39,030 nucleotides of DNA from a virus: IMG/VR virus record IMGVR_UViG_3300023220_000143, positions 1 through 39,030 of that record, one strand, 5' to 3'. The notes beneath the pieces are model-generated. The model worked only from the letters and a program-made list of their open reading frames with translations, did no database searches and was not told the DNA's origin. Shown here piece by piece: positions 1-39,030 of the stretch (its first letter is position 1; every line of letters begins with the position of its first letter). Made by a program: the position numbers and the translations under genes.

Positions 1-130
1 TGGAGCTTTGGCCGGTCAACGACTTGGAGCAGCACAAACGCTTGGAGGCGTAGGCAGTCAAGCGGCAAGTGGACAAGCTCAAATAGCAGGAGGCATAGGA
101 CGGGCTCAAGCACAAGGGCAGATAGGTAAA
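1..130. repeat. Terminal direct repeat, left copy (circular genome overlap)
   Basis: Bases 1-130 are identical to bases 38901-39030. The repeat lies inside one coding sequence, which reads in the same frame through the join, so it marks the overlap of a circular assembly rather than a genetic element. The unique genome length is therefore 38,900 bases. A circular map fits a headful-packaging P22-type phage with circularly permuted ends. A true physical terminal repeat of this length cannot be excluded from sequence alone. Confidence 0.95.
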
Positions 131-205
131 GCGGGTGCATTCCAATCAGGACTCGAAGGATTCCAATCGCTTGCATTGGGCGCATTTGGTGGAGGAGGAT
201 TTTAA
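2..205 (+). CDS. DNA ejection protein, P22 gp7-like position (C-terminal part; continues from 38509)
   Basis: This is the C-terminal part of a 198-residue protein that begins at 38509 and crosses the circle join. The segment is extremely rich in Gly, Ala and Gln and ends in a run GAFGGGGF. Such Gly/Ala/Gln-rich tails are common in podovirus DNA-transfer proteins. It lies just upstream of two further long ejection-type genes, the order of P22 genes 7, 20 and 16. P22 gp7 is 229 residues, so the length is similar. The codons for the final GGGGF form a GGAGGAGG stretch that is also a Shine-Dalgarno sequence for the next gene at 208. The gp7 role is inferred from position and composition. Confidence 0.7.
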   Translation, partial: GALAGQRLGAAQTLGGVGSQAASGQAQIAGGIGRAQAQGQIGKAGAFQSGLEGFQSLALGAFGGGGF

Positions 206-207
206 TC

Positions 208-1365
208 ATGGCTAACGGAACAAATACACCAATTGGCAGAATATTCGGGGGCGCTCAGCAGGTTTCTAATTTCATAGAGAATCAGCAGCTTTCTCCTCTT
301 CGTCGTAGATCGGCGGAAGTACAGGCGAGGGGGCAAGAGCTAGGGCTTCAGACCCAGGAAGCGGAAACGACTCAGTTTCTTGACCGCGTACAACGTTCGG
401 ACATGGCAAGGGCTGCTGCTGACTTTCTAGCAATTCCGGAAGGCGACATTGCGGGGCAAGATGCTTTCTTGGATGCTCGCATTGCTGATCTGGAGTCGAG
501 GAACATCGATACTCAGGATACGGCGGGAATGTTTCAGCTCGACCCAGTGAAGAGGAGAGAGGCGGCACAGGCGACTTTACAGATAGCACAGCAGTTTGGA
601 GACGTTGGTCGAGGTCAGGCAGGAGCGACACGATCAACGGCAACGGATGTCACAGGACGGCGTAGGTTCCTAGACACAGGGGGGCTCGCATTCCCTGAAG
701 TTCAAGCGCCAGAAAAGGAAACGCCAAAGCAGAGGTTTGAACTAGAAAAAGCAAAGTTCGATTTGGCCACCACAGAGCAAACTCGTATTGCCGGTAAGCT
801 TAGTGCTACCGCGGAGAAAGCTTTGATTGATTCTCAGGATGCAGCTCAAGCATCAGACACCGCGGTAAGTGAGCTTCTAAGTATAGCCAGCGAATTTGAG
901 AACCTTGACCCAGAGACGATCAAGACAGGTTTCGCAGGTAAGGCTAGAGAGGCGTTTGTGAGCTTCCTTGGTACACAGGACGATCTAACCCGCGTCCGGA
1001 AACGATATAATCAGATAGTGAACAATCAGGTTATGCAAAATCTTCCTCCTGGCGTTGCGTCGGATAAGGATATCGAAATTGCATTTTCTGGATTCCTGAA
1101 GGATACGGCAGACACCAAAACAACCGCGGCATTCCTTCGGGGATTGGCAAAGATTGAGCAGATAAACGGCAAGTTCAACACCTTCAAAGCCGATTGGATC
1201 TCTGAAGAGGGAAATACCCGCGGAATGTTCAAGGCATGGAAGGAACAGTTTAACACCGAATCACGGCAGGATGACTCGGCGGTCACAAAGCGTTTTAGAG
1301 AGTTGATCGCCGCGGGAAGTTCAGAGGAAGAAGCCGCGGCAACAATGGCACAAGAAGGATTTTAA
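208..1365 (+). CDS. DNA ejection protein, P22 gp20-like position
   Basis: A 385-residue protein of the internal virion protein type. It is largely helical and Gln/Ala/Glu-rich with long amphipathic stretches (roughly residues 170-250), and has no catalytic motif that I recognise. It sits between the gp7-like gene and an 816-residue gene in the position of P22 gene 20 (471 residues), whose product is packaged and ejected into the cell to help DNA entry. The ATG at 208 follows a strong GGAGGAGG ribosome-binding site at about 190-197, inside the end of the previous gene. Function rests on synteny and composition. Confidence 0.6.
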   Translation: MANGTNTPIGRIFGGAQQVSNFIENQQLSPLRRRSAEVQARGQELGLQTQEAETTQFLDRVQRSDMARAAADFLAIPEGDIAGQDAFLDARIADLESRNIDTQDTAGMFQLDPVKRREAAQATLQIAQQFGDVGRGQAGATRSTATDVTGRRRFLDTGGLAFPEVQAPEKETPKQRFELEKAKFDLATTEQTRIAGKLSATAEKALIDSQDAAQASDTAVSELLSIASEFENLDPETIKTGFAGKAREAFVSFLGTQDDLTRVRKRYNQIVNNQVMQNLPPGVASDKDIEIAFSGFLKDTADTKTTAAFLRGLAKIEQINGKFNTFKADWISEEGNTRGMFKAWKEQFNTESRQDDSAVTKRFRELIAAGSSEEEAAATMAQEGF

Positions 1366-1367
1366 TA

Positions 1368-3818
1368 ATGGCGACTAACGGCAAAAAGCCAGAAAAGGGA
1401 GCTGCTGCATTCAGTGCGGCGAGCATACGCGACTTGATAACTCAGTCCAAGGCACCTGCTGCGGTTCCTCAATCGGCGGCGGATATTCGGGCTTTGATTC
1501 AGCAGCAACCAGCGGCCCAGCCTGTTTTACAAGCTAACGATCCACTAGTGCCGTTCACTCAACCTGAACAGGTCACTACGGTTGCGACCTCGCAGGAGTT
1601 TCCTCAAGTTCCGCCTTCTGTCACTCCAAAGTTAGTTCATCGGCCAGATGTTGCTCCGCTGATCTCGCTTCCGGAAGGAATGACTCAGGAACAGTTTCAG
1701 CAGTCTTTAGCGGAACAAGATCAAGGTGTAAGCCAAGAGATACTGGCAGAGCAACGCGCATCAGCTAAAGATATAGGGCGGGACTTCGAAAGCCTAACGG
1801 TAGGCGAGCAGCAAGCGCTTGTGCCAGATCCAACAATCAGGAGAAATATCATTGAATTCTTCACTGGAAAACGGAGGGAAACAGAAGAGACTCGAACCCT
1901 TCCGCGTTTGGGTCAGCTAAATTTGAGTCTAGGAACCGACCTCAAAAGAGCTGCTGCTGTTCTAACGGCATCGAGTCCAGAAGAGCGGGTACAGATGATC
2001 AAGGAGATCGTACCTGGGGCCACTTTCAGATTCGACACTAAGGGAAACATCATCGGCAAGTTTCCAGATGGCCGTGAGGGTGTTTTAAATCCTCCAGGGT
2101 TCGACACAACTGACGCTTTGAAGATCGCTACGGAGATGGCCAAGTTCACTCCTGCAACTCGTGCGGCGGGTGGTCTTGCGGCTGGACTCGGAACCGGATT
2201 AGGCGGAAGGATCGCAACTCAAGCAGGGGGCGCTGCATTAACCGCAACGGCATCGGAAATAGGAAGCGCTGCTCTAGGTGGTGAATTCCAGCCTTCAGAG
2301 GTTGCGATTGAAACAGCTCTTGCCGGAGTGGGTGAGGGCATCGGTGAAGGCGTTTCAGCACTTAGGCGACGGAGAGCCCTACGACCAGGAACGGAAGCGG
2401 CTGAATCGGCGGATTTGATTGCTGCTGGACAGGAAGCGGGAGCGGAAACAGGCATTGATCTATTCAAAGCTCAAGAAACATTGGTTCCTTCTCAGCTTGA
2501 GAGGCAATCGTTCGTTTCCCAATTACCGGCAGGCGCTCAAACATCAATCAAGGCTCTCCGGACTCAGAACGAGCAAGCGGCAGACGCAGTGACAGACTTT
2601 CTTAATTCAATAGCTCCATCGGACGTTGTTGAAAACGCAGCTACTAAATTTAGAACGGCATCGGAAAGAGCAGTGGAAGCACAGAAGACGATACGATCAG
2701 AACGGGCATCACCTCTTTACAATCAGGCGTTTCGTGAAAACCCTCCTGTTAATCTAACGCCTGTTCGGGATTCGATCAGTGAAAGGTTTGAAGCGTTTCC
2801 AGATGGTGGAGAGGTTCAGCGTTCGCTTTCTCGCATATCCAAATTCCTATCAGGCAAAAAAGTATCAGATCCAGGTTCTCCGATATTGGATGCCAAAGGA
2901 AACATCGTACTGCCTCCATCAACAACCATCACACAGCCAAATCTGCAAAAGCTTCATAACGCAAAAGTGGAGATCGATCAGATGATTGCAAAGGTGGGAG
3001 AAGGTTCTTTAGGGAATACGACCAAACGCCAATTAATAGAGGTTCAAGGGCTCTTGCTTGAGCAGATTGATACAGCATCGGACGCATACAAAGAAGCAAG
3101 GCGAGTCTTTACGGCGGAATCTCCAGCAGTAGCACAACTCTCCGAAGGAATCATTGGCAGGATCTCAAAGCTCGATGATCCGAACCTGAAGAACATTTCA
3201 AAGACGGTCTTCGATTCAGCCGAAACGAACCCGCAGGTTATCAGCAGGATTAGAGCCACAATCGAAAGGCAAGACCCGCAAGCATGGAACGATCTGCTTC
3301 GTGTTGAAATGCAACGCAGGATGCTTACGGCCAAACCTGACATTCTGGAATCTGCAACGGAAACAGTTGAGAACATCCCAGGGCAATTGATTCGGGCGCT
3401 TGGGCTTAACCAGCAAGGGAAGCTTCAAGTTCTCCGTAACTCGCTCAATCCGAATCAACGCAAAAACCTTTCATTCCTGGTTACTGCTCTCAAACGTGCT
3501 CAACTAGGACGCGCGACAGGCTCTCAGACAGCCGCAAGAGGTGAGATCAAGGAAGAGCTAAGGGGAGGTATAGCAAACGCAATAGGAGCGTTCTTGCAGC
3601 CATCGAAAACAGCCAGCGATGCTTTCCGGAATTCAACTTTCGACAGACGGACTAAAGCAATGGCCGAAGCCTTCTTCGATCCACAATGGACAGAACGTGT
3701 TGCAGAGATTAGGAAGCAGAAAATAGGATCTGTTTCAGCCTCTCGCGCAATGACTCAGCTTTTAAACGAAATCGAAACCGAATCACTTTCAACAACAGAA
3801 CAACCACAAGAACAATAA
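1368..3818 (+). CDS. Large DNA ejection / internal virion protein, P22 gp16-like position
   Basis: An 816-residue protein in the slot of P22 gene 16 (609 residues), the last of three ejection proteins. The N-terminal ~150 residues are Pro/Gln-rich with a repeated pattern (SAASIRDLITQ, SAADIRALIQQQ). A Gly/Ala-rich segment at roughly residues 265-320 could insert in or cross a membrane, as expected for a protein that helps DNA cross the envelope. The rest is mostly helical. I see no lytic transglycosylase motif. The start at 1368 follows AGAAGGA, and the gene begins 2 bases after the previous stop, so the two are probably co-translated. It is longer than the P22 protein. Confidence 0.6.
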   Translation: MATNGKKPEKGAAAFSAASIRDLITQSKAPAAVPQSAADIRALIQQQPAAQPVLQANDPLVPFTQPEQVTTVATSQEFPQVPPSVTPKLVHRPDVAPLISLPEGMTQEQFQQSLAEQDQGVSQEILAEQRASAKDIGRDFESLTVGEQQALVPDPTIRRNIIEFFTGKRRETEETRTLPRLGQLNLSLGTDLKRAAAVLTASSPEERVQMIKEIVPGATFRFDTKGNIIGKFPDGREGVLNPPGFDTTDALKIATEMAKFTPATRAAGGLAAGLGTGLGGRIATQAGGAALTATASEIGSAALGGEFQPSEVAIETALAGVGEGIGEGVSALRRRRALRPGTEAAESADLIAAGQEAGAETGIDLFKAQETLVPSQLERQSFVSQLPAGAQTSIKALRTQNEQAADAVTDFLNSIAPSDVVENAATKFRTASERAVEAQKTIRSERASPLYNQAFRENPPVNLTPVRDSISERFEAFPDGGEVQRSLSRISKFLSGKKVSDPGSPILDAKGNIVLPPSTTITQPNLQKLHNAKVEIDQMIAKVGEGSLGNTTKRQLIEVQGLLLEQIDTASDAYKEARRVFTAESPAVAQLSEGIIGRISKLDDPNLKNISKTVFDSAETNPQVISRIRATIERQDPQAWNDLLRVEMQRRMLTAKPDILESATETVENIPGQLIRALGLNQQGKLQVLRNSLNPNQRKNLSFLVTALKRAQLGRATGSQTAARGEIKEELRGGIANAIGAFLQPSKTASDAFRNSTFDRRTKAMAEAFFDPQWTERVAEIRKQKIGSVSASRAMTQLLNEIETESLSTTEQPQEQ

Positions 3819-3819
3819 A

Positions 3820-5688
3820 ATGACGACGATCATAGATACACAAACAGGAAACAAACGCACAATTCAGGTTGCTACCGTTGCGGAGATGGTAGCGAGGCGA
3901 TCCCTAGTGGTTGGCGACATCGTAGAGACTGCGGAATACGCAGACGGAGCCGAAGGCGGCAATCGTTACGAGATCGTAACGGCGGCGACAGGTACGGCAG
4001 ACGGTGGCGTGTTCATCGATGTAACCGGTCCATCTACGAACGTTCAGGCACAAGCGCTCTGGTATAATGACGAGAGAAATATTCTCCAATTCGGAGCGGA
4101 TAATAGTGGTTCAGTAGATGCGGCAACCATCATCGGCCTAGCTGAAGCATCGCTTTCGGTTGGGGATCGGCTTGTTTTCCCCACGGGAACCTACAAGATC
4201 GACTCAGGAATAAACCTCAACACCGACCGGTCAATCTATCAATTCGACGGCTGCACCTTGAGCTTCGGAACCGCAACCGGAACCGCTCTCACATTCGGAC
4301 CATTGACAGGAACTCCGGCTTTGTTTGACGCATCGATGGAGGGAACGCTAAAAGTCACCCGTACCCATGACACGACTGGAACCATAGCAGCCGCAACAGC
4401 TCTAACCCAAACTGGCATCCTGTTTCGGAATGTAATAGATTTCTCCTCTATGGGAGTTTATGCCGTCGTTTTGGGATTCGGGAAAGGTTATCACTTCCTA
4501 GGCGATGCAACTGGGTGCTCGGTTCAGGAACATGGGAAGCTAGTTGGGCAAAATTGCTTGGTGGATTTCGAGTTCGAAGTCGCCGCGACTGCTGGTTCGT
4601 TTACTTCAGCTCTCACCTTCTACGGCGCCCGGAACATTTATAATCAGCTCAACTGGAGCGACAATATCGGATCTGTTGGGGTTAATCTGGGTACTTCCGC
4701 CTCTCCCCTTCGCTCAGTGGACAACATCAAGTTTTTCAATGGGAATATCGAAGCGAAGAAACTCCGCAAGGTTGTATTCGGAGACTGTGAGAGCTGCGAC
4801 TTTCATGAGACGTATTGGGACCCAGGTTCGCAAGGAGGCGCTGCGGGAACTCCCGTACAGGATGGAACCAATACAGGTGGAAGCAGCTTCTTAAAGGCTG
4901 CGATCACCGGGGCTAGCATCTCTGCAAGTAATGCTCTTATCACCAAGACCGCTCATGGAATAGCCTTTCAGGATGGTGATATGGTTTTGATTACTTCGGC
5001 TACCAATCCTCTGGATGAGCGATGGGTTAGAGTTGATGGTCCCAACTGTACCGTGAACATAATCGCAACCGATGAGATATTCATCTCTAACAGTACATCT
5101 GATGTTGAATTCACTTATTACGGCGTTCAATTCGAGTTTACCATTGATTGCGTTAAGTCGGGAATCTTCGCGGGGGCATCGGTGGACGAGAACACCGTAT
5201 CTGAATTGATCGGAGGGCATCGCAATTGGATATTCAGCCCGCTAGGAGGAATGAAATTCTCTCCTCTTACAACTGCCGGAGGAATTCCAGGGGCAAACCT
5301 AACCAAGGACGGCTTAGGCCAGTTGAGCGCTACGGGTGTCAATAATCTAGCGGTATATCAGTTTTTGCTGAATCTAGGAACCGGAGCGACTAGCGCGGTA
5401 GGGATTAGAGGTCAGGCGAACCAAGCCAATACCTACATCGTAGACGCTGGAGAAGTGCTCTTTGAGACCACATCGAAGACCAGTGGAGCAGCAAACGGAA
5501 CGGCTAGCTTAAAAGGGGCGAATGTGGCTGAAGGGATTGTCGATGGGATTAAGGTCGATGGATCTACAACAACCGGCGACACGAGATTGTTTATCTATGA
5601 TATCGACAATGCAACAATGGAGCGTGTCACCGTTGGGGCTGCTGATAGTGGCGGGTCAGGATTCAAGTTGTTGCGAATTGCCAATTAA
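3820..5688 (+). CDS. Tailspike, beta-helix (pectate-lyase-like) receptor-binding protein
   Basis: A 622-residue protein, close in length to P22 tailspike gp9 (667). An N-terminal ~100-residue region probably attaches it to the virion. It is followed by the usual start of a phage beta-helix (QFGADNSGSVDA, then GDRLVFPTGTYKID at about residues 87-130). The rest is rich in Gly, Thr, Asn and Val, as in stacked beta-rungs. P22-type tailspikes bind and often cleave surface polysaccharide. I cannot pick out catalytic acids. It starts 1 base after the ejection gene without a Shine-Dalgarno sequence, which suggests translational coupling. The C-terminal ~150 residues may be a separate trimerisation domain. 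Confidence 0.75.
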   Translation: MTTIIDTQTGNKRTIQVATVAEMVARRSLVVGDIVETAEYADGAEGGNRYEIVTAATGTADGGVFIDVTGPSTNVQAQALWYNDERNILQFGADNSGSVDAATIIGLAEASLSVGDRLVFPTGTYKIDSGINLNTDRSIYQFDGCTLSFGTATGTALTFGPLTGTPALFDASMEGTLKVTRTHDTTGTIAAATALTQTGILFRNVIDFSSMGVYAVVLGFGKGYHFLGDATGCSVQEHGKLVGQNCLVDFEFEVAATAGSFTSALTFYGARNIYNQLNWSDNIGSVGVNLGTSASPLRSVDNIKFFNGNIEAKKLRKVVFGDCESCDFHETYWDPGSQGGAAGTPVQDGTNTGGSSFLKAAITGASISASNALITKTAHGIAFQDGDMVLITSATNPLDERWVRVDGPNCTVNIIATDEIFISNSTSDVEFTYYGVQFEFTIDCVKSGIFAGASVDENTVSELIGGHRNWIFSPLGGMKFSPLTTAGGIPGANLTKDGLGQLSATGVNNLAVYQFLLNLGTGATSAVGIRGQANQANTYIVDAGEVLFETTSKTSGAANGTASLKGANVAEGIVDGIKVDGSTTTGDTRLFIYDIDNATMERVTVGAADSGGSGFKLLRIAN

Positions 5689-5691
5689 CCA

Positions 5692-6195
5692 ATGCCCTAC
5701 GAGCTATCCAACACCATATTTCTATTCGTTTGCATGTTCTTCGCGGTCTTCGGGCCGTTGAGGAACAGAAACGTTTGGAATGTTCTGACCTTTGCCTGCT
5801 TCCTTAACATCATGCTAGGGGCTGCTGTGTTCGATAGGATGGACTCGGCTTGGCTTCCTGCTTGGTATGGCTTTCTAGAGCTTCTCACGATCAACCTGCT
5901 GTATCGCTTCGGGTGGAACCTGCTTGGCAAAACGCAAGCTCTGATTCTGTTCGGCGCCTGGGTCACACACATTTGCTTGTACATGGACGTTTCGCTAGGT
6001 AGTAACCTTATTTATGACCACTATGAAACCCTAATACTGTCAGCGATGCTGGCTCAACTTCTAACAGGAACCAATGGATTACTTGAAATGGCTATGGACT
6101 TTTATTCAAGGTGTCGGGGCGCCTTTGCTTATTTTGATTCAAGTGGTACTCCTGCTGAGATGGGCAATACGCGCGATATACTCAAGGGTAGATAA
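5692..6195 (+). CDS. Membrane protein with about four transmembrane segments
   Basis: A 167-residue hydrophobic protein. Candidate membrane segments are at about residues 5-22, 30-48, 58-75 and 80-100, with a further weakly hydrophobic stretch near 112-125. The C-terminal ~45 residues are soluble. I do not recognise the family. Its place right after the tailspike and before two one-span membrane genes suggests a lysis cassette (holin-like), but no endolysin lies nearby. The start ATG is 3 bases after the tailspike stop. The last 122 bases overlap another gene in a different frame (6074-6241). Confidence 0.55.
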   Translation: MPYELSNTIFLFVCMFFAVFGPLRNRNVWNVLTFACFLNIMLGAAVFDRMDSAWLPAWYGFLELLTINLLYRFGWNLLGKTQALILFGAWVTHICLYMDVSLGSNLIYDHYETLILSAMLAQLLTGTNGLLEMAMDFYSRCRGAFAYFDSSGTPAEMGNTRDILKGR

Positions 6196-6241
6196 GCTTC
6201 GAAAATTGAAATCAGATGAACGCACCGACTCAGACGATTAG
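6074..6241 (+). CDS. Nested small membrane protein (55 residues), possible holin or spanin part
   Basis: An open frame of 55 codons starts inside the preceding membrane gene and ends inside the next one. The product has one strong membrane segment (about residues 14-33, VGAPLLILIQVVLLLRWAI) followed by a basic and then acidic soluble tail (SRVDKLRKLK... DERTDSDD). A one-span protein with a charged tail, nested among membrane genes after the tailspike, resembles small holins or spanin components. The function is inferred from topology and context only. The overlap by 122 bases upstream and 26 bases downstream is typical of phage lysis genes. Confidence 0.5.
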   Translation: MDYLKWLWTFIQGVGAPLLILIQVVLLLRWAIRAIYSRVDKLRKLKSDERTDSDD

Positions 6242-6440
6242 GAACATTTCAGGCGGTTCTGCTGCTGGATCTGGCCCAATGGTTCCGTTTTTACAGGAGA
6301 ACGCGATAGTGATAGGGCTCGGGTTCACGGCCTTCACATTCACGATCTACGCAACATGCTCGGCTTTCGATCAGTGGTACAAGTGGAAGCAGAACAAGCT
6401 TGATACCGCGTTGAAGGAAAAGAAGCTCAAGGAAGGTTAG
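6216..6440 (+). CDS. Small one-span membrane protein (74 residues)
   Basis: The N-terminal ~28 residues are polar and Gly/Ser-rich. A membrane segment follows at about residues 29-48 (AIVIGLGFTAFTFTIYATCS), then a lysine-rich tail (KWKQNKLDTALKEKKLKEG). It begins inside the nested 55-residue gene and is the last gene of the rightward late transcript. Its stop overlaps the stop of the leftward gene ending at 6437, so the two operons are convergent. A role in lysis is possible; I do not recognise a family. Confidence 0.5.
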   Translation: MNAPTQTIRNISGGSAAGSGPMVPFLQENAIVIGLGFTAFTFTIYATCSAFDQWYKWKQNKLDTALKEKKLKEG

Positions 6441-6667
6441 TATTTCGGATTCGTGCCTGCGTTGATTGTTATCATTATCATAGCTCGTTCCAATGGCTCT
6501 TCCCACATCCACGAGAGCGTTTCAAGTGCTCTGTCGTTGTCCATGTCACAGAACTCCTCAAGCAGTAGCTGAAACATCGCCCCTTTCTGATCAAATTCAA
6601 CGTAGACGATCATATCCTCCATGAGGATCTCAAGGGCTTTGTGGTGTGCCTGTGCATGCGTCATCAT
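6437..6667 (-). CDS. Hypothetical acidic protein (76 residues)
   Basis: A small acidic, helical protein with many Met and Glu residues. No domain is recognised. It is the last gene of the leftward operon. Its start overlaps the stop of the VRR-NUC gene by 4 bases, so it is probably translated by coupling. Its 3' end overlaps the convergent late gene by 4 bases, leaving no room for a terminator between the operons. Confidence 0.55.
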   Translation of the reverse strand: MMTHAQAHHKALEILMEDMIVYVEFDQKGAMFQLLLEEFCDMDNDRALETLSWMWEEPLERAMIMITINAGTNPKY

Positions 6668-7071
6668 TTCACCGTATCAAGTTTCATGTAATCGTCGATT
6701 ATCTTCTTCGTTTGGTCGAACCCTACGGAGAAGGTTGCCGCGTATCCTTTGTAAAGCAGGAGCTGGATCGTGCAATACTGCTCCGCCAGGTGTTCGCCAG
6801 ATTTGAGCATCCCATTGTCGATCCTGAACGGCGATTCCCCGTCCTTCTTCAGTTCGATAATCAGTCCGTGATACTTTCCCTTTGGTTCCAATATCCAGAG
6901 ATCAAGTTGCTTGTGATTGGATCGTTGCTTCTTCGCCTTTACCGCTTGGCCCATAGTAAGACGGATACCAGATGACTCGGCGGTGAAGATGACATTAGGG
7001 TACTGGAGCCGCAAATACTTGCTCACGGCGATCTGGAGGCTCTCCTCCTTGGCTTTGCGTTTCGTTCTCAT
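6664..7071 (-). CDS. VRR-NUC domain nuclease (PD-(D/E)XK fold)
   Basis: A 135-residue protein that fits the stand-alone VRR-NUC family of phage nucleases. The core is D57 in QLDLWIL and E73-x-K75 in LIIELKK, preceded by an N-terminal helix with a conserved-type Gln (ESLQIAVSKYL, Q13). Such nucleases act on branched or flapped DNA and are common in phages, where resolvase- or replication-linked roles have been proposed. The length is typical for the family. It overlaps the neighbours on both sides by about 4 bases in the leftward operon. Active-site assignment is by eye. Confidence 0.8.
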   Translation of the reverse strand: MRTKRKAKEESLQIAVSKYLRLQYPNVIFTAESSGIRLTMGQAVKAKKQRSNHKQLDLWILEPKGKYHGLIIELKKDGESPFRIDNGMLKSGEHLAEQYCTIQLLLYKGYAATFSVGFDQTKKIIDDYMKLDTVK

Positions 7072-7304
7072 GTCTGTTTAACAGGTTCAGGCATCGGTTG
7101 CCAGTGCGTAGGCCGGTAATAAGTCGTCTTGTCGTCTACATCATTCCATCGGCTCCATGTTCCTTCTTCCCATTCTACGCAGGCAGATTTCCTGAAAGGC
7201 GCTTCGAATTCGCAGCTTGTGGAGTCGCTTCCCCATATTCCGCCGGAGACTATTATCAGTGTGCCGTCCTTGGGTGCGGTTTCTATTGGTCGCCATAGAT
7301 TCAT
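7068..7304 (-). CDS. DUF551-like phage protein (78 residues)
   Basis: The sequence has the signature of a common small phage family: an N-terminal WRPIETAPKDGTLIIV and a C-terminal THWQPMPEP. These flank a variable middle that contains several Trp residues (EWEEGTWSRW). The family is widespread in early regions of tailed phages and has no established function. It overlaps the HD hydrolase gene upstream and the nuclease gene downstream by 4 bases each, so all three are probably translated together. Confidence 0.7.
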   Translation of the reverse strand: MNLWRPIETAPKDGTLIIVSGGIWGSDSTSCEFEAPFRKSACVEWEEGTWSRWNDVDDKTTYYRPTHWQPMPEPVKQT

Positions 7305-7855
7305 ATTCGTGCGGGTTGGTTGGTATTCTTGTCATATTCGTTGCAAATCCACAAAGCCCGGGTTCTTAGAATTCCATCTCCACCAGCGAGGCTCGAAACA
7401 ACTAGCGAAAGCATCTCCTGCATGAATACCTTAGCGAATTTCGGGTCATGCTCGATTATGCTCTTCGAATTGTCGATGAGATCGGCAAGCTTGATCGTTT
7501 TCGCAGCGTCAGATACCTCTGCTAGCCTCTTTCGCTCGATTTCCTTACGAGTATGCCTGTTTCCATCTGTTAGCGTTGTAACGTCCGTTAATTCACGAAC
7601 AAGATCAGCGATTGATTCCCCAAAATGGTTATCGATGTCGCAATACGTGATTGCCGTATCCTCGATCAGATCATGCATGAAGGCAGCGCATATCATGTCA
7701 TTGGTGATTTTGGCGGCTGAAAATTCCTCCATGTGCTCAATCAGCATGCTCGCGACAGCATAAGGATGTTCCCAGTAATCTTCTCCCGTGTATTTCCGCT
7801 TCTGCCCTCTATGGTGGAATTCCGCGTATTTGAAGGCTTTCAGTGTTGGGTCCAT
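7301..7855 (-). CDS. HD-domain hydrolase, MESH1/SpoT-hydrolase-like, candidate (p)ppGpp hydrolase
   Basis: A 184-residue protein made almost only of an HD domain of the RelA/SpoT hydrolase type. Near the N-terminus is HHRGQKRKYTGEDYWEHPYAV, matching the family pattern of a basic Q-x-RK stretch followed by HP. Metal ligands would be H30, H61-D62 in MHDLIEDT, and D125 in KLADLIDN. The length equals stand-alone small alarmone hydrolases (MESH1), with no synthetase domain. The enzyme class cleaves the 3' pyrophosphate of (p)ppGpp with Mn2+. In a phage this could hold down the host stringent response. The start has the context AGAATATG. A different nucleotide substrate cannot be excluded. Confidence 0.75.
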   Translation of the reverse strand: MDPTLKAFKYAEFHHRGQKRKYTGEDYWEHPYAVASMLIEHMEEFSAAKITNDMICAAFMHDLIEDTAITYCDIDNHFGESIADLVRELTDVTTLTDGNRHTRKEIERKRLAEVSDAAKTIKLADLIDNSKSIIEHDPKFAKVFMQEMLSLVVSSLAGGDGILRTRALWICNEYDKNTNQPARI

Positions 7856-7859
7856 ATTC

Positions 7860-8258
7860 TTATTTGTATTTACGCTTAATTCTAACCCAGTTGATCACTC
7901 CTTCGTGTCCTTTATTCAGGTATGCCGAAACTAGTCCATTCAGAAACTCTTTGCTATCGGCCTCTTCTGCATCGGCGCCAGGGCCAAAAGCGTCGTTCAT
8001 GTTTACGATCAGTTCAAGAACGATGTTCTCATCCATCATTTCTCGGAGCGCATCCCATTTTTGCTCTGCTGTGTAGTCTGGGTTTGTCAATTGATCATCC
8101 AGCCATTTCCAGCTAGCGGCCTTCCATAGGTACGGATGATTGATGTCTTCACTGCATGGCTCAAAGGACGTTGTAGCCTCTTCTATGAAGCTTTTTACGT
8201 GTTCTTCGTGCTCTGACCGCCATTTTCTGGCCTTTTGTATTTGCTCTTTGGTTATCAT
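7860..8258 (-). CDS. Hypothetical acidic protein (132 residues)
   Basis: No family is recognised. The protein is acidic and probably helical, with a Trp-rich stretch (LWKAASWKWLDDQ) at about residues 43-56 and a basic C-terminus (RIKRKYK). It lies in the leftward early operon, 4 bases upstream of the HD hydrolase. The ATG is preceded by GAATAAGAAT, nearly the same as the leader of the next gene down (AAATAAGAAT), with no Shine-Dalgarno sequence. Confidence 0.6.
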   Translation of the reverse strand: MITKEQIQKARKWRSEHEEHVKSFIEEATTSFEPCSEDINHPYLWKAASWKWLDDQLTNPDYTAEQKWDALREMMDENIVLELIVNMNDAFGPGADAEEADSKEFLNGLVSAYLNKGHEGVINWVRIKRKYK

Positions 8259-8311
8259 ATTCTTATTCTCTGGTTGATGTTAGGTTAAAGTTATTGCCAA
8301 TCCTTTGATCT

Positions 8312-8638
8312 CTATCCTCTAAGCTCTCCAGTTTTGAGCCAGTGCTGCAACTCTTCGACTAGCTTTTCCACGTCCGAAACGCTCAAATGCATTCGGGTTG
8401 ATAGTAAAACGTCCTTTGGCAGTGGATAATCAACCCATCCTGTAGTTTTTTTGGTCTCTACGCCGTTCTCATCAGCCTTAGAGGCCATTATCATTGGCTC
8501 TGCATTATCTAGGCCCAACCATAGTGCGTTCTCGGTTGCTAGGCTGCTCTGCTGGATCGAGCATTTCTGATCGTATAGATCATTGAATTTCCCTAATGGG
8601 AATCCACGTTCTGTTTTGGTCATTTCTATCTGTGTCAT
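8312..8638 (-). CDS. Conserved phage protein of unknown function (108 residues)
   Basis: The sequence resembles a widespread small phage family with the pattern RGF..GKF.D.Y...CSIQ.SSLA....LWLG followed near the C-terminus by a TRMHL motif and a final WL.TGEL. Here these appear as RGFPLGKFNDLYDQKCSIQQ (residues 11-30), LWLG (40-43), TRMHLS and HWLKTGELRG. No function is established that I know of. It is the first protein gene after the structured RNA in the leftward operon. The start context is AATACGAATATG without a Shine-Dalgarno sequence. Confidence 0.65.
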   Translation of the reverse strand: MTQIEMTKTERGFPLGKFNDLYDQKCSIQQSSLATENALWLGLDNAEPMIMASKADENGVETKKTTGWVDYPLPKDVLLSTRMHLSVSDVEKLVEELQHWLKTGELRG

Positions 8639-8880
8639 ATTCGTATTCTGTTGGTTGAGTTATCCGATTGATTCATTCAACCAGGTTAAAGATTCTTGGA
8701 AACGGAGTTCGAACCCCCCTTACCCGTTACAGAGCAAGGAGAGAGATTCACATAACCAGTATTATGAGTTCCAGTTTTTACGTGTGTTTTGGTAAACTCA
8801 AGCTCTGTAGCCCCCAATGACTTTGCACTTTCAAGCGTCTACCGTCGATCCCCAGTGGTTACGATCCACTGCACAATCAG

Positions 8881-8910
8881 AGCCCCCAAAGCGGTTTAGA
8901 CTGGGGGGCT
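8881..8910 (-). repeat. Stem-loop AGCCCCC/GGGGGCT with a competing third copy
   Basis: AGCCCCC at 8881-8887 pairs with GGGGGCT at 8904-8910 across a 16-base loop. A second AGCCCCC at 8809-8815 can pair with the same strand. In the leftward RNA the two GGGGGCT copies would compete for one AGCCCCC partner. On the plus strand the hairpin is followed by a short TTT and could look like a weak terminator, but no plus-strand gene precedes it. Confidence 0.5.
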
Positions 8911-8931
8911 TTGAAAAGTTCGATTTAGCGG

Positions 8932-9024
8932 GCAATAGGCGGGATTCGAACCCACGACCTTAGGAATACTTTAGGGAGACTAATCCCAGTTTCTTCCAAC
9001 GCTCTACCACTGAGCTACTATCGA
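8932..9024 (-). tRNA. tRNA-like domain with an abnormal anticodon arm
   Basis: Read on the minus strand, this has a clear D arm (GCTC-AGTGGTA-GAGC, 9015-9001) and T arm (GTGGG-TTCGAAT-CCCGC, 8955-8939). An acceptor-like helix of six pairs joins 9023-9018 to 8938-8933. Between the arms lie 45 bases instead of about 23. They fold best as one long imperfect hairpin (TTGGAA / TTCC-TAA, ACT/AGT, GGGA/TCCC) with no normal 7-base anticodon loop. No CCA follows; the 3' side runs directly into the CCCGCTAA strand of an enclosing helix. It is more likely a tRNA mimic inside a larger RNA, or a decayed tRNA, than a decoding tRNA. Confidence 0.5.
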
Positions 9025-9076
9025 ATCAGTCAGTCTAAGTGACCCTCCGGACATAACCCGCTAAGGCGAACTTTCA

Positions 9077-9309
9077 GAATGCTCGTTGTAGGGTGCGAGT
9101 CGTTAACCTCACTACATGTCGGGAATCATCCAACGCCGTTCAATCCCATTAGTGCCTGCGCTTCATCGGTGATTAATCAATCTCAATCGTGGCTGCTTCC
9201 GGTTTCCCTCTTCGCCATAAATTGTAATTAGCAATTTATTGCTCTAAGTTCTGAATTGTACCTTCGAATTGCGTTTCTACTTTCAACGCCGACCCTACAA
9301 GGAGCATTC
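9077..9309. repeat. Long-range inverted repeat, 17 of 18 bp, in the structured RNA region
   Basis: GAATGCTC (9077-9084) and TTGTAGGGT (9086-9094) are complementary to GAGCATTC (9302-9309) and ACCCTACAA (9292-9300), with one G-G mismatch at 9085/9301. The repeat encloses 197 bases that contain further hairpins, including 9217-9239. This is the clearest long-distance helix of the region and argues for a folded RNA. Confidence 0.7.
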
Positions 9310-9374
9310 AAATTCAGTGCTATGACCTTCTTCAGGCTGTTGCACAGGGCCGTGTGATACTAGAGACGGCGATC

Positions 9375-9460
9375 AGAGTTCTTGACGGAACAGAAGTAGA
9401 CAAAGAGGAAGGCCATCCCCGCGTCAAGCAGAAATGGCCTTCAAAGTCGTCAAGAACTCT
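9375..9460. repeat. Extended stem-loop, 13 bp plus 9 bp
   Basis: AGAGTTCTTGACG (9375-9387) is the exact reverse complement of 9448-9460. Inside it GAAGGCCAT (9408-9416) pairs with ATGGCCTTC (9434-9442) around a 17-base loop. The two helices are separated by an unequal internal loop of 20 and 5 bases. No U-tract follows on either strand, so it is not a simple terminator. It is the 5' domain of the proposed leftward RNA. Confidence 0.75.
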
Positions 9461-9478
9461 CTTGCCCTGGATGAGATA

Positions 9479-9503
9479 CAAAAAGCGCTCACTGTCAATG
9501 CGC
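9479..9503 (-). terminator. Weak possible terminator after the DUF3307 gene
   Basis: On the minus strand GCGC (9503-9500) can pair with GCGC (9488-9485) around a 11-base loop that allows one or two more pairs, followed by five U residues. It lies about 10 bases after the leftward stop codon at 9513. The stem is short, so it may terminate only partly, or may mark the 5' edge of the structured RNA. Confidence 0.3.
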
Positions 9504-9512
9504 AAAAATTGA

Positions 9513-9884
9513 TTACAAATGCAGAGCCAGATAATTAATCGTCAAGTGAATCGTATTGTCCGTGATGATCATTAGCCAAACAGTCAGCCAAGCAGGATCG
9601 TCCTTATGGTATCCGGTCGCCGAACAGTCTGACCACTTGAGCGACTTGTCTGTGATGCGGTTTTTAGCGAACACGACGTACCTAGCTAACCGGTATCGAT
9701 CAATCAGGTAATGAGTGCCAAGTATCACAGCAAATCCCCATATAGAAGGACTGAGCAGCAGGAAGGGCAACGAATAGACAAGAGCATGAGTTCCGGCTGC
9801 AAGATTGCTCTTGGTTTTGTTTTTGGCCATCCAATCAGTTTGCGTGATGTAGTCGCCAATGAGGTGTAGTATTAGTTGTTCCAT
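9513..9884 (-). CDS. DUF3307 family membrane protein
   Basis: A 123-residue protein with the features of DUF3307. The N-terminus is LILHLIGDYITQTDWMAKNK with the GDYxxQTDW-type motif. Two or three hydrophobic segments follow (about residues 34-60 and 98-120), with a typical HYLIDRYRLARY stretch between them. Members are membrane proteins of unknown function found in many phages. The ATG at 9884 has the context AATTATGG; a TTG three codons upstream is in frame but less likely. It is the first protein gene of the leftward operon, just upstream of the proposed structured RNA. Confidence 0.75.
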   Translation of the reverse strand: MEQLILHLIGDYITQTDWMAKNKTKSNLAAGTHALVYSLPFLLLSPSIWGFAVILGTHYLIDRYRLARYVVFAKNRITDKSLKWSDCSATGYHKDDPAWLTVWLMIITDNTIHLTINYLALHL

Positions 9885-9979
9885 AATTATCAAATTCTGA
9901 TGTTCCCGAAACCTGCTTCGTGAACATGTCAGCGATCCTTTTATCGAGGGGGATTGACCGTAAGCTCATATTGAACAAA

Positions 9980-10009
9980 GACCGGTCAGCTACCCCTAGC
10001 CGACCGGTC
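9980..10009. repeat. Paired palindrome GACCGGTC, hairpin or operator
   Basis: GACCGGTC occurs at 9980-9987 and 10002-10009. Each copy is itself palindromic and the two can also pair with each other, with GCT/AGC continuing the stem inward. The copies start 22 bases apart, about two helical turns. This fits either a dimer-pair operator or a strong RNA hairpin in the leader of the leftward transcript. Confidence 0.5.
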
Positions 10010-10033
10010 ACCCTTGTTACCCTGTAAAAGTGG

Positions 10034-10095
10034 ACTGTCACGTTTTCCAGATCAAGCATGTATCGCCTGCCTCATTAAGATCGTGCGGTGACAGT
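10034..10095. repeat. Inverted repeat ACTGTCAC/GTGACAGT
   Basis: ACTGTCAC at 10034-10041 is the exact reverse complement of GTGACAGT at 10088-10095, with a 46-base interval. It may be a pair of operator half-sites or the base of a long stem-loop. Confidence 0.35.
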
Positions 10096-10368
10096 TTGAT
10101 TGATTCCGTCCTGTCTTTAGAGCTGCGAACGGCTACAGCTTGGAAATCAAATACTAAAGGCGAGGGACGCCGAAGGGCGCTTCACTATTGGGGCTATGTC
10201 CCGATCATTCCAATAAGATCACATCCCTCTCCTTGAGCATTCATAAATTATCAAATGATACTCCCGACTACGCCATACGGTGTCCATCGAGATTTACTAG
10301 TCGCGTACTAGAGGTACTTCCAGGCATCAAAAGCGTAGCCGAGAGGATCATTCAAGCCCCAAACCAAA

Positions 10369-10401
10369 GGAGCCAGCCCCCGAATGTCAAGGACTGGCTC
10401 C
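10369..10401. repeat. Stem-loop GGAGCCAG/CTGGCTCC
   Basis: Eight perfect base pairs (10369-10376 with 10394-10401) enclose a 17-base loop. On the plus strand no U-tract follows. On the minus strand a mixed T/G-rich stretch follows, so weak leftward termination is possible. It may insulate the two early promoters. Confidence 0.4.
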
Positions 10402-10524
10402 ATACGATAAGCGCGCTTTCTGGTTTCCCTCCGTAATCTTCACCCAGATTCCAGGCAGCGCGGGTCTTTTAGATGGGAGCAGTGATTGTAAAGAAATCGT
10501 AATGAGTCAAGTTTAATGAAGTTT

Positions 10525-10555
10525 AGCGCTGATTGCTATTGACCAGCGCTGATTG
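10525..10555. promoter_or_regulatory. Doubled operator-like site AGCGCTGATTG
   Basis: AGCGCTGATTG occurs exactly at 10525-10535 and 10545-10555, 20 bases apart. Each copy contains the palindrome AGCGCT and is followed by or overlaps TTGACC (10539-10544 and 10553-10558), a -35-like box. The pair lies about 60-90 bases upstream of the first rightward early gene. A regulator binding site or promoter is likely, but the protein is not encoded in any gene I recognise here. Confidence 0.45.
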
Positions 10556-10612
10556 ACCTGCACTGTGTTGCTTATCGGAGGCAATGAGGCTTTTCGATAA
10601 CGAATATAGAAT

Positions 10613-10969
10613 ATGGAAGAAGACCAAGTAAAGCACACGCCCGGACCATGGGAATATGACAGCAATCACTCAGTAGTTCACGGAACACCTCGGTATATTA
10701 AAGCTCCGGCTGGGTATGAGGGGAACCAGTGGAATGAAGTTTGCCATGTCCAGAGCTTCTTCAACTACGACAGCCGAGAGTATTTACGATCAAAGATAGA
10801 AGCAAATGCTCGATTGATCGCAGCCGCTCCTGAGTTGCTGGAAGCTCTGATTGAACTGTCTCACCAAATGAAGGAAATGCTCGCATTCTACGGAGCGAAT
10901 GTATCAGCAGTTTCTGCTGCAAAAAAAGCTGATTCGTTAATCTCCAAAGCGAAAGGGGAGTCCGAATGA
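10613..10969 (+). CDS. Conserved phage protein of the HTPGPW / ANARLIAAAPELLEAL family
   Basis: A 118-residue protein with the hallmark ends of a very common early phage family: KHTPGPWEY at residues 7-15 and ANARLIAAAPELLEALIEL near 64-82. The C-terminal tail is helical. No biochemical function is established for the family that I know of. It is the first gene of the rightward early operon. The start has the context TAGAATATGG without a Shine-Dalgarno sequence, and the gene overlaps the next by 4 bases. Confidence 0.75.
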   Translation: MEEDQVKHTPGPWEYDSNHSVVHGTPRYIKAPAGYEGNQWNEVCHVQSFFNYDSREYLRSKIEANARLIAAAPELLEALIELSHQMKEMLAFYGANVSAVSAAKKADSLISKAKGESE

Positions 10970-11424
10970 ATACTCACGAATACGCCGTTGTTACGGAAAA
11001 GACTCTGCTGTGCTACCGAAACTCTGGTTTTGAAGCTGGTAATATTTTCCACATCCAAAGCAGAACCGAATGCAAGGATGGGATAACTCACATAAACCTG
11101 ATCGTTGGAAATGAGGGTCTGATTAAGGGCTATCAAGAGCGTTTCTTCGACATCAAGGAAGCTTATCGACGCACTCCTGAGGAGATGGCTTCAAAACGCC
11201 TCACAGCGGCTCTCTGGGAGCTTTACGAGTGCTTGCCAGACAAGGAGCGAGAAGTTTTAGACAAACGAATCGAGTCAGGAACTGCGAATGAATATTCCGC
11301 CGATTTTCTAGCTATAGTGATTCAGGAGTTCATCGGTGAACACAGCGAAGAGATGCAGCGGGTAGTCGAAAAGCGAACAGAGCAACTAAGACACATCGGG
11401 CCGATGGAGGAGGTAGAAGTATGA
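10966..11424 (+). CDS. Hypothetical early protein (152 residues)
   Basis: No family is recognised. The N-terminal ~60 residues look like beta-strands (TEKTLLCYRNSGFEAGNIFHI). The C-terminal half is helical and acidic, with RTPEEMASKRLTAALWELYE at about residues 69-88. It overlaps the genes on both sides by 4 bases (ATGA), so it is translated as part of the early operon. Confidence 0.6.
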   Translation: MNTHEYAVVTEKTLLCYRNSGFEAGNIFHIQSRTECKDGITHINLIVGNEGLIKGYQERFFDIKEAYRRTPEEMASKRLTAALWELYECLPDKEREVLDKRIESGTANEYSADFLAIVIQEFIGEHSEEMQRVVEKRTEQLRHIGPMEEVEV

Positions 11425-11744
11425 CCCCGCACATAAGGGCGAACATGGCCGCCACTATCCTAAGCGGGATGCTGGCTAGCGAATCGGAAGAGGGAGGGGT
11501 TTATGCTGATGAGTATTCAGAACCATTAAGCGAACATGGATGGAAACAGGATTGGGTTGGAGGAGTAAGCTATGGAAAATTCATACGGGTCAACTCGGAT
11601 GGACTGAAAGAGACTTTCACGCCTGTTATCATCAAAACCCGCGACCAGAAAATGGCTGAAATCGCAGTGGGAACAATGAATGAACTTTGCGAGGTTCTGG
11701 CTAAAAACGAGAAGGCAATACAACAACAGGAGGCAGATGTATGA
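11421..11744 (+). CDS. Hypothetical early protein (107 residues)
   Basis: The sequence begins MTPHIRANMAATILSGMLAS and carries an acidic middle with several Trp and Tyr residues (EHGWKQDWVGGVSYGKF). The end is helical and Gln-rich. Similar short proteins with an N-terminal A-x-x-x-L-x-G-x-L pattern occur in early regions of many phages, but I cannot name a family with confidence. Starts and stops overlap the neighbours by 4 bases. Confidence 0.55.
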   Translation: MTPHIRANMAATILSGMLASESEEGGVYADEYSEPLSEHGWKQDWVGGVSYGKFIRVNSDGLKETFTPVIIKTRDQKMAEIAVGTMNELCEVLAKNEKAIQQQEADV

Positions 11745-11911
11745 TGTATAGATTAATAACTATCCTCATAGGCTTAATTGTCTGGATCACAGGAATCGCT
11801 TTAGATGAATTCGTATTCCGCATTGAAGTTGCTGGATATCACATGCTTTGGGGGTTCTTCTGGGGCGCGTGCGTAGTTAATCCAATAATACACAGAGCAC
11901 TCAGGAAATAG
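11741..11911 (+). CDS. Small membrane protein (56 residues)
   Basis: An open frame of 56 codons overlaps the previous stop as ATGATG. The product has an N-terminal membrane segment (about residues 4-21, RLITILIGLIVWITGIAL) and a second hydrophobic stretch (about residues 31-50, AGYHMLWGFFWGACVV), ending in a basic tail. No family is recognised. Confidence 0.5.
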   Translation: MMYRLITILIGLIVWITGIALDEFVFRIEVAGYHMLWGFFWGACVVNPIIHRALRK

Positions 11912-11916
11912 ATTCT

Positions 11917-12105
11917 ATGAAAAACAACACACTCAGTAAACTGACAATGCACGAGATCCAGATCTCAGCAAACGCGAAGAGCGTCTTCGAATCTTGGAGG
12001 GATAAAGCGCAGCGGCCAACCGCAGTGATCTTTGAAGACCTGGTTCGATTCGCTATAGATCACGGGTTTAAACCTTCGGGCAAAGATCGGAGGCTGGAGC
12101 CATGA
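11917..12105 (+). CDS. Hypothetical small protein (62 residues)
   Basis: A basic protein with a short N-terminal strand-like stretch (LTMHEIQISANA) followed by helices (KSVFESWRDKAQ, AVIFEDLVRFAIDHGF). A strand followed by two helices could fit a ribbon-helix-helix type DNA-binding protein, but the match is weak. It is followed at once by a small membrane gene with a 4-base overlap. Confidence 0.45.
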   Translation: MKNNTLSKLTMHEIQISANAKSVFESWRDKAQRPTAVIFEDLVRFAIDHGFKPSGKDRRLEP

Positions 12106-12245
12106 GCTGGTATCAAATCAAAGAAACAGCAGCAATCATCGGGGCGATACTTAGCGTGATATCCATGGCCGCAATATGTATTGCAATCCTTGTGGGCATT
12201 CCGACAGCCGCAATCGTTTTGATAATCGAAGCCATTAAAAGCTAA
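12102..12245 (+). CDS. Small membrane protein (47 residues)
   Basis: An open frame of 47 codons overlaps the previous stop as ATGA. Most of it is hydrophobic: residues 8-24 (ETAAIIGAILSVISMAA) and 26-43 (CIAILVGIPTAAIVLII). It is either two short spans or one long re-entrant segment. Several such tiny membrane genes are scattered through this early operon. Confidence 0.45.
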   Translation: MSWYQIKETAAIIGAILSVISMAAICIAILVGIPTAAIVLIIEAIKS

Positions 12246-12249
12246 TAAT

Positions 12250-12804
12250 ATGACCGAAGACGAATGGTGCGAAAAGGAGGACCGTCTCAAGGATGAGAAG
12301 GCAGAAGCGAATACTGAAACGAATATGAGTCACAAAATAGTAAAAGAATGGAATACTGAAGCAGGCCCGAAAGCCGTTATACTTTTTGCGCATGGTTCGC
12401 ACCACTGCGGATATGTCAGCATCCCTAAAGATCATCCGTTGTTTGGGAAGGATTACGATTACATAATCCCAATGGAACTGTCCGATATAATACTCAAAGA
12501 TCAGAAGATTGGGAAAAGGGGATCAATTGATTTACTTTCTCACGACCCTGAGAATACAAGAGCGGAATTTCTGTTCAATGTTCACGGAGGAATTACATAC
12601 TCGCAAGGAAGTAAAGATTATCCTGTTAAATCAGAAGAAGAGTCCTGGTGGTACGGTTACGACTGCGCACATTCAGGAGATGAAACAAAAGGGAAATTCA
12701 ACTATAAATCTAAAGGCGATGTTTTCAGAGATGAAGCGTATTGCGTAAATGAGTGCGAGTCATTGGCAAAGCAAATCATGGAAGTTTCATTAACCTTATC
12801 TTAA
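12250..12804 (+). CDS. Conserved phage protein with HCGYV / VHGG / YGYDCAHSGD motifs
   Basis: A protein of up to 184 residues from a recognisable but uncharacterised phage family. Its motifs in order are HCGYVSIPKDHPLFGKDYD, FNVHGGITY, WWYGYDCAHSGD and a final RDEAYCVNECESLAKQI. Several His, Asp and Cys residues are conserved-looking and could bind metal. Homologues that I recall begin only a short way before the HCGYV motif. This and the context GAATATG favour the in-frame ATG at 12325 (159 residues) over the first ATG at 12250. Confidence 0.7.
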   Translation: MTEDEWCEKEDRLKDEKAEANTETNMSHKIVKEWNTEAGPKAVILFAHGSHHCGYVSIPKDHPLFGKDYDYIIPMELSDIILKDQKIGKRGSIDLLSHDPENTRAEFLFNVHGGITYSQGSKDYPVKSEEESWWYGYDCAHSGDETKGKFNYKSKGDVFRDEAYCVNECESLAKQIMEVSLTLS

Positions 12805-12823
12805 CCCTCAACCAATACAGAAT

Positions 12824-13003
12824 ATGGATATACCAGAAAAGATAGCGACCACCTCTTTGATAATTGCAATAATCGGATACATAGCAATGGCCATGCATGG
12901 TAAAAAAACACCTAGCGAGATGGTTATGATTATAGAACTAACAGCACTCGTAGGAGGATTGCTCACATGTGGAGTAAGCATGGTAATCGCAATTTGGAAT
13001 TAA
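12824..13003 (+). CDS. Small membrane protein (59 residues)
   Basis: An open frame of 59 codons encodes two hydrophobic segments (about residues 9-23 and 36-57) separated by a short basic loop (HGKKTPSE). The ATG lies in a 19-base sequence (12812-12830) that recurs exactly at the start of the next gene (13012-13030), which strongly supports this start. No family is recognised. Confidence 0.5.
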   Translation: MDIPEKIATTSLIIAIIGYIAMAMHGKKTPSEMVMIIELTALVGGLLTCGVSMVIAIWN

Positions 13004-13023
13004 TCCTTAACCCAATACAGAAT

Positions 13024-13545
13024 ATGGATACGATAACAGACGAAGACGTAGAACTAAAGAGAGAATGGCTCATTGAACACATCGAGCAATCGAGCCCCGA
13101 AGAGATATTCGAGGAACTTAAAAACAACAGCAATTGCTTACATCAAGCCAAGGAGGTTTGCAATAACGCACGAATTAGCCTACCTAAAGCCATTGAGCAG
13201 CTTAATCAAGCGATGTCCTCACCTGGACTCACTTACGGAGCTTCAGGCCCAATACGGGAAGCGCTAGAACGAGTTAAGGCAACTCTTGCCAGCATGAAGG
13301 ACGTTCCAGAGATGGTGATAACCGAAAGCCATGTAGTAAAATATATGAAGGACTACGCGGCTGAAAACGAAATAGAGCACGTGTCTATTCAGTTCACGGC
13401 AAAAGATAAGGAGTTCCCTAATTCACGAGACAACCTATTCTTTTACTGCAACAACCGAGGGCATTCAGGATCGAGCACAAGGTCAATCGCCGAAGCCAAT
13501 GGCAGGCTCGATCTTGAAATGAGCAGACTGGGGGCGAAAGTATGA
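13024..13545 (+). CDS. Hypothetical early protein (173 residues)
   Basis: An acidic, mainly helical protein without a recognised domain. The N-terminus (DTITDEDVELKREWLIEHIE) is followed by a long helical region to about residue 100. The C-terminal part is strand-like with an NRGHSGSS stretch. I chose the ATG at 13024 because it sits in the same CCAATACAGAATATGGATA context as the preceding gene; an in-frame ATG at 12967 lies inside that gene and is unlikely. It overlaps the next gene by 4 bases. Confidence 0.6.
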   Translation: MDTITDEDVELKREWLIEHIEQSSPEEIFEELKNNSNCLHQAKEVCNNARISLPKAIEQLNQAMSSPGLTYGASGPIREALERVKATLASMKDVPEMVITESHVVKYMKDYAAENEIEHVSIQFTAKDKEFPNSRDNLFFYCNNRGHSGSSTRSIAEANGRLDLEMSRLGAKV

Positions 13546-13754
13546 GTGACTGGGCAGTGCCTCTTATTGTGTGCTCGTTAGTCGCTATTTTCTCCTTCAT
13601 CATTGGCTACTATGAAGGCAAGGAATCCAGTGACGTTAATTTGAAGGCACAAGAGGAAATAATTGATATAAAGTTTCATAATATCGTCCTAGCATCCAAG
13701 ATAAAGCGACTCAACCGATCAAACGGTCAACTTCAAAGGAGGCCGAAAGCGTGA
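13542..13754 (+). CDS. Small protein with an N-terminal membrane anchor (70 residues)
   Basis: An N-terminal membrane segment (about residues 5-22, AVPLIVCSLVAIFSFIIG) is followed by an acidic then basic helical tail (NLKAQEEIIDIKF, then SKIKRLNRSNGQLQRRPKA). The layout resembles a one-span protein with a coiled tail facing either side of the membrane. It overlaps both neighbours by 4 bases. Confidence 0.5.
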   Translation: MSDWAVPLIVCSLVAIFSFIIGYYEGKESSDVNLKAQEEIIDIKFHNIVLASKIKRLNRSNGQLQRRPKA

Positions 13755-13966
13755 GTAATACAAGTATATGCGACACCGATTTAAGGATAGTGCGTAGGTT
13801 TGGTATGCCTTATGGAATCAGAGACAAGGCAGGCTTTTTGTTATTCTTCCAATCAGTCGATATGTACACTGGTCAAAAAAACCGATACATGCGAGAATTA
13901 GCAGCACAGGAAAGGCTTGCGGCTTTCCTGCTAAAGCAGCTTCAAGAATGCGGGGGTGCCGAATGA
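13751..13966 (+). CDS. Hypothetical early protein (71 residues), GTG start
   Basis: The gene starts with GTG overlapping the previous stop (GTGA). No family is recognised. The N-terminal half looks like strands (DLRIVRRFGMPYGIRDKAGFLLFF), and the C-terminal half is a helix (MRELAAQERLAAFLLKQLQE). Confidence 0.5.
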   Translation: MSNTSICDTDLRIVRRFGMPYGIRDKAGFLLFFQSVDMYTGQKNRYMRELAAQERLAAFLLKQLQECGGAE

Positions 13967-14097
13967 GATTTGACGACGAAGAGGAAAACGGGAAGAAGCT
14001 TGAATATAAAGCGCTTTTAATAATGGCAGCAGCGGTGATTTTGATTGCCGTAATTGTCGCATCAGGGCAATATATCAACCTCTTAATTAACCATTGA
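13963..14097 (+). CDS. Small membrane protein (44 residues)
   Basis: An open frame of 44 codons overlaps the previous stop as ATGA. The N-terminal ~16 residues are charged (RFDDEEENGKKLEYK), followed by one clear membrane segment at residues 17-33 (ALLIMAAAVILIAVIVA). No family is recognised. Confidence 0.45.
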   Translation: MRFDDEEENGKKLEYKALLIMAAAVILIAVIVASGQYINLLINH

Positions 14098-14112
14098 AAC
14101 CAGAAATAATAT

Positions 14113-14517
14113 ATGAATAAACAAGAAAAAGAATACACAGTAAGTAGAATAGAAGAAGCCTGCAATAGTCGGTTGATCGTTTGTGAATGCAAGGCTCCGA
14201 GTCTTGAATCTCACTTAAAAAGAGCTGCTGCGAATATGGAATTGAAGCCTAATTCGTCTGCTCGATTATCTGAACTTGCTTTTGATAGAATAGTTAAAGG
14301 CAGTTGGGGCGGTTCTGAATTCAAGCTTCGCGATATTTTCCGTGAGCCATCTTCCTATAAAGAAGATAAAGCAAAGTACGACGCAGAAAAGAAGTCACAT
14401 TTAGCAGAAAATCGTAAGATTGAATCTAAATTCCAAGCGATCATCGACCGCGTAAATCTAAACGAGTTCGAATCAGGCAGACACGCGATAGCAGAAGCAA
14501 TGGCACTCAAGGTCTAG
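14113..14517 (+). CDS. Hypothetical early protein (134 residues)
   Basis: A basic, helical protein rich in Glu, Lys and Ser, with no recognised domain. It is separated from the upstream membrane gene by 15 bases. The start context is AATAATATATG, A-rich and without a Shine-Dalgarno sequence. It precedes the recombination genes, separated by a leader with two hairpins. Confidence 0.55.
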   Translation: MNKQEKEYTVSRIEEACNSRLIVCECKAPSLESHLKRAAANMELKPNSSARLSELAFDRIVKGSWGGSEFKLRDIFREPSSYKEDKAKYDAEKKSHLAENRKIESKFQAIIDRVNLNEFESGRHAIAEAMALKV

Positions 14518-14533
14518 AGCCGTAAACCCAAAT

Positions 14534-14630
14534 CCCCCTGGTTGAAGCGAAAAAACAACCAGAGGGACCAGAATATGAATATATGAATCGGGAGCACCAT
14601 TGCACCGATTCCCAACAAAGGAAAGAATAA
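14534..14630 (+). promoter_or_regulatory. Leader of the recombination genes: two hairpins and a 15-codon mini-ORF
   Basis: CTGGTTG (14538-14544) pairs with CAACCAG (14556-14562), extended by CCC/GGG across a bulged A. GAATCGG (near 14584) pairs with CCGATTC (near 14605-14611). A 15-codon open frame runs from 14583 to 14630 and stops 3 bases before the RecT start. AAGGAAAG in its end is a ribosome-binding site for RecT. The layout could allow translational or transcriptional attenuation, but this is inference. Confidence 0.35.
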
Positions 14631-14633
14631 AAA

Positions 14634-15281
14634 ATGTCAGAAGAATCAAAAGCACTAGAACCAACGAAAGAGGATAAGCTGATTTCCGAATCAACACCAG
14701 AGGGTAAGGCATTCGCTTTGCTTCAACGAAAGGCGGTCGCTTTGTCGAAGTCCGACTTCATGCCCAAGGATTTCAGGGGCAACGTTGCAAAATGCCTCAT
14801 CGCAATGGATTTATCCGAAAGAATCGGAGCAACGCCAATTGCCGTGGCTCAAAATATGTATGAGGTCCATGGAAAACCTTCATGGTCCAGCTCGTTCATT
14901 GTTTCCGCAATCAACTCATGCGGTAAGTTTCCAAGAGGTCTAAGGTTCGATAAGACAGGGGAGCCAGGAACGCCAGATCGTACTTGCCACGCTTGGGCTA
15001 TCGATGAATGGGGCGACCGAGTAGAGGGGCCTCCTGTCTCAATGAAGATGGCTGTCGATGAGGGATGGATGGGGAAGAATGGTTCTAAATGGAAAACCAT
15101 GCCTGAACTCATGCTGATGTATCGAGCAGCTACATTCTTTGGCCGATTGTACTCTCCTGAGATAATGAACGGAATGCACACTTCAGAGGAGATTTACGAC
15201 ATCCAAGGAGCGAAGAAGGTCAACGAGACACCGAAGGAAAACCCATACCAAAAACAAGCACTAACGGAGGGGGCTGAATAA
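14634..15281 (+). CDS. recT: RecT-family single-strand DNA annealing protein
   Basis: A 215-residue protein with several RecT features. They are PKDFRGNVAKCLIAMDLSER (residues 44-63), IGATPIAVAQNMYEVHGKPS (about 64-83), then AINSCGKFPRGLRF, and near the C-terminus WKTMPELMLMYRAATFFGRL followed by SPEIMNGMHTSEEIYD. RecT proteins anneal complementary single strands made by a partner exonuclease and drive phage recombination. The exonuclease gene follows with a 1-base overlap. The length is on the short side for the family (260-330 in many members). Confidence 0.88.
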   Translation: MSEESKALEPTKEDKLISESTPEGKAFALLQRKAVALSKSDFMPKDFRGNVAKCLIAMDLSERIGATPIAVAQNMYEVHGKPSWSSSFIVSAINSCGKFPRGLRFDKTGEPGTPDRTCHAWAIDEWGDRVEGPPVSMKMAVDEGWMGKNGSKWKTMPELMLMYRAATFFGRLYSPEIMNGMHTSEEIYDIQGAKKVNETPKENPYQKQALTEGAE

Positions 15282-15937
15282 TGGAAGTTTTCACAATGCC
15301 GCAACGGTCAGAGGAATGGTTCAACATCAGAAAAGGCGTGTTCACTGCTTCAGAAAGCGGTCTTTGGGTCTCAAAGGAAAAGCGCACCAAAAAAGATGAG
15401 GGAGCCGCGTATTCTGCTATCTGCGAAAAGCTTGCTCAAAAGAGCGGTGCAGAAATGCCGCCAAGGGCAAGACCGACTTGGGAAATGAAGCGCGGCGTTG
15501 AACTCGAAGACGATGCACGCAAGCAATACGAAGAAGAAACAGGTAGATCCGTTGAGGAGGTGGGGTTTGTCCTACATGCTAATAAATATATTGGAGCAAG
15601 CCCAGACGGATTTATCGAAGAGCGTAAAGGATTGGTAGAAATTAAAGTTCCTAGCCCGAAAACTCATGTTAAATACCTGCTAAACAAACAACTATTTATC
15701 GACTATTGCAATATACAGGCACATCACCAAATGGCAGCATCTGGAACGGGTTATTGCGATATATACGCATACTGTCCTTGCCTTCCTTCTATATTGATTA
15801 GAATAGAAAGAGACGCATTCACAGAGGATCTTTTACGAGGTCTCATACGGCTATCGAAAGAGCTTAAGCAATACGAAGGCGAAATGTCTTCTATTTGGGA
15901 TGCCATGAAATCACGACTAGAACAACAGGATAAATAG
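15281..15937 (+). CDS. YqaJ / lambda-exonuclease-family 5'-3' exonuclease
   Basis: A 218-residue protein with the family motifs in order: RSEEWFNIRKGVFTASESG (residues 9-27), GVELEDDARKQYEE (72-85), GASPDG (105-110, catalytic D109), VEIKVPSPKTH (119-129, catalytic E120 and K122), and an IQAHHQMAASG stretch. These enzymes resect DNA ends and work with RecT-type annealing proteins; the adjacent recT gene supports this pair. The start overlaps the recT stop (TAATGG). A downstream ATG at 15296 is possible. Confidence 0.88.
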   Translation: MEVFTMPQRSEEWFNIRKGVFTASESGLWVSKEKRTKKDEGAAYSAICEKLAQKSGAEMPPRARPTWEMKRGVELEDDARKQYEEETGRSVEEVGFVLHANKYIGASPDGFIEERKGLVEIKVPSPKTHVKYLLNKQLFIDYCNIQAHHQMAASGTGYCDIYAYCPCLPSILIRIERDAFTEDLLRGLIRLSKELKQYEGEMSSIWDAMKSRLEQQDK

Positions 15938-15950
15938 GAATATAAAGAAT

Positions 15951-17033
15951 ATGGAAACAGAAAGCAAAACAGAAACCGCATTGACGTTAAAACACGCGAT
16001 GCTCTCAACGTCCTTCGATAAGTCGGAGGCCAGCAAGTTCCTCGAACTTATCGACAATGAAGTGATGTCGGAAGTTTGCGACGTATCGACAGTGAAGGGA
16101 CGCACTCGTGAGAGGTCGCTAGCAGCGGGTATCAGCTCTTTTAAGGTCCACATGAACAAGCTGGCTCTTGAATCGATTGACACGCACATGGTCATCGTGA
16201 AGAGCACTAAAGCGTATCTGAAGGAGTTTAACGCCGAGTCAGACGAACGACGGGACAAGCGCAAGGCTGCTTCAATCGAACAAGAAGCGAAGGAGCAGGC
16301 TCGCAAGGATTGGCACCGTGCAAAGATCGACAGCGTTAAGCAGTGGGGCGAGAATCTTCAGAGTATGAATCTTTCCGCTCTTGAAAACCGACTCGACGCA
16401 GTGTCAGGCGATAAGAAGGTAGATTTCGAAGAGTACTCTGAAGAAGAGGATCGGGTCAGAAAGCAAACGATTGAAAACCTAAATCAAGCGATCACGACAG
16501 TGAAGGAGTTCGACGCAGCCGCAGCCGAACTTGCCAGGCTCCAACAAAAGGAGGCTGACGACAAAGCGAAGATCAAGAAGCTGGAGGACGATGCGAAAGC
16601 TGCCAAGCAGAAGCTGATCGATGACGCCGAAGCACTGAAGGCCAAGGAAGACAGGATCGCCGCAGAGAAGCAGGCCGTAATTGACGCAGCAGCTGATCTG
16701 GAGGCTAAAAAGATCATCGATAAGGAGATAGCCGATGAGCAGGAAGCTCTAACGGTTGCTCGAATCGAAGTCGCTAAAAAGGACGCTCTAAAGCTTGAGC
16801 AGGAGAAGCAGGCCGAAGCAAAGCGGGTTGCCGACAGAGCAGCGGAGATCAAAGCCGATCAGGAGCGGGAACTTGCCGAGGACAAGGAGCACCGATCCGA
16901 GGTCATAAACCAAGCAATCAAAGCGATCCACGACGGCGGAAACGATTCGATATCGATCAGCCTCGACCAAGCATCGGTTGTAGTCGATCTGATCGCAGCG
17001 GGATTTGTCCCGAACACCGTTATTAATTTTTAA
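15951..17033 (+). CDS. Coiled-coil protein of the recombination cluster (360 residues)
   Basis: The N-terminal ~100 residues are a compact helical or mixed domain. Residues ~100-330 are a long, highly charged coiled coil rich in Lys, Glu, Ala and Asp. The last ~40 residues (INQAIKAIHDGG...ISLDQASVVVDLIAAGFVPN) form a small C-terminal domain like that seen in phage coiled-coil proteins next to RecT and exonuclease genes. The role is unknown; a structural or DNA-associated partner of the recombination pair is likely from context. A strong terminator follows directly. The start context is AAAGAATATGG. Confidence 0.65.
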   Translation: METESKTETALTLKHAMLSTSFDKSEASKFLELIDNEVMSEVCDVSTVKGRTRERSLAAGISSFKVHMNKLALESIDTHMVIVKSTKAYLKEFNAESDERRDKRKAASIEQEAKEQARKDWHRAKIDSVKQWGENLQSMNLSALENRLDAVSGDKKVDFEEYSEEEDRVRKQTIENLNQAITTVKEFDAAAAELARLQQKEADDKAKIKKLEDDAKAAKQKLIDDAEALKAKEDRIAAEKQAVIDAAADLEAKKIIDKEIADEQEALTVARIEVAKKDALKLEQEKQAEAKRVADRAAEIKADQERELAEDKEHRSEVINQAIKAIHDGGNDSISISLDQASVVVDLIAAGFVPNTVINF

Positions 17034-17050
17034 TCCTCAACCACACCCAG

Positions 17051-17085
17051 AGAGGAGCGGGTCGAAACCTGCTCCTCTTTTATTT
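17051..17085 (+). terminator. Rho-independent terminator after the recombination cluster
   Basis: AGAGGAGCGGGT (17051-17062) pairs with ACCTGCTCCTCT (17067-17078) around the tetraloop CGAA, with one G-U-type mismatch position, followed by TTTTATTT. It ends the transcript of the RecT, exonuclease and coiled-coil genes just before the next gene at 17090. Confidence 0.85.
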
Positions 17086-17089
17086 GAAT

Positions 17090-17725
17090 ATGAAAATACT
17101 AATTGCGTGCGAAAGCTCAGGCGAACTGAGAAGGCGTTTTTGCGATACAGGACACGACGCGACAAGCTGCGATATGTTGCCAGCCGATGACATCTGGCAC
17201 TTCTCAAGTGCAAATCATCATCAAGGCGATGTCAGGGAGCTACTCGATAGCCAGCATTTTGACATGATAATTGCTCACCCTCCTTGCACCTACCTTTGCG
17301 GCTCCGGTATGCATTGGACTAAGCGAGGATTGCGAGACCCTCAGCTCACAGAGGATGCTCTTGAGTTCGTATCATACCTGCTAGATCAATCGGCTGCAAA
17401 AATCGCAGTAGAGAACCCTGTTGGAGTCATTAGCACTAGAATCCGCAAGCCGGACCAATACATTCAGCCTCATCAGTTCGGAGATGATGCCAGCAAGAAG
17501 ACCGGACTCTGGCTAAAGGGTCTTCCGCTCCTGGAATCAACAGAATGCATTGAGCCTAGAATAGTAAACGGGAAAAAGAGATGGGCCAATCAGACTGACT
17601 CAGGGCAAAACAAACTAGGGCCATCTGCTGAACGATGGAAAGAACGTTCAAAGACATACCCAGGCATCGCAGAAGCGATCATCAATCAATGGGGATCAAC
17701 TAAGTTGACATCCCCTCGAAACTAA
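17090..17725 (+). CDS. DNA cytosine methyltransferase-like protein
   Basis: A 211-residue protein with methyltransferase features: an N-terminal MKILIACESSGELRRRF (SAM-binding-like strand and loop), MIIAHPPCTYLCGSG with the PPC catalytic-type motif at about residues 60-75, and AVENPVGV, matching the C5-methyltransferase ENV motif. The C-terminus has DASKKTGLWLKGLP. Short proteins of this kind are common in phages and may methylate phage DNA or be non-catalytic relatives; the target-recognition domain of full enzymes is missing. The ATG at 17090 (GAATATG) is preferred to an in-frame TTG at 17084. It stands alone between two terminators. Confidence 0.75.
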   Translation: MKILIACESSGELRRRFCDTGHDATSCDMLPADDIWHFSSANHHQGDVRELLDSQHFDMIIAHPPCTYLCGSGMHWTKRGLRDPQLTEDALEFVSYLLDQSAAKIAVENPVGVISTRIRKPDQYIQPHQFGDDASKKTGLWLKGLPLLESTECIEPRIVNGKKRWANQTDSGQNKLGPSAERWKERSKTYPGIAEAIINQWGSTKLTSPRN

Positions 17726-17794
17726 CCATTAATCAACCCTTCGAATTGATGCTCGATGACAAAAGCTATTTCCAAGTCCGAAAAACGACTTATA

Positions 17795-17840
17795 GCCCGA
17801 TTCTCCCGAGCATCAACTTAGAGGAGAGTCGGGCCTTTTT
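17795..17840 (+). terminator. Rho-independent terminator after the methyltransferase-like gene
   Basis: GCCCGATTCTCC (17795-17806) pairs with GGAGAGTCGGGC (17823-17834), with one G-U pair, across a 16-base loop, followed by CTTTTT. The next gene could start within the U-tract (ATG at 17841), but an ATG at 17862 is more likely. Confidence 0.85.
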
Positions 17841-17861
17841 ATGCCCAAATTGGAAATAATT

Positions 17862-18113
17862 ATGAAAATAGAAAACTTACAGGAATGTATGAAATGGCTG
17901 GAATACGTAGCCAAAAACATCGGTGAAGATTGCTCATCTATCAGGTTTTTAGGTGTAGCAGATAAACCAGGCGGGGATGATCAGTTCGAATCCAATGAGC
18001 TATTCGATGAACTTTGGATAGACCAGAGAGGGGGGCCTTGTGGTGATGATTACTACGGGGAAATCTACGTTAGAAAAGGAACCATGTGGATATGGTTTGA
18101 ATTCACTTGTTAA
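17862..18113 (+). CDS. Hypothetical early protein (83 residues)
   Basis: An acidic protein with no recognised family. The N-terminal helix (IENLQECMKWLEYVAKNIGE) is followed by a strand-rich part with many aromatic residues (ELWIDQRGGPCGDDYYGEIYVRKGTMWIWFEF). I chose the ATG at 17862, which has the A-rich start context AATAATTATG. The in-frame ATG at 17841 overlaps the terminator. It lies just upstream of the replication gene. Confidence 0.5.
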   Translation: MKIENLQECMKWLEYVAKNIGEDCSSIRFLGVADKPGGDDQFESNELFDELWIDQRGGPCGDDYYGEIYVRKGTMWIWFEFTC

Positions 18114-18123
18114 TCCAGCCGAC

Positions 18124-19146
18124 ATGAGCAACGCCAAGAAAAAGAGCTTCATGCTCTTCAAAGACCTCAAAGGGACGGTAGACGACTTGAGCGATGAAGA
18201 GGCAGGTGTCCTATTCAGAGCGATCTTCGAATACCAAGACAGCAAGGACATCAGCAGTTTTGATAAACTCACAAAGCTTTTAATGAAACCGATCATTCTC
18301 CAGTTTGAGCGAGATGACGAGAAATGGCAGGAGAGAAGGGAAAGGAGCAGTATCAACGGGTCCAAAGGAGGAAGACCAAAGGGGCCTGTTGTCATATCAT
18401 CTGTCACTGGGAAAGAAGTTCCGAGAACATCGAAGCTTCACTTCCTTTACCTCATTCACGATACATACAGCAACGAGTACAAGATCGGTGAAACGAAGGA
18501 TTTGATCGAGAGAAGGCGCACGATAAGGAGACCAACCGCCAATCTGGTTGTTTATGATTTTATGAATTCAAGCCCAGCATTTGCACAAAGGGCAGAGACA
18601 GAATTCATAGATACATTCTCAAGTCGTAGGATATCAGGAGATTGGTTTGATCTTGACGAGGAATACCTAAAAAAGGCAGAGGTTTTTTTGAATTCCCAAA
18701 AAAGCGAATGGAATAGAATTAATCCTAGAAAACCCGTAACAGCTACAGTAACGGTAACAGATACGGTAACAGTAACGAAAAAGAAAGGGGGGATCGTTTT
18801 CAACTATCCCGACAATCTGAAGTCTGATCGATTCGCTGAAAAGTGGGAACTCTACATCGACTATCGAAAACAGGCGAAAATGAAGAAGCTGATCACTGCG
18901 AGCATAGAAACCCAACTAAAGAAGCTCGCAGGACATGGGGAGGAAATCGCCATACAAGCAATCGACGAAACAATCGCAAACGGATGGCAGGGGATATTCC
19001 CGGAGAAAATAAACAACAACGGAACCAATGGACGAACAAACGGAACGACAAATCGCGGAGTTAACCGCAACGCTGGCACATGCAACGAAGGAAAGGGACA
19101 TCTCTACGCCAACGCAACAGGAGGCAATACCAGATCCCTGCTTTGA
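18124..19146 (+). CDS. Replication organiser (DUF6291-type) with an inserted GIY-YIG/T5orf172-like domain
   Basis: A 340-residue protein in three parts. Residues 1-85 match the DUF6291 type found in phage replication proteins (KKKSFMLFKDL, then LSDEEAGVLFRAIFEY, then SSINGSKGGRPKG). Residues ~105-190 look like a T5orf172/MUG113 domain of the GIY-YIG nuclease group (HFLYLIHDTY, YKIGET, R130, E158/E160, GDWFDLDEEYL). A Thr/Val repeat linker (VTATVTVTDTVTVTK) leads to a C-terminal domain typical of replication organisers (FAEKWELYIDYRKQ... EEIAIQAIDETIANGWQGIF). The neighbouring DnaC-like gene supports a role in helicase loading at an origin. The ATG at 18124 fits the domain start. Confidence 0.75.
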   Translation: MSNAKKKSFMLFKDLKGTVDDLSDEEAGVLFRAIFEYQDSKDISSFDKLTKLLMKPIILQFERDDEKWQERRERSSINGSKGGRPKGPVVISSVTGKEVPRTSKLHFLYLIHDTYSNEYKIGETKDLIERRRTIRRPTANLVVYDFMNSSPAFAQRAETEFIDTFSSRRISGDWFDLDEEYLKKAEVFLNSQKSEWNRINPRKPVTATVTVTDTVTVTKKKGGIVFNYPDNLKSDRFAEKWELYIDYRKQAKMKKLITASIETQLKKLAGHGEEIAIQAIDETIANGWQGIFPEKINNNGTNGRTNGTTNRGVNRNAGTCNEGKGHLYANATGGNTRSLL

Positions 19147-19675
19147 TGCTTTCCAAACAGTAGGCGATGAGAAGCTGGAATCGATACTTGGCGGCTTCAA
19201 CAGCCTATGCGAAGACATGGCGACAGGATCGGCTCCAAGGTGGCTTACCATCGTAGGCGACTCAGGCACAGGCAAGTCGATGCTATCCGAAATAACCCAC
19301 AAATGGGCCGTCAAGAACTTCAGAATCCACAAGCCACCTCCAAACTACGTGATCGCGCTCAGGGACATCATGTTCGTCAAATGCAAGGACATCATCGACC
19401 GTGAGAAGGCGTCAAACTGGACATACACGAGAAGAATGTGCGAGGCGTACTTCCTAGTCATTGACGATCTCGGCAGTCCTCGTGACATTAACGGATACCT
19501 TGCCGACTGTTACGCCAAGATATGTGAAGAGAGACTAGGCAAATGGACGATCATCACCACCAACAAGCCTCTTGGACAAATTGCAGAGGAGATAGACGCG
19601 AGAATCGCTTCAAGGATGATACGCGGCGGTTCCAAGGTCGTAGCGACTAACGCGGGGGACTGGAATCTAAGATGA
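19028..19675 (+). CDS. DnaC-like AAA+ helicase loader
   Basis: A 215-residue ATPase of the DnaC/IstB type. Walker A is GDSGTGKS (residues 77-84) and Walker B is YFLVIDDLG (141-149), followed by a sensor-1-like WTIITTNK and an arginine-rich IASRMIRGGSKV segment. Such proteins load the host replicative helicase at the phage origin together with the organiser encoded just upstream. The start at 19028 overlaps the organiser gene by 119 bases in another frame. The N-terminal ~45 residues within the overlap are low in complexity, so a later start remains possible. Confidence 0.85.
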   Translation: MDEQTERQIAELTATLAHATKERDISTPTQQEAIPDPCFDAFQTVGDEKLESILGGFNSLCEDMATGSAPRWLTIVGDSGTGKSMLSEITHKWAVKNFRIHKPPPNYVIALRDIMFVKCKDIIDREKASNWTYTRRMCEAYFLVIDDLGSPRDINGYLADCYAKICEERLGKWTIITTNKPLGQIAEEIDARIASRMIRGGSKVVATNAGDWNLR

Positions 19676-19845
19676 AAGACGAGAAACAGAGCAGTGATAA
19701 ATCGAACTCTTATGTGTCGTGCAGGAAATGCACTCGGGTTCTATGCGAAAAGCCCAAGCCAAGTAAACGCAATCCTTGTGGGCACATAGTTCGCTGCTCG
19801 GCCTGCGGATACTATACGGATTGCGGTAATAACTGCGTCTCGTAG
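19672..19845 (+). CDS. Small zinc-ribbon-like protein (57 residues)
   Basis: An open frame of 57 codons overlaps the helicase loader stop as ATGA. It has seven Cys residues, including two CxxC pairs (SCRKC at about 16-20 and RCSACGYY at about 41-48) that could bind one zinc ion, plus CG-H between them and CGNNC at the end. It is basic in the middle. A small zinc ribbon next to replication genes could bind DNA or protein; no family is named. Confidence 0.5.
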   Translation: MKDEKQSSDKSNSYVSCRKCTRVLCEKPKPSKRNPCGHIVRCSACGYYTDCGNNCVS

Positions 19846-19855
19846 AACCTCATTT

Positions 19856-19939
19856 ATGAGCCGCACGAAGGAAAGAGCCACCTTCGGACGCGGCGTAGTA
19901 GAGTGTTGGCTCAATGAAAATGTTAGGATATATTTATGA
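19856..19939 (+). CDS. Possible 27-residue peptide gene
   Basis: A short open frame (MSRTKERATFGRGVVECWLN...) ends in TGA overlapping the ATG of the next short frame (ATGA). It is basic. Evidence is only the reading frame and the coupled arrangement. Confidence 0.2.
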   Translation: MSRTKERATFGRGVVECWLNENVRIYL

Positions 19940-20031
19940 GATTACTTATAGCTCTTTTACTAGTGTGCTTCACTGATGATATGAACGTGGTCGTTGGACT
20001 ACTGATACTTTGGAAAATGCTTATGGATTAA
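19936..20031 (+). CDS. Possible 31-residue membrane peptide gene
   Basis: The frame encodes MRLLIALLLVCFTDDMNVVV followed by GLLILWKMLMD, with two hydrophobic stretches and almost no polar residues. It overlaps the preceding short frame as ATGA. It is similar in style to the other tiny membrane genes of the early operon, which gives it some weight. Confidence 0.3.
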   Translation: MRLLIALLLVCFTDDMNVVVGLLILWKMLMD

Positions 20032-20042
20032 TCCCCTAACCT

Positions 20043-20102
20043 GGAGGTGAGGGACGCCGCTAACATGCATCCCTCCGCGAGCGCTGACCGGCGTTCCTCC
20101 TC
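20043..20102 (+). repeat. Stem-loop AGGGACGCCG/CGGCGTTCCT
   Basis: AGGGACGCCG (20050-20059) pairs with CGGCGTTCCT (20089-20098), with one G-U pair, around a 29-base loop that contains further short complementary stretches. GAGG/CCTC may extend the base. No U-tract follows, so it is more likely an RNA processing or regulatory structure than a terminator. Confidence 0.45.
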
Positions 20103-20126
20103 AACCGATTTGTTATGTAAATTATT

Positions 20127-20357
20127 ATGGATACAGAACTAGCGAGAAAACAAGCAATGTGCTGCGAGAAGCACTTCGACGATATGCAGAGTAGAGCGAA
20201 CGAAATGGCCAAGAATAAGGCATTAGAGATCATCGAGCAGGAGTTGCACGGCAAGGACACCTCAAGACTTAGACATGAAGTGTGTGAGCTGATAGGAGAA
20301 CGGCGAGCGTACTGCTCCGCACAGAAACACATGGAAAGCGTTCGCTGTTCCACATAA
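20127..20357 (+). CDS. Hypothetical helical protein (76 residues)
   Basis: A charged, fully helical protein with several Cys residues (MCCEKHF, HEVCELIGERRAYC). No family is recognised. The ATG is in the context AATTATTATGGAT, similar to other non-SD starts in this genome. Confidence 0.5.
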   Translation: MDTELARKQAMCCEKHFDDMQSRANEMAKNKALEIIEQELHGKDTSRLRHEVCELIGERRAYCSAQKHMESVRCST

Positions 20358-20371
20358 CCCAGAATTCAGAT

Positions 20372-20644
20372 ATGAAAGACGAACCTAAAACCGAAATCCA
20401 CAAACCAGAGAACGCGGCAGAGTCCGAATTATCTGGAATGTCATGTTCTACCAAGTCTTTCGTAGTGCTGGAACGCTGCTACGGTATATGGTGGGAAACA
20501 AGCAACCCATTCGCGAAGCGTGAGGATGCAATCGAGTGGAAAAAGAAGCACATCGACAGAATGAAGAAACACGGAAAAACCTCAGATGCGTACTGTGTGA
20601 AGCCGTCCGATCAAGAACCGTGTTCGTTTCAACCAAAACCTTAA
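20372..20644 (+). CDS. Hypothetical early protein (90 residues)
   Basis: The N-terminal ~30 residues are polar. The middle (KSFVVLERCYGIWWETSNPFAKREDAIEWKKKH) resembles a small alpha/beta fold used by several phage proteins that take a strand, a W-containing turn and an ED-x-A-x-x-W helix. No function can be assigned. The start context is CAGATATG. Confidence 0.5.
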   Translation: MKDEPKTEIHKPENAAESELSGMSCSTKSFVVLERCYGIWWETSNPFAKREDAIEWKKKHIDRMKKHGKTSDAYCVKPSDQEPCSFQPKP

Positions 20645-20754
20645 TTCGTAGAACGTGGAGATCAAGGACGAAGCTCGTTGAATCGAATGGTTTATAAGGC
20701 GGAAATCGTAGAGGATTGACTATCGCAACCCAATCACACAACCTCACAAACACA

Positions 20755-20877
20755 ATGCCAGTACACACAGCAGCCAAACGAGCAGCCAGTAAAGCCAGAG
20801 CCAAGAAATCAGCGAAACGACTAATCGCGGCAACCAATGCCAAGAAACCAAAACGGAAGAAAAGTAGAATCACATAA
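20755..20877 (+). CDS. Histone-H1-like Lys/Ala-rich basic peptide (40 residues)
   Basis: An open frame of 40 codons encodes a product made mainly of Ala, Lys, Arg and Ser (HTAAKRAASKARAKKSAKRL and NAKKPKRKKSRIT). About 40 percent of residues are basic and almost none acidic. Such compositions occur in DNA-condensing proteins and in nucleic-acid-binding tails. It ends 1 base before the next start at 20879. A role in DNA binding is inferred from composition only. Confidence 0.45.
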   Translation: MPVHTAAKRAASKARAKKSAKRLIAATNAKKPKRKKSRIT

Positions 20878-20878
20878 C

Positions 20879-21079
20879 ATGGTACACATCTCAAAAGTTA
20901 ATCTCACCGGCAACTTTCAACTCAGCATGGAAGGCCAGAACGTTATTCAGATAATGAACGCTGGATCAACGCCTGCAACATTGACTGCAATCAACGAAGT
21001 AAACGGGGAGCAATCGGAAATCGTACTTGGAAAAGGATCGACCTATCAACCGAACGACGGAATGACCATCGAGGAATAA
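20879..21079 (+). CDS. Hypothetical beta-rich protein (66 residues)
   Basis: A strand-rich protein (VHISKVNLTGNFQLSMEGQN, then IVLGKGSTYQPNDG) with the look of a small beta-sandwich or virion decoration domain. I prefer the ATG at 20879, just after the previous stop, over an in-frame ATG at 20837 inside the basic peptide gene. It is the last gene before the terminase module. Confidence 0.5.
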   Translation: MVHISKVNLTGNFQLSMEGQNVIQIMNAGSTPATLTAINEVNGEQSEIVLGKGSTYQPNDGMTIEE

Positions 21080-21217
21080 ATCAGGCAGATGATCAGTCTA
21101 TCTCGCAGACGCTCGATGCCAATAAAGCAACCGATGTGTCAAGATTAAACGGGTTGGGCGTTGATGGAGAACAGTTTGTAAACAGACGGTAAACGCACAT
21201 AGATTGCATTAAGGAAT

Positions 21218-21469
21218 ATGGATATGAATAGAAAAGGATTTTTGAAACGGATTGCGGGGGCTGTAGGGCTCGCGGTAGTGGGTAAAGAGGTGGTCGCTGA
21301 GCACGATCCATTTCCTGGGCGGCATTACAGAGGGATCAAACTTACACGCAATCAGGCTCAACGGATGATGAACCATCGCGTTTCGGAGCTGGCTGAGAAA
21401 TGTGCCAATGGGACGATAAGGGAAACAATGACAATCAGACGGCCCTTTAAATACGAGGCATCGGAATAA
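21218..21469 (+). CDS. Small protein with a Tat-like signal sequence (83 residues)
   Basis: The N-terminus MDMNRKGFLKRIAGAVGLAVVG matches a twin-arginine signal in layout: polar start, R-K-G-F-L-K, then a hydrophobic core. It has RK where the consensus has RR. The rest is basic and helical with no recognised domain. The gene opens the late module, with context GGAATATGGAT, and its stop overlaps the start of the small terminase gene. Export would be unusual for a gene in this position. Confidence 0.55.
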   Translation: MDMNRKGFLKRIAGAVGLAVVGKEVVAEHDPFPGRHYRGIKLTRNQAQRMMNHRVSELAEKCANGTIRETMTIRRPFKYEASE

Positions 21470-21882
21470 TGGCACATCCAGGAGGAAGACCAACCAAGTA
21501 CACGCCAGAGCTGATCAAAAAGGCTCACTCATACATTGACGACTGGGTTCCAACTCCCGATGAAGTGATACCTGAAATCATGCCTTCTCACGTTGGATTA
21601 GCTGATCATTTAGACATCAGAAGAGAGACGCTTTACGCTTGGGCAAAGGACCCAGAAAAGGAAGAGTTTTCTAACATATTAGACAAAGTACTACGAAAAC
21701 AGGAGCTTATTCTACTGGCTAATGGACTAAATCGGACGTTTGATTCTGGAATATCGAAGCTGGTTTTGGGAAAGCATGGATACCATGATAAAACGGACAA
21801 TACGATTGCGAATCCAGATGGCTCTAACCTCGAATTGAACCTGAAGGTTGATTGGGTGAGTCCGGACAAGGGGGAGAAATAA
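21469..21882 (+). CDS. terS: Terminase small subunit
   Basis: A 137-residue protein with the typical start GGRPTKYTPELIKKAHSYID (residues 5-24). It is followed by a helix-turn-helix-like stretch (VGLADHLDIRRETLYAWAKD, about 43-62) and a helical oligomerisation part (EFSNILDKVLRKQELILLANG). Small terminase subunits recognise the packaging site and recruit the large subunit. The gene lies 303 bases upstream of the large subunit gene with one small gene between, as often seen in P22-like and related phages. Confidence 0.8.
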   Translation: MAHPGGRPTKYTPELIKKAHSYIDDWVPTPDEVIPEIMPSHVGLADHLDIRRETLYAWAKDPEKEEFSNILDKVLRKQELILLANGLNRTFDSGISKLVLGKHGYHDKTDNTIANPDGSNLELNLKVDWVSPDKGEK

Positions 21883-21884
21883 AG

Positions 21885-22196
21885 ATGAAGGAAAAACAGA
21901 ATAGGATTTACATCGTTGACCCTGGGCCGATGGGAGGTGAGGTCATGGTTGATCTTGAATCAGTGATTGGGATCAGCGGCATCCAAGGTTCATACACGTC
22001 TGTTGAATTTACAATCAAGCTCATTAATGGAGAGGTTTACGTTATTTTGGAATGCGGCACTATGAGCACATTGGATTCTAAAAAGAAACTCTGGGATGTT
22101 AAAATGAAACTCTGCCAAGCTTGGAGTGATTATTGCCGAGAGGAATGGGATCGTAACCAATCAATAGCATTTCATTCGAGTAAGGATGCCGATTGA
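21885..22196 (+). CDS. Hypothetical protein between the terminase genes (103 residues)
   Basis: No family is recognised. The N-terminal half is strand-rich (RIYIVDPGPMGGEVMVDLES, then VEFTIKLINGEVYVILE), and the C-terminal half is a helix with Trp and Cys residues. The ATG at 21885 has a GGGGAGA ribosome-binding site and is preferred to an upstream in-frame ATG (21852) inside the terS gene. Its end overlaps the large terminase start by 11 bases. Confidence 0.6.
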   Translation: MKEKQNRIYIVDPGPMGGEVMVDLESVIGISGIQGSYTSVEFTIKLINGEVYVILECGTMSTLDSKKKLWDVKMKLCQAWSDYCREEWDRNQSIAFHSSKDAD

Positions 22197-23586
22197 GATA
22201 GCATCAGCCTTCAAGCCTCTTGCGCTTCCTTACCGGTACAAGGTCTTTTACGGCGGGAGGGCGAGCGGCAAAAGTTGGGCCATCGCTCAGGCATTGCTAC
22301 TTAAAGGGGCTCAAGAGAAGCACTTCATACTTTGTACTCGTGAGCTTCAGAAATCGATCCAGGAGTCAGTACACAGACTCTTATCTACTCAGATTGACCG
22401 GATGGGACTTGGTAAGTTCTACGAGGTGCAAAAGACGATCATCAAGGGCTTGAATGGAACAGAGATCGTCTTTGCCGGTATCTCGAACAACGTTGACGAA
22501 ATCAAGTCGATGGAAGGTATCACGATCTGCTGGTGTGAAGAAGCTCAGAAGATGAGCGATCACTCATGGAGAGTGCTGCCGGCAACGATTCGAGGATCTG
22601 AAGGACTGCCTGACCCTGAGATATGGGTGAGCTACAATCCTTACGATGAAATGGACCCGACACATCAGCGGTTCGTCATCAATGAGCCCCCAAAGAATTC
22701 GATAGTCGTTAAGGTTGGCTGGCAGGATAACCCATGGTTCTCGCAAGTCCTTCGGGATGAGATGGAGGACGACTACAAGAACCGTCCGACCGAAGCGCCT
22801 TGGATCTGGGAAGGCGAATGCAATGCTGATTACGGAGACTCGATCATCCAACCTCACTGGATCGATGCAGCGATTGACGCGCACAAGACGTTAAAAGGGT
22901 TCGACATCGGAATCAAAGCGCTTGGTTTCGACCCTGCTGACTCTGGCAAGGATGCAAAAGCAATCGCCCTGCGTCACGGTTCGCTTGTGACCGATGTGGT
23001 TCAATGGCTAGACGGCGAGATTCCGGAGGCAGTCGATAAGGCGTTCTCCTATGCATACGACTTCAGAGCCGAGTCAGTCATCTATGATGGTGTAGGAGTC
23101 GGTTCAGCGGTCAAAATGGGGCTAGACGCTCGCATCGAGGGCAAAGGCATTCAGATTCGCTCTTACCTGGGCAATGATGCGGTTGATTGGCCCCATGAAT
23201 GGTATCCGAAAGACTCGGCAGCTACAGTCGAGAACAAGAAGACCAACAAAGATACCTTTCGGAACCTACGCGCTCAATGGTGGTGGAGTCTGCGAGATCG
23301 ATTCGAGGCGACTTACAACGCAGTCGAGAAGGGGATCTTCACTTCACCGGAGAACATGATAAGCCTTTCGAGCGATATCAAGGATCTGATGGTCCTCAAA
23401 TCGGAGCTTTCCAGGGTGCAACGGAAGCGAGGCCAGAACAGTTTCATCCAGATCGAATCAAAGCAGGATATGCAAAAACGGGGTCTTCGCAGTCCTAATA
23501 TGGCAGATGCTCTGGTAATGGTATTCGCGAACAAGCCGATCGAGGTTGATTTCACGCCGATCAACTTCTCCAGTGAATGGAGTTAA
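22186..23586 (+). CDS. terL: Terminase large subunit (ATPase-nuclease)
   Basis: A 466-residue packaging motor of the PBSX/Terminase_3 type. Walker A is YGGRASGKS (residues 22-30) and Walker B is ITICWCEE (112-119), followed by SYNP (coupling motif) near 149. The RNase-H-fold nuclease has D249 in GFDPADSGKD, a YDGVGVGSAV stretch, and D441 in SPNMADALVM. The protein drives DNA into the prohead and cuts at the end of each headful. Length and motif order are normal. A terminator lies beyond a homing endonuclease gene on the other strand. Confidence 0.92.
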   Translation: MPIEIASAFKPLALPYRYKVFYGGRASGKSWAIAQALLLKGAQEKHFILCTRELQKSIQESVHRLLSTQIDRMGLGKFYEVQKTIIKGLNGTEIVFAGISNNVDEIKSMEGITICWCEEAQKMSDHSWRVLPATIRGSEGLPDPEIWVSYNPYDEMDPTHQRFVINEPPKNSIVVKVGWQDNPWFSQVLRDEMEDDYKNRPTEAPWIWEGECNADYGDSIIQPHWIDAAIDAHKTLKGFDIGIKALGFDPADSGKDAKAIALRHGSLVTDVVQWLDGEIPEAVDKAFSYAYDFRAESVIYDGVGVGSAVKMGLDARIEGKGIQIRSYLGNDAVDWPHEWYPKDSAATVENKKTNKDTFRNLRAQWWWSLRDRFEATYNAVEKGIFTSPENMISLSSDIKDLMVLKSELSRVQRKRGQNSFIQIESKQDMQKRGLRSPNMADALVMVFANKPIEVDFTPINFSSEWS

Positions 23587-23595
23587 GATTATGAT

Positions 23596-24153
23596 TTACA
23601 CTTTATTAAGTGATTCAGGGAAGTAGCCTAGTTCAGTTGCTTTCTTGTTCCATGCTTTAGCCGCTTCGTCCTCGTTTTGGAAAATTCCAATATAGTAATC
23701 CTTCCCATGAAGATTCGCACGAACCAGCCATTTTCTGGCGTTTTCATTCCAACTGACTCCTCGAAATTGACTTGAGCTGCCTTTCCCATTCCGGCGGAAT
23801 CCTAAATGATTCCCTGATGGGTTAACCATTCGTAGATTAGACAGGTTGTTAATCAATTTATCTCCGTTCCGGTGATCAACCAGAAGATCCTTGGTAAAAT
23901 CTAACAGAAATGCTCCAGCAACTAGCCGGTGGACATATTTTTTAGATTCTTTCCCTTTTTTCCAGAACGTAACTTTGGGATATCCGCTCGGATTAATGTT
24001 AGGCTTAAGAATCTTGGGAGTTGATCGCTTGAACGATTTCACTCTCCCTGCATCAGAGACTTCGTAAAGCCCCTCATAACCTGCGATTTCTCGCCATTCT
24101 TCTTGCATAGGCGATTCGGTATCGCACTGTTCGTCATTAGTTAAACTAGACAT
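23596..24153 (-). CDS. HNH homing endonuclease with NUMOD4 and AP2 domains
   Basis: A 185-residue free-standing endonuclease on the strand opposite to the late genes. Residues ~19-42 are a NUMOD4 motif (EEWREIAGYEGLYEVSDAGR). Residues ~75-115 form the HNH core (HRLVAG, then LLVDHRNGDKLINNLSNLR, with D93-H94 and N97, and a final N115). Residues ~129-179 are an AP2 DNA-binding domain (FRGVSWNENARKWLVRANL). It lies between terL and the next late gene, a common landing site for mobile endonucleases. Its stop is 9 bases from the terL stop. Confidence 0.88.
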   Translation of the reverse strand: MSSLTNDEQCDTESPMQEEWREIAGYEGLYEVSDAGRVKSFKRSTPKILKPNINPSGYPKVTFWKKGKESKKYVHRLVAGAFLLDFTKDLLVDHRNGDKLINNLSNLRMVNPSGNHLGFRRNGKGSSSQFRGVSWNENARKWLVRANLHGKDYYIGIFQNEDEAAKAWNKKATELGYFPESLNKV

Positions 24154-24166
24154 TTAACGATTAGGG

Positions 24167-24200
24167 CGCTTGAGGGTTCATTTCTCAAGCGTTCTTTTTG
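24167..24200 (+). terminator. Rho-independent terminator between terL and the fibre genes
   Basis: CGCTTGAG (24167-24174) pairs with CTCAAGCG (24184-24191) around a 9-base loop, followed by TTCTTTTTG. It reads on the plus strand, so it would end the terminase transcript after it has crossed the inverted endonuclease gene. The endonuclease start lies just 14 bases to the left. Confidence 0.8.
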
Positions 24201-24226
24201 CTTTTGATTAGACATAATGTCCTTTC

Positions 24227-24255
24227 TTGACAGTTTGGAAACGCTTCCATAGGCA
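24227..24255 (+). promoter_or_regulatory. Possible promoter for the virion genes
   Basis: A perfect TTGACA (24227-24232) is followed after 17 bases by TAGGCA and then CATAAAC. The -10 match is poor, so support is weak. Position favours it: directly after a strong terminator and before the first fibre-region gene at 24262, where a new transcript is needed. Confidence 0.35.
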
Positions 24256-24261
24256 TAAACT

Positions 24262-24507
24262 ATGTCAACACCAATGGTAGTAGGTACAGAGTATGAACTC
24301 TTGCAGGGAAAAAACGCGGTAATCCTCACAGATCAGACGGTTACAATTCAAGCCAAGTATAAGGATATGGCTTTCTTTGCCACTCTAGTCACAACCGGAA
24401 CAGACCCGAGTTACACGATCCCATTTATGAAGGATGCAGTGTTCAAAGCGACTGCTCTCACCGGCGGAACGGGAACCGAGTTTGATTACTCACCGGATCA
24501 GGGATAA
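24262..24507 (+). CDS. Small beta-rich virion-type protein (81 residues)
   Basis: A Thr/Val-rich strand-forming protein without a recognised family (NAVILTDQTVTIQAKYKDMAFF). It begins the module between terL and the portal gene. Its stop codon overlaps the start of the next short frame as TAATG. A structural or decoration role is suggested by composition and place. Confidence 0.5.
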   Translation: MSTPMVVGTEYELLQGKNAVILTDQTVTIQAKYKDMAFFATLVTTGTDPSYTIPFMKDAVFKATALTGGTGTEFDYSPDQG

Positions 24508-24581
24508 TGGCAAAGCTGACAACTAGGGTCATCCCAACGACCAAAACGCACAACGATCTAAAGACAAAGCTCGTAGGATAA
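24507..24581 (+). CDS. Possible 24-residue peptide gene in a TAATG-linked chain
   Basis: A very short frame (MAKLTTRVIPTTKTHNDLKT...) starts within the stop of the previous gene and stops within the start of the next, each time by TAATG. The exact overlaps on both sides argue for translation as a linked chain. The alternative is a spacer that only carries ribosomes to the next gene. Confidence 0.35.
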   Translation: MAKLTTRVIPTTKTHNDLKTKLVG

Positions 24582-24760
24582 TGCCGAAAGCCAGCATAAC
24601 GCTAATCCCCACAGGCAGGATCAGAACGCGCCTCAGCACTCCGCTAGTTGGAAGCACTCCAATAGGGGTAATTCCTGGAGTGTTCGATTACAAACGCCCA
24701 GGCGGTGTAGACTTCTACCGTAGGCCTGGAGGCGTAGACCTTTACAAAAGACCCGCATAA
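24581..24760 (+). CDS. Small protein with a tandem Y-(K/R)-RPGGVD repeat (59 residues)
   Basis: An open frame of 59 codons. The C-terminal third holds three tandem copies of a short unit: YKRPGGVDF, YRRPGGVDL, YKRPA. The DNA repeats as well (CGCCCAGGCGGTGTAGAC-like units). The N-terminus is basic and Thr/Leu-rich. It lies in the TAATG chain between virion genes. Short Gly-containing repeats of this kind occur in fibre-associated peptides; no family is known to me. Confidence 0.5.
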   Translation: MPKASITLIPTGRIRTRLSTPLVGSTPIGVIPGVFDYKRPGGVDFYRRPGGVDLYKRPA

Positions 24761-24762
24761 CA

Positions 24763-25545
24763 ATGGCAGATTTAACAACCTCGACAGCGGTAGATAACTT
24801 AATGCAAGCGCTTAACAACGCTGGCATTAGATCAATCATCGACCTTGAAATAGGCGTAGACGTTCAAGCATTCGACGCAGCCTTACAAAGCATCGCTGGT
24901 TTGACCACATCGGCTGACAGGATGATCTATGCGACAGCATCAGACGTTTACGCAGTCGCTACCCTCACAGCATTTGCAAGGACGCTCCTAGACGATGCGA
25001 ATGCAACAGCAGCACGATCCACTCTAGGGCTTGCGGCATTGGCAGTGCTTTCAACGGTCAATAACGACCAATGGAGCGGCACAGATCTGGCCGTTCTTAA
25101 TGGTGGAACAGGAGCAAGTGATGCATCAACAGCCAGAACGAATCTAGGGCTCGCGATCGGTTCGGATGTCGAAGCTTTCAACGCACTGATTGCCAAGCTG
25201 AACGTTGCGACGGAATGGACCGGCCAGCAGAATTTCAATGAGGTCAGTCTCTCAGATGGCGCAAACATCTCATGGAACCTCAATACTCAGCAAGTCGCCA
25301 CTGTAGAACTTGGAGGTAATCGCACACTAGATAATCCAACCAGTATGAAAGCAGGAGGAACTTACATCCTCAGAACCGAGCAGGATGTAACAGGAACTAG
25401 AACATTGGCATTCGGTAGCGCTTATAAATGGCCAGGAGGAACAGCTCCAACGCAACCAACAGCAGGGGGAGCGGTGTTCATCCAATACTTTACATCTGAC
25501 GGAACTAGCATGTTCGGAACCTTCCCATCAGGAGCATACAGTTAA
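24763..25545 (+). CDS. Tail or head fibre protein with fibre repeats (260 residues)
   Basis: The sequence carries short repeats typical of phage fibres: GVDVQAFDAALQSIAGL, ANATAARSTLGLAAL, NGGTGASDASTARTNLGLAI and GSDVEAFNALI (residues ~25-150). A C-terminal beta domain of about 110 residues follows (VELGGNRTLDNPTSMKAGGT to AYS), common as a fibre tip. The protein is probably a trimeric fibre used for surface binding. It lies between terL and the portal gene, outside the usual P22 order, so it is an added module. Confidence 0.7.
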   Translation: MADLTTSTAVDNLMQALNNAGIRSIIDLEIGVDVQAFDAALQSIAGLTTSADRMIYATASDVYAVATLTAFARTLLDDANATAARSTLGLAALAVLSTVNNDQWSGTDLAVLNGGTGASDASTARTNLGLAIGSDVEAFNALIAKLNVATEWTGQQNFNEVSLSDGANISWNLNTQQVATVELGGNRTLDNPTSMKAGGTYILRTEQDVTGTRTLAFGSAYKWPGGTAPTQPTAGGAVFIQYFTSDGTSMFGTFPSGAYS

Positions 25546-25895
25546 TGAGTGAACGCCTAGCATATTACGTAAACGGGGTTCACATCCCATCAGGCCGATC
25601 GCTTCAAGGCGTTCGCGTTGAATCAGCTGAGTATCTCCCAATCAAGGAGGATGCGACACCATCAACGCTATTGGATGAAACCTACGACGAAACCCAAGTA
25701 AGAGAGGGAGACTCGCACCGGATCAAGAAGACCGTTCGCAAGAAGACTGAATCGGAACTTGAAGCGGAGTCAACAACCAGAGCCAAGGAGGGCGAGCTTG
25801 CATACTGGAAATCAGTTCAACCACTCTTCGAATCAGGAAACGTTACGCAGGAAATGCGGGACAACTTCACAGCATACCAAATTTCTCGACTATGA
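25545..25895 (+). CDS. Hypothetical fibre-module protein (116 residues)
   Basis: The start overlaps the fibre stop as TAATGA. The N-terminal ~50 residues look like strands (RLAYYVNGVHIPSGRSLQGV). The rest is charged and helical, ending in a stretch (KEGELAYWKSVQPLFESGNV) similar to C-terminal ends of fibre-associated or fibre-assembly proteins. A role with the adjacent fibre is likely from context only. Confidence 0.5.
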   Translation: MSERLAYYVNGVHIPSGRSLQGVRVESAEYLPIKEDATPSTLLDETYDETQVREGDSHRIKKTVRKKTESELEAESTTRAKEGELAYWKSVQPLFESGNVTQEMRDNFTAYQISRL

Positions 25896-26017
25896 TCTTT
25901 TCACACAATCCAATCGTTTTCGGCATCGCGGCACCTGGGGAAAGCTTCCTCCTTTTGGGTGATGGCTTAAGCAGACTCCTTCTAGGCGATGGCAGCTCAT
26001 TTCTAACACTCGGGTAA
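25892..26017 (+). CDS. Small protein with an LLLGDG repeat (41 residues)
   Basis: An open frame of 41 codons overlaps the previous stop as ATGA. The second half repeats a short unit: FLLLGDGLSR, LLLGDGSSF, LTLG. It resembles in design the 59-residue repeat protein at 24581. Hydrophobic-Gly-Asp repeats could form a small beta-roll or act as a fibre-tip peptide. No family is recognised. Confidence 0.45.
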   Translation: MIFSHNPIVFGIAAPGESFLLLGDGLSRLLLGDGSSFLTLG

Positions 26018-26533
26018 ATGGCAGACAGCAACGTTTCAGGCTTAACGGCACAAACAGCAGTAAACGTCGATGATGCTGTGGATCTCTTCTACATCTGGGA
26101 CAACTCAGAGACGGGTCAGGCACGATCTAAGAAGATCACAGTTACCGAATTGAAGAAGCTCGTAGGCAAAGGCGGAATCCAGGTCAACGTGCAAAGCTCG
26201 GGCGTCGGCACTCCTATCGCGACAGGTGAACTTCGGTTGAATATCGTAGCGCTTGCGAACGGAGAGTTCACGGAGGCAACGGTTCTGGCAGGCCAGACGG
26301 GTAGCATTGTTTTCGACATCTACAAAGACACTTACGCCAACTACCCGCCAACGGTAGCAAACACGATCACGGCATCAGCGAAACCTACAATAACAACCGC
26401 GATCAAGTCGCAGGACACGACTCTGACCGGATGGACAAAGACTTTTTCAAAAGGGGATATTTTTAGAATCAACGTCGATTCGGTAACGGATATTGAATTC
26501 GCAACGCTAATACTTCCAGCAACGAGAAATTAA
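26018..26533 (+). CDS. Fibre-type protein with a virion-anchor-like N-terminus (171 residues)
   Basis: The N-terminal ~50 residues have the pattern seen in several phage fibre anchors (VDDAVDLFYIWDNSETGQAR followed by KKITVTELKKLVG). The C-terminal ~110 residues are a strand-rich, Thr-rich domain (SSGVGTPIATGELRLNI, then VTDIEFATLILPATRN) of the sort found in fibre heads. Similar N-termini occur at 33879 and, less clearly, 36391, which suggests a shared attachment scheme. Confidence 0.55.
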   Translation: MADSNVSGLTAQTAVNVDDAVDLFYIWDNSETGQARSKKITVTELKKLVGKGGIQVNVQSSGVGTPIATGELRLNIVALANGEFTEATVLAGQTGSIVFDIYKDTYANYPPTVANTITASAKPTITTAIKSQDTTLTGWTKTFSKGDIFRINVDSVTDIEFATLILPATRN

Positions 26534-26535
26534 TA

Positions 26536-26940
26536 ATGTGGTACGTAATTTATAACACAGCAACAGGAGAGAAGCGCGGGGCTAGTGCTTTGATGACGAA
26601 CATGCCCGATCCGGTCCCTGAGGGATTTGCTATCAAGGAATTTGACGAGCGCGGCGATCAGGGAACAATCTGGAATACCTCAGCGCTTGAGTACGACCAA
26701 AATCCACCTTCCCGACTACTTTCAATCGGTCAGTTCATGGGGAAGCTTACTCAGTCCGAACGAGTGATTTACTACGCAACCAGAACGGCGGGCGTTATGA
26801 CCGTTAAGGACGCTCTAACAGGGGTTCGAGACATGGGAGACCCTATTGACATGGACGATCCAGTGACGGGACAGATGCTTGATTTGCTCGTAGTTGATGG
26901 GGTCATAACAGCAGAACGGAAAGCGGAGATACTCGCGTAA
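26536..26940 (+). CDS. Fibre-module protein, possible fibre assembly or tip protein (134 residues)
   Basis: The N-terminal part (MWYVIYNTATGEKRGASALM) and the phrase VPEGFAIKEFDERGDQGTIW resemble short phage proteins placed after fibre genes. The C-terminal part is helical with LLSIGQFMGKLTQSERVIYY. The start lies 2 bases after the previous stop; the end overlaps the next gene as TAATG. The function is inferred from position. Confidence 0.5.
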   Translation: MWYVIYNTATGEKRGASALMTNMPDPVPEGFAIKEFDERGDQGTIWNTSALEYDQNPPSRLLSIGQFMGKLTQSERVIYYATRTAGVMTVKDALTGVRDMGDPIDMDDPVTGQMLDLLVVDGVITAERKAEILA

Positions 26941-27773
26941 TGGCTATTGAATTTGCAGGGGCAGACACATCCAATTCATCGCTAACAGATGTTACCACTG
27001 GATCGGCTGGAGTAAAAGGGTCGTATGTGGAATTTATTTCATCTACAGCCAGAGAGAGCAGCCTTATTACGTTATCCGTTGCGAACCTGACGGTTGACTC
27101 TAATTTTGAAATATTCATTGCGGTTGGCGCGGTAGCATCAGAGGTGGATCAATTTTCAATTTCATACTGGGGAAACGGAGAAGCTGACTTCTCATATCAA
27201 ACTCCAGCTGTCACCTTTCCGTTCACTATAGCATCGGGCGCTCGGGTTTCAATTGCCTGCATGTCTACGGATTCAAGCGCGGTTGTGGAATGTAGCGTAG
27301 CTTTATCAGATGATGACAGTTTTGGAACCTCAACAGAGGCTACTCTAGTTGGGGCTTCAGGAGGTCAGGGAACTGACGTAGATCCAGGCGGAACGGCTAA
27401 CACAAAAGGCAGTTGGACAGAGCTGGTTTCCTCGTCTCCTCACGACTTTGATTTTCTAGTTATCTGTCTTGGGCGATCTAATAATAATGTGACAAATACC
27501 AGATCAAAAACGCTTGTTGACATCGGTACTGGCTCCGCTGCTTCCGAAGTGGTCTTAGTCCCTAATGTAATGTCCGTAAACACTACCGCAGAAACAGGAA
27601 ATGTGTGGTACAGTATCTATGCGCCTATACCCTCCGGGACGAGAATTGCAGCGAGGGCACAATGTACGGATATTGACGCAACTGATAGAATTCTTGATGT
27701 TTCAATTCTCGGCGTGAAAATAACAGCCCCATCTGGCGGCGGCGTCCAGTCTTCAAGCGGATTCTTCTCCTAA
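26940..27773 (+). CDS. Fibre-type protein with two related beta domains (277 residues)
   Basis: A Ser/Thr/Val-rich, strand-forming protein. Two halves are related. GVKGSYVEFISSTARES (about residues 25-41) matches TKGSWTELVSSSPHDF (about 154-169), and TIASGARVSIACMSTDSSA (about 97-115) matches PIPSGTRIAARAQCTDID (about 229-246). This suggests an internal duplication of a beta-sandwich of about 130 residues. The role is probably receptor binding or decoration. It is joined to both neighbours by TAATG. Confidence 0.6.
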   Translation: MAIEFAGADTSNSSLTDVTTGSAGVKGSYVEFISSTARESSLITLSVANLTVDSNFEIFIAVGAVASEVDQFSISYWGNGEADFSYQTPAVTFPFTIASGARVSIACMSTDSSAVVECSVALSDDDSFGTSTEATLVGASGGQGTDVDPGGTANTKGSWTELVSSSPHDFDFLVICLGRSNNNVTNTRSKTLVDIGTGSAASEVVLVPNVMSVNTTAETGNVWYSIYAPIPSGTRIAARAQCTDIDATDRILDVSILGVKITAPSGGGVQSSSGFFS

Positions 27774-28255
27774 TGGACGCAGGATCGATAATGGCTCTGG
27801 GGGGAGCAGGAGCGACTGCTCAAGTTGGCATCAGGCTATTCGGCATGGTTGCTTCAGCTCTTGCACGATCCCAACAGGCAGAGACGGAACGCAAGGATCA
27901 GGATCACGCTAATTGGGCCGATACGATGGCGACAGCAGCCAATCACGTTGAATCTCTAGGCGGTCCCTGGGTTTACCGGATGTTCGCTATCACTTGCGTG
28001 TTCATCGTCGTTTCTCCGCTCATGCTCCCAATGTTCATGGATGTCACGATTCACTTTTTCGTTCCAAAGGACCAGGGCTTCTTCGCCTGGTTCTCGTTCG
28101 ATAAGGCAAAGCTCACGGAGTATTTGATACCGGAGATGGGTAAGGAAGTGGAAGACACAACCCGACACGTTGCACTGTTCCCATTCATGTACTCGTTTGC
28201 GTCGAATGTCGCATGGTTTTACTTATCGGGTCGGCCAATGAAACACAAATTTTAG
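27773..28255 (+). CDS. Membrane protein upstream of the portal gene, holin-like topology (160 residues)
   Basis: The N-terminal ~65 residues have a Gly/Ala-rich segment then a charged helix. A strong membrane segment follows at about residues 69-90 (MFAITCVFIVVSPLMLPMFM), and a second weaker hydrophobic stretch lies near 135-152. Similar 2-span proteins are found among structural genes of marine phages, sometimes annotated as holins. I cannot confirm this role. It is the second membrane-gene site in the genome after the 5692-6440 cluster. Confidence 0.5.
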   Translation: MDAGSIMALGGAGATAQVGIRLFGMVASALARSQQAETERKDQDHANWADTMATAANHVESLGGPWVYRMFAITCVFIVVSPLMLPMFMDVTIHFFVPKDQGFFAWFSFDKAKLTEYLIPEMGKEVEDTTRHVALFPFMYSFASNVAWFYLSGRPMKHKF

Positions 28256-28267
28256 ACTGTAAAGATA

Positions 28268-30403
28268 ATGGAAAACGATTTCACAAACGAGACGACAGAG
28301 AAGGACTCCGAAGCATTACGGAAGGTGCATACGTTGGCCATTAAACGCCATGATACAGCGTTCAGCGTTGGAAGAGACCAAAGAGACCGAGCCATCGAGG
28401 ATACACGGTTCTCTCAGATAGAGGGCGCCCAGTGGGATGATCTAAGCCGCAGTCGTCGCAGGAACCGGCCACGCCTTGAGTTCAACAAGGTTCAATTGAT
28501 GGTCAATAAGGTTGTAGGCGACCAGATGCAGAACCGTATTAGTCCGAAGGTCCGGCCAGCGGGTGGAGAGGCGACAAAGGAAACGGCTGAAACGATGAAT
28601 GGAATCATCCGGAACATCGAGAACCAGTCAAACTTTTCAAATACCCGCAATGCAGCGTTTAAAGAGGCAGCGACGGGCGGGGCGGGGTTCTGGCAGGTAA
28701 TAACCAAGGCTCCAGACGATGACACTCTCGATCAAGAAATCCGAATCAAGTTCATTCCTTCGGGGGTGAGTCGCGTTGCATTCGACCCTTCAGCAGTCGA
28801 ATACGATAAGAGGGATGCTGGATACGCCTTCAATGATGATTGGGTAAGCCTTGAGGATTTCAATGCTCGTTGGCCTGAATTTGCAGCAGACTCGATCTCA
28901 GAGTCAGGATCAGGATTCTTTCGACGTATCAGCAATTGGTTCCGAGCTGACAGGGTTCGTATTTCCGATTACTGGGTAAAAGAGCCAGTCAAGAAGAAGA
29001 TCGTTCAGATGACCAACGGCAAGGTCTATGTAATGGACGATGACTTTGAGAAGGTGAAAGATGAGTTGGCTGAGGCAGGCATAACCATTCAGAAAACGCC
29101 TCAAGGCAATGAGATGATCCAAGAGCGGGATTCTCACAAGGTAGTCCATTACAAGATCAGCGGTGGAGATGTTCTAAGCGGCCCGAATGAATGGGCGGGC
29201 AAGTTCATTCCTATCGTTCCTGATTACGGCTACCAGATGCATATCGGCGAAGATCACCACTACAGAGGCTTGATCCGTTTCGCTAAAGATCCGCAGAGGA
29301 TGCTCAACTTCTCAGTGAGCAGCAATTTAGAGGCAACCGCGCTTGCTCCGAAAGATCCAATATGGATGACCCCGAGACAACAGGAAGGGCATACACAGTC
29401 TCTCAAGGCTATGAATGTCAGCAATGCGCCTGTTCAGTCTTACAACGCAGACCCAGAAGCACCAGGCGCTCCACGTAGAACGGGTGCTCCTGCTGTGAAC
29501 TCAGCGCAGATCACACAGATCCAGATGGCTGACAAGTTCATCCAAGACGCGACAGGGCTCTTCGATGTGTCACTAGGGGATAATCCACGCAACCAAAGCG
29601 GAAAGGCTATCCTAGCACAACAGGCTCAGGGAGACAGCGCAACATTCGAGCTACTTGAGAACCTTTCGATGTCGATTCAGTACACTGGGGAAATCCTAGT
29701 CGATCTGATGCCTAAGATCTACGACACGCAGCGACAGGTTCGAATCGTTCAGGATGACGGAGAGACCGAGATGGTGATGATCAATGAAGAGGTTCTTGAT
29801 GAAGAGACCGGCCAAATGGTTACCCTCAACAACCTGACGCAGGATAAATACGATGTGACGGTCGATGTAGCTCCATCGTTCAAGACTCAGCGAATCGAGG
29901 CAGTAAACGCTCTGACTGAATTGGGAATCAATAACCCAACGATGGCGGCAATGTCTGCTGACTTGATTGCGAAAAGCCTACAGTTCAGCGATTCCGAAGA
30001 ACTAACCAAACGACTTCGCAAGGTGGGAGCGGCTCAAGGATTCATCGATCTAACAAAAGACGAGATCAGGGCCAACCAGGAGCAGGAAGCGGCTCAGGCA
30101 CCACAGCAGCAACAACCTTCTCCACTCGAACAGATGCAGATGAAGCAGCTTGAGCAACAGCTAGAAGAGCAGGCGCTCAAGAACGATAAGCTGGAGCTGG
30201 ATAACACTGCCAAGCAGATCGAGATCGAGAACAGCCAGAAGACACCACTTGAGCAAGCTGCGGAAGAAGAGCAATCAATTGCCGATGTCGAGAACACCGA
30301 AGCTGATACCGATAAGAAGAGATCCGAAACGCTGAAGAACGAGCACGAGGTTCGCCGATCGGTAATTGAGATCCAAACGCCCAACGATAGCCAGAACCTA
30401 TAG
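28268..30403 (+). CDS. Portal protein, P22 gp1-like
   Basis: A 711-residue portal of the P22 class (P22 gp1 is 725). The N-terminal region has the typical RFSQIEGAQWDDLSRSRRRN (about residues 48-67) followed by RPRLEFNKVQLMVNKVVGDQ. The C-terminal ~150 residues are a Gln/Glu-rich helical barrel-like tail (EQMQMKQLEQQLEEQALKND), as in P22 where the C-terminal helices form a barrel inside the head. The portal forms the dodecameric ring for DNA entry and exit. It is placed before scaffold and coat as in P22. Confidence 0.88.
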   Translation: MENDFTNETTEKDSEALRKVHTLAIKRHDTAFSVGRDQRDRAIEDTRFSQIEGAQWDDLSRSRRRNRPRLEFNKVQLMVNKVVGDQMQNRISPKVRPAGGEATKETAETMNGIIRNIENQSNFSNTRNAAFKEAATGGAGFWQVITKAPDDDTLDQEIRIKFIPSGVSRVAFDPSAVEYDKRDAGYAFNDDWVSLEDFNARWPEFAADSISESGSGFFRRISNWFRADRVRISDYWVKEPVKKKIVQMTNGKVYVMDDDFEKVKDELAEAGITIQKTPQGNEMIQERDSHKVVHYKISGGDVLSGPNEWAGKFIPIVPDYGYQMHIGEDHHYRGLIRFAKDPQRMLNFSVSSNLEATALAPKDPIWMTPRQQEGHTQSLKAMNVSNAPVQSYNADPEAPGAPRRTGAPAVNSAQITQIQMADKFIQDATGLFDVSLGDNPRNQSGKAILAQQAQGDSATFELLENLSMSIQYTGEILVDLMPKIYDTQRQVRIVQDDGETEMVMINEEVLDEETGQMVTLNNLTQDKYDVTVDVAPSFKTQRIEAVNALTELGINNPTMAAMSADLIAKSLQFSDSEELTKRLRKVGAAQGFIDLTKDEIRANQEQEAAQAPQQQQPSPLEQMQMKQLEQQLEEQALKNDKLELDNTAKQIEIENSQKTPLEQAAEEEQSIADVENTEADTDKKRSETLKNEHEVRRSVIEIQTPNDSQNL

Positions 30404-30483
30404 ACTTTACAAAACCTACAGTTCTACATTATGTCTAATTGTAGTTTCTAACCATAACAACCAAAACACCGAGAAATCGAGAT

Positions 30484-31377
30484 ATGTCACAAGACACACA
30501 AACAGCCAGTACTGAAGATTCGGCAACTTCGCAAACTCAGGATTCCGCCATTCCTGACCAAAACACAGGTGAGATTCAGGAAAACGTCACTCCATTAACA
30601 GACGATAGAACGCCTCAGGACTCTTCATCACAGCCCGAAGATAACGAGACGGAAAAGCTACGTAAAGCAACTGCTACACTAGCTTTCGAACAGAGGAAAG
30701 CGAAACGCGAGAACCTACGTTTACAGGCGGAAATGGAAGCCCTTAAAAGTAATCCAGCTCCAAGCCAGCAAACGCAGACTCAAACGACCGCAACAGAACC
30801 AGGGCAGAACGGAAGTGATGCGGTCAATCTTGATGATGCCATGTACGATCCTGAGAAACTTCGCAGCTACATCAGCGGCGAGATTCAAAAAGGGGTAAAA
30901 GCAGGCATTGACGATGATAGGACGCAGAAGGAGCAGCAAAGCGCAGATCAGAAAGCAAAGGATAAGCATAACAACTTTTTCGATGCCTCAGACCGTCTTG
31001 CCGTTGAGGACCCAGAATACGGAAAGTTAGTTGACGCTAACGCCGATATCCTGATGTCCAACACCCTCCAGAGCGAATTGAAGGAATCAGATAAAGGCGC
31101 ACAGGTTCACCGGCATTTATTGCAGAACCCAGAGCTGATATCCCAAATCAATAGCATGGACCCTCGTTCAGCCATTCGTGAAGTTGCGAAAATCGAAGCA
31201 TCGTTTTCAGACAATAATTCAGGGCAGCAACCGAAACCAAACATAACGAACGCCCCTCCTGTGATCGATCAGTCGAACGCTGGAAGTGGTCCGGTTGAGT
31301 CATCGGCTAACGCCAGTGGCATGCAATCGTACTACGCTCAACGCATGGCCGAGAAGAAAGCGGCAGCGGGGCGTTAA
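30484..31377 (+). CDS. Scaffolding protein, P22 gp8-like position
   Basis: A 297-residue acidic, Gln/Asp/Ser-rich protein (P22 gp8 is 303). The N-terminal third is disordered-looking, a coiled-coil-like stretch lies at about residues 55-95 (EKLRKATATLAFEQRKAKRE), and the C-terminus ends in a basic helix (MQSYYAQRMAEKKAAAGR). This fits scaffolds, whose basic C-terminal helix-turn-helix binds coat. It lies between portal and coat. The start context GAGATATG lacks a Shine-Dalgarno sequence. There are 80 bases of AT-rich sequence upstream with a possible CTACA/TGTAG hairpin. Confidence 0.78.
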   Translation: MSQDTQTASTEDSATSQTQDSAIPDQNTGEIQENVTPLTDDRTPQDSSSQPEDNETEKLRKATATLAFEQRKAKRENLRLQAEMEALKSNPAPSQQTQTQTTATEPGQNGSDAVNLDDAMYDPEKLRSYISGEIQKGVKAGIDDDRTQKEQQSADQKAKDKHNNFFDASDRLAVEDPEYGKLVDANADILMSNTLQSELKESDKGAQVHRHLLQNPELISQINSMDPRSAIREVAKIEASFSDNNSGQQPKPNITNAPPVIDQSNAGSGPVESSANASGMQSYYAQRMAEKKAAAGR

Positions 31378-31386
31378 TAAGTAATA

Positions 31387-32613
31387 ATGGCAACTAATAC
31401 ACTACTTAATCCTTCGATCATCACCCGCGAGGCGTTGGTTGAACTTAAAAATGCGATGGTTCTGCTTGATAAAGTAGACCGTCAACTCGATTCCGAGTTC
31501 ACTAACAAGATTGGCGATACTATAAATGTTCGTCGTCGTGTTCGCTATCTGTCTGGTACAGGTGCGGATATCACATCAACGATCCGTGATACGATTGAAG
31601 GCAACATTCCTGTTGTTCTCGATACTCGCAAGCACGTAGCAATCAGTTTTTCAGCTCAGGAGCTTACTCTTGATATTGAAGAGTTCTCGAAACGCTACAT
31701 TCGCCCAGCGATGATCGAACTCGTTCAGCAAGTCGAAGATGCGATTGCCGATGAGTACAAGAATATCTTCTTCTTCACTGGCACGCCTGGAACTAATCCA
31801 ACGACTCTTCTCGATGTGGCTGCTGCTGCGACTGTCCTAGACAACGCTGCTGCTCCTTTCGATGGTCGTTCAGGTTTCTACACTCCAGCGGCATCGTATG
31901 CGCTTGCAGACGGTCTTAAGGCTGTATTCCCAACTCAGATCGCTACTCGTGCAATCGAGCAAGCATCGATCGGGATGTATGTCGGTATCGACGTTCTCAA
32001 GTGTCAGTCCTTGAAGGTTCACACTGTTGGACCTCTCGGCGGAACTCCTTTGGTTGATGGCGGCGCACAGAGCGTTACCTACACCAGCGTTAAGGATACG
32101 TATCAACAAACTCTAAATATCAAGGGATGGACTGCTGCGGCAGCTTCTCGCTTGCTTGCTGGAGACGTGTTCACAATCGCCGATGTGTTCCAAGTGAACC
32201 CTCGTACTCGTGAAACAGTTGGAGAGCTTCAGACGTTCACAGTTATCTCTGATTCCAGCTCTGATAGTTCCGGAGATTCCGCAACGATCATCAGCCCGCC
32301 AATCATCGTTACCGGTCCTTACCAGACCGTTGACTCTATTCCGGCTGATGGAGCGGCTATCGTCATCAAGACTGGTGCGGCTGGCGCTCAGCATCCTCAA
32401 AACCTCATCTTCCTGGAGAACGCGATCACGGTTGCATTCGCTCAGTTGGAGACGTTGGCAAATGGCCAGGGTGGGCGCGAATCTATGGATAACGTTTCAG
32501 TACGTGTTCAGACTGATTCCGATATCAACACTGATACCAACACCTATCGCTTCGATATCTTGTTTGGAGTGAAGACCCAGAATCCTTACCTTGCGGTCCG
32601 GACAACTGGTTAG
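31387..32613 (+). CDS. Major capsid protein, P22 coat (gp5) family
   Basis: A 408-residue coat protein (P22 gp5 is 430). The N-terminus ANTLLNPSIITREALVELKN, then VDRQLDSEF and KIGDTINVRRRVRY, matches the P22-coat-like family. Later stretches (TRKHVAISFSAQELTLDIEEF, and the region around AVTFAQLETLAN near the C-terminus) fit the HK97-type fold. It would form the icosahedral shell with the scaffold encoded upstream. A hairpin terminator follows, which would raise coat transcript relative to downstream genes. Confidence 0.88.
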   Translation: MATNTLLNPSIITREALVELKNAMVLLDKVDRQLDSEFTNKIGDTINVRRRVRYLSGTGADITSTIRDTIEGNIPVVLDTRKHVAISFSAQELTLDIEEFSKRYIRPAMIELVQQVEDAIADEYKNIFFFTGTPGTNPTTLLDVAAAATVLDNAAAPFDGRSGFYTPAASYALADGLKAVFPTQIATRAIEQASIGMYVGIDVLKCQSLKVHTVGPLGGTPLVDGGAQSVTYTSVKDTYQQTLNIKGWTAAAASRLLAGDVFTIADVFQVNPRTRETVGELQTFTVISDSSSDSSGDSATIISPPIIVTGPYQTVDSIPADGAAIVIKTGAAGAQHPQNLIFLENAITVAFAQLETLANGQGGRESMDNVSVRVQTDSDINTDTNTYRFDILFGVKTQNPYLAVRTTG

Positions 32614-32628
32614 TAAGTAAACAATCAC

Positions 32629-32661
32629 GGAGAGGGGCTTAACGGTCCCTCTCCACATCAC
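32629..32661 (+). terminator. Hairpin after the coat gene, possible partial terminator
   Basis: GGAGAGGG (32629-32636) pairs with CCCTCTCC (32647-32654) around a 10-base loop, followed by ACATCACTTTT. The U-tract is short and offset, so termination is probably partial. It would reduce readthrough from the coat gene into the tail genes. Confidence 0.6.
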
Positions 32662-32665
32662 TTTT

Positions 32666-33001
32666 ATGAGTATTCCCGCATCACCAACACCAATTCGACT
32701 TAAAGACGCTCTCCTTTCGGGGAACCGAGACACTCGCCATTGCGTGTACCGTTGCGTAGATGGCGATCTTTCATGCCAGTCATTGCCAGCGATTCAAGCG
32801 GCAGAGCTACTAGAGAGCGGGGTTTACTTTCAATGTCCGACTAAGGCGGTCGATGCCTACAAAGCGATTCTTGAGGGAATCATAGATGGTACTTTTGGAG
32901 AAAAACCAGAACTTGAGCTAGATCCCGAGCCGAGCGTAGACAAGCGTTCCAAGGAGTATAGGGAATGGAAAGAACGCAACCAGAAGGAGGATTCTGAATA
33001 A
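32666..33001 (+). CDS. Hypothetical protein, paralogue of the next gene (111 residues)
   Basis: Residues ~25-60 (CVYRCVDGDLSCQSLPAIQA, then ELLESGVYFQCPTKA) align with the N-terminus of the next protein (IIYKCVEGQVKDRIVTAIDA, then ELALEGWSLSPAKA). Both share the order Y-(R/K)-CV-(D/E)-G, I-x-AAEL and a final P/A-KA. The C-terminal ~35 residues are charged. It sits between coat and gp4-like genes, where head-completion proteins are found. Confidence 0.55.
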   Translation: MSIPASPTPIRLKDALLSGNRDTRHCVYRCVDGDLSCQSLPAIQAAELLESGVYFQCPTKAVDAYKAILEGIIDGTFGEKPELELDPEPSVDKRSKEYREWKERNQKEDSE

Positions 33002-33390
33002 TGTTTGGATTTGCAGATAGACTAGGATTTCGAGCGATCATCTACAAATGCGTAGAAGGTCAGGTTAAGGATCGCATTGTAACGGCCATCGACGCAGCAG
33101 AGCTTGCCCTTGAGGGTTGGAGCTTATCACCGGCCAAAGCTCATCCAGAGGAAGCGATGCGCGACAATTCGGAATACGTCCAGCAGTGCGACATGATCAA
33201 TACCGATCGGATGCGAATGATTAACCTGCCGATGATCTCCGAAAAGGAAGCACTGAAGGAAACGGCTGAACGCTGGCTAGGGCTCAAGCTCAATCCGAAG
33301 CATAATTTACGCAGCATGAAGCAACGCATGGTGACAACGGCTAAATCAATGGGAGTTTGGGAGGGTGAAAATGTCGGTATCTGCGAATGA
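33001..33390 (+). CDS. Hypothetical protein, paralogue of the previous gene (129 residues)
   Basis: It shares an N-terminal ~40-residue motif with the preceding gene (see there), followed by a helical C-terminal region with basic stretches (ERWLGLKLNPKHNLRSMKQR). The TAATG overlap at 33001 links the two in translation. Its last 20 bases overlap the gp4-like gene. The role is unknown; a place in the neck or head completion is likely from context. Confidence 0.55.
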   Translation: MFGFADRLGFRAIIYKCVEGQVKDRIVTAIDAAELALEGWSLSPAKAHPEEAMRDNSEYVQQCDMINTDRMRMINLPMISEKEALKETAERWLGLKLNPKHNLRSMKQRMVTTAKSMGVWEGENVGICE

Positions 33391-33886
33391 CATAATCAAG
33401 CCAGCGCTGAGTAAGATCGGCGTTCGCAATTCCGAGGTCGCTTTGACTGCCAATCAGATCACAGATGCGATTGCCGAGCTTAACGACATGATGACTCAAT
33501 GGGATTCAACGAGTCTCCCGCTTGGTTACACGCTAGTTAGCAAAGGCACCGACCTTATCACAACGCCGGATTGGTCTCATGGAGCGATGAAGAGCAATCT
33601 ATCGGCTAGGCTTGCTCCTGAGTACGGCAAAGAGATCAGCCCAACGCTAGGGGATCAGATCCTATCCGACTTCAACGCTCTACTACTGCGGATAGTGGAA
33701 GCTCCGGAAGTATTCTTCCCTGACACCCTTCCATTGGGCAGCGGTAATCAGAGAAACGAATCACGCAATCAGAACAACTTTTACAACGACGACAACCATG
33801 ACGACATCCTCACTGCAAACGGCGACAATCTGCTAGATGGTGAAGGCGAGCGACTAGAACGGGACCTAACAGAAGAAAATGGCTAA
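33371..33886 (+). CDS. Tail accessory factor, P22 gp4-like
   Basis: A 171-residue protein (P22 gp4 is 166) with the family start ANDIIKPALSKIGVRNSEVA (residues 4-23). This is followed by LTANQITDAIAELNDMMTQWDS and a region around LAPEYGKEISPTLGDQILSDF. P22 gp4 is the first protein to bind below the portal and stabilises the filled head; it also has been reported to have peptidoglycan hydrolase activity. The ATG at 33371 follows GGGAGGG at 7 bases; a GTG two codons upstream is less likely. The Asn/Asp-rich C-terminus is variable. Confidence 0.85.
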   Translation: MSVSANDIIKPALSKIGVRNSEVALTANQITDAIAELNDMMTQWDSTSLPLGYTLVSKGTDLITTPDWSHGAMKSNLSARLAPEYGKEISPTLGDQILSDFNALLLRIVEAPEVFFPDTLPLGSGNQRNESRNQNNFYNDDNHDDILTANGDNLLDGEGERLERDLTEENG

Positions 33887-34334
33887 GAAAGAACCAAATC
33901 TAATAAGGGTATCATCCCTACAAGCTACCGACTTTGTAAGGGTAGTAACCGAGAACGGAAGCTCAAGCCGGTTGGTTACAGTTACCAATCTAGCATCTGC
34001 TCTCGATTCGCTTATCACAGTAGCGGATAATCAGAACAATGTACGGCAGGTCGGAGTAAGCACTTCGATGGCTTCAACCGATGAAGTCTTGATTGTCGAT
34101 TGTTCGGGCGCTGATCGATCGGTACTAATGATGGAATCAAGCGACGTTTACGACGCAACCAATGACATCGGGCAGGCATTCTTTATAAAGATGATCAACC
34201 CTGGATCGAATAAGCTCACGATTAATCGGAGTGGATCGGACACAATCGACGGTGAAACGAGCGTTGATCTTTTCGGGCCTGATTTTCTCAAGGTCCACAT
34301 TCAGTCAACAGGGTCCGGTTGGGTCTTCATTTGA
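33879..34334 (+). CDS. Virion protein with fibre-anchor-like N-terminus (151 residues)
   Basis: The N-terminus (IRVSSLQATDFVRVVTENGS followed by SRLVTVTNLASAL) resembles that of the fibre-type gene at 26018. The rest is a strand-rich domain (DEVLIVDCSGADRSVLMMES, NPGSNKLTINRSGSDTIDG, VHIQSTGSGWVFI) similar to C-terminal caps of phage fibres. It lies between the gp4-like and gp10-like genes, a place with no counterpart in P22, so it is probably an added neck or head fibre. Confidence 0.55.
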   Translation: MAKKEPNLIRVSSLQATDFVRVVTENGSSSRLVTVTNLASALDSLITVADNQNNVRQVGVSTSMASTDEVLIVDCSGADRSVLMMESSDVYDATNDIGQAFFIKMINPGSNKLTINRSGSDTIDGETSVDLFGPDFLKVHIQSTGSGWVFI

Positions 34335-34344
34335 TACTTATTAA

Positions 34345-35802
34345 ATGCCAAAGATCACCCTTCCAGTTGGTATAGGATTCTACCAAAGCTCTTCTCTGCC
34401 TTTAGCGGCTCAGGAGTGCGTCGGCTACTATCCGCAAACTCCGCAGACCCAAGGGGCTCTGTCTTCGAGCGCGTTATTCTATACGCCTGGTATTGAGCAG
34501 AAAGCCATTGCGGGAGACGGTCCAGGCAGAGGGTTTAATATCTTTGGCGGTGATTTGTACGTCGTTTCAGGCGGTGGGTTCTTCAAGATAGATTCGTCAT
34601 TCACAGTTACGAGTCTTGGCAGCATTAGCGGCACTCCCGCAAGATGCTCGCTTACAAACAACGGGACGACGATAGCGATTCAAGTCCCTGGAGGGGATGG
34701 GTATTTCTATGACACGACGAACGGGCTCCAACTTATCACGGACGCAACGTATCAAAGCTTCCAAGCGCAGGAAGGAGGAGTACAGGCGGTTACTAGCAAG
34801 GATGGCTTCTTCATCTACACGACCCAGTTCGAATTCTTCCTTTCGTCGTTGGTCACGGAAAATGGAGGGCGTAACTTCAACGGGCTTCAGTTTGGCACTG
34901 CTGAAATTAAGCCTGACCCGAATGTCCGTCCAGCGAACATCAAGAATGAGCTGCATATTCTCGGGACTGATACGATCGAGCTTTTCCAGAATACGGGCAG
35001 CAGCGGCCAGCCTTTCCAGAGGATTCAAAACGCGACGTTAGACAAAGGACTCGTTGGCCGGTTCGCATTCATCGAGCATGATAACAGTTATGTGTTCATG
35101 GGCGGCGGCATAGGTGAAGGGGTAAGCGTTTGGCGCGGTGGTCCCGGGGCAGCTCAGAAGATCAGCACTTCAGCGATTGATCTGCTCTTTAGCGAAAGCA
35201 CACCGGCAGAGCTGGAAGATGCGTTTGCGTTCTCGTACAATGAGGAGGGCGCGTTCTTCGTTGGATTCACATTCGACAACAAAACCATAGTCTATGACTC
35301 GACAGCTTCAGCAATTCAAGGGCGTCCTGTTTGGCATCGACGCGCGACCGGAGCAGATAACAGATGGAGAGTGAACGACGTTGCGGACATATTCGGTGTG
35401 AATATCGTTACCGACAACGTAGACGGGCGAATCGGTTTAATGTCTCGCGACTTTGTAACGGAGTACGGGGAAACGGTAAAACGCCAATTTTCAGGAGCTT
35501 TCTTCGCCAATCAAGGCAATCCAGTATTCGTCAATCAGCTTGAAATCAGGAATGAAACCGGAGTGGGTAACACTGCATCACCTGATCCACAGCAGCAGCT
35601 TGAATTGTCTATCGATGGCGGAAATACCTTCCACGACCTAGGAACCAAAGCTCTAGGTGAGGAGAACGACTTCGAGAAGCGTCAAATATGGCCGAGGCAG
35701 GGACAAACCCGATATCAGTTAATTCATCGGGTGACTGTAGAAGAGCCCGTAAGGTCGAATATCCTCCAAATGGTGGCAGATATTGAAGGAGGCCGAGGAT
35801 GA
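34345..35802 (+). CDS. Tail accessory factor, P22 gp10-like
   Basis: A 485-residue protein (P22 gp10 is 472) with the family N-terminus LPVGIGFYQSSSLPLAAQEC (about residues 5-24), then VGYYPQTPQTQG and LFYTPGIEQ, and a strand-rich blade-like body (GGDLYVVSGGGFF, GNPVFVNQLEIR, LELSIDGGNTFHDLG). P22 gp10 closes the tail hub between gp4 and the gp26 needle. The place after the gp4-like gene supports this. The stop overlaps the next start by 4 bases. Confidence 0.88.
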   Translation: MPKITLPVGIGFYQSSSLPLAAQECVGYYPQTPQTQGALSSSALFYTPGIEQKAIAGDGPGRGFNIFGGDLYVVSGGGFFKIDSSFTVTSLGSISGTPARCSLTNNGTTIAIQVPGGDGYFYDTTNGLQLITDATYQSFQAQEGGVQAVTSKDGFFIYTTQFEFFLSSLVTENGGRNFNGLQFGTAEIKPDPNVRPANIKNELHILGTDTIELFQNTGSSGQPFQRIQNATLDKGLVGRFAFIEHDNSYVFMGGGIGEGVSVWRGGPGAAQKISTSAIDLLFSESTPAELEDAFAFSYNEEGAFFVGFTFDNKTIVYDSTASAIQGRPVWHRRATGADNRWRVNDVADIFGVNIVTDNVDGRIGLMSRDFVTEYGETVKRQFSGAFFANQGNPVFVNQLEIRNETGVGNTASPDPQQQLELSIDGGNTFHDLGTKALGEENDFEKRQIWPRQGQTRYQLIHRVTVEEPVRSNILQMVADIEGGRG

Positions 35803-36386
35803 GCACATTAAAAGCATTCCAGCCAAACAGAGACGTTCCTCTGCTCAATCCAAACGGCACACTAAACGCCAAATGGGATACATATTTCGATCTGCTGAGA
35901 TCCAACTCCAATGAGGACGGTGGACTCGTTCAGGAGGCAATTGACGCGATTTACGGCGTTCTGGTTCCTGCTGTGAGCAGCCTACAGGCTCAGATCGTAG
36001 CACTTGGGCCTAGAACCATCCAATTCAAGAGCGCTGACTATACGCTCATTGCCAGCGATTCCGGAGTGGTTTCAACGGGTAAGGCTGAATACGTTTTGCC
36101 AGATGCTAGGATCAGTTCCGATCTGAATTACTTCATCGAATCGGCAGGCATCACAACCCAGTCATCAATAATCACAGAATCGGGGCAAACAATAGCAGGC
36201 GGTGACGCTGTTCTGATTCCAGGCGATAAACACTTCCAAGTCGCGAACGTAAAATCCAACGGTATGAACTTTACGCTTCTATCAGACCGGAACGGCAACG
36301 CTGTAGTTGTTGGAGAGTTCTGGGTAACGGACACCGGCTCTCAGATCGTAACCGATACCGGAGAAAAACTAGTTTTCATTTCATAA
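35799..36386 (+). CDS. Tail protein in the P22 gp26 (needle) position (195 residues)
   Basis: The N-terminal ~80 residues form a head-binding-like segment (AFQPNRDVPLLNPNGTLNAK, then WDTYFDLL) with a short helical stretch (QEAIDAIYGVLVPAVSSLQAQIVAL). The C-terminal ~110 residues are a beta domain with ending VTDTGSQIVTDTGEKLVFIS, typical of phage tip domains. P22 gp26 is 233 residues with a long coiled coil, which is short or missing here. It could be a needle or a neck fibre; synteny favours the needle position. Confidence 0.5.
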   Translation: MSTLKAFQPNRDVPLLNPNGTLNAKWDTYFDLLRSNSNEDGGLVQEAIDAIYGVLVPAVSSLQAQIVALGPRTIQFKSADYTLIASDSGVVSTGKAEYVLPDARISSDLNYFIESAGITTQSSIITESGQTIAGGDAVLIPGDKHFQVANVKSNGMNFTLLSDRNGNAVVVGEFWVTDTGSQIVTDTGEKLVFIS

Positions 36387-36390
36387 CATC

Positions 36391-37650
36391 ATGGCCGAAA
36401 GAATCACAGATCTAGATTTAAACAGTTCGCCCAATCCGCTAACGTCGATGGTAGCAATCGATGGTGCGACGACTGAGCGCACTCCGATGAGTCAATTCAT
36501 TGGAACGAACGCCAGGATAATTAATTCTATGGCTGATTTCCCAACCCCATCGGGTGGAGTGATCACATTGGCTACGAATACGACCTATATCATAGGAAAT
36601 AACCTAACGACCTCTGATCGGTTCGTTGGAGCGCTAGGATCGGAGCTTGCCGGTTTCGGCGAGGGAGCTTCAAGCATAACCTACACCGGAGCGGGGGTGT
36701 TTATGACCACTACTGATATCGATTTCGAGTTCAGGCAATTCAAGATCGATCTATCCAACACCGGAACCCTTCTATCATCGACCAGCGCATCAGGAATCAA
36801 TTTCGTGGTGATTCAGGATATGATGATTTTCAACTCCGCGAAGCTTGGAACGCTTACCGACACTTCACTTTCAATTACTAATTCAAACATTCAGTTCTTT
36901 GCGGATGGATGGACCATCGCTGGCACTTTGATTTTCTTCCAGAACTTCCTTGTGGGTTATCTGGACAACATAGGAACCGCAACTGCCATCGATCTAGGCA
37001 CATCAGTAATCAGCAATTTCATAATGCGAGACACTGCTGTTAGGGGAGCGGGAACCGGAATATCTGGCGCAACGGCAAGCGCCAACATAGCAACGGGCAT
37101 CATTGCGGATATGACCTCTGTTGAGTTCAGCGTACCTACTCCATTGTCAGGGGTGGCAAGAGATGACATCAGGTGGTCGTTCAGATCTTGTAAGGGGATT
37201 CTTAACTCGCTGAGAATCGCTGAGATCGATCTAACAGTAACGGAGACTGTGACCATAACAAGCTCGGGCGTTTTTGTGCAAATCAATGGCACCAACTGGT
37301 CTGAGGAGATCGCAGAAAGCTTCACCACAACAACAGGAGGAGAGATAACCTATATCGGAGAGATAGATCGTAGAATGAAAATTCAGATTGTCGCATCTAT
37401 CGAAAAGGTAGGAGGCGGATCTGATCAGCTTGAAATGCGAGTGGGGGTAGATACTGGTTCAGGATATACAACACCTGCCAGGACAAGGAGCATAACCGAA
37501 AACACAACCCCAACAACCGTAATCTCTCAGGGTTCTTTTACGATATCCGAAGGGGATAAAATAGCTCCATTTGTCGCCAATAACGATGGTACGTCAAACA
37601 TCGACGTAGTAGTATCGAGCTTTATTGTAGAGCAAGCGGCAATCAATTAG
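36391..37650 (+). CDS. Fibre or head-decoration protein with beta-helix and C-terminal beta domain (419 residues)
   Basis: The N-terminus (ITDLDLNSSPNPLTSMVAID) resembles virion anchors. Residues ~50-270 look like a small beta-helix (NTTYIIGNNLTTSDRFVGAL, then SSITYTGAGVFMTTTDIDFE). The last ~140 residues are a separate strand-rich domain resembling C1q/TNF-like fibre ends (FVQINGTNWSEEIAESFTTT, then TTVISQGSFTISEGDKIAPF). It is not part of the P22 order and is probably an added receptor-binding protein. Confidence 0.6.
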   Translation: MAERITDLDLNSSPNPLTSMVAIDGATTERTPMSQFIGTNARIINSMADFPTPSGGVITLATNTTYIIGNNLTTSDRFVGALGSELAGFGEGASSITYTGAGVFMTTTDIDFEFRQFKIDLSNTGTLLSSTSASGINFVVIQDMMIFNSAKLGTLTDTSLSITNSNIQFFADGWTIAGTLIFFQNFLVGYLDNIGTATAIDLGTSVISNFIMRDTAVRGAGTGISGATASANIATGIIADMTSVEFSVPTPLSGVARDDIRWSFRSCKGILNSLRIAEIDLTVTETVTITSSGVFVQINGTNWSEEIAESFTTTTGGEITYIGEIDRRMKIQIVASIEKVGGGSDQLEMRVGVDTGSGYTTPARTRSITENTTPTTVISQGSFTISEGDKIAPFVANNDGTSNIDVVVSSFIVEQAAIN

Positions 37651-37691
37651 CATTGAAAACTCCTTAACAGTTAAGTAAGACACAATAACCC

Positions 37692-38039
37692 ATGGCAACC
37701 AAACCAGCAACGACGTTCCTAAGCGGATTCCAGATACCGGCAACGCTCACATCTGCGTTTGTAGTATCGTCTTCGTTTTCTCGCGTCACGATCAGCAATG
37801 CAAGGGTTGTGAACAGCGACACTGAGACACGCGCATTGACGCTTCAGATGGTCCCTAGTGGGGCTTCATTTCTGGACAGGTATCAAGCGATCATAACCAA
37901 GGACATCGGCCCAGGGCAGACCGTCTTGCTCACCGAGATACTATCGGAGCCAATGCAGACAGGAGATGCTATTTGGGCGCTCGGATCGGCGGCCAACGTA
38001 TTATCTTTAACGGTAGGAGGAACAACTTTTGACGCATGA
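37692..38039 (+). CDS. Beta-sandwich virion protein (115 residues)
   Basis: A Thr/Ser/Val-rich protein with alternating strands (SSSFSRVTISNARVVNSDTE, then RALTLQMVPSG, QAIITKDIGPGQTVLLTEIL, GDAIWALGSAANVLSLTVGG). This pattern matches small phage decoration or stabilisation proteins. It follows the fibre gene after a 41-base gap that contains CTTAACAGTTAAG, and its stop overlaps the next start as ATGA. Confidence 0.6.
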   Translation: MATKPATTFLSGFQIPATLTSAFVVSSSFSRVTISNARVVNSDTETRALTLQMVPSGASFLDRYQAIITKDIGPGQTVLLTEILSEPMQTGDAIWALGSAANVLSLTVGGTTFDA

Positions 38040-38524
38040 TTGAGCTAATCGAAAACCTATCGAAGGCCGATGTTATTTCCATTATCACAGAGGATGATAT
38101 CTGGCCATTTGTTTCCGAGGACGGACTGATAAAGGAAGAGTATGACCCTGTTATGGATCATCCTGATTTTCGGTATCTAGGCGTTTACGTGAACGAGGAT
38201 CTAGCAGGACTGTTCTTTATACATCCAGACTGCGGATTTACATCGGTAAAGGCTCATATTGCCATTTTAAAGCCCTTTAGAGCGCTTTACGCATTGGGAT
38301 CGGTAGAGAAGCTTATCGAATGGTTCACTACACTTTCAGCACGCATTCAGAAGATGAACGCTACCATACCGGAATACAACGAAGGAGCGATTCGACTAGC
38401 TATAGAAGCAGGTTTTACGAAAGAGGGGGTCAACCGAAAGAGCATTATGAGAGACGGGAAAGTTTACGATCAACACGAATTTGGAATCACTAGAAAGGAA
38501 GCGTCAAGATGCCAGCAGCACTAG
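38036..38524 (+). CDS. P22 gp14-position protein, GNAT-like fold (DUF2824 type)
   Basis: A 162-residue protein (P22 gp14 is about 172) with acetyltransferase-like features: YLGVYVNEDLAGLFFIHPDC (about residues 46-65), SVKAHIAILKPFRALYALGS (about 69-88), and NEGAIRLAIEAGFTKEGVNR (about 117-136), which matches the C-terminal part of GNAT proteins. It lies between tail genes and the gp7-like gene, exactly as P22 gene 14, a head assembly gene. Its substrate, if any, is unknown. The last 16 bases overlap the next gene. Confidence 0.7.
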   Translation: MIELIENLSKADVISIITEDDIWPFVSEDGLIKEEYDPVMDHPDFRYLGVYVNEDLAGLFFIHPDCGFTSVKAHIAILKPFRALYALGSVEKLIEWFTTLSARIQKMNATIPEYNEGAIRLAIEAGFTKEGVNRKSIMRDGKVYDQHEFGITRKEASRCQQH

Positions 38525-39030
38525 CACCAACATTAATTGAAGCAAGGGGCGCCAGAAAGGCGTCTGAAGCTCAGGAACGGCAAGGAGAGCGCGGAATCGG
38601 GCTAATCCAAGAACAGTTTGGAAAGACAGAGGAAGCTCTAAGCCCATTCATCCGAGGTGAGACGCCAGAACAAGCGCAGCAACGCGCTTTGATCGGTCTT
38701 TCAGGTCCGGAAGCGCAACAGCAAGCTCAACTGTCACTCGAAACGCCAACGACTAGGAATCTTCGAACGGAAGGTTTTAGATCGCTTGACCAACGGGCAT
38801 CGGCAGCGGGTCAACTTGGAGGATCGAACAGGCTACGAGCTTTGACGGAATTCAGTGCAAACCTTGATCGCCAGCAATCAGCGCAACAATTCAACCAGCT
38901 TGGAGCTTTGGCCGGTCAACGACTTGGAGCAGCACAAACGCTTGGAGGCGTAGGCAGTCAAGCGGCAAGTGGACAAGCTCAAATAGCAGGAGGCATAGGA
39001 CGGGCTCAAGCACAAGGGCAGATAGGTAAA
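38509..39030 (+). CDS. DNA ejection protein, P22 gp7-like position (N-terminal part; continues at 2-205)
   Basis: The first 174 residues of a 198-residue protein that continues across the circle join. It starts with MPAALAPTLIEARGARKASE and is rich in Gln, Ala, Gly and Arg, with a stretch (PEAQQQAQLSLETPTTRNLR... DQRASAAGQLGG) common in podovirus DNA-transfer proteins. In P22 gp7 is cleaved at its N-terminus and ejected first. The gene overlaps the GNAT-like gene by 16 bases. The role is inferred from order and composition. Confidence 0.7.
   Translation, partial: MPAALAPTLIEARGARKASEAQERQGERGIGLIQEQFGKTEEALSPFIRGETPEQAQQRALIGLSGPEAQQQAQLSLETPTTRNLRTEGFRSLDQRASAAGQLGGSNRLRALTEFSANLDRQQSAQQFNQLGALAGQRLGAAQTLGGVGSQAASGQAQIAGGIGRAQAQGQIGK
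38901..39030. repeat. Terminal direct repeat, right copy (circular genome overlap)
   Basis: Identical over all 130 bases to positions 1-130. The reading frame of the ejection protein continues without change from this copy into base 131, so the right end joins the left end. Confidence 0.95.

Follow-up and report, generated by a model that had tools for sequence, protein, structure and literature searches.

YrlA, a bacterial Y RNA, contains a tRNA-like module whose arrangement is permuted, so that its ends open at the anticodon side. tmRNA is a large RNA with a tRNA-like domain that lacks an anticodon arm. ROOL is an RNA of phages and prophages that is often found near tRNA genes. GOLLD is a large RNA carried by phages, sometimes with tRNAs in its linker (PMC12286853).

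We analyzed a window consisting of the whole 39,030-base IMG/VR virus record IMGVR_UViG_3300023220_000143. Its portal, major head and head-closure proteins belong to PHROG families of the P22 kind, and its early region encodes RecT- and RecE-like proteins (PHROGs). Between two leftward genes lies a region, 8877–9309, which is best read as a non-coding, structured RNA in which a tRNA-like domain is embedded. From its sequence it is best filed as a real but orphan structured RNA candidate, probably on the minus strand, with a non-decoding tRNA mimic. A first-pass annotation had proposed a structured RNA of ∼870 bases here (8641–9511). The structured core stood up, but it is only about half as long, at ∼430 bases; no significant structure was found in 8641–8876.

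Comparison with known RNA families

The first-pass annotation had suggested a new or divergent member of the GOLLD or ROOL families, or else a different class of large RNA; the searches did not bear out membership in either family. When all Rfam 15 models were scanned (cmscan), tRNA was the sole relevant match even at E values up to 5; neither the GOLLD model, covering the conserved 3′ region, nor any ROOL model matched. A separate search with ROOL model RF03087 gave no match at E up to 10, a result that counts for little by itself, as its control genomes were blank too. GOLLD has 800 or more bases, compared with ∼430 in the core described here, and the tRNA-like domain of the window, unlike the tRNAs of GOLLD, is predicted not to decode and is built into a helix. 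ARAGORN found no canonical tRNA anywhere in the 39-kb record, a difference from ROOL, and the element therefore does not have the GOLLD-type location in or beside a tRNA array.

Like tmRNA, the element would be a large RNA whose tRNA-like domain lacks an anticodon arm; unlike tmRNA, its domain is internal, has complete D and T arms, and is not built from the two ends of the RNA. A comparison with tmRNA models had been proposed, and it was negative: neither RF00023 nor RF04321 matched, aragorn -m made no call, and no tag frame was recognised. With YrlA the element shares a tRNA mimic joined to a longer stem. Here, in contrast, it is the acceptor side that is open, running into helix B, and Rfam gave no match. 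No Ro-like protein was seen among the proteins covered by a partial scan, made with PHROGs only.

Architecture of the element

The order on the minus strand is helix A, its interior, A′, helix B, a linker, the tRNA-like domain, B′ and hairpin C (Table 1). Three helices are placed end to end, with gaps of 2 bases from A to B and 0 bases from B to C. Expression in the leftward direction is plausible, given that the minus strand carries the tRNA-like domain as well as the genes on either side.

Table 1. Features of the structured region and its surroundings (window coordinates)
Feature	Coordinates	Strand	Description
Upstream neighbour gene	9513..9893	-	phrog_6676; related proteins called DUF3307 or membrane protein by some annotators
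Probable coding remnant	9306..9538	+	two frames, about 9306-9419 then 9434-9535 MAFKVVKNSLALDEIQKALTVNAQKLITNAEPDN; contains the 13+9 bp hairpin; outside the RNA
Helix A, 5′ strand (GAAUGCUCCUUGUAGGGU)	9292..9309	-	17/18 complementary to 9077-9094
Helix A interior, 197 bases	9095..9291	-	no marked structure of its own
Helix A, 3′ strand	9077..9094	-	pairs with 9292-9309
Helix B, 5′ strand	9057..9074	-	2 bases after helix A; 16/18 complementary to 8915-8932
Linker segment UUAGACUG	9031..9038	-	lies within helix B; candidate strand of a pseudoknot; all 8 bases pair Watson-Crick with 8896-8903
tRNA-like domain	8931..9024	-	acceptor 6 bp, D and T arms intact, no encoded CCA; Rfam tRNA 43.7 bits
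Helix B, 3′ strand	8915..8932	-	begins with nucleotide 72 of the tRNA-like domain
Hairpin C	8877..8914	-	arms 8904-8914 and 8877-8887, 10/11; abuts helix B directly
Loop segment CAGUCUAA of hairpin C	8896..8903	-	putative pseudoknot partner; exact complement of UUAGACUG
Possible small hairpin, 6 bp	8853..8871	-	after C; could be chance; from sequence and fold model
Downstream neighbour gene	8312..8638	-	phrog_3849, unknown function

Helix A and helix B each go far beyond what chance would give. An 18-mer helix with two or fewer mismatches appeared neither in 60 dinucleotide shuffles made from the region nor in 400 made from the core, and the other 871-base windows of this phage contain none. 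Helix A had been described correctly as 17 of 18 pairs over a 197-base interval. The perfect 8-bp helix reported around the tRNA-like domain (8925–8932/9057–9064) is also there, as the inner half of the longer helix B. The stem-forming repeats listed originally are present; apart from A, B and the 13+9 bp hairpin, most of the seven, at 8–13 bases and far apart, are at chance level, and many of the shorter listed pairs are of the sort that chance provides. The 13/13 repeat was likewise rare, with an equal in 1 of 60 shuffles.

The tRNA-like domain was recognised by the Rfam tRNA model RF00005, well above its gathering score of 29, as a cloverleaf with acceptor, D and T arms. The D arm (GCUC-AGUGGUA-GAGC) and the T arm (GUGGG-UUCGAAU-CCCGC) are both perfect. 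The decoding end is different: a 29-base insert with an inner GGGA/UCCC hairpin replaces the 7-base anticodon loop, giving a long branched arm, and the combination of a 5-bp anticodon stem, a 7-base loop and U33 is absent. The anticodon stem has one mismatch and the first acceptor pair is U-C. At its default threshold ARAGORN did not call the domain, whether or not introns were allowed.

Contiguity of the enclosing helix with the acceptor strand, as originally reported, was confirmed. Helix B prolongs the acceptor stem, because the first base of its 3′ strand is nucleotide 72 of the domain; the two form one continuous strand on the 3′ side, and on the other side they are separated by a 32-base linker. 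As modelled, the domain would be unable to decode, and its 3′ end as drawn could be neither tailed nor charged.

A further T-arm-like stretch was noted 3′ of the element, at 8701–8722 (minus strand, GGGGGGUUCGAACUCC); neither ARAGORN nor Rfam called a tRNA there.

Loop-linker pairing and folding energy

The 16-base loop of hairpin C contains CAGUCUAA. Its perfect 8-base match with a linker inside helix B suggests that loop and linker may form a kissing pseudoknot closing the structure. The match had p = 0.004 for Watson-Crick pairs only, rising to 0.06 once G-U pairs were allowed; that rise, and the fact that the pairing was noticed after the fact, we count against the RNA reading.

Folding energy of the whole interval was low on both strands (z = −3.1 minus, −3.2 plus), so it selects no strand; only the tRNA-like domain does, and the element is probably on the minus strand. 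Other windows were equally low in a genome-wide sliding scan, and energy alone would thus not single out the region. The free minimum of −154.7 kcal/mol breaks part of the cloverleaf; enforcing the cloverleaf gave −150.0, which is 4.7 worse by a calculation that leaves out the pseudoknot and tRNA tertiary contacts. Also counted against the RNA reading is the interior of helix A, where a 240-base window from 9121 had folding z of +0.8 (plus) and −0.1 (minus).

A coding signal on the plus strand

The first-pass annotation had found no convincing gene in its ∼870 bases, and this claim failed at one end. Codon usage was scored with a model trained on 30 of the phage's own genes, and two consecutive plus-strand frames were gene-like. 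Scores were 0.19 bits per codon at ∼9300–9419 and 0.25 at 9434–9535, compared with a gene average of 0.21; open windows in a wrong frame score this high in about 0.5% of cases (p about 0.005 for each stretch). Codon statistics gave no coding signal in the core, 8877–9300. The product of 9306–9538 had no match in Pfam or among protein families or phage proteins, tblastn included. From its codon usage this is probably a small or broken plus-strand gene, perhaps truncated or frameshifted, that converges on the gene at 9513–9893. A Shine-Dalgarno-like AAGGAG at 9299–9304 falls within a helix A strand, and the nearest start in frame with it would be ATT.

The 13+9 bp hairpin (9375–9387/9448–9460, 13 of 13, with 9408–9416/9434–9442, 9 of 9, nested inside) is real, but we left it out of the RNA because it is contained in this probable coding stretch. 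One caveat is that on the minus strand the hairpin gains six further pairs, three of them G-U, as would suit an RNA.

Search for homologues

No homologue of the element, and hence no covariation, was found in IMG/VR or among GenBank phages; this too we count against the RNA reading. With blastn, GenBank phages gave short tRNA pieces only. Exact patterns built on the tRNA-like domain had 0 matches in IMG/VR and 0 in 84,980 species genomes. L003–L018 carry relatives of the upstream gene but lack the element, and in one scan against genomes the upstream protein had a fragmentary match in a Legionella MAG. Relatives of the downstream gene, the capsid protein and the head-closure proteins were not found in IMG/VR, where the terminase had five weak partial relatives. 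A search of the literature outside subscription papers and preprints found nothing on point about phage tRNA-like RNAs with altered anticodon arms.

Viral tRNA-like genes without a normal anticodon arm

We searched IMG/VR for a D arm and a T arm 38–66 bases apart, a pattern that made no demand on the acceptor stem (acceptor and T stem were unasked or only partly asked). At least 120 stretches were found, with 122 matches listed. Among the matches listed, 102 of the 122 keep 6 or 7 of the 7 acceptor pairs together with 4 or 5 of the 5 T-stem pairs, and just 2 have a canonical anticodon arm. As the pattern did not ask for the acceptor that is nonetheless kept, these are tRNA-derived genes that have retained the acceptor side and lost the decoding end. 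Judged by sequence, such genes are common in viral contigs; among the matches listed, some are within tRNA arrays and some stand alone.

The enclosing helix is another matter. Among the matches listed there are 93 distinct genes, and of these the window has the most significant helix running from the acceptor 3′ end (p ≤ 0.001); only L032 and L034 are also below 0.01. So few passes in 93 tests are barely above chance, and an enclosing helix is therefore not general in viral tRNA-like genes. The L032 helix was rejected, since its 5′ strand is inside an open reading frame.

L034 (IMGVR_UViG_3300028797_000094, 4425–5262, plus strand) is a candidate large phage RNA by its sequence features. It is a ∼840-base ORF-free stretch in a 237-kb viral contig, with a TATAAT-like promoter sequence ahead of it, noted by eye. 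Its tRNA-like domain has no 7-base anticodon loop, and a 16-base helix extends the acceptor stem on both sides, features that it shares with the element of the window. It differs in being twice as long and in having no sequence in common outside the tRNA-like domain. Rfam found nothing in it apart from tRNA, and in folding energy it stands out less (z = −1.8).

An alanylation theme was considered and rejected: the alanine identity pair G3:U70 is present in the window's domain, but in only 10 of the 93 viral tRNA-like genes.

Possible roles of the element

The best explanation, to which we would give an even chance, is a structured RNA of ∼430 nt whose tRNA mimic binds a host protein that handles tRNA. 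This non-coding RNA would come from the minus strand of 8877–9309, probably as part of the leftward transcript or as a piece processed out of it. The tRNA elbow may be held rigidly at the RNA surface by helix B together with the kissing pairing, with helix A and its interior making up the rest of the RNA body. The acceptor end would be buried in helix B, and for that reason would accept neither CCA nor an amino acid. The partner of the mimic, which would take no part in translation, might be RNase P, a tRNA-modifying enzyme or a tRNA-targeting defence factor. It is the anatomy of the element on which this reading is founded. In its favour we count the unmatched quality of helices A and B, the Rfam tRNA score, the significance of the enclosing helix, the loop-linker match, the lack of coding signal in the core, the many viral tRNA-like genes without a decoding end, and the comparable embedding in L034.

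Placement between two minus-strand genes, ∼240 bases ahead of the phrog_3849 start codon, would also fit a cis-acting element that belongs to the leftward operon and is situated in untranslated sequence ahead of that gene, as would the lack of any clearly recognised promoter or terminator at the element ends to mark a separate transcript, a lack that we also count against the mimic reading. The tRNA-like domain would then be a processing mark, with RNase P cutting at its 5′ side, or would control stability or expression downstream. We consider this somewhat unlikely: nothing ties the element to either gene, relatives of the upstream gene do without it, and the nearest likeness, L034, appears to have a promoter of its own. 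Decay is a less probable account again, in which a captured tRNA gene is degenerating in a spacer beside inverted repeats left by rearrangement, and has no function as RNA. Prokaryotic genomes are known to contain pieces of tRNA genes that have no function (PMC9897764), and the orphan sequence adjoins a probable broken plus-strand gene; the U-C acceptor pair and the anticodon-stem mismatch could be read as damage. Against decay, the damage does not reach beyond the anticodon arm, the D arm and the T arm both being perfect; the fit between the enclosing helix and the acceptor is exact to the base; and viral genes of like make-up are common and keep their acceptor stems.

Two further accounts are highly improbable. 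The insertion is at the right place for a tRNA gene with a small anticodon-arm intron that decodes once spliced, and ARAGORN, with a lowered threshold and introns allowed, gives a tRNA-Phe(AAA) with an 18-base intron. By hand, however, taking blocks out of the 29-base insert with the stem register UUGGA/UCCUA kept never restored a 7-base loop with U33. We rejected the intron on that ground; moreover no CCA is encoded, helix B locks up the acceptor end, and the default threshold gave no call. A divergent GOLLD or ROOL RNA has just as little chance and is largely refuted. GOLLD is phage-borne, is similar in size to the RNA first proposed and can have tRNAs in its linker (PMC12286853), but the Rfam scans matched no large RNA family even at E up to 5 (up to 10 for ROOL), and the core has ∼430 bases.

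If the element is a tRNA mimic as favored above, a phage RNA would display a tRNA elbow yet be unable to decode or be charged, and phages would use tRNA mimicry outside translation. Tentatively, the element of the window and L034 could each be a lineage-specific example of one unrecognised kind of large phage RNA, with a non-decoding tRNA elbow built in by an extended acceptor helix. They would lie within a wider, largely unannotated set of viral RNAs of tRNA origin in which other structures have taken the place of the anticodon. If the element is real, the matches would offer an initial collection of viral tRNA-like genes that lack an anticodon loop but have their acceptor, D and T arms intact, genes that tRNA finders do not call, report as unknown, or assign an unlikely anticodon.

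Other tRNA-like RNAs in viral contigs

One conserved tRNA-like RNA was represented by 15 distinct sequences (alignment A1), several of them inside phage tRNA arrays. Members include L068 2372–2473(−), L085 218–319(+), L107 11337–11439(+), L117 8642–8743(+), L119 3591–3693(−), L140 4654–4755(+), L088 414–516(−) and L093 11687–11788(−). The motif TCANGGY-NAAGG-RCC...NGC replaces the anticodon loop, and an invariant GGCCG/AGCCG precedes the T arm. The hairpin pair Y-R varies among T-A, C-G and T-G, and the adjoining stem of 4–5 bp varies among CCGCT/AGCGG, CCTCC/GGAGG, TCCC/GGGA and TCGCT/AGCGA. Rfam recognises only tRNA in this family. Possibly a second family of tRNA-like genes is formed by L053 10265–10358(+), L054 3847–3942(+) and L121, in which the anticodon arm reads GCGGA-AAANG-stem-CGAAA-stem-TACCTAA-TCCGC; between L053 and L054 the inner stem differs and the flanks are kept.

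Acinetobacter phage SH-Ab 15599 has ∼1,150 unannotated bases with two tRNAs (83293–84445; L162 1266–2418). Long-range helices there pair 12/12 at 328 bases apart, 10/10 at 388, and ∼19/21 near the 3′ end. Rfam gave no large-RNA match to this stretch, and short similarities occur in other Acinetobacter phages. A tmRNA gene was seen in a 321-kb viral contig with many tRNAs (L066 4342–4704, plus strand). In Rhizobium phage RHph_TM30, near 134,900 (L161 2450–2545), we noted an unannotated, permuted tRNA-like element without an Rfam match, in the order T arm with acceptor 3′ strand, short loop, acceptor 5′ strand, D arm; it may be Y-RNA-like or a piece of a permuted tmRNA.
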